Below are positions 1 through 39,222 of a stretch of 39,222 nt of DNA, in pieces. Every line of letters starts with the position of its first letter. Positions within the stretch are counted from its first letter, which is position 1. The DNA comes from Calditrichota bacterium. Its GTDB lineage: Bacteria > Calditrichota > Calditrichia > Calditrichales > J004. Location: NCBI GenBank assembly GCA_024277115.1, contig JAJRVW010000015.1:1-39222 (forward strand), given 5' to 3'. The notes under the pieces are model-generated. The model ran no database searches. It was not told where the DNA came from and saw nothing but the letters and a program-made list of their open reading frames with translations. The translations under genes and the position numbers were made by a program.

Positions 1-333
1 CCGCCCCCGCGCCCCTGTTTTTGCTTCGCAAAACAGGGAAAACTGTTCGGTCCTTTCAGAACCAAACAGAAAGGATAATTGGAGAGAAAAAGAACAATTA
101 GTAAATAAAATACTGTAAACCTATTTCAGGACTTGACAGAGATAAAACAGTAAATAACAAACTCAGAACGAAGAATTGGAAAGTAATAAGGTTTTGGGAA
201 TGTGAGTTAAAAAAGAAAAAATACTTAAAGAAATTGTCCGAATTAGCTGAGACTAATTTAGATTAAAACTGATAACTATTATTATACCAAAGTGTAAAAA
301 AAATTCTTTTTAAGAATCAAATATTATTACTCT
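1..333. other. Intergenic region upstream of the oxidase subunit genes
   Basis: No convincing gene is seen here. Positions 13-38 form an imperfect hairpin, CCCTGTTTTTGC / GCAAAACAGGG with a TTC loop and one bulged T. No T-run follows it on the plus strand, so it is not a clear terminator for a gene entering from the left. A TTGACA hexamer at 133-138 matches a sigma-70 -35 box, but the best element at the right distance (TAACAA, 155-160) is a poor -10. The rest is A-rich leader for the gene at 334. Confidence 0.4.
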
Positions 334-924
334 ATGGCAACATCCCTACAAAAAAACAACCCTAAAGATGTTTTTCACCCGCCCGGCGGTATATTAATCT
401 GGATGATTATTGCTTTGGAAGTCGTTACTTTTACCGTAGCCCTGTTCGCCTTTGCAATCCAGCGATTGGGCAATCCGCAACTTTTTAATAATTCGCAACA
501 AATGTTGAACGTTTTATTGGGAACCGTCAATACCATCATTTTACTGACCAGCGGATTTTTTATGGCGGCCGCGATGCACAAATTAAAAACCGGGGAAAAT
601 AAAAAAAGCAGCCGTTTTATGGGGTTTACAATTGTGCTGGGCGTGGCTTTTATTGTGTTAAAGGGCGTTGAATACAGCGCTAAAATTGAACATGGCATCG
701 GCTTGGAGTATAATACATTTTTTACTTTTTACTGGCTTTTGACCGGTTTTCATCTAATTCACGTTTTTATCGGATTGCTCATTCTCGGTTATCTGATTAT
801 TAAAATTAAAAACGGGCATTACTCCAAAGACAATTATTTTGACGTGGAGAGCGGCGGGGCTTTTTGGCACATGTGCGACCTTATCTGGATGTTGCTCTTC
901 CCCGTTCTCTATCTATTACATTGA
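334..924 (+). CDS. Heme-copper oxidase subunit III family protein (CoxC/NorE-like)
   Basis: This 196-residue integral membrane protein belongs to the cytochrome c oxidase subunit III superfamily. It starts with a short polar N-terminus, then HPPGG and about five hydrophobic helices. The C-terminal FWHMCDLIWMLLFP matches the family signature FWHxxDxxWxxLFP. Its length fits the short five-helix forms, including NorE-type proteins, better than the seven-helix mitochondrial type. Subunit III does not carry the metal centres; it stabilises the catalytic subunit or its proton uptake. The next two plus-strand genes are a subunit IV-like protein and a one-helix peptide, so this is probably the 3' end of an oxidase or NO reductase cluster whose catalytic genes lie outside the window. 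Family assignment is firm. Whether the partner reduces O2 or NO cannot be told from here. Confidence 0.88.
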   Translation: MATSLQKNNPKDVFHPPGGILIWMIIALEVVTFTVALFAFAIQRLGNPQLFNNSQQMLNVLLGTVNTIILLTSGFFMAAAMHKLKTGENKKSSRFMGFTIVLGVAFIVLKGVEYSAKIEHGIGLEYNTFFTFYWLLTGFHLIHVFIGLLILGYLIIKIKNGHYSKDNYFDVESGGAFWHMCDLIWMLLFPVLYLLH

Positions 925-964
925 AAAAACGGATAGTAATCTCTAAATGTGTCCGTCCATAAAG

Positions 965-1016
965 ACCTCTGGGGCTGTCATGCTGAGCAGCCATTCTATG
1001 GCGTGTCGAAGCATCA
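965..1016. repeat. Degenerate TGTCATGCTGAGC...GTCGAAGCATC intergenic repeat
   Basis: The spacer between the subunit III and IV genes carries TGTCATGCTGAGC followed by GTGTCGAAGCATC. These two halves resemble a widespread intergenic repeat built around TGAGCGAAGTCGAA. The same core, reverse-complemented, is found exactly in the compound repeats at 22163 and 22657. This copy has a roughly 13-bp interruption and no good stem, so it looks like an old, decayed copy. Confidence 0.45.
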
Positions 1017-1068
1017 AAAACAGGGCTTAAAATAAACATTAAGTGCGGATGAAAGGAATTAATAACTT

Positions 1069-1314
1069 ATGAAAGCAAATCTAATAACCTGGCTGGCCTT
1101 GATCAGCTTAACCGTCACCGGCTATTTCTTCTCCGATTCTACCCTTAGCGGCAGAACTTTGGCCCTGCTCATTTTACTGCTTTACGGAATCAAATTTTTA
1201 AGTATCGGGTTTCAGTTTATGGAGCTCAAAAAAGCGCATCCTGCATGGAAAACCCTCTTACCTGTTATCGTTTTTGTCTTTATAACTTTTATAACCATAG
1301 CTTACAAAACCTGA
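1069..1314 (+). CDS. Cytochrome c oxidase subunit IV family (prokaryotic, NorF/CtaF-like)
   Basis: This 81-residue protein has three predicted membrane helices (about residues 4-22, 30-52 and 60-80). The FQFMELKKAHPAWK segment in the second loop is characteristic of prokaryotic subunit IV / NorF-type proteins, where an xFMELRxAHPxWK-like motif recurs. It follows the subunit III-like gene by about 145 bp and lies only 11 bp upstream of a one-helix peptide gene. The likely role is an accessory subunit in assembly or stability of a heme-copper oxidase or NO reductase. No cofactor ligands are expected or seen. The family call is good; the complex it joins is inferred from the neighbour. Confidence 0.8.
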   Translation: MKANLITWLALISLTVTGYFFSDSTLSGRTLALLILLLYGIKFLSIGFQFMELKKAHPAWKTLLPVIVFVFITFITIAYKT

Positions 1315-1325
1315 AAGAGGTAGAA

Positions 1326-1490
1326 ATGAAATTATTTTTCATCGATTTAGACAGTATCATGGAATTTATCCGGGCCAATGGCTATAAAGATTTTATGACC
1401 TATTTTATGATCATTGCCATCACCCTTTCATTTGTCATTTATCTTTTTAACTACATCCGCAAGGAGATGAAAAACGACAAGGATTATTGA
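1326..1490 (+). CDS. Small single-helix membrane protein of the oxidase cluster
   Basis: This 54-residue ORF starts with MKLFFIDLDS, has one hydrophobic helix (about residues 24-44) and ends in a charged tail. An AGAGG ribosome-binding site sits just upstream of the ATG at 1326, which supports this start over longer readings that would overlap the subunit IV gene. It lies 11 bp downstream of that gene and is presumably cotranscribed with it. One-helix peptides of this size often accompany terminal oxidases (CcoQ- or CydX-like), but no recognisable family motif is present. The accessory-subunit role is therefore inference from position. Confidence 0.6.
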   Translation: MKLFFIDLDSIMEFIRANGYKDFMTYFMIIAITLSFVIYLFNYIRKEMKNDKDY

Positions 1491-1740
1491 GCAATCCCCT
1501 AACCCGGACAAGCCTTAAAAACACGATGACTGAAAAAACACCCGTCCGAAACCCCAAATTTAAATACTAAAAAACATCCCGGAAAGAACCCGGGGATTGA
1601 ACTTAAAACATTTAACTAAATTCATAAGAAGGGTAACTAAATAAGCACAGCCACAATTTTTTTATCCCGGGAAAGGAATTCTTATTTGATGTGGTTCCCT
1701 TTTTTCGATAAAATCAAAAAAATAAAAACGGAAGAATATT

Positions 1741-2238
1741 ATGAAAAGAACACTCATCATCTTACTGGCAGGATTTTTTTTATGGAGCTGCAACAAGCCG
1801 GATGAAAAAAAGCAGGATATGATAAAAGTTACCGTACCGGGCACGCCCGCGGATTTTGTAGCACCGCAACTGGAAAAATCGTTTTTGGCAAACCTGTACA
1901 GCGTCCAAATGGAGATAACCGCCAACCCCTCCAGCCGTTTGCATAAAGAACGTTATATTTTTAACGCCTATCTTCCCGATAACAACGCACTGGTATCATT
2001 TGGCAATGCGCGCTTAAGCAACCCTCAAACCGGGGAAAAAATAGCGCAGGCGCTGGCAAAACGCGCGGCCCTGGTAGATGCCAAACGCTGGGCAAGTTAC
2101 GGCCTGCTTTGGCTAAACAATGATTTTAAACCGGACTTTGGCAAAATCAGCACAGTCAATCAGGGCGAAATTAAAGAATTGGCCACCTTTATAAAAGGCG
2201 ATTCGTTAATTGTGGCCATTGCCAGTAAAGTTTTATAG
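1741..2238 (+). CDS. Putative outer-membrane lipoprotein, LPP20-like
   Basis: This 165-residue protein begins with a short basic N-terminus, a hydrophobic segment and LWSC, a plausible lipobox with Cys17 as the lipidated residue. The mature part contains ALAKRAALVDAKRWASYGLL, reminiscent of the repeated Ala/Arg helix of LPP20-type lipoproteins, where ARxxAxxDAxR motifs precede a beta region. It is expected to be exported and anchored in the envelope. It precedes the TPR and SGNH genes by about 45 bp and may head a transcription unit with them. The function is unknown and the LPP20 link is a weak pattern match. Confidence 0.6.
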   Translation: MKRTLIILLAGFFLWSCNKPDEKKQDMIKVTVPGTPADFVAPQLEKSFLANLYSVQMEITANPSSRLHKERYIFNAYLPDNNALVSFGNARLSNPQTGEKIAQALAKRAALVDAKRWASYGLLWLNNDFKPDFGKISTVNQGEIKELATFIKGDSLIVAIASKVL

Positions 2239-2283
2239 ACAATTAATCACATATACAACCAACACACAGGACCGGAAAAACAA

Positions 2284-2607
2284 ATGACCAAACAAGAATT
2301 ATTAAACGCCGGCTTTCAGCATTTTGCAAAGCGCGAATACGAACAAGCCAAAGAAAATTTTGAAAAAGCCCTTGAAATTGATGATAAATTTGAGGCAGCT
2401 TACAGCGCCCTATCCGAAACCTTAAACCGCAAAGGCGAGGTTGACAACGCTGTTACAGTCGTAAAAAAATGGATCGGCATTAACCCCAAAGATGCCCTGG
2501 CCCACACCGCCCTCTCGCGGCTTTATGTCCAGAAAGGGATGATCCAGGAAGCGGAAGACGAAATGGCCATCTCCAACCAAATTAACCTCGACAACTCGGG
2601 GATGTAG
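2284..2607 (+). CDS. Small tetratricopeptide repeat protein
   Basis: This 107-residue protein is made almost entirely of TPR helices: three 34-residue units at about residues 3-36, 37-70 and 71-104. The first carries the usual small and large hydrophobic positions (ALEIDDKFEAAY). There is no signal peptide or membrane helix, so it is probably cytoplasmic. TPR units of this size act as protein-binding adaptors. The stop codon is separated from the start of the SGNH hydrolase by one base, so the two are very likely translated together. The partner protein is unknown. Confidence 0.8.
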   Translation: MTKQELLNAGFQHFAKREYEQAKENFEKALEIDDKFEAAYSALSETLNRKGEVDNAVTVVKKWIGINPKDALAHTALSRLYVQKGMIQEAEDEMAISNQINLDNSGM

Positions 2608-2608
2608 A

Positions 2609-3214
2609 ATGCGCTCGGAACATTGGCAGCAACGCTATGCCCTTTTTAAAGAAGAACTTTCATCCGTACCTAAAAATGGTATTCTTTTTCTGGGCGATTC
2701 GATTACGGAAGAATTTCCTTTAGGCACATATTTTCCCGACAGCCCGATTATTAACCGGGGCATTGGTGGTGATTCGATCGACGGGGTAATTGCGCGTTTG
2801 GAACTTTCCGCAATACAACCTAGGCCGGCAAAGCTTTTTTTAATGATTGGCATAAACGATATTGGCGCTGACCAAAGTGTGGCATATATGCGGCAAAAAT
2901 ACATCGAATTGTTTTCACTGATCCAATCGGGTTTGCCACAAACACAATTTTATGTACAAAGCCTCCTGCCATGCACAGAAGAATGGAGCAAATCAATGAC
3001 TGACCAGGTACGGGAAATAAATCAATTTCTGCAAAAAATTTGTCGCGAAAAAAGTATTCCCTTTATTGATTTATATGCACGGTTTATCGATCCAAAAAAT
3101 TATTTAAATGAAGGCCTCTCACGCGATGGCTTGCACATCAACACAAACGGATATAATCTTTGGGCCCAAATTATCGGCCCGTTACTCCAACCCGAAACAA
3201 ATAATGACCAATAA
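2609..3214 (+). CDS. GDSL/SGNH-family hydrolase (lipase/esterase-like)
   Basis: This 201-residue enzyme has the SGNH blocks in order. Block I is FLGDSI with nucleophile Ser31. Block II has the glycine in NRGIGGD. Block III is GIND with Asn83. Block V is DGLHIN with Asp173 and His176. The spacing fits PAF-acetylhydrolase-like SGNH hydrolases that remove acyl or acetyl groups from lipids or carbohydrates. There is no signal peptide, which suggests cytoplasmic action. It starts one base after the TPR gene and overlaps the racemase-like gene by 11 bp, so the three look translationally coupled. The substrate cannot be read from the sequence. Confidence 0.88.
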   Translation: MRSEHWQQRYALFKEELSSVPKNGILFLGDSITEEFPLGTYFPDSPIINRGIGGDSIDGVIARLELSAIQPRPAKLFLMIGINDIGADQSVAYMRQKYIELFSLIQSGLPQTQFYVQSLLPCTEEWSKSMTDQVREINQFLQKICREKSIPFIDLYARFIDPKNYLNEGLSRDGLHINTNGYNLWAQIIGPLLQPETNNDQ

Positions 3215-4100
3215 AAAAAAGCTTACCTTTGTCTTTACGGATTCCGGTTTAGGCGGCCTTTCGATTATGGCTGACTTTGTAAAAGAAATTGAACAAAAAG
3301 CCACGAATCTTTTATGCGAAGAAATGGAAATTATCTTTTTTAACGCGCTGCCGGAGAGCGGACAGGGCTACAACCGCATGGAAAAGATGCAGGATAAGAT
3401 CGATACTTTTAACAATGCGCTGGCATGGATCGGGGGCCATTATAAGCCCGATGCGCTGGCCATTGCCTGCAATACTTTATCGGCCATCTATCCTTTAACC
3501 CCTTTTGCAAAAACCGATTCATCAACCTTTGAGATTATTTCATCGGGACGTTCTCAGATCGAGGCCCGCCGAAAAGAAAATCCTGCGCAGCCAATTTTTG
3601 TTTTGGCCACGCCAACAACTTTAGCTTCCAACGCTTATAAAATGGACGACCTTTTTGTATTTGAAGTTTCCGGGGAAAACCTGGCTTCACTAATCGAGTT
3701 TGACCATACCAGTCCTGAAATCAAAGAAGTAACACGGCGTATATTCAGGCATATTGAAAATTATTTAGGGGAACGCCCGCAAAAAGAAGTTAGCCTGTTT
3801 TTAGGTTGTACACATTATGGCTATATCGAACAAACACTGCGGCAGGTAGCAAAGGATTTTAAATTTTCCATTGCAACAATCTTAAACCCCAACACGGCAT
3901 TTACAAACGAGTTGCTACATTTTTTAAACCCGCTGCTCGCAGAAGGGACACAAAAAAAAATTAAGGTTAATTTACGGATCGAATCGCAGGCCAAAATTGA
4001 ACCCTCGGAAATTAAAAGTATTTCACAGCTTGTTAAGGGCCAATCGGAGGAAATTACGGCTTTGCTTAAAAAATATACACGCCTTCCCCATATTTTTTAA
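3204..4100 (+). CDS. Asp/Glu racemase superfamily protein (MurI-like)
   Basis: This 298-residue protein has both catalytic-cysteine blocks of the Asp/Glu racemase fold: ACNT with Cys89 and GCTHYGY with Cys202/His204. It also has the N-terminal FTDSGLGGLS loop typical of glutamate racemase. The start at 3204 was chosen because an open frame continues upstream only inside the SGNH gene; this ATG overlaps that gene's stop by 11 bp. A true MurI would supply D-glutamate for peptidoglycan. The inter-motif region is unusual (FFNALPESGQGYN), so a distinct racemase or isomerase is possible. Coupling to an SGNH hydrolase and a TPR gene is not the usual murI context. Confidence 0.78.
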   Translation: MTNKKKLTFVFTDSGLGGLSIMADFVKEIEQKATNLLCEEMEIIFFNALPESGQGYNRMEKMQDKIDTFNNALAWIGGHYKPDALAIACNTLSAIYPLTPFAKTDSSTFEIISSGRSQIEARRKENPAQPIFVLATPTTLASNAYKMDDLFVFEVSGENLASLIEFDHTSPEIKEVTRRIFRHIENYLGERPQKEVSLFLGCTHYGYIEQTLRQVAKDFKFSIATILNPNTAFTNELLHFLNPLLAEGTQKKIKVNLRIESQAKIEPSEIKSISQLVKGQSEEITALLKKYTRLPHIF

Positions 4101-4160
4101 TTATATGTATTCCAGGCAAGCTTACCATTCTTAAAACTAAATAACCGGCATTATTGCATT

Positions 4161-4180
4161 AGTAATCATATATGATTACT
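4161..4180. promoter_or_regulatory. Perfect 20-bp palindrome, probable HigA operator
   Basis: AGTAATCATATATGATTACT is a perfect inverted repeat ending 7 bp before the toxin ATG at 4188. It contains TATGAT, which could serve as a -10 element. Bound antitoxin would then cover the promoter, the usual autoregulation of toxin-antitoxin operons. No Shine-Dalgarno is visible between the palindrome and the ATG. Confidence 0.75.
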
Positions 4181-4187
4181 TTCTCCT

Positions 4188-4511
4188 ATGGATTATAAAG
4201 TTGTTTTCTTCAATAAAAAAGTAGAAAAAGAGACGCTTGGTTTTCCTAAAGGAATTCTTGCAAATTTTATACATATTGTGGAAATGATAGAAGAATTTGG
4301 GGCCAACCTGGGTATGCCATATACATCGAAGATTGAGAAAGACCTTTTTGAGATAAGGGCAAAAGGTCCCGAAGGAATAGGCCGATCAATTTACTGTACA
4401 GAGAAAGGAAAGAAAATTATAATCCTACATTCTTTTCTAAAGAAAACACAAAAAGCGCCTAAACGCGAACTTAATATTGCACGAAAACGTTTAAAGGAGA
4501 TAAAAAAATGA
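4188..4511 (+). CDS. HigB-type (Gp49/RelE superfamily) toxin
   Basis: This 107-residue basic protein matches the phage Gp49-like HigB family. It has an N-terminal VVFFNKKVEKE strand-helix, a central LFEIRAKGPEGIGRSIYC strand pair with the conserved Arg, and IIILHSFLKKTQKAP, the family's strand plus the HxFxKKTQKxP signature. These toxins are ribosome-associated mRNA endonucleases that inhibit translation under stress. The toxin gene precedes the antitoxin, as is typical of HigBA, and its stop codon overlaps the antitoxin ATG in an ATGA arrangement. All signature residues are present, so it appears intact. Confidence 0.92.
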   Translation: MDYKVVFFNKKVEKETLGFPKGILANFIHIVEMIEEFGANLGMPYTSKIEKDLFEIRAKGPEGIGRSIYCTEKGKKIIILHSFLKKTQKAPKRELNIARKRLKEIKK

Positions 4512-4816
4512 GTGTTTCAACCTTTGAAAAATTTAAAAAAAAAGCCTTAGCCAACCCCGAGGTTAAAGAAGAGTATATTGCACTCTCACCTGCCTATGAA
4601 CTACGTAAAAAGTTAATCCGACTTCGTAAACAAGCAGGACTTTCTCAGGAACAACTAGCGGAAAAGCTCCATACAAAAAAGAGTAATATTTCTCGGCTAG
4701 AAAATGTTAATTCAAAAATTTCACCTACTATTTCAACTGTAGAAAAATATGCCCAAGCCATCGGGTTTCAGATGGAAGTCAGTTTTTCACCACTAACTCA
4801 AATTAATAAGAAATAA
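4508..4816 (+). CDS. HigA-type antitoxin, XRE-family HTH
   Basis: This 102-residue protein has a linker region (residues 1-30) followed by a Cro/CI-type helix-turn-helix at about residues 32-85: LRKQAGLSQEQLAEKL, then the recognition helix KSNISRLEN. It should bind and neutralise the upstream HigB and repress the operon through the palindrome at 4161-4180. The ATGA overlap with the toxin gene supports coupled translation. The LSPAYELR segment before the HTH is typical of antitoxins paired with Gp49-like toxins. Confidence 0.92.
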   Translation: MSVSTFEKFKKKALANPEVKEEYIALSPAYELRKKLIRLRKQAGLSQEQLAEKLHTKKSNISRLENVNSKISPTISTVEKYAQAIGFQMEVSFSPLTQINKK

Positions 4817-4824
4817 ATTCCACA

Positions 4825-4842
4825 GGGCAAAACTGCCCCTTT
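4825..4842 (+). terminator. Possible weak terminator between convergent genes
   Basis: A short GGGCA-AAAC-TGCCC stem at 4825-4838 is followed by CTTT. It lies in the 54-bp gap between higA (plus) and the CLC gene (minus), where termination from both sides is expected. The stem is only five pairs and the T-run is poor. Confidence 0.25.
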
Positions 4843-4870
4843 CATGAACAGGGCTTATCCACAAAAGCTA

Positions 4871-6946
4871 TCACTCTTTGTTGAGCCGGTCGATCTTATC
4901 CTGCGGGCCAAAAACAAGCAGCACATCGTTCATTTCGATTTTGGTTTTTCCACCCGGCTGAATATAACTTGTTTTTAATTCTTGTGTACGTCGGATTAAC
5001 AGTAGTTCAAGATCATATTTATTGCGCAGGGAAATTTCCTGCAAGGTTTTATCGATAAAAGTCGTTGGCGCCTCCACTTCCGAGAGGTGATAACTCTCCA
5101 CCACATGCACACTTTTAATTTTCTTCAAATGCTTAAAACTTTGCCCAATTTCACCGGACATATCGCGTAAAAATATCTGGTGGTTATATGCCTCGATAAC
5201 GTCACGCTGCCAGATGGTACCCGTAATTTCATCTTTATCATTTCTCCTGGCCACAACCGGAAGCTCGTCCATCCCCGTACGGCCAAATTCTTTCATGACA
5301 AAATCAAGATTATTGTCTTCCTGGATGATGTTTATATTCGGGTTGGCCACATCAGCGGCAATCAGCAAATCTTTAAGATTGTCAAAATCGAGTAAAGTGC
5401 TCCTTATTTCCTGCATGGAAATTGATCCGGTTAGTTTGCCCTCGGCATTTTTTACATAGATAAAATTATGGGTCGACGAAGATACTTTTGTAAGGATAGC
5501 TTTAAAACTGTCACTTTCGTTGATAATATCGATGCCCTGCTTTACAATATCACGAACTTTTAATGAGCGCAATACATTCATTTCTCGTCCGCCAAAAATA
5601 TTTATCCCGCGGCGGATTAATTTAAGTGTATAAATAGATTCGTTCTGCAAACGCTGGGCGACCAACGTGGCAATAATCGTAGTAATCATTAAAGGCAGGA
5701 TAATTTTATAATCATTGGTCAATTCAAATATAATCAGGATAGCAGCAATCGGCCCATGCGTGGCCGCCCCCACAACACCGCCCATGGCCACAAGGGCATA
5801 GGCGCCCGCATCTGCCGTCCATGCCGGAAAGAGCTGATGGACGACACCGCCAAACCCCGCGCCAAGCATCGCGCCTAAAAATAATGAAGGTGCAAAAATG
5901 CCGCCCGAACCGCCTGAGCCCAAACTGATGGATGTTGCAATCATTTTTATAAGGACAAGCGCCAAGGCAAGCTGCCAGATAAAACCACTGGCCAGCGCTT
6001 CGTCCATAGCGTCGTAACCCACACCAAAAATTTCCGGAAAGTAAATACCGATCAGGCCAATCAACAAACCGCCAATGGCCCCTTTTATATAATCAGGCAG
6101 TGCAATTTTATCAAAAAAGTCCTCGGAGAAATAAAGCATTTTTATAAATGAAACAGCCACTACCCCGGCAAGGAAGCCAAGAATAACATAATTGAAAAGC
6201 TCGAATGGCGAAGAAAGTGAATAAGATGGGACAACGAATGCCGGAAAATTTCCTAAAAAATGACGCGAGACGACTGTTGCCGTTACAGAAGAAATTACAA
6301 TCGGGCTAAACTGGGCCACAGCAAAATCGCCCAAAATAATTTCCACGGCAAACAAGGCGCCGGCAATCGGTGCGTTAAAAGCAGCCGCGATACCCGAGGC
6401 CGCGCCACAAGCCACGAAGGTTCGCATCCGTTTGGGATTGGCCTTTATAAACTGCCCGATGCTCGACCCTACCGCAGAACCAATCTGAATAACCGGTCCT
6501 TCCCGGCCCACGGAACCACCCGAGGCAATATAAATGGCCGATGCAAAAAGTTTGGCAATAACTACACGCGGGCGGATTATCCCATTTTTTAAAGCAATGG
6601 CCTCCATAACCTCAGGTACACCATGCCCTTTTGCCTCGCTGGCCACAAAGCGGATCACCAACCCGACAACAATCCCCCCGATGAGGGGAATGATAATTTT
6701 CCAATACCACGGTTTTGCTGCAATGGCCGCGATGGTAAACTCACCTCCCCAAAACATTTCCTGAAACACTTTGATGGCAAACTGGATGACCACTGCGCCA
6801 TAACCGCCCAAAAGGCCGATGATTACGGCGATCAATAATACAAACGTATGTTCGGAGAGCCGTGCCCGCTCTAGCAGGGAGAGAATTAAACGGGAAGATT
6901 GATTGGAGATTTTTTTATAAAACGATGTGTTTAACTGATCAGACAT
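4871..6946 (-). CDS. CLC chloride channel/antiporter with CBS pair and TrkA-C-like tail
   Basis: This 691-residue protein has an N-terminal CLC membrane domain (about residues 30-440). It includes GHGVPEV (107-113), GREGP with the gating Glu149, and GGIFAPS. Two CBS domains follow (about 455-600), and an RCK/TrkA-C-like tail at the end carries ELLLIRR and DVLLVFGP. The gating glutamate is the one used in proton-coupled Cl-/H+ exchange. The first selectivity motif reads GHGVP rather than the GSGIP of CLC-ec1, so the anion preference may differ. CBS domains usually sense adenine nucleotides, and TrkA-C domains bind small ligands. This is a large, doubly regulated CLC with a second CLC gene next to it. 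The start has a conventional ATG about 200 bp downstream of that gene's stop. Confidence 0.92.
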   Translation of the reverse strand: MSDQLNTSFYKKISNQSSRLILSLLERARLSEHTFVLLIAVIIGLLGGYGAVVIQFAIKVFQEMFWGGEFTIAAIAAKPWYWKIIIPLIGGIVVGLVIRFVASEAKGHGVPEVMEAIALKNGIIRPRVVIAKLFASAIYIASGGSVGREGPVIQIGSAVGSSIGQFIKANPKRMRTFVACGAASGIAAAFNAPIAGALFAVEIILGDFAVAQFSPIVISSVTATVVSRHFLGNFPAFVVPSYSLSSPFELFNYVILGFLAGVVAVSFIKMLYFSEDFFDKIALPDYIKGAIGGLLIGLIGIYFPEIFGVGYDAMDEALASGFIWQLALALVLIKMIATSISLGSGGSGGIFAPSLFLGAMLGAGFGGVVHQLFPAWTADAGAYALVAMGGVVGAATHGPIAAILIIFELTNDYKIILPLMITTIIATLVAQRLQNESIYTLKLIRRGINIFGGREMNVLRSLKVRDIVKQGIDIINESDSFKAILTKVSSSTHNFIYVKNAEGKLTGSISMQEIRSTLLDFDNLKDLLIAADVANPNINIIQEDNNLDFVMKEFGRTGMDELPVVARRNDKDEITGTIWQRDVIEAYNHQIFLRDMSGEIGQSFKHLKKIKSVHVVESYHLSEVEAPTTFIDKTLQEISLRNKYDLELLLIRRTQELKTSYIQPGGKTKIEMNDVLLVFGPQDKIDRLNKE

Positions 6947-7148
6947 CTGTACTACTTTTCTTTTTAATATTTGGCGGTAAAATTAGGAGATTGCCCGAAA
7001 ACTATCAATAATAACTAATATCTGAAATCCAAAATATAAATCACAAAAATCGATTTGCGCTTTAGGAGCGGTTTGGAATTTTTAATTTGGTCCCTTAAAG
7101 CATGACAATTTTATGCTTTCCTGTATTTCTTCTTAAAACCCGGTTTAA

Positions 7149-8888
7149 TTATAGTTCCGTCTGAACTTTCAATTCCTTGCGGTAAAGATCCAGCATGGTA
7201 GCCTTGGAAATTAAACCCATATATTTCTGGTTTTCCACTACGGGCAAACTCCATGAATTGGTCTGCTCAAATTTTTTCTGAATATCATTAAGACTGTCCC
7301 TTATTGAAATTGTTGTCAAATCGCTGTGCATAACTTCTTCAATTAAAATTGAATTGATCAGGGTGTGATCAAAAATAAAGTCCTTAATATCATTGAAATA
7401 AACCATGCCAAGAAGATAACCGTTTTCACGATCTACAACAGGAAAATAGTTACGATTGGATTTTTTTATTTTCGGGATCAACGCACTTAGCAACATATCC
7501 GGATAAACAAGGGTCAGGTCATTTTCCAATAACTCCCGTGGATTGATGTCCGCTAAAATTTTTCCATCGGTTCGTGGCCGGTGCAAATGCCCCTTTTGGA
7601 TTAACTCATACTGATAAATTGAATGCTGCTCAAATTGTTTTACAATTGCCGATGTTAAAAATGAAACGAGCAACAAAGGCAGGATTGCATCATAGCCGTT
7701 ACTAATTTCGATGATTAAAAACATGCCCGTTAGGGGTGCCTGCAAGGTGCCACTTAAAACACCCGCCATGCCCACCAGTGCAAAAAGACCGGCTTCGTTC
7801 ATCTCCAATTGAGGAAAAAGCGCACGGATCACAAGATAAAAGAACAATCCTGCCGAGCTGCCTATCACCAGCGATGGCGCAAAAACACCTCCCGCACCAC
7901 CCGCACCCAAAGTAAGCGATGTGGCAAAAATTTTCAGCACAATTATCAACAAAATAAATAGTATCCCGGAGGTAAAATGCCCGGTAATAATATCCTGGAC
8001 AAATTTGTAGCCCTCGCCTTTTATATATGGGATATTAAATGAGATGAGGCCGATAATCAGTCCGCCAAGAAAGGCTTTGAGTAAAATATTTTTTAGGTAT
8101 TTATCCAGATATTTTGAGCTGTTCCTAAGCACGCGGATAAACAAAACCGAGAAAAATGCACAAACAAGCGCAAGGAAAATTGACAAGAAAATATCATTCA
8201 AATTTACTTTGATCAGTTCATGGGAAAATTGAATTTGGTTGCCATTTAACAGCCGGCTTATCTCCGTGCCCGTAACCGAGGCGATTACAATTGGTAAAAG
8301 ATAGACGGGCGTCCATTCGCCAATAATCACTTCCATGGTAAAAATTATACCGGCAATAGGCGCATTAAAAATGGAAGCAATGGCAGCCGCTGCGCCGGAA
8401 CCGGCCACGGCAATTCTGATTTTTTCATTGGTTTTTAGAAAACGTGCAACATTAGAGCCCAATGCAGCGCCACTCACCACAATCGGCGCTTCCGGCCCGG
8501 CAGAGCCACCAAAAGAAATGGTGATAAGGCTGCCGATTAATTTGGAATAAGATGAGCGTAATTTTATGACCCCGCCTTTCAAACTAAGGCTATGGATCAC
8601 CTCCGGAAGGCCATGTCCGCCAAAATCTTTAATTACATATTTGAGTAGGACGACTGTGAGTAACAAACCAATGGCAGGAAGAATTATAGAAATAACCGGG
8701 TGCTCGACCTGGCTAAAATAATGATGAAAAAAACTCAGACCTTTCGTTAAACCAACGGCTGCAAGGCTACTTGTTACACCAACAAAAACACCAATAAACC
8801 CGAGTTTAAAACGTTCGTCCGAGTTGATAAGTATTTGCCGAAAACCAAACCATCTTTTTGCCAGCTTGCCCATTTTAGTGTGGCTCAT
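7149..8888 (-). CDS. CLC-family channel/antiporter with C-terminal CBS pair
   Basis: This protein of about 579 residues has a CLC domain (about residues 25-430), with GHGLPEV (91-97), GPEAP with Glu133 at the gating-glutamate position, and GGVFAPS. Two CBS domains follow at about 450-575. Unlike its neighbour it has no TrkA-C tail. The GREGP motif is replaced by GPEAP, which removes the usual Arg beside the gating Glu and marks a different CLC branch. The ATG at 8888 overlaps the end of the HTH-EIIA gene by 14 bp; an ATG at 8873, one base past that gene's stop, is also possible. Either way translation is coupled to the regulator. Confidence 0.9.
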   Translation of the reverse strand: MSHTKMGKLAKRWFGFRQILINSDERFKLGFIGVFVGVTSSLAAVGLTKGLSFFHHYFSQVEHPVISIILPAIGLLLTVVLLKYVIKDFGGHGLPEVIHSLSLKGGVIKLRSSYSKLIGSLITISFGGSAGPEAPIVVSGAALGSNVARFLKTNEKIRIAVAGSGAAAAIASIFNAPIAGIIFTMEVIIGEWTPVYLLPIVIASVTGTEISRLLNGNQIQFSHELIKVNLNDIFLSIFLALVCAFFSVLFIRVLRNSSKYLDKYLKNILLKAFLGGLIIGLISFNIPYIKGEGYKFVQDIITGHFTSGILFILLIIVLKIFATSLTLGAGGAGGVFAPSLVIGSSAGLFFYLVIRALFPQLEMNEAGLFALVGMAGVLSGTLQAPLTGMFLIIEISNGYDAILPLLLVSFLTSAIVKQFEQHSIYQYELIQKGHLHRPRTDGKILADINPRELLENDLTLVYPDMLLSALIPKIKKSNRNYFPVVDRENGYLLGMVYFNDIKDFIFDHTLINSILIEEVMHSDLTTISIRDSLNDIQKKFEQTNSWSLPVVENQKYMGLISKATMLDLYRKELKVQTEL

Positions 8889-9564
8889 TCTCAACAACCT
8901 TTATCTGTTCAATCAGATTTCCGTCTCTATTTCGATCAGCTAGTAACTGTAATATTTTATTTTGCTGCAAGATATAGCTAAGCTTTGCAAGCATTTTAAG
9001 ATGTTCCTTTACATTTGTTGTAAAAATCATAAACAATACAGAAACCGGATTTTTATCAACTGCGTTAAAAGGAATAGGCTCCTTTAAAAATATTACGGGA
9101 ATATGGGCCGAATCCAGATTTAGATGCAGACGACTGCGTGTGTGCGGGATGGCGATACCATTTCCAATCCCTGTAGATGCCAGTTCTTCGCGGTTGATTA
9201 ATTCGTTTAAAATTAATTTTTTATCCTCATTTTCCAAGAAGGAAAACTGACTTAATGAGTTTTCGAACGCAGAATAAGTATCGTGTGCATCGATCTGAAC
9301 ATAAATTCCACCTTTTTCAACCGCACTTGTCAGGGAAAATAAACTTTGGGGATTGTTTGCTTGTGCGCTTTGATTTTGTTTTATATCCAAATCGTGCGCC
9401 TTGGCCCAATTTAGAATTTCACTTTTCTTTAAAACGGTTTTTTTGCCTAAAGTTTTTGTAGGGATTTTACCTTGATGGATCCACCTCTGAACGGTCACTT
9501 CCGGCAATCCCAAAAGTCTTGCTACTTCCTTTTGGGATAGGTACATCCCAGCCTTATCTGTCAT
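8875..9564 (-). CDS. HTH-PTS EIIA(Ntr) fusion regulator
   Basis: This 229-residue protein has two parts. Residues 8-58 form an excisionase/MerR-type helix-turn-helix (EVARLLGLPEVTVQRWIHQG). Residues 75-225 form a PTS EIIA type-2 domain with the phospho-acceptor His141 in GIAIPHTRSR. The HTH would bind DNA while the EIIA domain is phosphorylated from NPr/EI^Ntr, or is read allosterically. It is the first gene of a unit with the CLC gene that overlaps it by 14 bp. In enterobacteria, EIIA(Ntr) controls K+ transport through TrkA and KdpD. By analogy this protein may tie the anion transporter to PTS(Ntr) status, but that is inference. Confidence 0.85.
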   Translation of the reverse strand: MTDKAGMYLSQKEVARLLGLPEVTVQRWIHQGKIPTKTLGKKTVLKKSEILNWAKAHDLDIKQNQSAQANNPQSLFSLTSAVEKGGIYVQIDAHDTYSAFENSLSQFSFLENEDKKLILNELINREELASTGIGNGIAIPHTRSRLHLNLDSAHIPVIFLKEPIPFNAVDKNPVSVLFMIFTTNVKEHLKMLAKLSYILQQNKILQLLADRNRDGNLIEQIKVVENEPH

Positions 9565-9741
9565 TTTCTTTAGTCTTTTTCTTGATTTAATTTTAGCCGC
9601 AAAGATACGGGATAATCCGCTTTATTCCAATAAAAGGAAATCTAATTTTTAAGTAGAATTATCACCCGCCACAATAAATTAATAACGCCTCAAAATTATC
9701 GCTTCATAAAAAAAAATCCCTACCTTCATATAGGAAAAAAT

Positions 9742-9888
9742 ATGCCAAAATTCGATGGGTTCAGCATAACATCATCAACCAGTACAAGCTCGCACATTGG
9801 ACAAATTATCGGCAGAAAATCATTTAAAATCAATGAATTTTACACTCAAAACAAAATTACAATCGTCAAATACTCATCTTTAAAATAG
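9742..9888 (+). CDS. Possible 48-residue small protein
   Basis: A short ORF beginning MPKFDGFSIT has AGGA 7 bp before its ATG and is rich in Ser, Thr and Lys. It has no membrane helix and no recognisable motif. It lies between divergent genes in an otherwise empty 442-bp gap. It may be chance, since the region is AT-rich and 48 codons is not significant. Confidence 0.2.
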   Translation: MPKFDGFSITSSTSTSSHIGQIIGRKSFKINEFYTQNKITIVKYSSLK

Positions 9889-9935
9889 CCGGGATTAGAG
9901 TCAAATAAACCCAGTGATTTTTATGGATTATCGCA

Positions 9936-9999
9936 TTCTTTTTTTTGTATATTGCCACATACTATAATTAAAAATCAATCATTTAAAACTTTAGGAGAT
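9936..9999 (+). promoter_or_regulatory. Probable promoter and RBS of the isocitrate/isopropylmalate dehydrogenase gene
   Basis: An exact TATAAT lies at 9963-9968, preceded by a T-rich stretch (TTTTTTTTG, around 9939-9947) at about -35 distance. TTAGGAG at 9991-9997 is a good ribosome-binding site 9 bp before the ATG at 10007. The 442-bp gap holds nothing else convincing apart from a doubtful 48-codon ORF. Confidence 0.5.
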
Positions 10000-10006
10000 T
10001 TTATAA

Positions 10007-11125
10007 ATGGCAAAATATAAGATTGCCTGGTTACCGGGCGATGGCGTTGGAAACGATGTTATGGAAGCAACACGGATTGTTCTCGATAGACATAGCTTTG
10101 ATGCTGAATACATACATGGCGATATTGGCTGGGAATTTTGGAAACATGAAGGCGAACCGCTTCCAAAGCGTACAGTAGAAATGATGAAAGGGACGGATTG
10201 TGCCCTTTTTGGCGCGATTACATCCATGCCAAAGGAAGAAGCCCAGGAAGTGTTGGACGACAACCTGAAGGACAAAGGGCTTGTCTATTTTTCCCCAATT
10301 GTACGCTTGCGTCAGGAGTTTAACCTGCATACTAACCTACGCCCCTGCAAAGCCTATCCCGGCAACCCGTTAAACTTAAAAGAAGGGATCGACCTTGTTG
10401 TATTCCGAGAAAACACAGAAGGGATGTACGGCGGCGTGGAGTTTCACCCAATCCCGCAAGAGGTGTTTGACGTGCTAGATAAAAATCATCCCAAAATGAA
10501 AAAATTTGCCGAATATGGTCTCGAAAACCTTGCACTATCTACACGGATTATGAGCCGTCAGAAATGCCGAAATATTGTGACTGGCGCTTTTGAATATGCC
10601 AAAAAATATGGCTATAAATCTGTGACCGTTGTAGACAAACCGAATGTACTACGTGAGACCGGCGGGCTTATGGTGCGTACTGCGCGTGAAGTGGCCAAGA
10701 ACTACCCGGGTATTGAATTATGGGAAACCAACATTGATGCACAGGCCATGTGGCTTGTTAAAAACCCAATGGATTATGGCGTGATGGTTGCGGAAAATAT
10801 GTTTGGCGATATTTTGTCGGATCTTGCGGCACAGTTAGTTGGCGGCCTTGGTTTTGCATCCAGCGGTAATATGGGCGATGATTATGCGGTCTTTGAACCA
10901 ACCCATGGCTCCGCGCCAAAATATCACGGCAAATACAAAGTAAACCCAATGGCTATGTTTTTAACAGCTAAACTAATGTTGGACTGGTTGGGTGAAAAAG
11001 AAATGGCCGTGCGCCTTGAAAATGCCATCGCTAAAGTTATAAAAGAAGGCAATGCCAAAACTTATGATATGGGGGGAAATACAACAACGCTTGAAATGGC
11101 AGAGGCCGTAGCAACGGAGCTGTAA
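10007..11125 (+). CDS. Isocitrate/isopropylmalate dehydrogenase family protein, NAD-type
   Basis: This 372-residue enzyme of the beta-decarboxylating dehydrogenase family shows the N-terminal [11 protein letters not shown], the substrate-loop arginines in [28 protein letters not shown], the metal-binding [19 protein letters not shown] and the cofactor loop [14 protein letters not shown]. The length matches NAD-dependent isocitrate, homoisocitrate or 3-isopropylmalate dehydrogenases (about 330-380). The ENTEG motif is shared by isocitrate, tartrate and homoisocitrate enzymes, so the substrate is not settled. It starts a plus-strand run with an HMG-CoA lyase and a CoA-transferase rather than leu genes, which makes a leucine-biosynthetic role less likely. 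Confidence 0.85.
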
Positions 11126-11144
11126 GAAATTCGATCAAAATAAA

Positions 11145-11212
11145 TGTCATTCTGTAAGAAACCGTTTGCGGAAAAGAATATGCTGTTTTAAAAAGATTTC
11201 TACGGAATGACA
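11145..11212. repeat. TGTCATTC inverted repeat / possible terminator
   Basis: TGTCATTCTGTAAGAAA at 11145-11161 pairs imperfectly with TTTCTACGGAATGACA at 11197-11212. It sits just after the dehydrogenase stop. The outer TGTCATTC / GAATGACA arms also bound the hairpin at 16784-16863, which suggests a dispersed MITE- or REP-like family. It could terminate the upstream transcript, although no T-run follows. Confidence 0.5.
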
Positions 11213-11241
11213 ATTATATTCAGAAAGGAAATCAGGAAAAT

Positions 11242-11616
11242 ATGTCATTTTGTACAGCAATTTCATGCATGGACGGTCGTACCCAATTACCAGTAATTTT
11301 ATATCTGCAAAAATATTTCAATGCAAAATATGTAGATATGATTACTGAGGCCGGCCCCAACCTTATCCTGGCAGAACGCAATAATATGTCGGGTGTACGC
11401 TCTATCATCAAACGTATCGATATTTCTGTTCATATCCATCAATCCAAGGGCATTGCCATTGTAGGCCATTATGATTGCGCGCGAAACCCAGCCAAAGAAT
11501 CGAAACAACGCGAACATACGATTGAGGCCATAAAATTTATTAAACAAAATTATGATAAAATTGAAATTATCGGTTTATGGGTGGACGCAGACTGGAATGT
11601 GAATTTAATTAAATAA
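11242..11616 (+). CDS. Short beta-carbonic-anhydrase-like protein
   Basis: This 124-residue protein has the two zinc-ligand motifs of beta-carbonic anhydrases: CMDGR (Cys9, Asp11, Arg13) and GHYDCA (His76, Cys79). These supply the two Cys and one His ligands plus the Asp/Arg dyad. It is much shorter than typical enzymes (about 180-220). The loss falls in the connecting and C-terminal helices. A good AGGAAAAT site precedes the ATG. It may be a minimal CO2/HCO3- enzyme or a zinc protein of the same fold with another role. The fold is confident; activity is not. Confidence 0.7.
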   Translation: MSFCTAISCMDGRTQLPVILYLQKYFNAKYVDMITEAGPNLILAERNNMSGVRSIIKRIDISVHIHQSKGIAIVGHYDCARNPAKESKQREHTIEAIKFIKQNYDKIEIIGLWVDADWNVNLIK

Positions 11617-11630
11617 TATTTTCTTAAAAT

Positions 11631-12563
11631 ATGAGTAAAATCATGAAAGCTATAAAAATCCATGAAGTCGGCTTAAGGGACGGGCTTCAGATGGAAGAAC
11701 AGGTAATTCCTACCAAAACCAAAATAAAATGGGCGCATCAACTTATTGAAGCAGGATTGAATATTATCCAGCTGGGTTCTTTTGTGCACCCCAAATATGT
11801 GCCGCAAATGGCCGATACGGACGAGCTGTTTAAATATTTTGCAACAGATGCGGATAAACCCTGGACAAACCTTCTATCCGGGCTTGTATTAAATGAACGC
11901 GGCCTGGACCGGGCTTTAGAGTGCGGCGTGGAAATGATTTGTACGGGTGTTTCGGCCAGTGAGACCCATAGCCGGAAAAATACACGAATGTCGGTTGACG
12001 AAGCTTTGGGACGTGTTTTAAAAATTGCCGGAGATGCCCAGGCGGCCAATAAAGTCGTGCAACTTTCCGTGCAATCTGCCTTTGGCTGCGGCTACGAAGG
12101 TCAAATTGCCGAGGAACAAGTCCTGAGAATTATTGGCAAATACCTTGATGCCGGCTTTAATAATTTCAGCCTGGCAGATACGGCCGGGCATGCTGATCCC
12201 AACCAGGTTAAACGCCTCTTTGAAAAAGTTTTTAAGCTGGACAGCAACCTGCAACTTACAGCCCATTTCCATAATACCTACGCTATGGCGCTGGCTAATT
12301 GCGTGGCTGCCGTCGAATCGGGCGTGCAAACGCTGGAATCCTCTTTTGCTGGATTAGGCGGTTGCCCATTCACATCGGTAGCGGGTGGAAATGTGTGTAC
12401 GGAGGATTTGGTGCATATGCTACACCGAATGGGTTATAAAATTGATATTGATCTGGATTTAATAATCACTACGGCCCGCGAAGCCAGCACGATGTTAAAC
12501 AAAGAACTACCGGGCATGATCTACAAATCGGGGAGTATTGAGAAACAAATGGATAATGGATAA
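11631..12563 (+). CDS. Hydroxymethylglutaryl-CoA lyase
   Basis: This 310-residue HMGL-like TIM-barrel enzyme cleaves 3-hydroxy-3-methylglutaryl-CoA to acetoacetate and acetyl-CoA, the last step of leucine breakdown. Visible features are EVGLRDGLQ with Arg16/Asp17, GSFVHPKYVPQMAD, the metal ligands in AHFHNTY (His212, His214) and the glycine-rich loop GLGGCPFTS with catalytic-type Cys245. EVGLRDG replaces the usual EVGPRDG. A second ATG at 11643 is possible and neither start has a clear ribosome-binding site. A class III CoA-transferase gene lies about 300 bp downstream, which fits acyl-CoA degradation. A related 3-hydroxyacyl-CoA lyase activity cannot be excluded. Confidence 0.87.
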   Translation: MSKIMKAIKIHEVGLRDGLQMEEQVIPTKTKIKWAHQLIEAGLNIIQLGSFVHPKYVPQMADTDELFKYFATDADKPWTNLLSGLVLNERGLDRALECGVEMICTGVSASETHSRKNTRMSVDEALGRVLKIAGDAQAANKVVQLSVQSAFGCGYEGQIAEEQVLRIIGKYLDAGFNNFSLADTAGHADPNQVKRLFEKVFKLDSNLQLTAHFHNTYAMALANCVAAVESGVQTLESSFAGLGGCPFTSVAGGNVCTEDLVHMLHRMGYKIDIDLDLIITTAREASTMLNKELPGMIYKSGSIEKQMDNG

Positions 12564-12820
12564 TAACATTATTTTGGACAAAAGTTTTAATTTAGCTGTC
12601 CGGATTGTTAATCTCTATAGGTTTCTTATAAGTGATAAAAAATAATTTGTTCTATCTAAGCAGATATTGCGGTGTGGGACAGCAATCGGAGCCATGGTAA
12701 GAGAAGCCCAACACGCAGAGAGTAAAGCAGATTTTATTCATAAACTATCTATTTCTCTTAAAGAAGCCAACGAAGCAGAAATACTGGTTATTATTATTAA
12801 ATAAAACAGAGCAAAAGTAA
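12556..12820 (+). pseudogene. Decayed four-helix-bundle protein (23S rRNA IVS-type) pseudogene
   Basis: Read in one frame from the ATG at 12556, the region encodes the family's LDKSFNLAVRIVNLYRFL. An in-frame TAA (12643-12645) then stands where the family has Glu in KKEFVLSKQ. Reading continues in the same frame through FVLSKQILRCGTAIGA, VREAQHAESKADFIHKLS and LKEANEAE. After GAA at 12778-12780, shifting one base restores the expected EYWLLLLNKTE. So there is one nonsense and one frameshift lesion, and the C-terminal helix is missing. Four-helix-bundle proteins of this kind were first found in 23S rRNA intervening sequences; relatives serve diversity-generating retroelements. The 5' end overlaps the HMG-CoA lyase stop by 8 bp. 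Confidence 0.85.
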
Positions 12821-12879
12821 TTTAATTAAACCGGGTTAATTATCAATTTTCAACTCTCAATTGTCAATTAGGATTTACC

Positions 12880-14073
12880 ATGAAGCTACTCCAAAATATC
12901 AAAGTATTAGATTTAACCAATGTGCTCTCGGGGCCGTTTGCCACGCTGCATTTGGCATTGGCTGGTGCGGAAGTGATTAAAGTTGAAAACCCAAAAGGTG
13001 GTGACCTTGCCCGTAAGCTAGGTAATGTACCGGAGTTCAACCAAAAATTAATGGGCACCAGCTTTTTGGCACAGAACGCCAATAAGAAATCACTGACCCT
13101 AAACCTTAAAGCTGATGAAGGGAAAGAAATTTTCCGTAAGCTTGTAAAAGAAGCTGATGTTGTGATTGAAAATTTTCGTCCTGGCGTAATGAAGCGTCTT
13201 GGCCTGAGCTATGACGACCTTACCGAAATAAACCCCAAAATTATTTATTGCGCCATTTCAGGCTTTGGCCAGGAAGGCCCCGATTCACAAAAGCCCGCTT
13301 ATGACCAGATTATGCAAGGCTTAAGCGGCGTCATGTCCATTAATGGCGATGAAACTTTAAACCCATTGCGTGCCGGATTCCCTTTGTGCGACACCGTAGC
13401 CGGGTTAAATGCTGCCTTTGCCGTCATGTCTGCCCTGTTCCATCGTGAACGCAGCGGCGAAGGACAATTTATCGATGTGGCTTTGCTGGATTCAGTCATG
13501 CCTCTTATGGGCTGGGTAGCTGCCAACTGGCTGATCGGGGGGAAAGAGCCAACCTTAATGGGCAATGATAATTTTACAGCTGCCCCCTCCGGTACCTTTC
13601 TCACCAAAGACGGTTATATCAATATCGCTGCTAATAAGCAAGAGCAGTGGCATAGTGTCTGCGATGTGCTTGGCGTACCGGAATTAAAAGCGGATCCCCG
13701 TTTTGAAGAGCGCGATACACGTAAAAAGAATCGTAAGGCATTAACGCCCCTTTTGGAAGAAAAGCTTAAACAGGAAAATACCGATCATTGGGTGACGGTA
13801 CTTAACAAATCCGGCGTGCCTTCGGGGGCAATCCTCTCCATGCAGGATGCGCTTGTTGCCGACCAGATAAAATTCCGTGAAACCTTGTCAACCATCAAGG
13901 ATGACGATATTGGCGATTTACAATTGTTCAACCTCACCGCTAAATTCAGCAAAACGCCAGGCAAGATTGAATCGCCCCCACCGCATTTATCGGCACATAC
14001 TAATGAGATTTTGGAAAGATTGGGCTATACGGAAGAAGCCATTTCCAATCTAAAAAATGACGGTGTGATTTAA
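12880..14073 (+). CDS. Class III (CaiB/BaiF) CoA-transferase
   Basis: This 397-residue family III CoA-transferase moves CoA between carboxylic acids. Signature segments are VLDLTNVLSGPFAT, AEVIKVENPKGGD, NKKSLTLNLK, FRPGVMKRLGLSYDDL, ISGFGQEGP and the catalytic aspartate Asp171 in GFPLCDTVAG. FIDVALLDS follows. The length is typical (about 390-430). It lies about 60 bp downstream of the decayed four-helix-bundle pseudogene and after the HMG-CoA lyase. Together they suggest an organic-acid or branched-chain catabolic unit, although the acyl donor and acceptor cannot be read from sequence. Confidence 0.9.
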   Translation: MKLLQNIKVLDLTNVLSGPFATLHLALAGAEVIKVENPKGGDLARKLGNVPEFNQKLMGTSFLAQNANKKSLTLNLKADEGKEIFRKLVKEADVVIENFRPGVMKRLGLSYDDLTEINPKIIYCAISGFGQEGPDSQKPAYDQIMQGLSGVMSINGDETLNPLRAGFPLCDTVAGLNAAFAVMSALFHRERSGEGQFIDVALLDSVMPLMGWVAANWLIGGKEPTLMGNDNFTAAPSGTFLTKDGYINIAANKQEQWHSVCDVLGVPELKADPRFEERDTRKKNRKALTPLLEEKLKQENTDHWVTVLNKSGVPSGAILSMQDALVADQIKFRETLSTIKDDDIGDLQLFNLTAKFSKTPGKIESPPPHLSAHTNEILERLGYTEEAISNLKNDGVI

Positions 14074-14108
14074 ATATTATTTGGTAATGATGTTTTCTTA
14101 AATCAGAA

Positions 14109-14124
14109 ACGCGATAAATCGCGT
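14109..14124. terminator. ACGCGAT-AA-ATCGCGT hairpin in a convergent gap
   Basis: A perfect 7-bp stem with a two-base loop is flanked by AGAA and CTCTAC. It lies in the 63-bp space between the CoA-transferase (plus) and the gluzincin peptidase (minus). The wording (AACGCGAT...ATCGCGTCTCTAC) resembles a repeat found between genes in many bacteria, so it may be a mobile hairpin used as a bidirectional terminator. Confidence 0.5.
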
Positions 14125-14136
14125 CTCTACTAAAAA

Positions 14137-16215
14137 TTATTCTCCAATTACCTTCAAAGCTTTTTCCGTAGCATGCAGCAATGCATCCGGCCCAACCGGC
14201 GCTCTGGTTGCCTGCTTCATCCATAAATCCGGTGCAATTCTGCCCAGCTTGCTCATGCGCTCAAACTCCGGCCCGATATTCCCGGCTTTTTCCATTTGCT
14301 CCTCAATCTGGTGGGCTATCATGTGCCCGATCGGATAATTGGGCAAATATAAAAAAGAGTGGATCATGTGTGAATAAACACCTAAAAGCACCACATCTTT
14401 TTGGCCAAAAACAGGCGCGTAGTATTTATTCCAAATATCTTTGGAAATCTGCACCGTGGCATCTTTTAATTGCGCAGGCGTCGCATCGGGATTGTCGTAC
14501 ATCCAATGCCAGACGGCCATATCCACCAAAGCAACGCCGGCAATCTCGAACGCACCCCAAAAATCATTAAGTGTTTTCGAAGCCAGGCTTTTTGCATCCG
14601 GTTTGGCCAATCCCAAAAGCTCTAAATCCTTACCCTGAAAAACAAAGGCCAACGCTTCGGTAAAAGCGGTATTGGGCACGCCTTGCAGCAAAGTATAATC
14701 AACATCTTTTAACGAAAATGTTTGCTCCACATTATGCCCCATTTCATGAACAGCGATATTATAACCTTTGTAATCCATACCGTCTTTTCCGACACGTGTA
14801 CGCAAATGGGCTTTTTCCGAACGCATCTGGGCGCCCCAGGCATGGCCTGAACCACGCGCCGGGTCAACCTGAATATTATCGGCCAAATAGTGTGCCCGCT
14901 CTTTTGTAAAACCAAGGCCCATTAAAAGGCGTGGCATATCTTTGGCATAAGCCTGCGGGTTTGGATATTTCTTTTTAGTGATTTTATCTAGCTGCTGTGG
15001 GCTGTATGTACCGCTGGAACGAAAACCATTATACCAAATATCGAATGGTTCCAAATCACGTCCCAACCGTTTTTTTATTAATGCCGCAACCGCCTTCACC
15101 TGAGGCGAGGTCATCACCTGTTCAAACATCTCTTTTACCCGCTGCTCGGGGATTTCACGCCCAACATCAGAACTGCGGGCAATATGCGTGGGCGCTGTTG
15201 GCGAATAGACATCTTGCTCTTTGGATGCCAGAAAGGTGCCTTGTAAAACTTTATAACGGGTATTGGGCTCGGCAGCATTGGAAATTTTTAAGTCCTCCGG
15301 CGCAGGTTCATCAGAGTCGTTTACAGCCGCCTTCGTCACATCGCCAGTATACGGGTTCAAATCCACATGCGGATTGTCCACAACCACTTCCGGGATGGTT
15401 TGGTTCACGATATGTTCCATCACTTTCTGGATCATCCGTTGTTGGGGCAAGCCGGCCTCACCCTTGCTGTATTGTGCTTTTATCTCATCTCGCAGGTTCC
15501 AGTGTGAGAGCAGGCGCATCCCTTCCGGGAAAATTCGTTTTCCATTTTGGTCAAGAAGATGGTGCATCCAAATATTGTATCCGGCGATGTATTGATCTGC
15601 CACGGCCGCCGCTTCGGAGATTGACTGGTTTACCTCGGCCGGGACACGTGTATCAAAATTATGCGCCAATCGTGTTTCGGCCCATTGGCGGCGTGTCCAG
15701 TTTTCACCATCTGTCAAACGCTGCTCTAAAGTTGTGAGCGGAAAATTAAGCAGGACGATAAAGGCCAGCTTATTTTTAAAGAAATCATCCGCGATATGCG
15801 CTGACGGATTAAACCCGGCAAAGGTCTCGTCAAATGGTAAAATAGGCCCTAAATCAAGATCGGTTTGCCAACGCACGGCAAGGGTAATCTCGTTCATATG
15901 GCCGTTAATTTTTTCCAAAAGCCATTGGTAGCGTTCAAACATGGTATCCAGTGTCTTTTGATCTCCAGCAAAATTAATCCGAACAAATGATTCAAATTCT
16001 GTAGCATCGCCATCTTCGGCACGCCAAAAATCAGAAACCTGTTTAATCCCGCGCTCTATACGCTCTTTTTGTGCCTCGCCATATTTTTGCAGGAGTTCGT
16101 CATTCATTTTAATTTTAGATTTTTCCATCCAGGATAAATCCATTGTACCACCTTCCCCATTTTGGAACCCAATACTTATTAACAGCATTGTAACAATTAA
16201 TACAAATCTATTCAT
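14137..16215 (-). CDS. Exported gluzincin metallopeptidase (M2/M3-like)
   Basis: This 692-residue protein starts with a signal peptide (MNRFVLIVTMLLISIGF). Its zinc site is HEMGH (His490, Glu491, His494) with a downstream Glu about 26 residues after the second His, in TEALAFVF. That spacing and the largely helical sequence fit the M2/M3-like gluzincin clan better than M1 or M13. It is expected in the periplasm, cleaving peptides. The start at 16215 was chosen because GGAG lies 6 bp upstream; an ATG at 16227 and longer readings lack a signal peptide at the N-terminus. The precise family is uncertain. Confidence 0.72.
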   Translation of the reverse strand: MNRFVLIVTMLLISIGFQNGEGGTMDLSWMEKSKIKMNDELLQKYGEAQKERIERGIKQVSDFWRAEDGDATEFESFVRINFAGDQKTLDTMFERYQWLLEKINGHMNEITLAVRWQTDLDLGPILPFDETFAGFNPSAHIADDFFKNKLAFIVLLNFPLTTLEQRLTDGENWTRRQWAETRLAHNFDTRVPAEVNQSISEAAAVADQYIAGYNIWMHHLLDQNGKRIFPEGMRLLSHWNLRDEIKAQYSKGEAGLPQQRMIQKVMEHIVNQTIPEVVVDNPHVDLNPYTGDVTKAAVNDSDEPAPEDLKISNAAEPNTRYKVLQGTFLASKEQDVYSPTAPTHIARSSDVGREIPEQRVKEMFEQVMTSPQVKAVAALIKKRLGRDLEPFDIWYNGFRSSGTYSPQQLDKITKKKYPNPQAYAKDMPRLLMGLGFTKERAHYLADNIQVDPARGSGHAWGAQMRSEKAHLRTRVGKDGMDYKGYNIAVHEMGHNVEQTFSLKDVDYTLLQGVPNTAFTEALAFVFQGKDLELLGLAKPDAKSLASKTLNDFWGAFEIAGVALVDMAVWHWMYDNPDATPAQLKDATVQISKDIWNKYYAPVFGQKDVVLLGVYSHMIHSFLYLPNYPIGHMIAHQIEEQMEKAGNIGPEFERMSKLGRIAPDLWMKQATRAPVGPDALLHATEKALKVIGE

Positions 16216-16249
16216 TATAAACTCCATTCTTCCAAAATAAAATATCTTC

Positions 16250-16651
16250 TTATGAACTAACCGTCTCTTGATTTTCCAACGCCTTTTTGAGGCCCGTTTC
16301 CCAGTCCGACACAAAGTCTTCAATCGATTCAATAAAATCCTGGTCATGTTCTTTGCGGTTAATCGTACAGTGAACCCGAATAGACTTTCCGTCTTCTTCG
16401 ATTGTAATTGTCCAGGCGATCACGTTGGGGCATTGGGGAAAAGTGAAACGCACACCATGGATTATTTCTTCACGATTGACAATAAATTCGCCCCAGATTG
16501 TCCAGAGCAAGCCTTTATTTCCTTCATCCTCAATAACCTCGGCGATGGATTCGCATAAATCCGTAAGATTTTTTATAGAAACACGTTTCTGTAAATCACT
16601 AACCGATAACGTCTTGTTTTCCACTTCACCATAAAATTCCATTTTTGCCAC
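16250..16651 (-). CDS. Conserved hypothetical protein
   Basis: This 133-residue soluble acidic protein has no signal peptide and no membrane segment. The N-terminal half looks helical (LQKRVSIKNLTDLCESIAEVIEDE). The middle alternates strands (GLLWTIWGEFIVNREEI, ITIEEDGKSIRVHCTI) and the end is helical. I do not recognise the family. It ends 34 bp before the peptidase gene on the same strand and may be cotranscribed with it. A GAAAGG-type purine-rich stretch precedes the ATG. Confidence 0.55.
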   Translation of the reverse strand: MAKMEFYGEVENKTLSVSDLQKRVSIKNLTDLCESIAEVIEDEGNKGLLWTIWGEFIVNREEIIHGVRFTFPQCPNVIAWTITIEEDGKSIRVHCTINRKEHDQDFIESIEDFVSDWETGLKKALENQETVSS

Positions 16652-16783
16652 CTTTCTCTTTTTTCAATAAAAACTTTTATTAATGTGAGTCCGATACAAA
16701 ACTTTCAGGCCTCATCGCCCTTAAAAGCATTGCCCATTTTCTTAACAGAAATGATCCGTCTAACTCACCTAAAGCGCTCCCCC

Positions 16784-16863
16784 GTCATTCTGAACTTGTT
16801 TCAGAATCCCCTCATTGCTCCCGGTAGGGATTCTTCTCTCCACCCTGTTATGTTCAGAATGAC
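16784..16863. repeat. 80-bp palindromic repeat with TGTCATTC-type ends
   Basis: GTCATTCTGAAC (16784-16795) is exactly complementary to GTTCAGAATGAC (16852-16863). Inside it, AGAATCCC pairs with GGGATTCT, giving a long nested hairpin. It lies in the 307-bp gap between the hypothetical gene and the DUF4412-like gene, which holds no ORF. The terminal arms match those at 11145-11212. This looks like a non-autonomous MITE/REP-type element. Confidence 0.65.
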
Positions 16864-16958
16864 ACTCCCGGTATCATCCTAAGCTACGAAGGATCACACC
16901 TGCGAAAGAAAAGGGATTTAAACCTGAATTAAAAAAAACAAATTATTAACATTGACCA

Positions 16959-17666
16959 TTAGTCTTCCAACATCTTCATCGGGTTCTCAATTTGTTCAAA
17001 TCCTTGCGGGGTTATAAATAAGGTGTCGGAGTAACTTCGTTTTTCGGCCTTAATCAACTCAATTGTTGTTTTAATTTCCATCCCCATAATGTTCATATCA
17101 ACTTTCGTTAAAACCGGAAAGCCGGGAAATTGCATACTGTTTTTCATAGAGGAAACCAGCGACGACATACCGGGCATCTTCTCATACATTTTAATCAGGG
17201 CATCACGTTCTATTTTAACATCTTCACTTAGCCAAATTTGCAGTTTGCGGGTATCACTATTCGATACAATTTGATACGCAGCCCAATTACCTATTTTTCT
17301 CTTCATATCTGTTTTTTCAAATACAATTTTTTTCTGGTCAGTTGCCTGCATAATCATATTGCTCAGGTTTAGTAACTGGTCCAGCTCCTCGAAGGACATT
17401 TCGATATATTGTTTTTCTTTGGGCATCAGAGTAATAACTTTTTTCGCATCAAACAGAAGCAACATAATTTGCCCCGGTTGCTCGATACGCACCTTCTTGT
17501 CAGAAATCCAGGATTTTGTAATACTTTGCATTGGCTGCCCCATATTCATTCCGCTGGACTGAATATTTTGCTCCAGATAAATGACTTCCTGCCCAAACAA
17601 AATGGATGCAAAAAACAAAAGTGCCCAAAGAACTAAAACATTATATGATTGTTTTTCAGAGTTCAT
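16959..17666 (-). CDS. Exported DUF4412-like protein
   Basis: This 235-residue protein has an N-terminal signal peptide (hydrophobic VLVLWALLFFASILFG, cleavage near GQE). The mature part has QNIQSSGMNMGQPMQS, WISDKKVRIE, ILLLFDAKKVITLMPKEKQYIEM and GNWAAYQIV. This is the order seen in DUF4412 periplasmic proteins, which resemble LolA/LolB-type half-barrels. The ATG at 17666 was chosen over an upstream TTG because the signal peptide then begins properly. It follows the rhomboid gene by about 30 bp and is probably in the same unit. Function unknown; lipid or lipoprotein binding is only a guess. Confidence 0.65.
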   Translation of the reverse strand: MNSEKQSYNVLVLWALLFFASILFGQEVIYLEQNIQSSGMNMGQPMQSITKSWISDKKVRIEQPGQIMLLLFDAKKVITLMPKEKQYIEMSFEELDQLLNLSNMIMQATDQKKIVFEKTDMKRKIGNWAAYQIVSNSDTRKLQIWLSEDVKIERDALIKMYEKMPGMSSLVSSMKNSMQFPGFPVLTKVDMNIMGMEIKTTIELIKAEKRSYSDTLFITPQGFEQIENPMKMLED

Positions 17667-17696
17667 CTTTTTCTTTTCAATTATCAATTGATCAAT

Positions 17697-18359
17697 TTAT
17701 CTATACCTCGGGTACCACTCAAACAATTTAATCAAAACAAAACCCGATAAAAAACCGCCTATATGTGCAAACCAGGCAATGCCACCACCACCGCTTGCAA
17801 CCGCATCCGTAAAATAACCATTATAGAGCTGAAATAAAAACCACAACCCCAAAGCCATAAAGGCTGGAACCTTAATCACCCGGATTATTATTACTAAGAA
17901 AACCAAAATAGAAACCCGGTTGCGTGGAAATTTTACCAGATACGCACCCAGCACACCCGATATTGCCCCACTGGCCCCGATCATCGGGACGCTTGAATCA
18001 GGAAAAAAGAGGACCTGCATCAATGCCGCGCCAATCCCCACAACCAAATAAAACATAAGGTAGCGAAAATGACCTAAAATATACTCGATATTATCGCCAA
18101 AAATCCACAGATAAAGCAGGTTCCCGGCCAAGTGCATAAAACCTCCATGTACAAACATCGAGGTGAAAACCGGGAAATAGGAGAGAAAATGATCTGCATT
18201 TAAAATACGTGTAGGAATTACGCCATAGGTTTCAAAAAAAATATTTTGGCCAAAATGGGCAGCAGGCTGAAAAATATAAACGGCAATATTTACAATAATC
18301 AGGATATAATTTATTATCGGCAGGTAACGCTTTGGGCTTTCATCGGCGATTGGGATCAT
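17697..18359 (-). CDS. Rhomboid-family intramembrane serine protease
   Basis: This 220-residue protein has about six membrane helices and the rhomboid hallmarks. HGGFMHLAGN at 71-80 carries the oxyanion-loop His and Asn. GASGAISG holds nucleophile Ser130. AHIGGFLSG holds the catalytic His199. All catalytic residues are present, so it should be active, cleaving transmembrane substrates in the inner membrane. It lies between the M23-associated ORF and the DUF4412-like gene, all on the minus strand, in a cluster rich in envelope proteins. Confidence 0.93.
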   Translation of the reverse strand: MIPIADESPKRYLPIINYILIIVNIAVYIFQPAAHFGQNIFFETYGVIPTRILNADHFLSYFPVFTSMFVHGGFMHLAGNLLYLWIFGDNIEYILGHFRYLMFYLVVGIGAALMQVLFFPDSSVPMIGASGAISGVLGAYLVKFPRNRVSILVFLVIIIRVIKVPAFMALGLWFLFQLYNGYFTDAVASGGGGIAWFAHIGGFLSGFVLIKLFEWYPRYR

Positions 18360-18418
18360 GTTTTAAATGCCTTCAAGACTGGTCCAAATTGACTTTTTCA
18401 AAATGTATCAAATATATT

Positions 18419-19024
18419 TTAGTTTATAAAAAACGAAACAATCTTCTTTGTAACATTTCCGGCCTGGTCTTTCACTTTTATCATAATCTGATGCTTCCCT
18501 TTTGAGGGCGTATAATGCAGCTTGCCTTCCACAATATTCCGCTCAAAATCCCATTCCGGCACCACATAGTCATCGTCAAAATAAATTTCGATATTTCTAT
18601 CCGAGCCAATTTTAGAAATTGTGTCGTGGGCTTTAAAAATAATTTCAGGCATCTGTTTATAAGTCTTATTTGCCAAAGGTTTTCTTATTTTCACCTCCGG
18701 GGCAATTGTATCGGCGGCAATAATATAGGTGGAAAATGTTTTAACCCGTGTAGAAATATTTTTTGTTTTGGGATCATACTTCCCGCCAACAAATTTAAGC
18801 CCTTTACTGGTAATAGAATAAATCGCCGCGCGTCCATCAGGGAAAAACAACGAATCACTTTTTAAACTTAACGTAAGACTACGGCTTAGAATCTGATCAC
18901 CGATACGCATTTTGTAACTACTTCCGAAAACAGGCTGGTCAAAAATCTCCCCAACCACCTCTTTTTTATCTACGGTAAAAAACAATGTGTCATAAACCGT
19001 ATTGGCCATCGTAGAAATTGACAA
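18419..19024 (-). CDS. C-terminal part of the M23 protein, separated by an in-frame amber codon
   Basis: The 201-residue frame continues without break from the M23 peptidase frame after a single TAG (19025-19027). It encodes beta-rich sequence ending in an Ig-like domain (about residues 100-200: DTIAPEVKIRKPL, then TPSKGKHQIMIKVKDQAGN). It has no signal peptide, so it makes little sense as a separate extracytoplasmic protein. Translation could restart at TTG 19024, since GAGG lies five bases upstream, or at ATG 19009. Most likely it is the C-terminus of a protein of about 730 residues that acquired a nonsense codon. Readthrough and a sequencing error are alternatives. Confidence 0.7.
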   Translation of the reverse strand: MSISTMANTVYDTLFFTVDKKEVVGEIFDQPVFGSSYKMRIGDQILSRSLTLSLKSDSLFFPDGRAAIYSITSKGLKFVGGKYDPKTKNISTRVKTFSTYIIAADTIAPEVKIRKPLANKTYKQMPEIIFKAHDTISKIGSDRNIEIYFDDDYVVPEWDFERNIVEGKLHYTPSKGKHQIMIKVKDQAGNVTKKIVSFFIN

Positions 19025-20620
19025 CTAATCCTCATAAAATGAAAAACTCTGAACCTGGTTGGGCAAAAACAAATGAGGTGTAAATGTGGTGTCAAAATAA
19101 ACCGTATTTAAATCCTGTAAATTAAAACTAAGATCGCCCATATTAAACTTCTTAGCGGGAAAAACAAACTCAGCGCCACTATTTATAATATTTAATCGGC
19201 TTTCCATAAACTGGCCATTATGATGGATATTTAGTGTCAGGCTTTCAGAATCGATCATATTATCAAATGACAGATAGAGCTGTTTACCAAATAGTTTTAG
19301 ATCGGATTTCACCTTTTGTTTTTGGAGGTTATTTAAATAAACCGGCGTTTTTATACTTTGCCCATATTTGTTTTCAAAAACAGATTGAATTATAAAATCA
19401 CCTTTATCTGCCAGGCGCACCTTTACAAACATAATATTTTCAATGCCATTTAAGGCATGTTCAATTATTTCATAATAGGTGATTTCTTTTAATTTATCCG
19501 TAGATTCTCCGGAATAAAACTTTAAGCTTTTAATTTGCCGGGGAACGGTTAATTTTAAATAGACACTTTCATTTAAAACGCTAAACTGGTTAAGTTTGAC
19601 GGCCCTATTTGTTCCAGGCAAAATTTTCCCTCTAACCGTGCTGCGGTTTTTATAATAATCTTCGATTGTAATTTCAAAATCAAGCATATCATCCTTAACC
19701 TTAACTAACCCATCTCCCAAGTTCCGATCATAAAATCCAAGCTTGTTAAACGGTTCAATATAAAGTTTATAAAATCTTTTTCGTGTCCGGGCCTTTTCAG
19801 GATAATAAATATCAATATCAACCATGCGTGTGTTTTTGAAGCTGAGACGGTCGTATGCTTTTTCAAAAATGGGTTTCTCTTGAAGCCTTAATATCGATTT
19901 ATAAAATCCGATCTTATTATTTACGCCATCTGCCTGATCGTAGCCGCTCACCGCAAGGCCAAGTAAACCGCTGGCATGAATTGCCTCTTTAATTATATAG
20001 ATTTTTCCTTGCTGTACGAGAGAGAATTTTTGGGGCTTAAAAGAGTTGTTTACCAAACTTGTTTCATTTTGAGGGATTATAAGCAGCTCTTTTAATTTGG
20101 GACGAATTTTATCGCGCACATTTTTATAAAATTTTAATGGGTTTAAGGGACGGCTTTTCTTATCCCGAATTTCAAAATGCAAATGCGGCACTCCAATTCC
20201 TGTCTGGCCTGTATAAGCGACAATCTCGCCTTTTTTTACCGGCCAGTTTTTTGGCCACCACTCTATGGAGTAGCTTTTTTCCGCACGCTGCCGCTCACTA
20301 ATCTTTTGCTCCAGTTTTTTTGTAAACCTTTGCAGATGAAAATAAACCGCACGCCGGCCATCATTTAGTTTTATATAAAGGGCTTTTCCTGCGCCAAAAG
20401 GCGATATTTTAATACGCTCTATCACCCCGTCCTCAATGGCAAAACACTTATAACCTTCTTTATTCCATGTTTTTATATCGATGGCCGAGTGGTAATGGCC
20501 GGGCCGATATTCGCAAAAACTTGAGGATAACGCATTGCTGGCATCCGTGGGCCATAAATAATTTTGGGAGTATAAATTAACCGAAAATAAGAATAAAAAG
20601 GGGAGTATAAACTTGAACAA
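19025..20620 (-). CDS. M23-family (LytM) metallopeptidase, exported
   Basis: This 531-residue protein has a signal peptide (residues 1-19), then a LytM/M23 domain at about 22-165. The domain shows GHYHSAIDI (His44, Asp48 zinc ligands) and PHLHFEIRD (catalytic His146, zinc His148). M23 enzymes cut peptidoglycan crosslinks or act as envelope scaffolds. The long C-terminal region (170-531) is beta-rich and unassigned. The start codon is TTG with AAGGA about 7 bp upstream; no ATG gives a signal peptide. The frame ends at TAG but reads straight on into the next ORF, so the native protein was probably longer. Domain assignment is firm. Confidence 0.88.
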   Translation of the reverse strand: MFKFILPFLFLFSVNLYSQNYLWPTDASNALSSSFCEYRPGHYHSAIDIKTWNKEGYKCFAIEDGVIERIKISPFGAGKALYIKLNDGRRAVYFHLQRFTKKLEQKISERQRAEKSYSIEWWPKNWPVKKGEIVAYTGQTGIGVPHLHFEIRDKKSRPLNPLKFYKNVRDKIRPKLKELLIIPQNETSLVNNSFKPQKFSLVQQGKIYIIKEAIHASGLLGLAVSGYDQADGVNNKIGFYKSILRLQEKPIFEKAYDRLSFKNTRMVDIDIYYPEKARTRKRFYKLYIEPFNKLGFYDRNLGDGLVKVKDDMLDFEITIEDYYKNRSTVRGKILPGTNRAVKLNQFSVLNESVYLKLTVPRQIKSLKFYSGESTDKLKEITYYEIIEHALNGIENIMFVKVRLADKGDFIIQSVFENKYGQSIKTPVYLNNLQKQKVKSDLKLFGKQLYLSFDNMIDSESLTLNIHHNGQFMESRLNIINSGAEFVFPAKKFNMGDLSFNLQDLNTVYFDTTFTPHLFLPNQVQSFSFYED

Positions 20621-20713
20621 AAATTTTCCTTTTAAAATTGAAAGGCAAATTTACAAGAAATAAAATTATTGTTCAATGGCAGGCATCGAATTGTATTTTT
20701 ATAGGGGAAAAAA

Positions 20714-21070
20714 TCAACTGAGATATTTCTGAATTTCTTCGGAGAGCGTTTCCAGGATAAGTGGTTTAATCAGAATTTTTTTTATACCAAGCTCTTTAAT
20801 TTCTTCAATATTGTATTGGGCTGCAAAACCTGTGATGATAATAATCGGGAATGAGGCTTTTTTTTCTAAGACGTGTTTAGAAAAAGTGGGGCCGTCCATA
20901 TTAGGCATTTTAATATCAACGATGGCAAGATCGGGATTAAATTCATCAAAAACTTTCAATGCTTCAATACCGTCCCCGGCTGTTTTAACATCAAACTTTT
21001 TTAAGGTTAAAAACTCTTCCAGCATCGATCTTACATCATGTTCATCATCAACAATTAATATTTTTTTCAT
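20714..21070 (-). CDS. Single-domain response regulator (CheY-like receiver)
   Basis: This 118-residue protein is a stand-alone REC domain with Asp8/Asp9, phospho-acceptor Asp52 in LAIVDIKMP, Thr80 and Lys102 in LIKPL. It has no output domain, so it must act by protein contact, in a phosphorelay or on a motor, or through a kinase elsewhere. No histidine kinase is adjacent. It lies between the M23 gene and the divergent P1 peptidase gene. Confidence 0.93.
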   Translation of the reverse strand: MKKILIVDDEHDVRSMLEEFLTLKKFDVKTAGDGIEALKVFDEFNPDLAIVDIKMPNMDGPTFSKHVLEKKASFPIIIITGFAAQYNIEEIKELGIKKILIKPLILETLSEEIQKYLS

Positions 21071-21249
21071 ATACTTTTTTGGTTCATTTTATATTTTCAA
21101 ATAAATTATCGTCCGTTAAGCTACAAAAATAAGATATTTATTTGTGTTTGGACACATAACCGAAAATGTCCCTAATTGCTGCTGTTTTAATTGATTACGA
21201 ATTTAAAATGGCACATTCGGTCTTAAAACTAACTACATAGGAATCATAC

Positions 21250-22167
21250 ATGCTTAACACTTTTAAAATTGGGCATTATACAGATAAAAAAAACGGTACC
21301 GGTTGTACGGTAATACTTCCCCCAAAAAACAATGTGTGCTCCGCTATGGCGATGGGCGCCTCGCCCGGAACACGCGAATATGCGCTCTTGCAACCCGATA
21401 AAAAAATAGAATCGATCAACGCCCTCGTTTTAACCGGAGGAAGCGCCTTTGGCTTAAACGCGGTTACCGGCATAGTTGATGAGCTGGAGGCCCGCAAGGA
21501 AGGCTACCAGACCCCTTTTGGCATTGTCCCCATCGTGCCGGCAGCTGTAATTTTTGATTTAAATATTGGAAACGGGAAGGTTCGTCCCGGAGAGCATGAA
21601 GGAAAAATGGCATTACAAAATTGTCGGTTTAATAATTTAGTATCCGGAAATATTGGTGCAGGTACCGGGGCTACCGTGGGTAAGTGGGCAGGTCTGGAAA
21701 ACGCCATGAAAGGCGGGCTTGGCATGGCACAGGTTGAGCATGGCAACTTAAAAGCCTGCGCAGTACTTGTTGTAAACTCGGTTGGGGATATTTTAGACAC
21801 GCAAAATAAAATTATTTCGGGAGCTCAAAAAAGTGGGAAGTTTATTGCCGAGGATAATCCTGAAAAACGTTGGGTCGAGCCTGTTCTGGGATTAGCGGAA
21901 AATACTGTATTGTGTGCCATCCTTACAAACGCTTCGCTTACTAAACAGCAAGCCCATTATTTAGCAGGCCGGGCACATTTTGGGATTTCAAAACGCATTG
22001 TCCCTTCACATACAAGTTATGATGGCGATGTGGCGTTCGTTATATCCAGCAAAGAAGTTGAAACAAATATCGATACATTAAGCGCCATAACCATCGAAGC
22101 AGTAGAGCAGGCTATTTTAAATGCCATTAAAAATACGGAAAATTTGTTTGGTGTTCCAGGCAGTTGA
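21250..22167 (+). CDS. P1/DmpA-family peptidase, 3' end inside a repeat
   Basis: This 305-residue member of the DmpA/OAT-like N-terminal-nucleophile superfamily is normally processed autocatalytically into two chains. It has LVLTGGSAFGLNAVTGI, FDLNIGNGK, the GNIGAGTGATVGKW loop and the VLVVNSVGD segment carrying the candidate processing site. These enzymes act as aminopeptidases on D- or beta-amino-acid peptides. The TGA (22165-22167) lies in the GTTGACGG that begins the compound repeat at 22163, so the last residue or two may have been replaced by the insertion. Family homologues usually run a few residues past GGVP. The gene is otherwise complete, with AGGA before the ATG. Confidence 0.88.
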   Translation: MLNTFKIGHYTDKKNGTGCTVILPPKNNVCSAMAMGASPGTREYALLQPDKKIESINALVLTGGSAFGLNAVTGIVDELEARKEGYQTPFGIVPIVPAAVIFDLNIGNGKVRPGEHEGKMALQNCRFNNLVSGNIGAGTGATVGKWAGLENAMKGGLGMAQVEHGNLKACAVLVVNSVGDILDTQNKIISGAQKSGKFIAEDNPEKRWVEPVLGLAENTVLCAILTNASLTKQQAHYLAGRAHFGISKRIVPSHTSYDGDVAFVISSKEVETNIDTLSAITIEAVEQAILNAIKNTENLFGVPGS

Positions 22168-22328
22168 CGGTTGTTTCGACTTCGCTCAACAACCTGTTTC
22201 TGGCTTCGCTCAACAACCTGTTTCTATCTGCGTTCACAACCTTGTTCCCACCTCTGTACCCTGAGCGAAGCCGAAGGGTACGGAGCAAGAATGAAAGGTG
22301 GGGCGAAGCCGAAAAGAATGGATCAAAA
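22163..22328 (+). repeat. Compound repeat, copy 1 (diverged)
   Basis: Begins GTTGACGGTTGTTTCGACTT and carries three units of about 24 bp, each ending in ACAACCTG or a variant; the third (TTTCTATCTGCG...) has diverged. Then come TTCCCACC and a palindrome, CTGTACCCT (22254-22262) with AGGGTACGG (22275-22283). The unit closes with GAGCAAGA, AAAGGTGGGG and GATCAAAA. A hairpin GGTTGTT / AACAACC is formed within the first unit. An extra segment near 22301-22318 is absent from copy 2. Same orientation as the copy at 22657. Confidence 0.9.
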
Positions 22329-22338
22329 TCGGTACAAT

Positions 22339-22644
22339 TCAAGGCCTATTTTTAAAATGACTTTCATTCTTACATTCGGCTAACCGATGCAACAAATCCG
22401 GATTATTATTAATTAGGGCTTCTTTCTTTTTTCTACTCCATCCTTGTACTTGCTTTTCCCGGTAGAATGCTTCATCTATCCGTTGGAATTCCTCGAAGTA
22501 AACTAATTTAACAGGTAGATGCTTACGGGTAAAATTTGCGCCCTCCCCTACTTGGTGTTGAGCGAGGCGTCTTTCTAAATACTTAGTGCTTCCGGTATAA
22601 TACATTCCATTTGCACATTCTAGTATATACATATATCCCTTCAT
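22339..22644 (-). CDS. Small GIY-YIG nuclease domain protein
   Basis: This 101-residue protein consists of one GIY-YIG domain: YMYIL (GIY strand), YYTGST (YIG strand), the catalytic Arg in LERRLAQHQ, and the metal-binding Glu in FYREKQVQGWSRKKKEALI. The start at 22644 has AAGAGG 4 bp upstream. An open frame extends upstream only through the repeat, which reads as repeated RNRLLSEV and is not protein-like. Such small GIY-YIG proteins are UvrC/homing-endonuclease relatives of unknown role that cut one DNA strand. Here the gene lies exactly between two direct copies of a structured repeat. The 3' end is 11 bp from copy 1. Confidence 0.9.
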   Translation of the reverse strand: MKGYMYILECANGMYYTGSTKYLERRLAQHQVGEGANFTRKHLPVKLVYFEEFQRIDEAFYREKQVQGWSRKKKEALINNNPDLLHRLAECKNESHFKNRP

Positions 22645-22656
22645 AAAACCTCTTAT

Positions 22657-22806
22657 GTTGACGGTTGTTTCGACTTCGCTCAACAACCTGTTTCTGACTT
22701 CGCTCAACAACCTGTTTCTGACTTCGCTCAACAACCTGTTCCCACCTCCGTACCCTGAGCGGAGCCGAAGGGTACGGAGCAAGACTGAAAGGTAGGGGAT
22801 CAAAAC
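22657..22806 (+). repeat. Compound repeat, copy 2 (well preserved)
   Basis: Begins GTTGACGGTTGTTTCGACTT. Three near-identical 23/24-bp units (TTTCTGACTTCGCT followed by CAACAACCTG) are followed by TTCCCACC and the perfect palindrome CCGTACCCT (22748-22756) / AGGGTACGG (22769-22777). It ends in GATCAAAA. Because the unit is 24 bp, the reverse strand is open and encodes repeated RNRLLSEV in frame with the nuclease gene. It lies immediately upstream of that gene's ribosome-binding site, so it may carry the gene's promoter or regulatory hairpins. Confidence 0.92.
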
Positions 22807-22830
22807 GCGAATAAAAAACTTAATCTGGTC

Positions 22831-23295
22831 TTATTTATTTACATCATTCTTTATGATCTCATCAATGCGTTTATTGTCTTCCACACCATGTTCATCTACC
22901 TTATTATAACTACTGCCATACCCTTTATCCTGGCGAATTTGGTTGAGCTTGTTTTTCTTCATATAAAGTTCGGTTAAATTATCCGGGTCAAGGCCAACCA
23001 ACTGGCACTTACTCACCCAAAAATGCAGTTCATCAATCAGCTCCATGCGGATATTTTCCCAATCAATTTTTTCTTTATCTTTCCACCATTTCCAGGGCAG
23101 ATCATCTTCCATCTCAATAGATTCATGAATTTGTGCGCGGTTATAATTTAACAACCATTCTACCCGGTTTTTAACAGTATCCTTATCTTCTTTTTGTTGA
23201 TCACAGATTTCATCATAATCCAAACCGTGCCGTTCTTTTAAAATCCGTTTATTAAGTTCATGCTGTTTTTCAAATATTACACGTAAAAGATCCAT
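22831..23295 (-). CDS. Dimeric (all-alpha) dUTPase
   Basis: This 154-residue protein of the all-alpha NTP pyrophosphatase superfamily shows the dimeric dUTPase motifs in order: ESIEMEDDLPWKWWK (acidic Glu58 and Glu61), ELIDELHFW (Glu85, Asp88 or Glu89) and YMKKNKLNQIRQDKGY followed by EDNKRI. It hydrolyses dUTP to dUMP and PPi, keeping uracil out of DNA. The ATG at 23295 was preferred over the upstream TTG because GGGGAAG precedes it. It starts 17 bp after the inactive HtrA gene on the same strand. Some family members are phage-borne, but nothing else here suggests a prophage. Confidence 0.88.
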   Translation of the reverse strand: MDLLRVIFEKQHELNKRILKERHGLDYDEICDQQKEDKDTVKNRVEWLLNYNRAQIHESIEMEDDLPWKWWKDKEKIDWENIRMELIDELHFWVSKCQLVGLDPDNLTELYMKKNKLNQIRQDKGYGSSYNKVDEHGVEDNKRIDEIIKNDVNK

Positions 23296-23312
23296 TATCT
23301 TCCCCAAATTAT

Positions 23313-24719
23313 TTAGTTAAAATTTGTCTTGATAAACAAAAACCGTGTTTCCGACTGGCGTTTTACAAACAGGCTCACATAGCTTGGTTTTTCTTTCTCG
23401 AAGCGGTTTAAAAATGTATCTAACTGGTGGATACTTTGCAAATCATCATTGTCTATTTTCACCAGGAGATCGCCAACCCGCAGCCCTGAAAGATCGGCCC
23501 AACCTGCACGCTCGACCCGGCTGACCCAGACGCCATTTGTATCATAATCCAGCTGTTTGGCCATGATGATATCTTTGGTCAACTCCTTGGCGCTAAATCC
23601 CAGAAGTTCATTTGAGACCTCATCGGCCAGATATTGACTGATTGGAACAGCGGTCAATTTAATTTTAAATGATTTTATTTCTGCATCACGAAGCACTTTT
23701 ACTTCAATGCTTTCTTCCCCGGATTCACGCACCAGGTTTCTCAAAACGGCAAGGTCGGCATTTTTTTCAGATTTTAATTTTGTACCATTAAATTGTATCA
23801 AAACATCACCAACCTGTAAGCCGCCTTTCTCCGCGGGTGAACCTTTTAAAACGGTATTGATCAAAATCCCGTTATATTTTTCGGCATTAAAATAGCGGGC
23901 AAGTTGCCTGGTAAAAGGTTGCATATTTACACCCAGCCATTTTTTACGTGTTGTATTTTTTTTCTTATATGTTGGTGGATCATTAATGAGGTCGCTAAAT
24001 GTGTCCGGTAAAATAACCTCACCAAATCCACTTTGCCTGGGCGCATAACTATAAGGCGCAGAAAAACCGGCTGCGGCGCTGTAAAGAATCCCAATATTCT
24101 TGCCATCCGGATTGTACACAAGGCCAAAACTAATATTTTGTGTGCCAATTTCAGTCAGTAATTTATCAGGCGATCCCGGGATAATGCTGTTTATTACACG
24201 CTCCAAAATCATAATCTGATAATTATATTTTTCGCTTAATTGAAATACGAGAAATATTTTTTGCCCAATATTTTTAATGATTTTTTTATTATAAAAATGA
24301 ACCGGCTCTCCCAACGGCTTTACCGTGCGAATAAAAGCAACATTTTTGTCATCATCTTTACCCACAAAAACCGCATTAACAGGCTCGCCCGATTTTAAAC
24401 GGACTTTTATATCTTTGGGCGGATGTGCCGGGCCATAATGCGATGAAGCAGAAAAGCCCATCTTTGCTTTAAATATTTTTGACGAGGTCATAATCAATCC
24501 GGAAGAATCTACAATAACACCACTCAAAGTTTTTCTAATTTTATTGATTTGAGAAATGGATTCCGGGGACTGGATTTCTTCATAATACTCAATGTTTACA
24601 AGATTATTTTCTGCACGTTCTTTTATATTTTGCCAGTTTGCAACATCTTGTGCGAAGAGTGGGCAAACAAGCATTAAACTTATCCCGAATATTTGCCGGA
24701 AATTCTGTATTAACTGCAT
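23313..24719 (-). CDS. HtrA-like protein lacking the catalytic triad, two PDZ domains
   Basis: This 468-residue protein has a signal peptide (hydrophobic IFGISLMLVCPLFA), a degenerate trypsin-like domain (about 35-245) and two PDZ domains (about 270-365 and 380-465; GVWVSRVERAGWADLSGLRVGDLL). The HtrA motif GxITNNHV reads GLIMTSSKI, so His is Lys81. The Asp motif TDLAVL reads KNVAFI, so Asp is Asn126. The GNSGGP serine loop is absent. It cannot be a serine protease by this mechanism. Its ATG overlaps the stop of the active HtrA gene by one base (TAATG), so the two are coupled. A regulatory or adaptor subunit of the active protease is a reasonable inference. Confidence 0.88.
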   Translation of the reverse strand: MQLIQNFRQIFGISLMLVCPLFAQDVANWQNIKERAENNLVNIEYYEEIQSPESISQINKIRKTLSGVIVDSSGLIMTSSKIFKAKMGFSASSHYGPAHPPKDIKVRLKSGEPVNAVFVGKDDDKNVAFIRTVKPLGEPVHFYNKKIIKNIGQKIFLVFQLSEKYNYQIMILERVINSIIPGSPDKLLTEIGTQNISFGLVYNPDGKNIGILYSAAAGFSAPYSYAPRQSGFGEVILPDTFSDLINDPPTYKKKNTTRKKWLGVNMQPFTRQLARYFNAEKYNGILINTVLKGSPAEKGGLQVGDVLIQFNGTKLKSEKNADLAVLRNLVRESGEESIEVKVLRDAEIKSFKIKLTAVPISQYLADEVSNELLGFSAKELTKDIIMAKQLDYDTNGVWVSRVERAGWADLSGLRVGDLLVKIDNDDLQSIHQLDTFLNRFEKEKPSYVSLFVKRQSETRFLFIKTNFN

Positions 24720-26047
24720 TACTTATCCTCTCCTTGTATCAATGCAAAATGATTGCTTTGACCTGATTTTAAAAATAATAAAAATGATTTTTCCCTCTCT
24801 TTTTTGTAGCCTTCATACTTTTCTTTAAAATCATCAAGCCCTTCAACCGCAACACCGTCAATTTTCAACAGTATTTCCCCCGGCCGGATATCTGCTTTTT
24901 CACCTTTTCCGCCACCTTTAGAACCGGAGACCAGAACGCCTTTGTCTGATTCAAGTTGAAAATTTTTTACAATTCTCGGTGTTATTTCCTGTACAGAAAT
25001 GCCCCACTCTTCGCAGTTGAACTCATTACCCTGAAATTTTCCCTGCCGTGTGCTTACCACCTCAATCTCCATTTTTTTGTTGTTTCGGATAAGCTGGAAC
25101 ATGATCGACGAACTAACGGGGAGGTTTGCAATTAGAAGCCTGATCTTTGGTAACTCTTCCAAATGGATTGCCGAGACCGCTACAGCATTTATTTTTGTCA
25201 CAAGATCACCGGCCTGTATCCCCGCGCTTTCAGCCGCAGACCCTTTTTCCACACCGGCTACCAAAACCCCCTGTAAGTGCGGTTTTTTTATAAATGCCCG
25301 GTACTCTTTTATCTCCTGCCATTCCAAACCGATTTCCGAGCGTTCAACTTCGCCCTTCTCAATAATCTGGTTTACCACATATTTAACAATATCCGAAGGA
25401 ATGGCAAAACCCAGGTTCTCACCAAAAACCACAGCCCGCGCATTAATTCCGATTATGCTGCCATTAAGATCGACCAAAGGCCCGCCGCTATTTCCGGGAT
25501 TGATGGCTGCATCGGTCTGTATCCACAAATTAAAAGGGGAAATCATCTCGCCCACATCGTTAAAGTATCTGTCTACAGAACTGATAACACCTAATGAAAG
25601 TGAACGGGCAAGCCCAAGTGGTGACCCCAACGCAATTACCATCTGCCCAACTTCAACACTTTTGCTGTCGCCAAATGTTGCAAAAGGCACAGAGTCTAAA
25701 CCGGCCTCGGATAAATCAAGCTTTAGGACGGCCAAGTCAGTCCAGGGGTCTAAACCAATTACTTCCGCTTGCAGTTCCTGTTTTGAAGAAAGTGTACACC
25801 GCACATAATTTGCTTTTTCCGCGACATGGTTATTGGTCACAACATATCCATCCGCGCTAATTATCACGCCACTTCCGGTAACCTGTACTTTTTGTTTTTC
25901 ACCGGAAGATAAAAACTCTTTCACCGGCTGGATGTGTACCAATGCCGGAAAAACCATCTGTTTTGCTTCCAGCACTTTTTGTTGACTGTTTTCTTGTGCA
26001 AAAATGATATGTGCTAAGAAAAAAACTATTAAGATGTATTTTATCAT
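24719..26047 (-). CDS. HtrA/DegP-type serine protease with two PDZ domains
   Basis: This 442-residue protein has a signal peptide (residues 1-17) and a trypsin-like domain with a complete triad: His74 in TNNHV, Asp104 in TDLAVL and Ser187 in GNSGGP. Two PDZ domains follow at about 235-325 and 345-435 (GDLVTKINAVAV, GEILLKIDGVAV). It should act in the periplasm on damaged envelope proteins. The next gene encodes a catalytically dead relative, and their stop and start codons overlap by one base. Length and architecture match DegP/DegQ, but the exact orthologue is uncertain. Confidence 0.93.
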   Translation of the reverse strand: MIKYILIVFFLAHIIFAQENSQQKVLEAKQMVFPALVHIQPVKEFLSSGEKQKVQVTGSGVIISADGYVVTNNHVAEKANYVRCTLSSKQELQAEVIGLDPWTDLAVLKLDLSEAGLDSVPFATFGDSKSVEVGQMVIALGSPLGLARSLSLGVISSVDRYFNDVGEMISPFNLWIQTDAAINPGNSGGPLVDLNGSIIGINARAVVFGENLGFAIPSDIVKYVVNQIIEKGEVERSEIGLEWQEIKEYRAFIKKPHLQGVLVAGVEKGSAAESAGIQAGDLVTKINAVAVSAIHLEELPKIRLLIANLPVSSSIMFQLIRNNKKMEIEVVSTRQGKFQGNEFNCEEWGISVQEITPRIVKNFQLESDKGVLVSGSKGGGKGEKADIRPGEILLKIDGVAVEGLDDFKEKYEGYKKEREKSFLLFLKSGQSNHFALIQGEDK

Positions 26048-26141
26048 AATTTCTCTATTATAAGGTGAGGATTTTTGCTGGATTAGTTTTGCTCATTTTG
26101 AGGTTATCAGACTCCGGCGCCAACTATTTGTTCAATATACT

Positions 26142-26540
26142 TTATTTTTTTGACGACTTCTTCCGGATATAAAAAAGCGTATTGACTACCCGAAATAAAA
26201 TAGCCATATAGATAACAACCACAAAATATAACAAACCCATGCGCCACGAAACGGCAATTATGCGGTACCAATCTAAAAAGGCCACCGCGAACAGAATAAA
26301 AAACATCAGCATAAGTAAACCGGAGTGAAATTTCAGCTTTTTCTTATTTTCTTTGTTGAGGACAAATTCCTGCTTTAACAGATATACCTCATAATTATAG
26401 GTAAGCAGGCTCACTAAAACCGAGATAACAAAATAGCTGGCATCCCGCCAGTCAAAAAGATGAACAATAAAAAAGCTAAGCAGAAACATTAAAATCGGGG
26501 CATAATCCGCGATTTTCATTTGAGATGGGTTGTTAGTCAT
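26142..26540 (-). CDS. Small four-helix membrane protein, unknown
   Basis: This 132-residue protein has about four predicted membrane helices (near residues 14-28, 34-50, 68-90 and 97-122). An AAGGA site lies just before the ATG at 26540. A charged loop (about 55-70) and a Lys-rich C-terminus would lie on the cytoplasmic side. I do not recognise a family. It is on the same strand as the AI-2E-type permease (65 bp) and the HtrA pair and may be cotranscribed. Confidence 0.55.
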   Translation of the reverse strand: MTNNPSQMKIADYAPILMFLLSFFIVHLFDWRDASYFVISVLVSLLTYNYEVYLLKQEFVLNKENKKKLKFHSGLLMLMFFILFAVAFLDWYRIIAVSWRMGLLYFVVVIYMAILFRVVNTLFYIRKKSSKK

Positions 26541-26605
26541 ATTCCTTCAATTTAGATTTGTATATTCCCCAATCGCGGAAGCGGATGTACCAGGAATGTT
26601 ATAAG

Positions 26606-27643
26606 TTAGATCATGTTAAACCGTTTTATGCTATTATAAATTTCTATCGACAATACTTTTAAGATACCTGTAAAAGGAATAGCGACCAGCATTCCGATAA
26701 TACCAAAAAACTCACCACCTGTAATAATTGCAAAAATTATAATCAATGGATGTAAATTTACACTACGCGCCAAAACCAATGGCTGAACCAGAATATTGTC
26801 AATAAGCTGAATGATGGCAAAAGCGCCAAGCACACTTGCAATTTCATGCCCACTGCCATTATTTAAAATCACCACCGATGCGGCTATAATCATCCCGGCA
26901 AGTGGCCCCACATAAGGGATCATATTGGCCAGACCTGCAAAAATACCAATCAAAACAAAATATTTTACACCTAAAATCCATAACGCGATAATGGCCAGTA
27001 AGCCAATAATAAGTGAATCGAGAAACTGCCCGCGCAAATATCCACCCAATTGTAAATCCACCTTGTGCAGCAGGTTTAAAAACATTTCAAAATACTTATT
27101 AGGGATAATACCCACCAGATTCTTCTTCATTTTATGCCCGTCTTTTAGTATAAAAAATACCGCAAAGGGGATAATTATCATTGTAGAAAAAACGGAAACC
27201 AAATCCACAATAATAGAAAAGAACGACTCAGCCAGGTTTTGTAAGCTACCCTGAAGTTTATCGTACAAATTCAGTTCCTGCCCGGAGAGAACAGGGATTG
27301 TTTCATAAATTGTGTGTTCCAGTTTTGTCAATAATTCCGAGGCTTGTGTGCCACCAATACCTTCTTGCAAAAAATTAAGCTCAACCATTAATGAGGGCAC
27401 AAGCAGATAAAGCAGCGTCCCAAATATTGTCCCAATAATCAGAAAAATAAGAATTGTGGATTGTAAACGGGTAATGCCCCGCGCCACCATAAAACTGGCG
27501 ATCGGGTCCAGGATATATGCGATAACTGCGGCCACCAATAACAAAGCAATTATAAATTTTAATAAAACCAACAACCAGACAACCACCACAATCAAAGCGA
27601 TGACAGCAATATATTTAAAGGTTTTTCCTATACTCGATTCCAT
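26606..27643 (-). CDS. AI-2E family transporter (PerM/YdiK-like)
   Basis: This 345-residue membrane protein of the AI-2E/PerM family has two N-terminal helices, a cytoplasmic helical segment (about 75-145) and a conserved C-terminal helix group. The latter has the family's AGLANMIPYVGPLAGM and NILVQPLVLARSVNLHPL segments. Members export autoinducer-2 or act as Na+/H+ antiporters; family membership does not decide which. Its ATG overlaps the stop of the cNMP-binding gene in TAATG, which suggests the binding protein sets its expression or activity. Confidence 0.9.
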   Translation of the reverse strand: MESSIGKTFKYIAVIALIVVVVWLLVLLKFIIALLLVAAVIAYILDPIASFMVARGITRLQSTILIFLIIGTIFGTLLYLLVPSLMVELNFLQEGIGGTQASELLTKLEHTIYETIPVLSGQELNLYDKLQGSLQNLAESFFSIIVDLVSVFSTMIIIPFAVFFILKDGHKMKKNLVGIIPNKYFEMFLNLLHKVDLQLGGYLRGQFLDSLIIGLLAIIALWILGVKYFVLIGIFAGLANMIPYVGPLAGMIIAASVVILNNGSGHEIASVLGAFAIIQLIDNILVQPLVLARSVNLHPLIIIFAIITGGEFFGIIGMLVAIPFTGILKVLSIEIYNSIKRFNMI

Positions 27644-28188
27644 TATTTCTTAGCCTTTTTTAAAGTGTCGAGTTCGGACTTCACTTGGTTTAGTTTTGTC
27701 TTTAACTGTCTGTTTTCAATGGTTCCAAGCCGCAAGCGTTCGGCAATCATCTGTGCCAGGCGCGTTAAAATTTTATTGCCCGTTTTGGGAGAAGTTTCGA
27801 GCAGGTTAAATAAATCGGGCTGAAAAAAACCAAGAAGTTTTGTAGGTTCCGTCGCAATGGCCGATGCGGTTCGTTGCCCTTCGAGGATAAGCGCCATTTC
27901 ACCAAAAAAATCACCATTGGAGAGTAATACCAGCAACTTGTTTTCCTTGCCCAGAGTAATATTCACTTTTCCCGATTCAATTATATACATCCCGACTCCC
28001 GGCTCGTGCTCCTTAAAAATTATCTCATCGGCACGGTATGTCCTTCGATGTAAAATACGTTCTACTGCTTTTAATTCTTTGTACCCCAAGTCCTGAAAAA
28101 TAGGCAATCGTTTTAATACCGAAAAAATATTTTCTTGTACAACCCTGTGTTTTTTAAAAATATTTGACCATACCGGATCTTCAGCCAT
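27643..28188 (-). CDS. Cyclic-nucleotide-binding domain protein without HTH
   Basis: This 181-residue protein has a cNMP-binding beta-roll at about residues 22-140. NGDFFGEMALILEGQRTASAIA is the phosphate-binding cassette, with the conserved Glu and Arg. Its C-terminus (145-181) is helical and coiled-coil-like (LKTKLNQVKSELDTLKK). Unlike Crp/Fnr it has no DNA-binding HTH, so it is probably a soluble sensor acting by protein contact. Its stop codon overlaps the ATG of the AI-2E transporter gene, which suggests a functional pair. The ligand (cAMP, cGMP or neither) is not known. Confidence 0.87.
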   Translation of the reverse strand: MAEDPVWSNIFKKHRVVQENIFSVLKRLPIFQDLGYKELKAVERILHRRTYRADEIIFKEHEPGVGMYIIESGKVNITLGKENKLLVLLSNGDFFGEMALILEGQRTASAIATEPTKLLGFFQPDLFNLLETSPKTGNKILTRLAQMIAERLRLGTIENRQLKTKLNQVKSELDTLKKAKK

Positions 28189-28577
28189 TTTTTAACCTTT
28201 TTAATAAATTTTTGATGTGCGGAATATACAAGCCTTTCAAAACGCTATCAAAATTATCTATCGGAAAAAATTGTGGAAACATATAATTTCTGACAAAGAA
28301 AATATTTAGATTTGCACGTAAAACAATCTAAAAAACAGAAGTACGAAAAATAATTAACAACTTGAATCCGTCTCAGAATATAACAAAAGTATAACAGCTT
28401 CGTAGACTTTTTAAATTTCCCCTGTTGTTTGCAACTTTTTAATTTAACAAGACGTAATTTTGTCACCATATTCAGAAATTTGCAGTTTTTCCTGAAAATC
28501 AAATTTACAAGACAACCGAACTCACATTTTCAAGCTCTAAAATTTTTATAACCAACCCACTAATTAAGGAGGAAATT
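28189..28577 (+). promoter_or_regulatory. Divergent intergenic region with strong RBS at 28567
   Basis: This 388-bp AT-rich gap separates the cNMP gene (minus) and the DUF2911 gene (plus). I see no RNA gene or convincing ORF; the 82-codon reading on the minus strand is low-complexity and Cys/Lys/Phe-rich, unlike a real protein. TATAAC-like -10 boxes lie at 28380 and 28391 without a good -35. AAGGAGGAAATT at 28567-28577 is an excellent ribosome-binding site for the ATG at 28578. Confidence 0.45.
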
Positions 28578-29663
28578 ATGCCTAAACGTATAATTTATGC
28601 CATTTCATTTTTATTAATCACCGGCTTTAGTACAGGGCTTTTTGCCCAGCAAAGCCTGCCCATTTTACGGGTAAGCCCAAAGGCAAGTGTTTCACAAAAC
28701 ATTGCCACCTTTGCCAGTATTTCCATTAACTACAGTAGCCCGGCTGTAAAAGGCCGTGAAGTTTGGGGCACGCTCGTCCCTTATGGCCTGGCGCCAAATA
28801 ATTTTGGCAGCGGAAGCCCAATGCCCTGGCGTGCAGGCGCTAATGAAACAACAGTAATAACCTTTAGCCATGATGTAAAAATTGAAGGTGAAAATCTAAA
28901 AGCCGGCGCTTATGGATTGCACATGATCCCAAATGAAAAAGATGTGACCATTATTTTTAATAACGAAACCAATTCCTGGGGCAGTTTTTTTTATGACAAA
29001 AAGAATGATGCGCTGCGTGTTACGGTAAAATGGCAAGATGCCCCTCACATGGAAAACCTGAAATATGGATTTGACAATCTGAGTAAAAATGCCACAAATG
29101 CCTACCTGCATTGGGGTAAAAAGAAAATCGCATTTAAAATTGAAGTAGACCGAAACGAGGTTATTATTGCAAAATTTAAAGAGCAACTAACAACCCTTCC
29201 CGGATTTAACCAGGCCGCATGGGGACAAATTGCTACATTTGCAATAAACAATAATACACATCTCGACGAAGCCATGACCTGGATTGATAAAGCTTTATCC
29301 ATGCGCGGTGGCGCCACTTTTACAAATAAAAATACAAAAGCACGTTTGCTTAGATTGCTAGGTAAAGAAAAAGAAGCCAAAGAAATTATCGCAGGCGCTA
29401 TAGGAACGGCAACCGAAAATGAGCTTAATAATTATGGCTATCAATTGATGAATGCCAAACCAAGCAAACTGGATGATGCCTTGGAAATATTTAAGGCCAA
29501 TGTTCAAAACAATCCTGCATCGTGGAATGTTTATGATAGTTATGCGGAAGCCCTGGCAAAAAAAGGCGATAAAAAGGCCGCTTCAAAAAACTATGAAAAA
29601 GCTTTGGAACTTGCCCCTGCGGCACAGCATACAAGAATAAAAAATGCCATAAAAGCATTATAG
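28578..29663 (+). CDS. Exported DUF2911 protein with C-terminal TPRs
   Basis: This 361-residue protein has a signal peptide (MPKRIIYAISFLLITGFSTG, cleavage near FAQ) and a DUF2911 domain at about 28-200 (INYSSPAVKGREVWG, PWRAGANETTVITF, GAYGLHMIP). At least two tetratricopeptide repeats lie in the C-terminal third (about 270-361; ALAKKGDKKAASKNYEKALELAP). DUF2911 proteins are common in Bacteroidota-type genomes and have no known activity. A strong ribosome-binding site suggests high expression. It is followed by a good terminator and appears to be a single-gene unit. Confidence 0.85.
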   Translation: MPKRIIYAISFLLITGFSTGLFAQQSLPILRVSPKASVSQNIATFASISINYSSPAVKGREVWGTLVPYGLAPNNFGSGSPMPWRAGANETTVITFSHDVKIEGENLKAGAYGLHMIPNEKDVTIIFNNETNSWGSFFYDKKNDALRVTVKWQDAPHMENLKYGFDNLSKNATNAYLHWGKKKIAFKIEVDRNEVIIAKFKEQLTTLPGFNQAAWGQIATFAINNNTHLDEAMTWIDKALSMRGGATFTNKNTKARLLRLLGKEKEAKEIIAGAIGTATENELNNYGYQLMNAKPSKLDDALEIFKANVQNNPASWNVYDSYAEALAKKGDKKAASKNYEKALELAPAAQHTRIKNAIKAL

Positions 29664-29677
29664 TTATACATTAATTT

Positions 29678-29756
29678 TAGCCTTGGGAATTAGAGAAATG
29701 GTTGCCCCAAGCTTTACCATAACTCTCTTGCCCTGTTCCCAAGGCTATTTTTATTG
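29678..29756 (+). terminator. Long-loop intrinsic terminator
   Basis: TAGCCTTGGGAA (29678-29689) pairs perfectly with TTCCCAAGGCTA (29736-29747), followed by TTTTTATTG. The 12-bp stem directly after the DUF2911 gene and the T-run indicate termination. The loop of about 46 bases is unusually long. The symmetry would also work from the other strand. Confidence 0.75.
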
Positions 29757-29839
29757 TTTTATCTCGCACTTTATTGGTTTACATTTTCTTTTTATACAAA
29801 CCAGAGGCCTCGGATAAAAACAGCCTAAAGGAAAAATTT

Positions 29840-30493
29840 ATGTTTAAAAATGATTTCATCATGCGTATGATCAAACAACTGGCCAATGTACTAAAGAAAG
29901 TTATCAATTATAAAAAATCGGGCCAATGGGAAAAAGCCCAAATGGTGATCGATGTATCGGTTAAACAATTGCTGGGATTAAACCCAATCCTCTTAGACAA
30001 ACTGGATGGAAATGCCCTTGTTGATTTATTTAGCTATGATGATGAAATTGACCATCAAAAATGTGCAACACTCGCTGTATTATTAACCGAGCAGGCAGGC
30101 ATCTATGAGAATACGATGCAGTCAGAAAACAAAATTTTTAGGTTATACCAAAATAGCTTTTCGTTATATGGCGCTGCTTTTACAGACCGCCAACTACATG
30201 AAGAAAATTATCTAAATTATGCCGTGCATTGTTGTGACAAATTATTGGAGTTTCAACTTGAAACCAGCCTTCTCTTAGAGATATTTTATTTTTATAAGGA
30301 ACTGAAATTTTTCTCTAAAGCAGAAAATGTACTTTATCAACTATTGGAACAGAATGAAAATGAGGCGAAAGAACACGCCTTAAAATTTTATAACCAATTG
30401 CTGGCGCAGGATGATCAGGTTCTTCAAAAAGGTGACCTTCCCCGGGAAGAAGTTTTGGAAGGACTTGATAAATTTTCAAAATTAAATCGGTAA
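29840..30493 (+). CDS. DUF6483-like helical protein
   Basis: This 217-residue, mostly helical acidic protein has no signal peptide. MFKNDFIMRMIKQLANVLKKV at its start and the following LLGLNPILLDKL are characteristic of DUF6483 proteins, which are better known in Firmicutes and have no assigned function. The rest looks like TPR-type helices (LLEIFYFYKELKFFSKAENVLYQLLEQ). The ATG at 29840 has AAAGGA about 8 bp upstream and was preferred over an ORF start 66 bp earlier. It lies between two units with no obvious operon partner. Confidence 0.75.
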   Translation: MFKNDFIMRMIKQLANVLKKVINYKKSGQWEKAQMVIDVSVKQLLGLNPILLDKLDGNALVDLFSYDDEIDHQKCATLAVLLTEQAGIYENTMQSENKIFRLYQNSFSLYGAAFTDRQLHEENYLNYAVHCCDKLLEFQLETSLLLEIFYFYKELKFFSKAENVLYQLLEQNENEAKEHALKFYNQLLAQDDQVLQKGDLPREEVLEGLDKFSKLNR

Positions 30494-30960
30494 GAGCTGT
30501 CTGCGACGACGGTGCTTTGCCATTTTAGATTGGCCATGAACGGGCTTGGGAAAGCCCTCCTACCCCCAAAGTGGTAGGAGCAGTTTCCAAACTGCAAACT
30601 TGGAAAAATTGAATTATTTGCACCAGGCACTTTACGCCTTTGTTTTTACTTCAATAATCGACATTCTCCAATCGTAATTCTTCATTCAAACTTTTTAATT
30701 GATAATAGAATAGGTGGAAATTTCAAAATAAAATGGGGCTGATACTTTATTTAATTTCGTAGTAGATTCTTGAAACGGGCTTGGGAAAACAATCCCATCA
30801 AGAATCTGGTAGGAGCAGTTTCCAAACTGCGAACTTGGAAGCCGACTTAGAAAAGTCCGCCTACTATAATTTGAAACGGCACACAGACATAATTAGAAAT
30901 CTATAGCAAATCGGGATTGCAAAACCCATCCAAACAATTCTCAATACAAAGGATAATATT
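30494..30960. repeat. Intergenic region with two copies of a multi-hairpin repeat
   Basis: No gene is seen in these 467 bp. Copy 1 (about 30541-30605) has GGGCTT-GGGA-AAGCCC, CTCCTAC / GTAGGAG and GCAGTTT-CC-AAACTGC (30580-30595), then AACTTGGAA. Copy 2 (about 30775-30842) keeps GGGCTTGGGAAA, GGTAGGAG and GCAGTTTCCAAACTGC (30815-30830), then GAACTTGGAA. The end of the region (30950-30958) holds an AAGGA site for the TTG start at 30961. Confidence 0.65.
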
Positions 30961-33426
30961 TTGCGGTTTTTAACCTCCTTCATCATTTTATTTTTCTCTT
31001 CCACCTCAATTCAGTCCCAACCTCTAACCAAATATTCTGCAACCGAAATCCAGGCAGCGTTAAATAAATTAAATGTCCTTGGCAGTGTCCTTTATATTGC
31101 CGCACATCCCGACGACGAAAACCAGGGTTTGCTTGCCTATATGTCCAAAGGTCGCAATTATCGCGCCGCTTATCTTTCATTAACACGCGGCGATGGCGGT
31201 CAAAACCTGCTTGGCCCGGAAAAAGGTATTTTGCTTGGTGTTATGCGTACACAAGAACTTTTAGCCGCGCGCAAAATAGATGGTGCACAACAATTTTTTA
31301 CACGGGCCATTGATTTTGGTTATTCCAAGACGGCCAAAGAATCCCTCTCAAAATGGAACCACCAAACACTTTTGGGCGATGTGGTAAAAGTGATCCGTAC
31401 TTTCAGGCCTGATATAATTATCACCCGTTTCACAAAAACTAAAGGCGGGCATGGCCACCATTTATCATCGGCGATTTTAGCGCAGGAAGCTTTTTGGGCC
31501 GCCGCTGATCCCGAACAATTTCCTGAGCAATTACAAAATTTAAAACCCTGGCAGGCTAAGCGGATTTTCTGGAACAACTGGCAACCTTCACAAAAAAGGC
31601 TGGCTTCCATGCCGCCGCTTCTCCCATTAAACCTTGGGAAATACGCGCCGCTTTATGGGCGTTCCTTCCGGGAAATAGCCGCTAAAAGCCGCACCATGCA
31701 TAAATCACAAGGTTTTGGCGCTACACCACAACGGGGAAATTCGTTTGATTATTTTGAACTCACAGCGGGAGATACGGCCTATTTGGATGTAATGGACGGC
31801 GTTGAGACAAGCTGGAAGCGGATCGATGCCGATGGTCGCCTTCAAATAAAAGTGTCGGAAATCCTGGAAAGTTTTAATGCGCAAAATCCAAAAGCCTCGA
31901 TCCCGCAATTATTAAATCTTTACCAAAGCCTGGATAACATGAAAAATAGTTTCTGGGTCGCCATAAAAAAAGAAGAGATAAAAAAACTCATCCAAATGTG
32001 CAGTGGTTTGTGGCTCGAGGCAATCGCTTTTAATGCATCGGTTGTACCGGGCGAAACGATCAAAATAAAAACCATGGCTTTAAACCGGTCCGCATTCCCC
32101 GTAAAATTAAACTCAATCCACATCACCTATCTTGGTAAGAAGATAAAAATAAATGCCGTCTTAAACGAAAACGAGCCCAAGGCAATTGTCAGTACACTTA
32201 CAATCCCCGGCGACGCGCCCTATTCGCAACCGTATTGGTTAAAAAAGAATCCGGGAGAGACGCTTTTTAACGTGGACAAAACTTTTTCCGGGCAGCCTGT
32301 TGGAAAATCAGCGCTGGAGGCAACAATCAGCCTAAGTTTTGGTAAAACCGTATTTGACTTTAGCATTCCCGTCCTCTTTCAGGAAAACGATCCCAAAATG
32401 GGTGAGCAGTATAAGCCTTTTTTAATTGTACCGGATGTAAGTGTTTCCTTTGCGGAGAATGTTTTTATTTTTAAAGATTCTGTTCCGCACACCATTCAAA
32501 TTTTTGTACATGCTTTAACAGACAGCGCTGTGGGCGAGGTACATCCAATAATACCCACAGGTTGGCAATCCAAACCGGGGCTCCGGAAATATAATCTTGC
32601 AAAAAAAGGTGAGCAGGCAGCTTTTGAATTTGAAATAAGACCAACAAAAAACGGACAGAATGGGATTATAAAAGCCGTAGCACAATCCAGCCAGACTTTA
32701 TTTACAAACGAAGTCATCAAAATAAATTACCCGCACATTCCGCCTCAGATTGTTTTACAGGCTGCCGAAGCACAACTGGTTAAGCTGGATATTAATGTGC
32801 CCAAAATAACAATCGCCTATATTATGGGCTCCGGCGATGAAATCCCACAAGCCTTGCATGAAATTGGTTTAAAAGTTGATTTACTCTCGGATGAAGACTT
32901 GATGACAATCGACTATGAAAAGTATGACGCTGTTGTTTGCGGCGTCCGTGCATTTAATACGCGCGAAAACCTGGGGCTTTACCAAAAACGTATCTTAAAA
33001 TATGTGGAAAATGGCGGGACCTGGATTGTGCAGCATAATACCCGTTTTGGGACACAAGTGGCGCAGATTGGGCCATACCCGTACGTGGCGCGTGGCCGGG
33101 ACAGAATATCTGAAGAAGATGCCGAGATGGAGATCCTGGCCCCCTCGCATGCTTTGTTTAATTTTCCCAATAAGATTACTACTGCCGATTTTGATGGCTG
33201 GGTCCAGGAGCGTGGCACTTACCTGGCTGAGTCGTGGCAGGGAAAATTATACCCGCTTTTGGCAGGTCACGATGAAGGCGAGCCATCAAAATTAGGCAGT
33301 TTACTTTATGCGCCATACGGCAAAGGTGTTTTTGTTTTCTCCGCCTTGTCCATGTTCCGGCAACTCCCTGCTGGCGTTCCTGGCGCTTACCGCCTTTTTG
33401 TAAATATGATCTCGGCAAAACAATAG
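30961..33426 (+). CDS. PIG-L/LmbE-family deacetylase with large C-terminal region
   Basis: This 821-residue exported protein has a signal peptide (residues 1-20). An N-terminal PIG-L domain (about 38-290) has zinc/catalytic AHPDDE (His49, Asp51, Glu52-53) and GHGHHLSS (His164, His166). PIG-L enzymes remove N-acetyl groups from sugars such as GlcNAc. A beta-rich middle (about 350-600) precedes a class I glutamine-amidotransferase-like Rossmann region (about 620-800; YDAVVCGVRAFNTRENL). No catalytic Cys was recognised there. The start is TTG, with AAGGA 7 bp upstream. The modules suggest glycan trimming in the periplasm. Confidence 0.85.
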   Translation: MRFLTSFIILFFSSTSIQSQPLTKYSATEIQAALNKLNVLGSVLYIAAHPDDENQGLLAYMSKGRNYRAAYLSLTRGDGGQNLLGPEKGILLGVMRTQELLAARKIDGAQQFFTRAIDFGYSKTAKESLSKWNHQTLLGDVVKVIRTFRPDIIITRFTKTKGGHGHHLSSAILAQEAFWAAADPEQFPEQLQNLKPWQAKRIFWNNWQPSQKRLASMPPLLPLNLGKYAPLYGRSFREIAAKSRTMHKSQGFGATPQRGNSFDYFELTAGDTAYLDVMDGVETSWKRIDADGRLQIKVSEILESFNAQNPKASIPQLLNLYQSLDNMKNSFWVAIKKEEIKKLIQMCSGLWLEAIAFNASVVPGETIKIKTMALNRSAFPVKLNSIHITYLGKKIKINAVLNENEPKAIVSTLTIPGDAPYSQPYWLKKNPGETLFNVDKTFSGQPVGKSALEATISLSFGKTVFDFSIPVLFQENDPKMGEQYKPFLIVPDVSVSFAENVFIFKDSVPHTIQIFVHALTDSAVGEVHPIIPTGWQSKPGLRKYNLAKKGEQAAFEFEIRPTKNGQNGIIKAVAQSSQTLFTNEVIKINYPHIPPQIVLQAAEAQLVKLDINVPKITIAYIMGSGDEIPQALHEIGLKVDLLSDEDLMTIDYEKYDAVVCGVRAFNTRENLGLYQKRILKYVENGGTWIVQHNTRFGTQVAQIGPYPYVARGRDRISEEDAEMEILAPSHALFNFPNKITTADFDGWVQERGTYLAESWQGKLYPLLAGHDEGEPSKLGSLLYAPYGKGVFVFSALSMFRQLPAGVPGAYRLFVNMISAKQ

Positions 33427-33650
33427 ATTTAGAGAACAGCCGCATGGGTTTCTCGTAGTGAAACTTTATAAAGATGAAGCAAAGATTCTAAGTAAAAACA
33501 TACCCAAACTCAGTTTGGGTACGAGACAAAACAAGGCCAAACTGCTCATGGCGAATCTCCTGATTCGCTACGCAATTGTGGGGAAACTGCGTTTCCCAAA
33601 GAGAACTTAAAAACAAGAAAACAAATGACCAGCAACAATAAAAATTAAAG
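33427..33650. repeat. Cluster of three short perfect hairpins
   Basis: This gap between the PIG-L gene and the small membrane protein holds TACCCAAACT-C-AGTTTGGGTA (33501-33521), GCGAATC-TCCT-GATTCGC (33551-33568) and GGGAAAC-TGC-GTTTCCC (33581-33597). There are three perfect stems in about 100 bp, with one- to four-base loops. Their wording resembles the GCAGTTTCCAAACTGC repeats at 30580 and 30815. No gene is seen in the first 220 bp. The hairpins could terminate or protect the PIG-L transcript. Confidence 0.65.
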
Positions 33651-33806
33651 ATGAAAATGATGAACGATTTAGAAGAAGAAAATAATATATCAGGCGAAGA
33701 AGCGCCGCCCATTTTAAAAAGCTGGCCCCGCTTTTACATTCTTGTTGCCGTCAATCTGATCGTGCTATTGGTTTTATTTTATACCTTCACGGAGGTATTT
33801 AAATGA
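33651..33806 (+). CDS. Small single-TM protein coupled to the Na+/solute symporter
   Basis: This 51-residue protein has an acidic N-terminus (NDLEEENN), APPILKSWPRFY, then one hydrophobic helix (about residues 29-46) ending FTEVFK. Its TGA overlaps the symporter ATG (ATGA), and the symporter's GGAGGT lies inside its last codons, so translation is coupled. It is too short for common ORF cut-offs. Small peptides next to symporters can be accessory subunits; nothing more can be said. ATGs at 33651, 33657 and 33660 are all possible. Confidence 0.75.
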   Translation: MKMMNDLEEENNISGEEAPPILKSWPRFYILVAVNLIVLLVLFYTFTEVFK

Positions 33807-35500
33807 GCACAATCGATTGGTGGGTGATGAGCGGTTTTCTGGGATTTATTGTTGTGTACGGCACCTGGAAAAGCCGCAAAAGTAAAGATTTGAAGGAGTT
33901 TCTTCTCGCGGGAAAAAGCACGCCCTGGTACATGGTCACACTCTCCATAATGGCGACACAGGCCAGCGCCATCACCTTCCTTTCCACACCGGGCCAGGCT
34001 TTTGTGGACGGCATGCGCTTCGTTCAATTTTACATCGGGCTGCCCATCGCCATGATCATCCTTTCCATTACCGCCGTACCCATTTACCACAAGATGAACG
34101 CCTTCACTGCCTACGAATATCTTGAAAAACGTTTTGACCTAAAAAACCGTGCCTTGGGCAGCATTCTTTTTTTAATCCAGCGCGGTCTTGCAGCCGGGTT
34201 TACCATCCTTGCGCCAGCGCTAATTTTATCTGTTTTGCTGGGTTGGGATTTAAATGCCACTATAATCGTCATTGGCGTTTTAGTGATTATATACACGGCC
34301 AGCGGGGGCACAGATGCCGTCAACAAAACACATATTTTACAAATGGGCGTCATTTTTGTTGGGATGATTGCCGCCTTTTTTATGATTTTTAAACTCTTAC
34401 CGGCGGATATTTCCGTTTTGGATGCCCTACATATTGCCGGGAAAAGTGGGAAATTAAATGCGATCGATTTTAGCTTTGACCTGGGAAACAAATACACCTT
34501 TTGGAGCGGATTAATCGGCGGTACATTTTTAGCCCTTTCCTATTTTGGCACCGATCAATCTCAGGTACAGCGCTATCTTTCCGGCTCCTCCATAGCACAA
34601 TCGCGCACAGGACTGTTGATGAACGGCATCGTAAAAATCCCCATGCAATTTTTTATTTTATTGATCGGCGCAATGGTTTTTGTTTTTTACCAGTTTACGG
34701 AACCGCCGCTTTATTTTAACCCGGTAGAAGAACAGCACGTGCATCAATCCAATTATGCCGACAAATATAACACGCTTGAGGAAAACCATAACTCTCTGCA
34801 TCAAAAGAAACAGCATTTATTGCGCTCTATGCTTTCGGCCAACGATACAGGCCAGGAAGCTAAATTGCGTAGCGATCAGAAAAAGGTTCTGGAAATTGAA
34901 GACAAAATGAAAGATATCCGTGCCGAGGCCAAAACCCTGATCACTAAGGCAAACCCTTCCTCCGACGGTAATGACACTAATTTTATATTTCTATCTTTTG
35001 TGACCGGCTTTTTGCCCGTTGGTTTGATCGGCCTTATATTAGCCGCCATCCTTTCCGCATCCATGTCATCCACCTCAGCAGAGTTGAACGCCCTAGCCTC
35101 AACCACCGTAGTCGATATTTACAAACGGATGATCAAGCCTGATGGCGACGAGAAACATTATCTTTTTGTTTCAAAAGCCACAACCGTCTTTTGGGGATTT
35201 TATGCGATCGGCTTTGCCCTTTTCGCCAACCAAATGGGCACCTTAATTGAAGCCGTAAATATTTTGGGCTCACTCTTTTATGGAACCATACTGGGAATTT
35301 TTCTTTTGGCCTTTTACTTTAAAAAAATTCAGGGTACGGCCACTTTTTTAGCCGCGCTTATTGCCGAGGTGGCTGTTTTAGGCTTTTATTTATTTACCGA
35401 AATTCCTTACTTGTGGTTTAATTTTATCGGATGCGCCCTTGTAATAATCCTGGCCGTTATATTTGAAAAATTAGTAATAAAAAATCTTGGGCTTAAATAA
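33803..35500 (+). CDS. Sodium/solute symporter family (SSS) with a periplasmic-size coiled-coil insert
   Basis: This 565-residue membrane protein of the SSS family has about 13 helices. Early segments include STPGQAF, FVQFYIGLPIAMI and TAYEYLEKRF, the family's signature after TM3, and LSASMSSTSAELNALAST with the conserved Na+-site serines. Between TM helices near residues 300-400 is a roughly 70-residue charged coiled-coil insert (NTLEENHNSLHQKKQHLL, LEIEDKMKDIRAEAK) that is absent from minimal SSS proteins. The substrate cannot be told; relatives carry sugars, sialic acids, proline or carboxylates. GGAGGT lies 6 bp before the ATG. Downstream is an M61-like peptidase, and upstream are a small membrane protein and a PIG-L deacetylase. 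Confidence 0.9.
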   Translation: MSTIDWWVMSGFLGFIVVYGTWKSRKSKDLKEFLLAGKSTPWYMVTLSIMATQASAITFLSTPGQAFVDGMRFVQFYIGLPIAMIILSITAVPIYHKMNAFTAYEYLEKRFDLKNRALGSILFLIQRGLAAGFTILAPALILSVLLGWDLNATIIVIGVLVIIYTASGGTDAVNKTHILQMGVIFVGMIAAFFMIFKLLPADISVLDALHIAGKSGKLNAIDFSFDLGNKYTFWSGLIGGTFLALSYFGTDQSQVQRYLSGSSIAQSRTGLLMNGIVKIPMQFFILLIGAMVFVFYQFTEPPLYFNPVEEQHVHQSNYADKYNTLEENHNSLHQKKQHLLRSMLSANDTGQEAKLRSDQKKVLEIEDKMKDIRAEAKTLITKANPSSDGNDTNFIFLSFVTGFLPVGLIGLILAAILSASMSSTSAELNALASTTVVDIYKRMIKPDGDEKHYLFVSKATTVFWGFYAIGFALFANQMGTLIEAVNILGSLFYGTILGIFLLAFYFKKIQGTATFLAALIAEVAVLGFYLFTEIPYLWFNFIGCALVIILAVIFEKLVIKNLGLK

Positions 35501-35523
35501 ATGCCTTTAAGGAGAAGTTGAGT

Positions 35524-36966
35524 ATGAAAACAGACCGCATGGGAACCCACTCTTTTCTTTTTCTTATTTTGACTCATTTTCTACTCCTTACACATTTTCT
35601 TTATGCACAAGATAAAATTATCCACCATTATACCGTACGCATTTCTGAGGATTTACAAACTCTTTATGTCGAAGCCTGTTTCGGTAACATCGCTTTTTAT
35701 CATCTTTATGCAGGATCAAATTTATCAGCAGCCAATACAAAAAATATCCGGCTAAACAATCATTTTAAAACAAGAAAATATAGCGCCGATAATTATGAGC
35801 TGGCCCTGCACCAAAACGCCGCCAACACAACCTTATATTATGAATTTGATCTGGGCCAGGTAAAGAACAGAAGCCGTTGGAATTCTTCAGGAAAAAATTC
35901 CCAATTTTTACGTATCCCGCCTGATAGATGGCTTTGGCGGCCTCTGGAACTGGAAGAAAACGAGGAGATTCATGTCACCTTTGACTTCCCTAAAAATGTT
36001 TATTACTCCGTCCCCTGGCAAAAAATAGGGTTACACACGCACCTGATTGACCGGACGCCATATAATTGGCCCTCTGCAGGTGCTTTCGGGAACCTTGCCA
36101 TCGATACGATTTCCGTTTCCGGCTGTAAACTGGCCATAGCCGCGCCGGGAGGAGATTATCCTCTTAAACGCAAGGACTTACTTCACTGGATTAAAAATGC
36201 GGCAGCTTCAGTCACCAATCTGTACGGCAGCTTCCCGGTTAAAAATGCGCAGGTTATCATTATTCCCATTGGCCAAAAAAACGAACCTGTCCCTTTTGGG
36301 ATGGCCATCCGTGGTGGCGGGTTTAGTCTGGAATTTTATATTGACCCTTCACGGCCAGTAGAAGAATTTATTGCAGACTGGACTGCGACACACGAACTAA
36401 GCCATAGTTTACTGCCATATATTAACCGTGGGCAGATGTGGCTTTCGGAGGGCATGGCCACCTATTATCAATATATTTTAATGGGTCGTGATGGCCGTTT
36501 AACTGAAACTGAGGCCTGGCAAAGAATTTACAACGGATTTCAAAAAGGCAAAGATAATTCGCCCGGCAAAAGTGTAAAAATCACTGCGGAAAATATGCGC
36601 AATTATCACGCTTACCCTTTTGTCTATTGGACTGGCGCAGCCCTTATGTTAAAAGCAGATGTAGCCCTGAGAAAAAACAGTCATAGCCGCAAAAGTCTTG
36701 ACCGCGTTTTAAAGCAAATTCAGGATAGGCATATCCCTGCTACCCGCACATGGGACGGGCGGGAAATGCTTGTTGAAATGGACCGATTGGCACAAACATC
36801 GATATTTATGGATTTGTACAAAAAATATATCAATGTTACGCATTTCCCCGTTGATACGACATATTGGAAGGAATTAGGCGTGCTGATCAGCGATGGTGAA
36901 GTGCAGCTGACTGCTGATGCACCACTGGCACATATCCGCAGGCAGATTATTAGAGGGCAAAAGTAA
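35524..36966 (+). CDS. Exported M61-like gluzincin (HELSH)
   Basis: This 480-residue protein has a signal peptide (about residues 1-28, ending LYAQ). Its zinc motif is HELSH (His290, Glu291, His294) with WLSEGMATYY (Glu309) 15 residues after the last His. This is the gluzincin arrangement of the M1/M61 clan. The N-terminal half is beta-rich, as in glycyl aminopeptidases of family M61. It is expected in the periplasm or outside the cell. AAGGAG lies 9 bp before the ATG at 35524; a TTG at 35518 is too close to the ribosome-binding site. It follows the symporter by 23 bp and may share its transcript. Confidence 0.82.
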   Translation: MKTDRMGTHSFLFLILTHFLLLTHFLYAQDKIIHHYTVRISEDLQTLYVEACFGNIAFYHLYAGSNLSAANTKNIRLNNHFKTRKYSADNYELALHQNAANTTLYYEFDLGQVKNRSRWNSSGKNSQFLRIPPDRWLWRPLELEENEEIHVTFDFPKNVYYSVPWQKIGLHTHLIDRTPYNWPSAGAFGNLAIDTISVSGCKLAIAAPGGDYPLKRKDLLHWIKNAAASVTNLYGSFPVKNAQVIIIPIGQKNEPVPFGMAIRGGGFSLEFYIDPSRPVEEFIADWTATHELSHSLLPYINRGQMWLSEGMATYYQYILMGRDGRLTETEAWQRIYNGFQKGKDNSPGKSVKITAENMRNYHAYPFVYWTGAALMLKADVALRKNSHSRKSLDRVLKQIQDRHIPATRTWDGREMLVEMDRLAQTSIFMDLYKKYINVTHFPVDTTYWKELGVLISDGEVQLTADAPLAHIRRQIIRGQK

Positions 36967-37011
36967 GTAGAAGCCAATTTTTATGTTGCATAAAATTGTA
37001 CTCGTTATCTT

Positions 37012-37668
37012 TCAATAGTCAATAAATTGATTAAATTGTATCCCTATAAAAAAACCATTCTGAGAATATGAAGACATCAAAATAAACTGATTCTCAAGAT
37101 AAGTTACTATCGAAAAATCGCTCTGAAGAATGTAGCCCCACTCTTTCGCATCAAACGTATTCACTTCATATCTTAACACTGTCTCATTCTTAAAATAATT
37201 TGTAAATAAAAATCTTGTAATAATTTCTGGCCCCGCAATAAGTGAAGCACCATAATTTTGAAGATAAACAGGACTGAGATTAAACATAAAAGAAAAAAAA
37301 GCTTTATTTTGATGTATGGAGAAAGTTTTACCAATTCCAGTGTAAACACCAAAACTTAAAGGTCTGTTTTTTAAATCATCTCTTCTATATCCACCAAGGG
37401 CAAGCTTCCAAGATAAAGAATTAGAAATTGATGAGACTGGTTTTAAACTTTTCTGATTAAATACCCACAACTCGTTGAGAAGAAGCTTATTTTTAAGTAT
37501 TCCAATATTTATCTTGCCTAATGCAATAAAGTCGTTTTTTGGATATGCACCAAAAAAATCGTGAAACTCATGTAATCCTAAACGAAATTGTACTCCATAC
37601 TCAAAATTAGAACCCGGTAAATATTTTAAAGAGAAACCCGCTGTTCCTGGAGGATGCATTTGGAACAA
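37012..37668 (-). pseudogene. C-terminal beta-barrel part of the DUF4105 protein, out of frame
   Basis: These 218 residues encode the region that in Lnb/DUF4105 proteins follows the N-terminal domain. It begins HPPGTAGFSLKYL and FEYGVQFRLGLHEFHD, then alternating strands rich in Tyr and Phe. The frame lies one base off the upstream gene. The only start codons are TTG at 37668 and an internal ATG, with no ribosome-binding site and no signal peptide. Adding one A to the A9 run at 37686-37694 joins the two reading frames into EGKKKIKKISKLFQMHPP. It is therefore best read as the second half of one gene of about 540 residues. Confidence 0.78.
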
Positions 37669-37682
37669 CTTAGATATTTTTT

Positions 37683-38630
37683 TTATTTTTTTTTGCCTTC
37701 TCCTCCTCTTTTTGATGCTGCCAACCTTAAAAATTGAATTTGTTTTTTTTCTGAATCAATCAACATTTTCTTTCGTCTATAATATTTCCATTCCAGAATA
37801 GTTAATAAAATCGCAGCGTCATCTGGATGCATGCTAACTTTGAAACTATCTGGAACCAATAACCAATCAATCGCATTAACGGATTTTTCTTCAAAATACG
37901 AATCAATTACCTGTTCAACACTCTCAATATAAAGTGGTTTTCCAATCCTTTTTTTTATTTCAGTATTTTTAAGAAGAACATCCCTTGGGGATATTAAGAC
38001 AGAATTTTTTTCAATGCTTCTTCCAAATGATTTTTCTAATAAACTCTCAATTTGGCTTGCGCAGTTTTTAGTAAAAAATCTATAATCAAAGCTTTTGTTT
38101 TTATTTTTAAATAAATTAAAAAGGAGGTGTGATGACTCATCTGAATTGAGCCGCACTGGGTAAAGCCAGAGTGCCCTAGATTCAATAAAAGTATATTCCC
38201 GTATTTTTTCGTGAAATGGGATAATGGAATAATGACCAACTAAGCCACCCAAAATCCCTTTATAAAATGTATCCCAGATATTTAACGAATCTGAGTTAGC
38301 ACCAAAATTGATAACATCCCATAATAAAATAGATTTCCTTTCAACCTTAGGTTTCAATAATAAAAAAATGTGTCCAAATGAGGACGAGGGGCTAGATGGA
38401 TAAGGGCCGGCGAATACGATAAACAGTTCTTTAAATGCATGCTCTTCGATAAATTCTTGATACCCTGACTGAAAATTCAAACTATCATTTTGCTCAAATA
38501 ATAATGGCTTTCCTGAGTTAGACGTATTTCCTTGTAACAAAGAGCCAACACATAAAAATACAAAAAAAAAGGAGACCCAAGATATCTGGGCCATCCTTAT
38601 TATTATATATTTGAAAAACTTATAAATCAC
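37683..38630 (-). CDS. Lnb/DUF4105 N-terminal domain protein, frameshifted at an A9 run
   Basis: This 315-residue protein has a signal peptide (around MAQISWVSFFFVFLCVGSLL) and the DUF4105 (Lnb N-terminal) motifs: SSFGHIFLLLKP, RALWLYPVRLNSDES and RFFTKNCASQ with the candidate catalytic Cys. This NlpC-like fold is periplasmic. The protein ends in GGEGKKK at a TAA within AAAAAAAAATAAAAAAAA. The start at 38630 is GTG overlapping the stop of the PEGA gene; ATG at 38594 would also give a signal peptide. The rest of the protein is the ORF at 37012-37668. Confidence 0.85.
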   Translation of the reverse strand: MIYKFFKYIIIRMAQISWVSFFFVFLCVGSLLQGNTSNSGKPLLFEQNDSLNFQSGYQEFIEEHAFKELFIVFAGPYPSSPSSSFGHIFLLLKPKVERKSILLWDVINFGANSDSLNIWDTFYKGILGGLVGHYSIIPFHEKIREYTFIESRALWLYPVRLNSDESSHLLFNLFKNKNKSFDYRFFTKNCASQIESLLEKSFGRSIEKNSVLISPRDVLLKNTEIKKRIGKPLYIESVEQVIDSYFEEKSVNAIDWLLVPDSFKVSMHPDDAAILLTILEWKYYRRKKMLIDSEKKQIQFLRLAASKRGGEGKKK

Positions 38631-39082
38631 TATATACTTAAAACCTTAGTCATTAAATTACCAAAAGCAACTTGATCCCCATTTGAAGCTTCAATATTTT
38701 TGCGAATTAAATCAATATCTTCTTCCGATCCTTCTAATTTTGCAAGTTCTATTAATGAGCTTAAATATGGGCCGTTATTACTCGCTAGCTCAATTGAGAT
38801 ATCAGACATATGAATCATAGCAAACTTTTTTAGGGCAGTAGATTCCTGGAATTCTTTAAGGCTCATTCCGTCCTTAATTAATTCGACCTGAAAACTTGAA
38901 GGTGCGTAAGCCCATGCTGCACCCGAAGCAAAATCGGTCAAACTGCCTAGTGTTCCACCTAGAATGATATTACCCCAAAAAGCACCTTCGATACTCTTAC
39001 TTAAAGCTATATTATAAGTTTTATAACCTTCCTTTTTTACTTTTAATAATTTTTTACCTCTTTTAATTTTACCCGTAAAAGG
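38630..39082 (-). pseudogene. PEGA-type lipoprotein gene, 5' end removed by an IS
   Basis: The native sequence starts at PFTGKIKRGKKLLKV and EGYKT, the end of a PEGA domain. Then come IEGAFWGNIILGGTLGSLTDFASGAAWAYAP, a glycine-rich helical segment typical of PEGA lipoproteins, and a helical C-terminus (about 80 residues). The reading frame extends upstream only inside the IS (residues MGAPLFYIYKFTKFCKY), so the signal peptide and the start of the PEGA domain are missing. It is presumably inactive. The downstream DUF4105 gene overlaps its stop by one base and may lose its promoter through the insertion. Confidence 0.8.
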
Positions 39083-39222
39083 TGTCTTGTCCTGATTATA
39101 TTTACAGAATTTAGTAAACTTGTAAATATAAAACAAAGGAGCCCCCATGTCAGCACAAGCGATAAGCTATCGGTATAGCGAAGCCTTCAAGCAGAAAGTA
39201 ATAGGTGAAATAGAAAGCGGTA
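39083..39222 (+). mobile_element. Left end of an IS3-like insertion sequence, running off the window
   Basis: The element appears to begin TGTCTTGTCC at 39083, ending in 5'-TG as in IS3-family ends. The PEGA frame becomes recognisable on the other side. An 11-bp perfect inverted repeat, TTATATTTACA (39096-39106) / TGTAAATATAA (39121-39131), lies between the end and the transposase start. It would form a hairpin blocking read-in translation. The right end and target duplication are outside the window. Confidence 0.7.
39147..39222 (+). CDS. IS3-family transposase OrfA, partial (N-terminus)
   Basis: The first 25 residues are visible: MSAQAISYRYSEAFKQKV and IGEIESG. This matches the start of OrfA-type HTH proteins (YSEEFKxxVVxEIExGK) that bind IS3 ends. 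AAAGGAG lies 5 bp before the ATG. The gene continues beyond the window. Confidence 0.8.
   Translation, partial: MSAQAISYRYSEAFKQKVIGEIESG

Follow-up and report, generated by a model that had tools for sequence, protein, structure and literature searches.

The kind of enzyme nearest to the one described here, judged by its description, is the Ssn family, reportedly introduced in 2025 as site-specific, single-strand GIY-YIG nucleases paired with the NTS repeats of Neisseria. Ssn homologues are said to have target sequences of their own in many bacteria, and the role ascribed to them is reportedly the modulation of transformation. Slx1 is a structure-specific nuclease of eukaryotes with the partner Slx4. 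We know of no repeat association described for the two solved UPF0213 proteins, and to our knowledge many families of palindromic repeats in bacteria have no known mobiliser. Text searches of one collection of papers found none linking GIY-YIG with REP-like repeats. A first-pass annotation of the DNA analysed here knew of no named system with its layout, a statement that is probably outdated given the reported pairing of Ssn nucleases with genomic repeats.

The window, a stretch of 39,222 nucleotides from the contig JAJRVW010000015.1 of a Calditrichota bacterium (4.97-Mb assembly in 255 contigs), was confirmed to carry a 101-residue GIY-YIG gene between two repeat copies of the same orientation (22163-22328, 22339-22644 and 22657-22805), as had been read from the letters alone. 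Its features are as follows.

21250-22167, plus strand: peptidase family S58 gene, flanking host gene.
22163-22328, plus strand: repeat copy A, 166 bp, on the 3' side of the nuclease gene.
22169-22194, minus strand (predicted structured strand, TGAGCGAAGTCGAA): core hairpin of copy A, GGTTGT-TTCGACTTCGCTCA-ACAACC.
22195-22242, minus strand: two more 24-bp half-hairpin units of copy A (one intact, one decayed), by sequence reading.
22252-22285, plus strand: core hairpin of copy A in the opposite orientation, GTACCC-TGAGCGAAGCCGAA-GGGTAC.
22339-22644, minus strand: GIY-YIG nuclease gene, 101 aa, with ATG at 22644 and stop codon at 22339-22341.
22657-22805, plus strand: repeat copy B, 149 bp, on the 5' side of the nuclease gene.
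22663-22688, minus strand: core hairpin of copy B, the same as that at 22169-22194.
22689-22739, minus strand: two more 24-bp half-hairpin units of copy B, by sequence reading.
22746-22779, plus strand: core hairpin of copy B, CCGTACCC-TGAGCGGAGCCGAA-GGGTACGG.
22831-23307, minus strand: dUTPase_2 gene, flanking host gene.

Elsewhere in the window (4188-4816), adjacent ORFs of 107 and 102 aa resemble, from their translations, a RelE/HigB-type toxin and a helix-turn-helix antitoxin.

The nuclease matched the Pfam GIY-YIG profile (E = 1e-17) over residues 2-74 of 101 aa as a free-standing domain; no NCBIfam model was found for it. Y6, Y16, G18, R26, H30 and E63 are conserved, the catalytic Y6, Y16, R26 and E63 at 99-100% among the 179 GIY-YIG genes compared, and its clade is marked by C10, W69, K73-K74 and C91. 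A structure model from the single sequence (pLDDT 46) was not used; an AF2 model from a 30-sequence input reached pLDDT 91 and was matched best in the PDB by the UPF0213 proteins 1zg2 and 1ywl, then by Slx1. By its profile, its catalytic Y/Y/R/E residues and this predicted fold the protein is classed as a UPF0213-like, single-domain member of the GIY-YIG superfamily. A longer ORF of 154 aa with a TTG start (22339-22803) was rejected as the gene; it arises from reading into the repeat, and conservation points to the ATG at 22644 as the start.

Copies A and B share an ungapped match of 141 bp at 91% identity (22163-22303 and 22657-22797), and their boundaries were set by the ends common to both, GTTGACGG and GATCAAAA, as read from the sequence; the TGA stop of the peptidase gene sits in the first bases of copy A. 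Of the two lengths given in the first-pass annotation, 166 bp stands for the left copy, and 150 bp is corrected to 149 bp for the right one, which ends at 22805 (22806 being one base long). The three 23/24-bp units claimed for each copy were found as three 24-bp units, all intact in the right copy and two intact with one decayed in the left. The GGTTGTT/AACAACC hairpin, the palindrome and the shared ends were likewise seen in both, the former two as GGTTGT..ACAACC and CCGTACCC..GGGTACGG. Each copy thus contains two exact cores, TTCGRCTNCGCTCA, in opposite orientations, plus the half-hairpin units of 24 bp. When folding was compared with shuffled sequences, the palindromes folded much better than these (z scores of -3.8 and -4.6), and the GGTTGTT hairpin was weaker (z -1.9). 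The cassette is present once in its own genome, which has six exact cores, four of them inside the nuclease unit, so the repeat is not dispersed there; cores with at most one mismatch (19 sites including the 6 exact, vs 9 for the reversed pattern) were near chance and were not used.

The site of the cassette was compared with that of a genome of the same genus (G020), a comparison the first-pass annotation had suggested. In G020 the peptidase (77% aa identity) and dUTPase (89%) genes are adjacent, their stop codons 8 bp apart, and neither a GIY-YIG gene nor a hairpin was found at their junction. About 640 bp were accordingly gained in the window genome or lost in G020; the comparison is with one diverged allele (77% aa in a flanking gene), so neither the direction of insertion nor its boundaries are exact. 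The nuclease has its closest relatives outside its own phylum (Cloacimonadota 84%, Bacteroidota 70-84%, Ignavibacteria 81% and Treponema 79%) and the best homologue in G020 is 43% identical, which fits horizontal arrival. Phage and plasmid records contained only distant GIY-YIG relatives (<60%) and IMG/VR held none with close similarity to the window nuclease, so a phage origin is unsupported.

Association of nuclease and repeat was assessed at 80 nuclease genes from several phyla, 68-84% identical to the window protein. The exact core lay within 400 bp of the gene in 71 of the 80, hairpins inside the 3' end of the nuclease ORF included, the core alphabet having been picked after inspection of these same loci. 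Core density was 9.1/kb within 150 bp of the gene vs 0.06-0.17/kb more than 500 bp away, and the reversed motif did not occur at the relatives' loci. Same-strand flanking repeats (score ≥36) surrounded 36 of 73 nuclease genes vs 1.6% of 961 control intervals from the same loci, which excludes chance. In the downstream direction, the distance from the protein match to the start of the first core has a median of 14 bp, and at 39 of 69 loci this core begins ahead of the stop codon, so that there the repeat encodes the tail of the protein. In one assembly, two units (L026 and L028) are alike only over the gene and a 64-bp piece of the repeat, at 90% DNA identity. These comparisons support the view that nuclease and repeat form a stable pair across phyla.

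The hairpins of these relatives often stand in inverted pairs 30-70 bp apart and are dispersed in some genomes. Their 5-bp arms covary: positions 1-5 were paired in 93/89/91/76/63% of cases vs 54/34/40/54/34% after shuffling, and offset registers scored lower. The other strand of the core, TGAGCGNAGYCGAA, reads as a GC-GNA-GY mini-hairpin, in which position 7 is free and position 10 is C or T in 99% although it was left free in the search, permitting G-C or G.T on one strand only. In 9 hairpins both bases of the T1-A14 pair of TGAGCGNAGYCGAA are replaced together, giving C-G. Six bases ahead of the core (-6) stands a G that is retained in 328 of 344 hairpins, and the foot is YG (CG or TG in 285). 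GNA loops closed by G-C pairs form unusually stable DNA mini-hairpins (PMC4686876), and the TGAGCGNAGYCGAA pattern fits a folded single strand with such an inner GC-GNA-GY structure. Because the G.T option is confined to the TGAGCGNAGYCGAA strand, that strand is suggested to be the recognised one. Both orientations of the core are common upstream and downstream of the gene, which argues for a role at the DNA rather than the RNA level; at 57 of 69 loci the first core downstream shares one orientation.

The type of repeat changes with the nuclease. Proteins at least 65% identical to the window nuclease go with TTCGRCTNCGCTCA (67 of 86, arms ≥4 bp). Those 42-55% identical go with the loops TTCGAC-n-GCTCA, TTCGTCTNCGCTCA or TTCGATACG..CTCA or with a different, GTCATTC-type repeat; among still more distant nucleases the hairpin is rare. 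L162 belongs to a TTCGACAGGGCTCA clade and L160 to a TTCGATACG clade. The core label required 9 changes on a 179-gene tree vs 58.5 when shuffled (0/500); this tree has few alignment columns and many weak forks, and close copies inflate clustering. The data support a repeat type that follows nuclease phylogeny, and this parallel change suggests that the enzyme recognises its hairpin.

At the level of whole genomes the link between nuclease and core is loose. In a set of 198 Bacteroidota genomes, the median number of cores was 3 where a relative (E ≤ 1e-20) was present vs 0 where none was (p = 2e-6, relatedness uncorrected), and in the window's own phylum genomes with close nuclease relatives also carried more cores (p = 0.0016, relatedness uncorrected). 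All 35 genomes tested with a close relative had at least one core (range 1 to 220); for G013, G004 and G261, which carry close relatives, the genome total is 0-1 core. Copies of the repeat without the nuclease had been named beforehand as evidence against the pairing: core and gene stood together at the 71 loci counted above, and core-rich genomes without a close relative of the nuclease exist (G076, G177, G265 and G267). G076 has 195 cores and no nuclease relative at E ≤ 1e-5, and the other three have 28-37 cores. The 148 cores of G145 are mostly in inverted, REPIN-like pairs 60-70 bp apart, and only distant GIY-YIG relatives (E 2.5e-11) occur there; G046 has 160 cores and two copies of the nuclease. 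In such genomes without a close relative the hairpins may have outlasted their nuclease or be used by a different one.

Type I restriction-modification (RM) genes occur within 700 bp of 13 of the 80 relatives, which typically lie between hsdM or hsdR and hsdS. Loci of this kind with hairpins at the hsdS junction are L013, L022, L024, L032, L048, L050, L051, L052, L055 and L061; at L055 one ORF comprises the GIY-YIG domain, a repeat-coded linker and HsdS, and some cores lie inside the hsdS region itself. Separately, GIY-YIG genes of ~66-104 aa were observed to begin right after or near tRNA genes (Ser, Cys, Pro, Glu) and to be followed by copies of tRNA 3' halves whose stem is often remodelled (L005 and L006/L007 in the window's own genome; L190, L191, L180, L203, L205, L208 and L196 in relatives). 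Such units are in tandem at L205 and L006, and at L190, L193, L196 and L205 GC-rich mini palindromes (e.g. CCCGCCTTAGGCGGG) replace or interrupt the stems of the duplicated tRNA copies. In a separate GIY-YIG clade the genes have palindromic repeats of GTCATTC..GAATC type on their flanks, and some of these units are in tandem (L004 in the window's own genome; L167, L168, L169, L182, L257 and L261). Three tandem GIY-YIG genes with an exact spacing of 323 bp and identical scores were seen at G205:C1:1384625-1385507.

That nuclease and hairpin form a cognate pair on a portable cassette is well supported by sequence comparison. What the comparisons show directly is that the two are paired specifically, that the pairing shifts along the nuclease tree, that the hairpin covaries and that a relative has an empty site. 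A joint explanation, to which we assign a probability of about 0.6, is that the cassette combines a single-domain GIY-YIG nuclease with its own recognition hairpins in arrays and would spread by recognition, single-strand nicking and repair-driven copying. The nuclease would read the hairpin as a folded single strand, through outer arms of ~5 bp whose sequence is free, the core TGAGCGNAGYCGAA, its inner GC-GNA-GY mini-hairpin and the near-invariant G six bases before the core. It would nick the hairpin in single-stranded DNA, such as occurs at replication forks or follows DNA uptake, and repair or recombination at nicked hairpins would copy or exchange hairpins and occasionally the whole cassette. 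Binding, nicking, a preference for single strands and spread driven by nicking are what we infer from the sequence patterns. A wider generalisation, tentative and somewhat doubtful, is that small GIY-YIG nucleases drive a REP-like class of their own, comprising clade-specific folded hairpins (the GNA mini-hairpin, GTCATTC-type palindromes and tRNA-gene arms) on sub-kilobase cassettes that pass from phylum to phylum and also enter type I restriction operons ahead of hsdS.

The main rival holds that the nuclease recognises the hairpins without moving them, serving genome maintenance or DNA uptake by cutting single strands at the repeats as they enter the cell or are replicated, and that cassettes travel by ordinary recombination. 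It would match the role reportedly played by Ssn in transformation; direct repeats permit gain and loss through homologous recombination, and the single cassette of the window genome needs no active spread. We nevertheless consider it unlikely, since by itself it does not explain cassettes at new sites in hairpin-poor genomes, as in the window's own genome. A homing-type endonuclease that targets host sequence, with the flanking repeats as remains of copied target sites, is improbable. The GIY-YIG fold suits it, and related clades are flanked by tRNA 3' halves, as target duplication predicts; in the window clade it is disfavoured by the empty site of G020, which holds no hairpin copy and so indicates that the repeat came with the gene, the uninserted allele being a single diverged one that could also contain a non-hairpin target. 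Cassette sites are moreover diverse and not one allelic site. It is quite improbable that the nuclease is an accessory of type I RM operons that reshuffles hsdS via the hairpins and that the window copy is a stray: the 13 neighbouring loci, the hairpins at the hsdS junction, the L055 fusion and the cores in the hsdS region speak for such a role, but most of the relatives (67 of 80), like the window copy, have no type I RM gene within 700 bp.

Two further explanations were considered. The model in which a Y1/RAYT transposase moves the hairpins as REP-type elements, with the GIY-YIG gene a chance passenger, draws on their REP-like form (short, palindromic, often in inverted pairs and dispersed in some genomes) and on the Y1_Tnp genes present in many of these genomes. 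It is very improbable and largely refuted: no core occurred in 96 kb around 30 Y1_Tnp genes, the core-rich genomes G046, G076, G177 and G265 have no Y1_Tnp match, and the repeat class tracks the GIY-YIG tree. Least probable of all is that the hairpins serve only as transcription terminators or mRNA-stability elements of the nuclease gene. Their position immediately 3' of the gene and the prevailing orientation of the first downstream core are as expected of terminators, but both orientations are common on either side, many copies are not beside the gene, and the loop sequence, besides the stem, is strictly conserved and clade-specific.

If the portable-cassette explanation is correct, the window nuclease would be a testable candidate mobiliser of palindromic repeats that is not a transposase, and the same explanation would also account for the repeats found at hsdS and for those Bacteroidota proteins that contain peptides encoded by a repeat. 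The predicted recognition element is precise enough for an oligonucleotide order, and the natural nuclease/hairpin pairs offer a readout of site choice by a GIY-YIG enzyme of 100 residues.

Compared with known systems, the unit shares its catalytic domain and the idea of a self-propagating gene with I-TevI-type GIY-YIG homing endonucleases and differs from them in being without an intron, a separate DNA-binding domain or a single allelic target, and in having flanking repeats that travel along. Fold and catalytic residues are shared with UPF0213/YhbQ-type proteins (1zg2, 1ywl) and with Slx1, the latter unlike the window nuclease in working with Slx4 in eukaryotes. Like REP/RAYT systems (REPtrons), REPINs and BIMEs, the unit places a nuclease-type gene beside its own palindromic repeats (PMC2817692, PMC3116915, PMC3733652), and its hairpins resemble theirs in forming inverted pairs, in keeping one base constant at the foot of the hairpin and in being dispersed in some genomes. 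The catalytic domain is GIY-YIG and not HUH/Y1, the foot has a conserved YG and no GTAG tetranucleotide, and the 30 Y1_Tnp loci are without the core. The first-pass annotation's proposal of a GIY-YIG counterpart of REP/RAYT is partly supported, by the stable pair across phyla, the repeat type that follows the nuclease tree, the empty site and the absence of the repeat from Y1/RAYT loci; nicking of the repeat and its spread by the nuclease are predictions, and dispersal varies, reaching 220 copies in relatives vs the 6 exact cores of the window genome. As far as we know, nothing described matches the cassette form, the hairpin of GNA type with variable arms, or the settings beside tRNA genes and hsdS. 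With Ssn/NTS, as described, the unit has in common a small single-domain GIY-YIG protein and a genomic repeat; it is distinguished by repeats placed on both sides of the gene, as a cassette for which a relative shows an empty site, by a variable-arm hairpin with a GNA-type core as its putative target, and by its occurrence in Calditrichota-like bacteria, Bacteroidota and other phyla.
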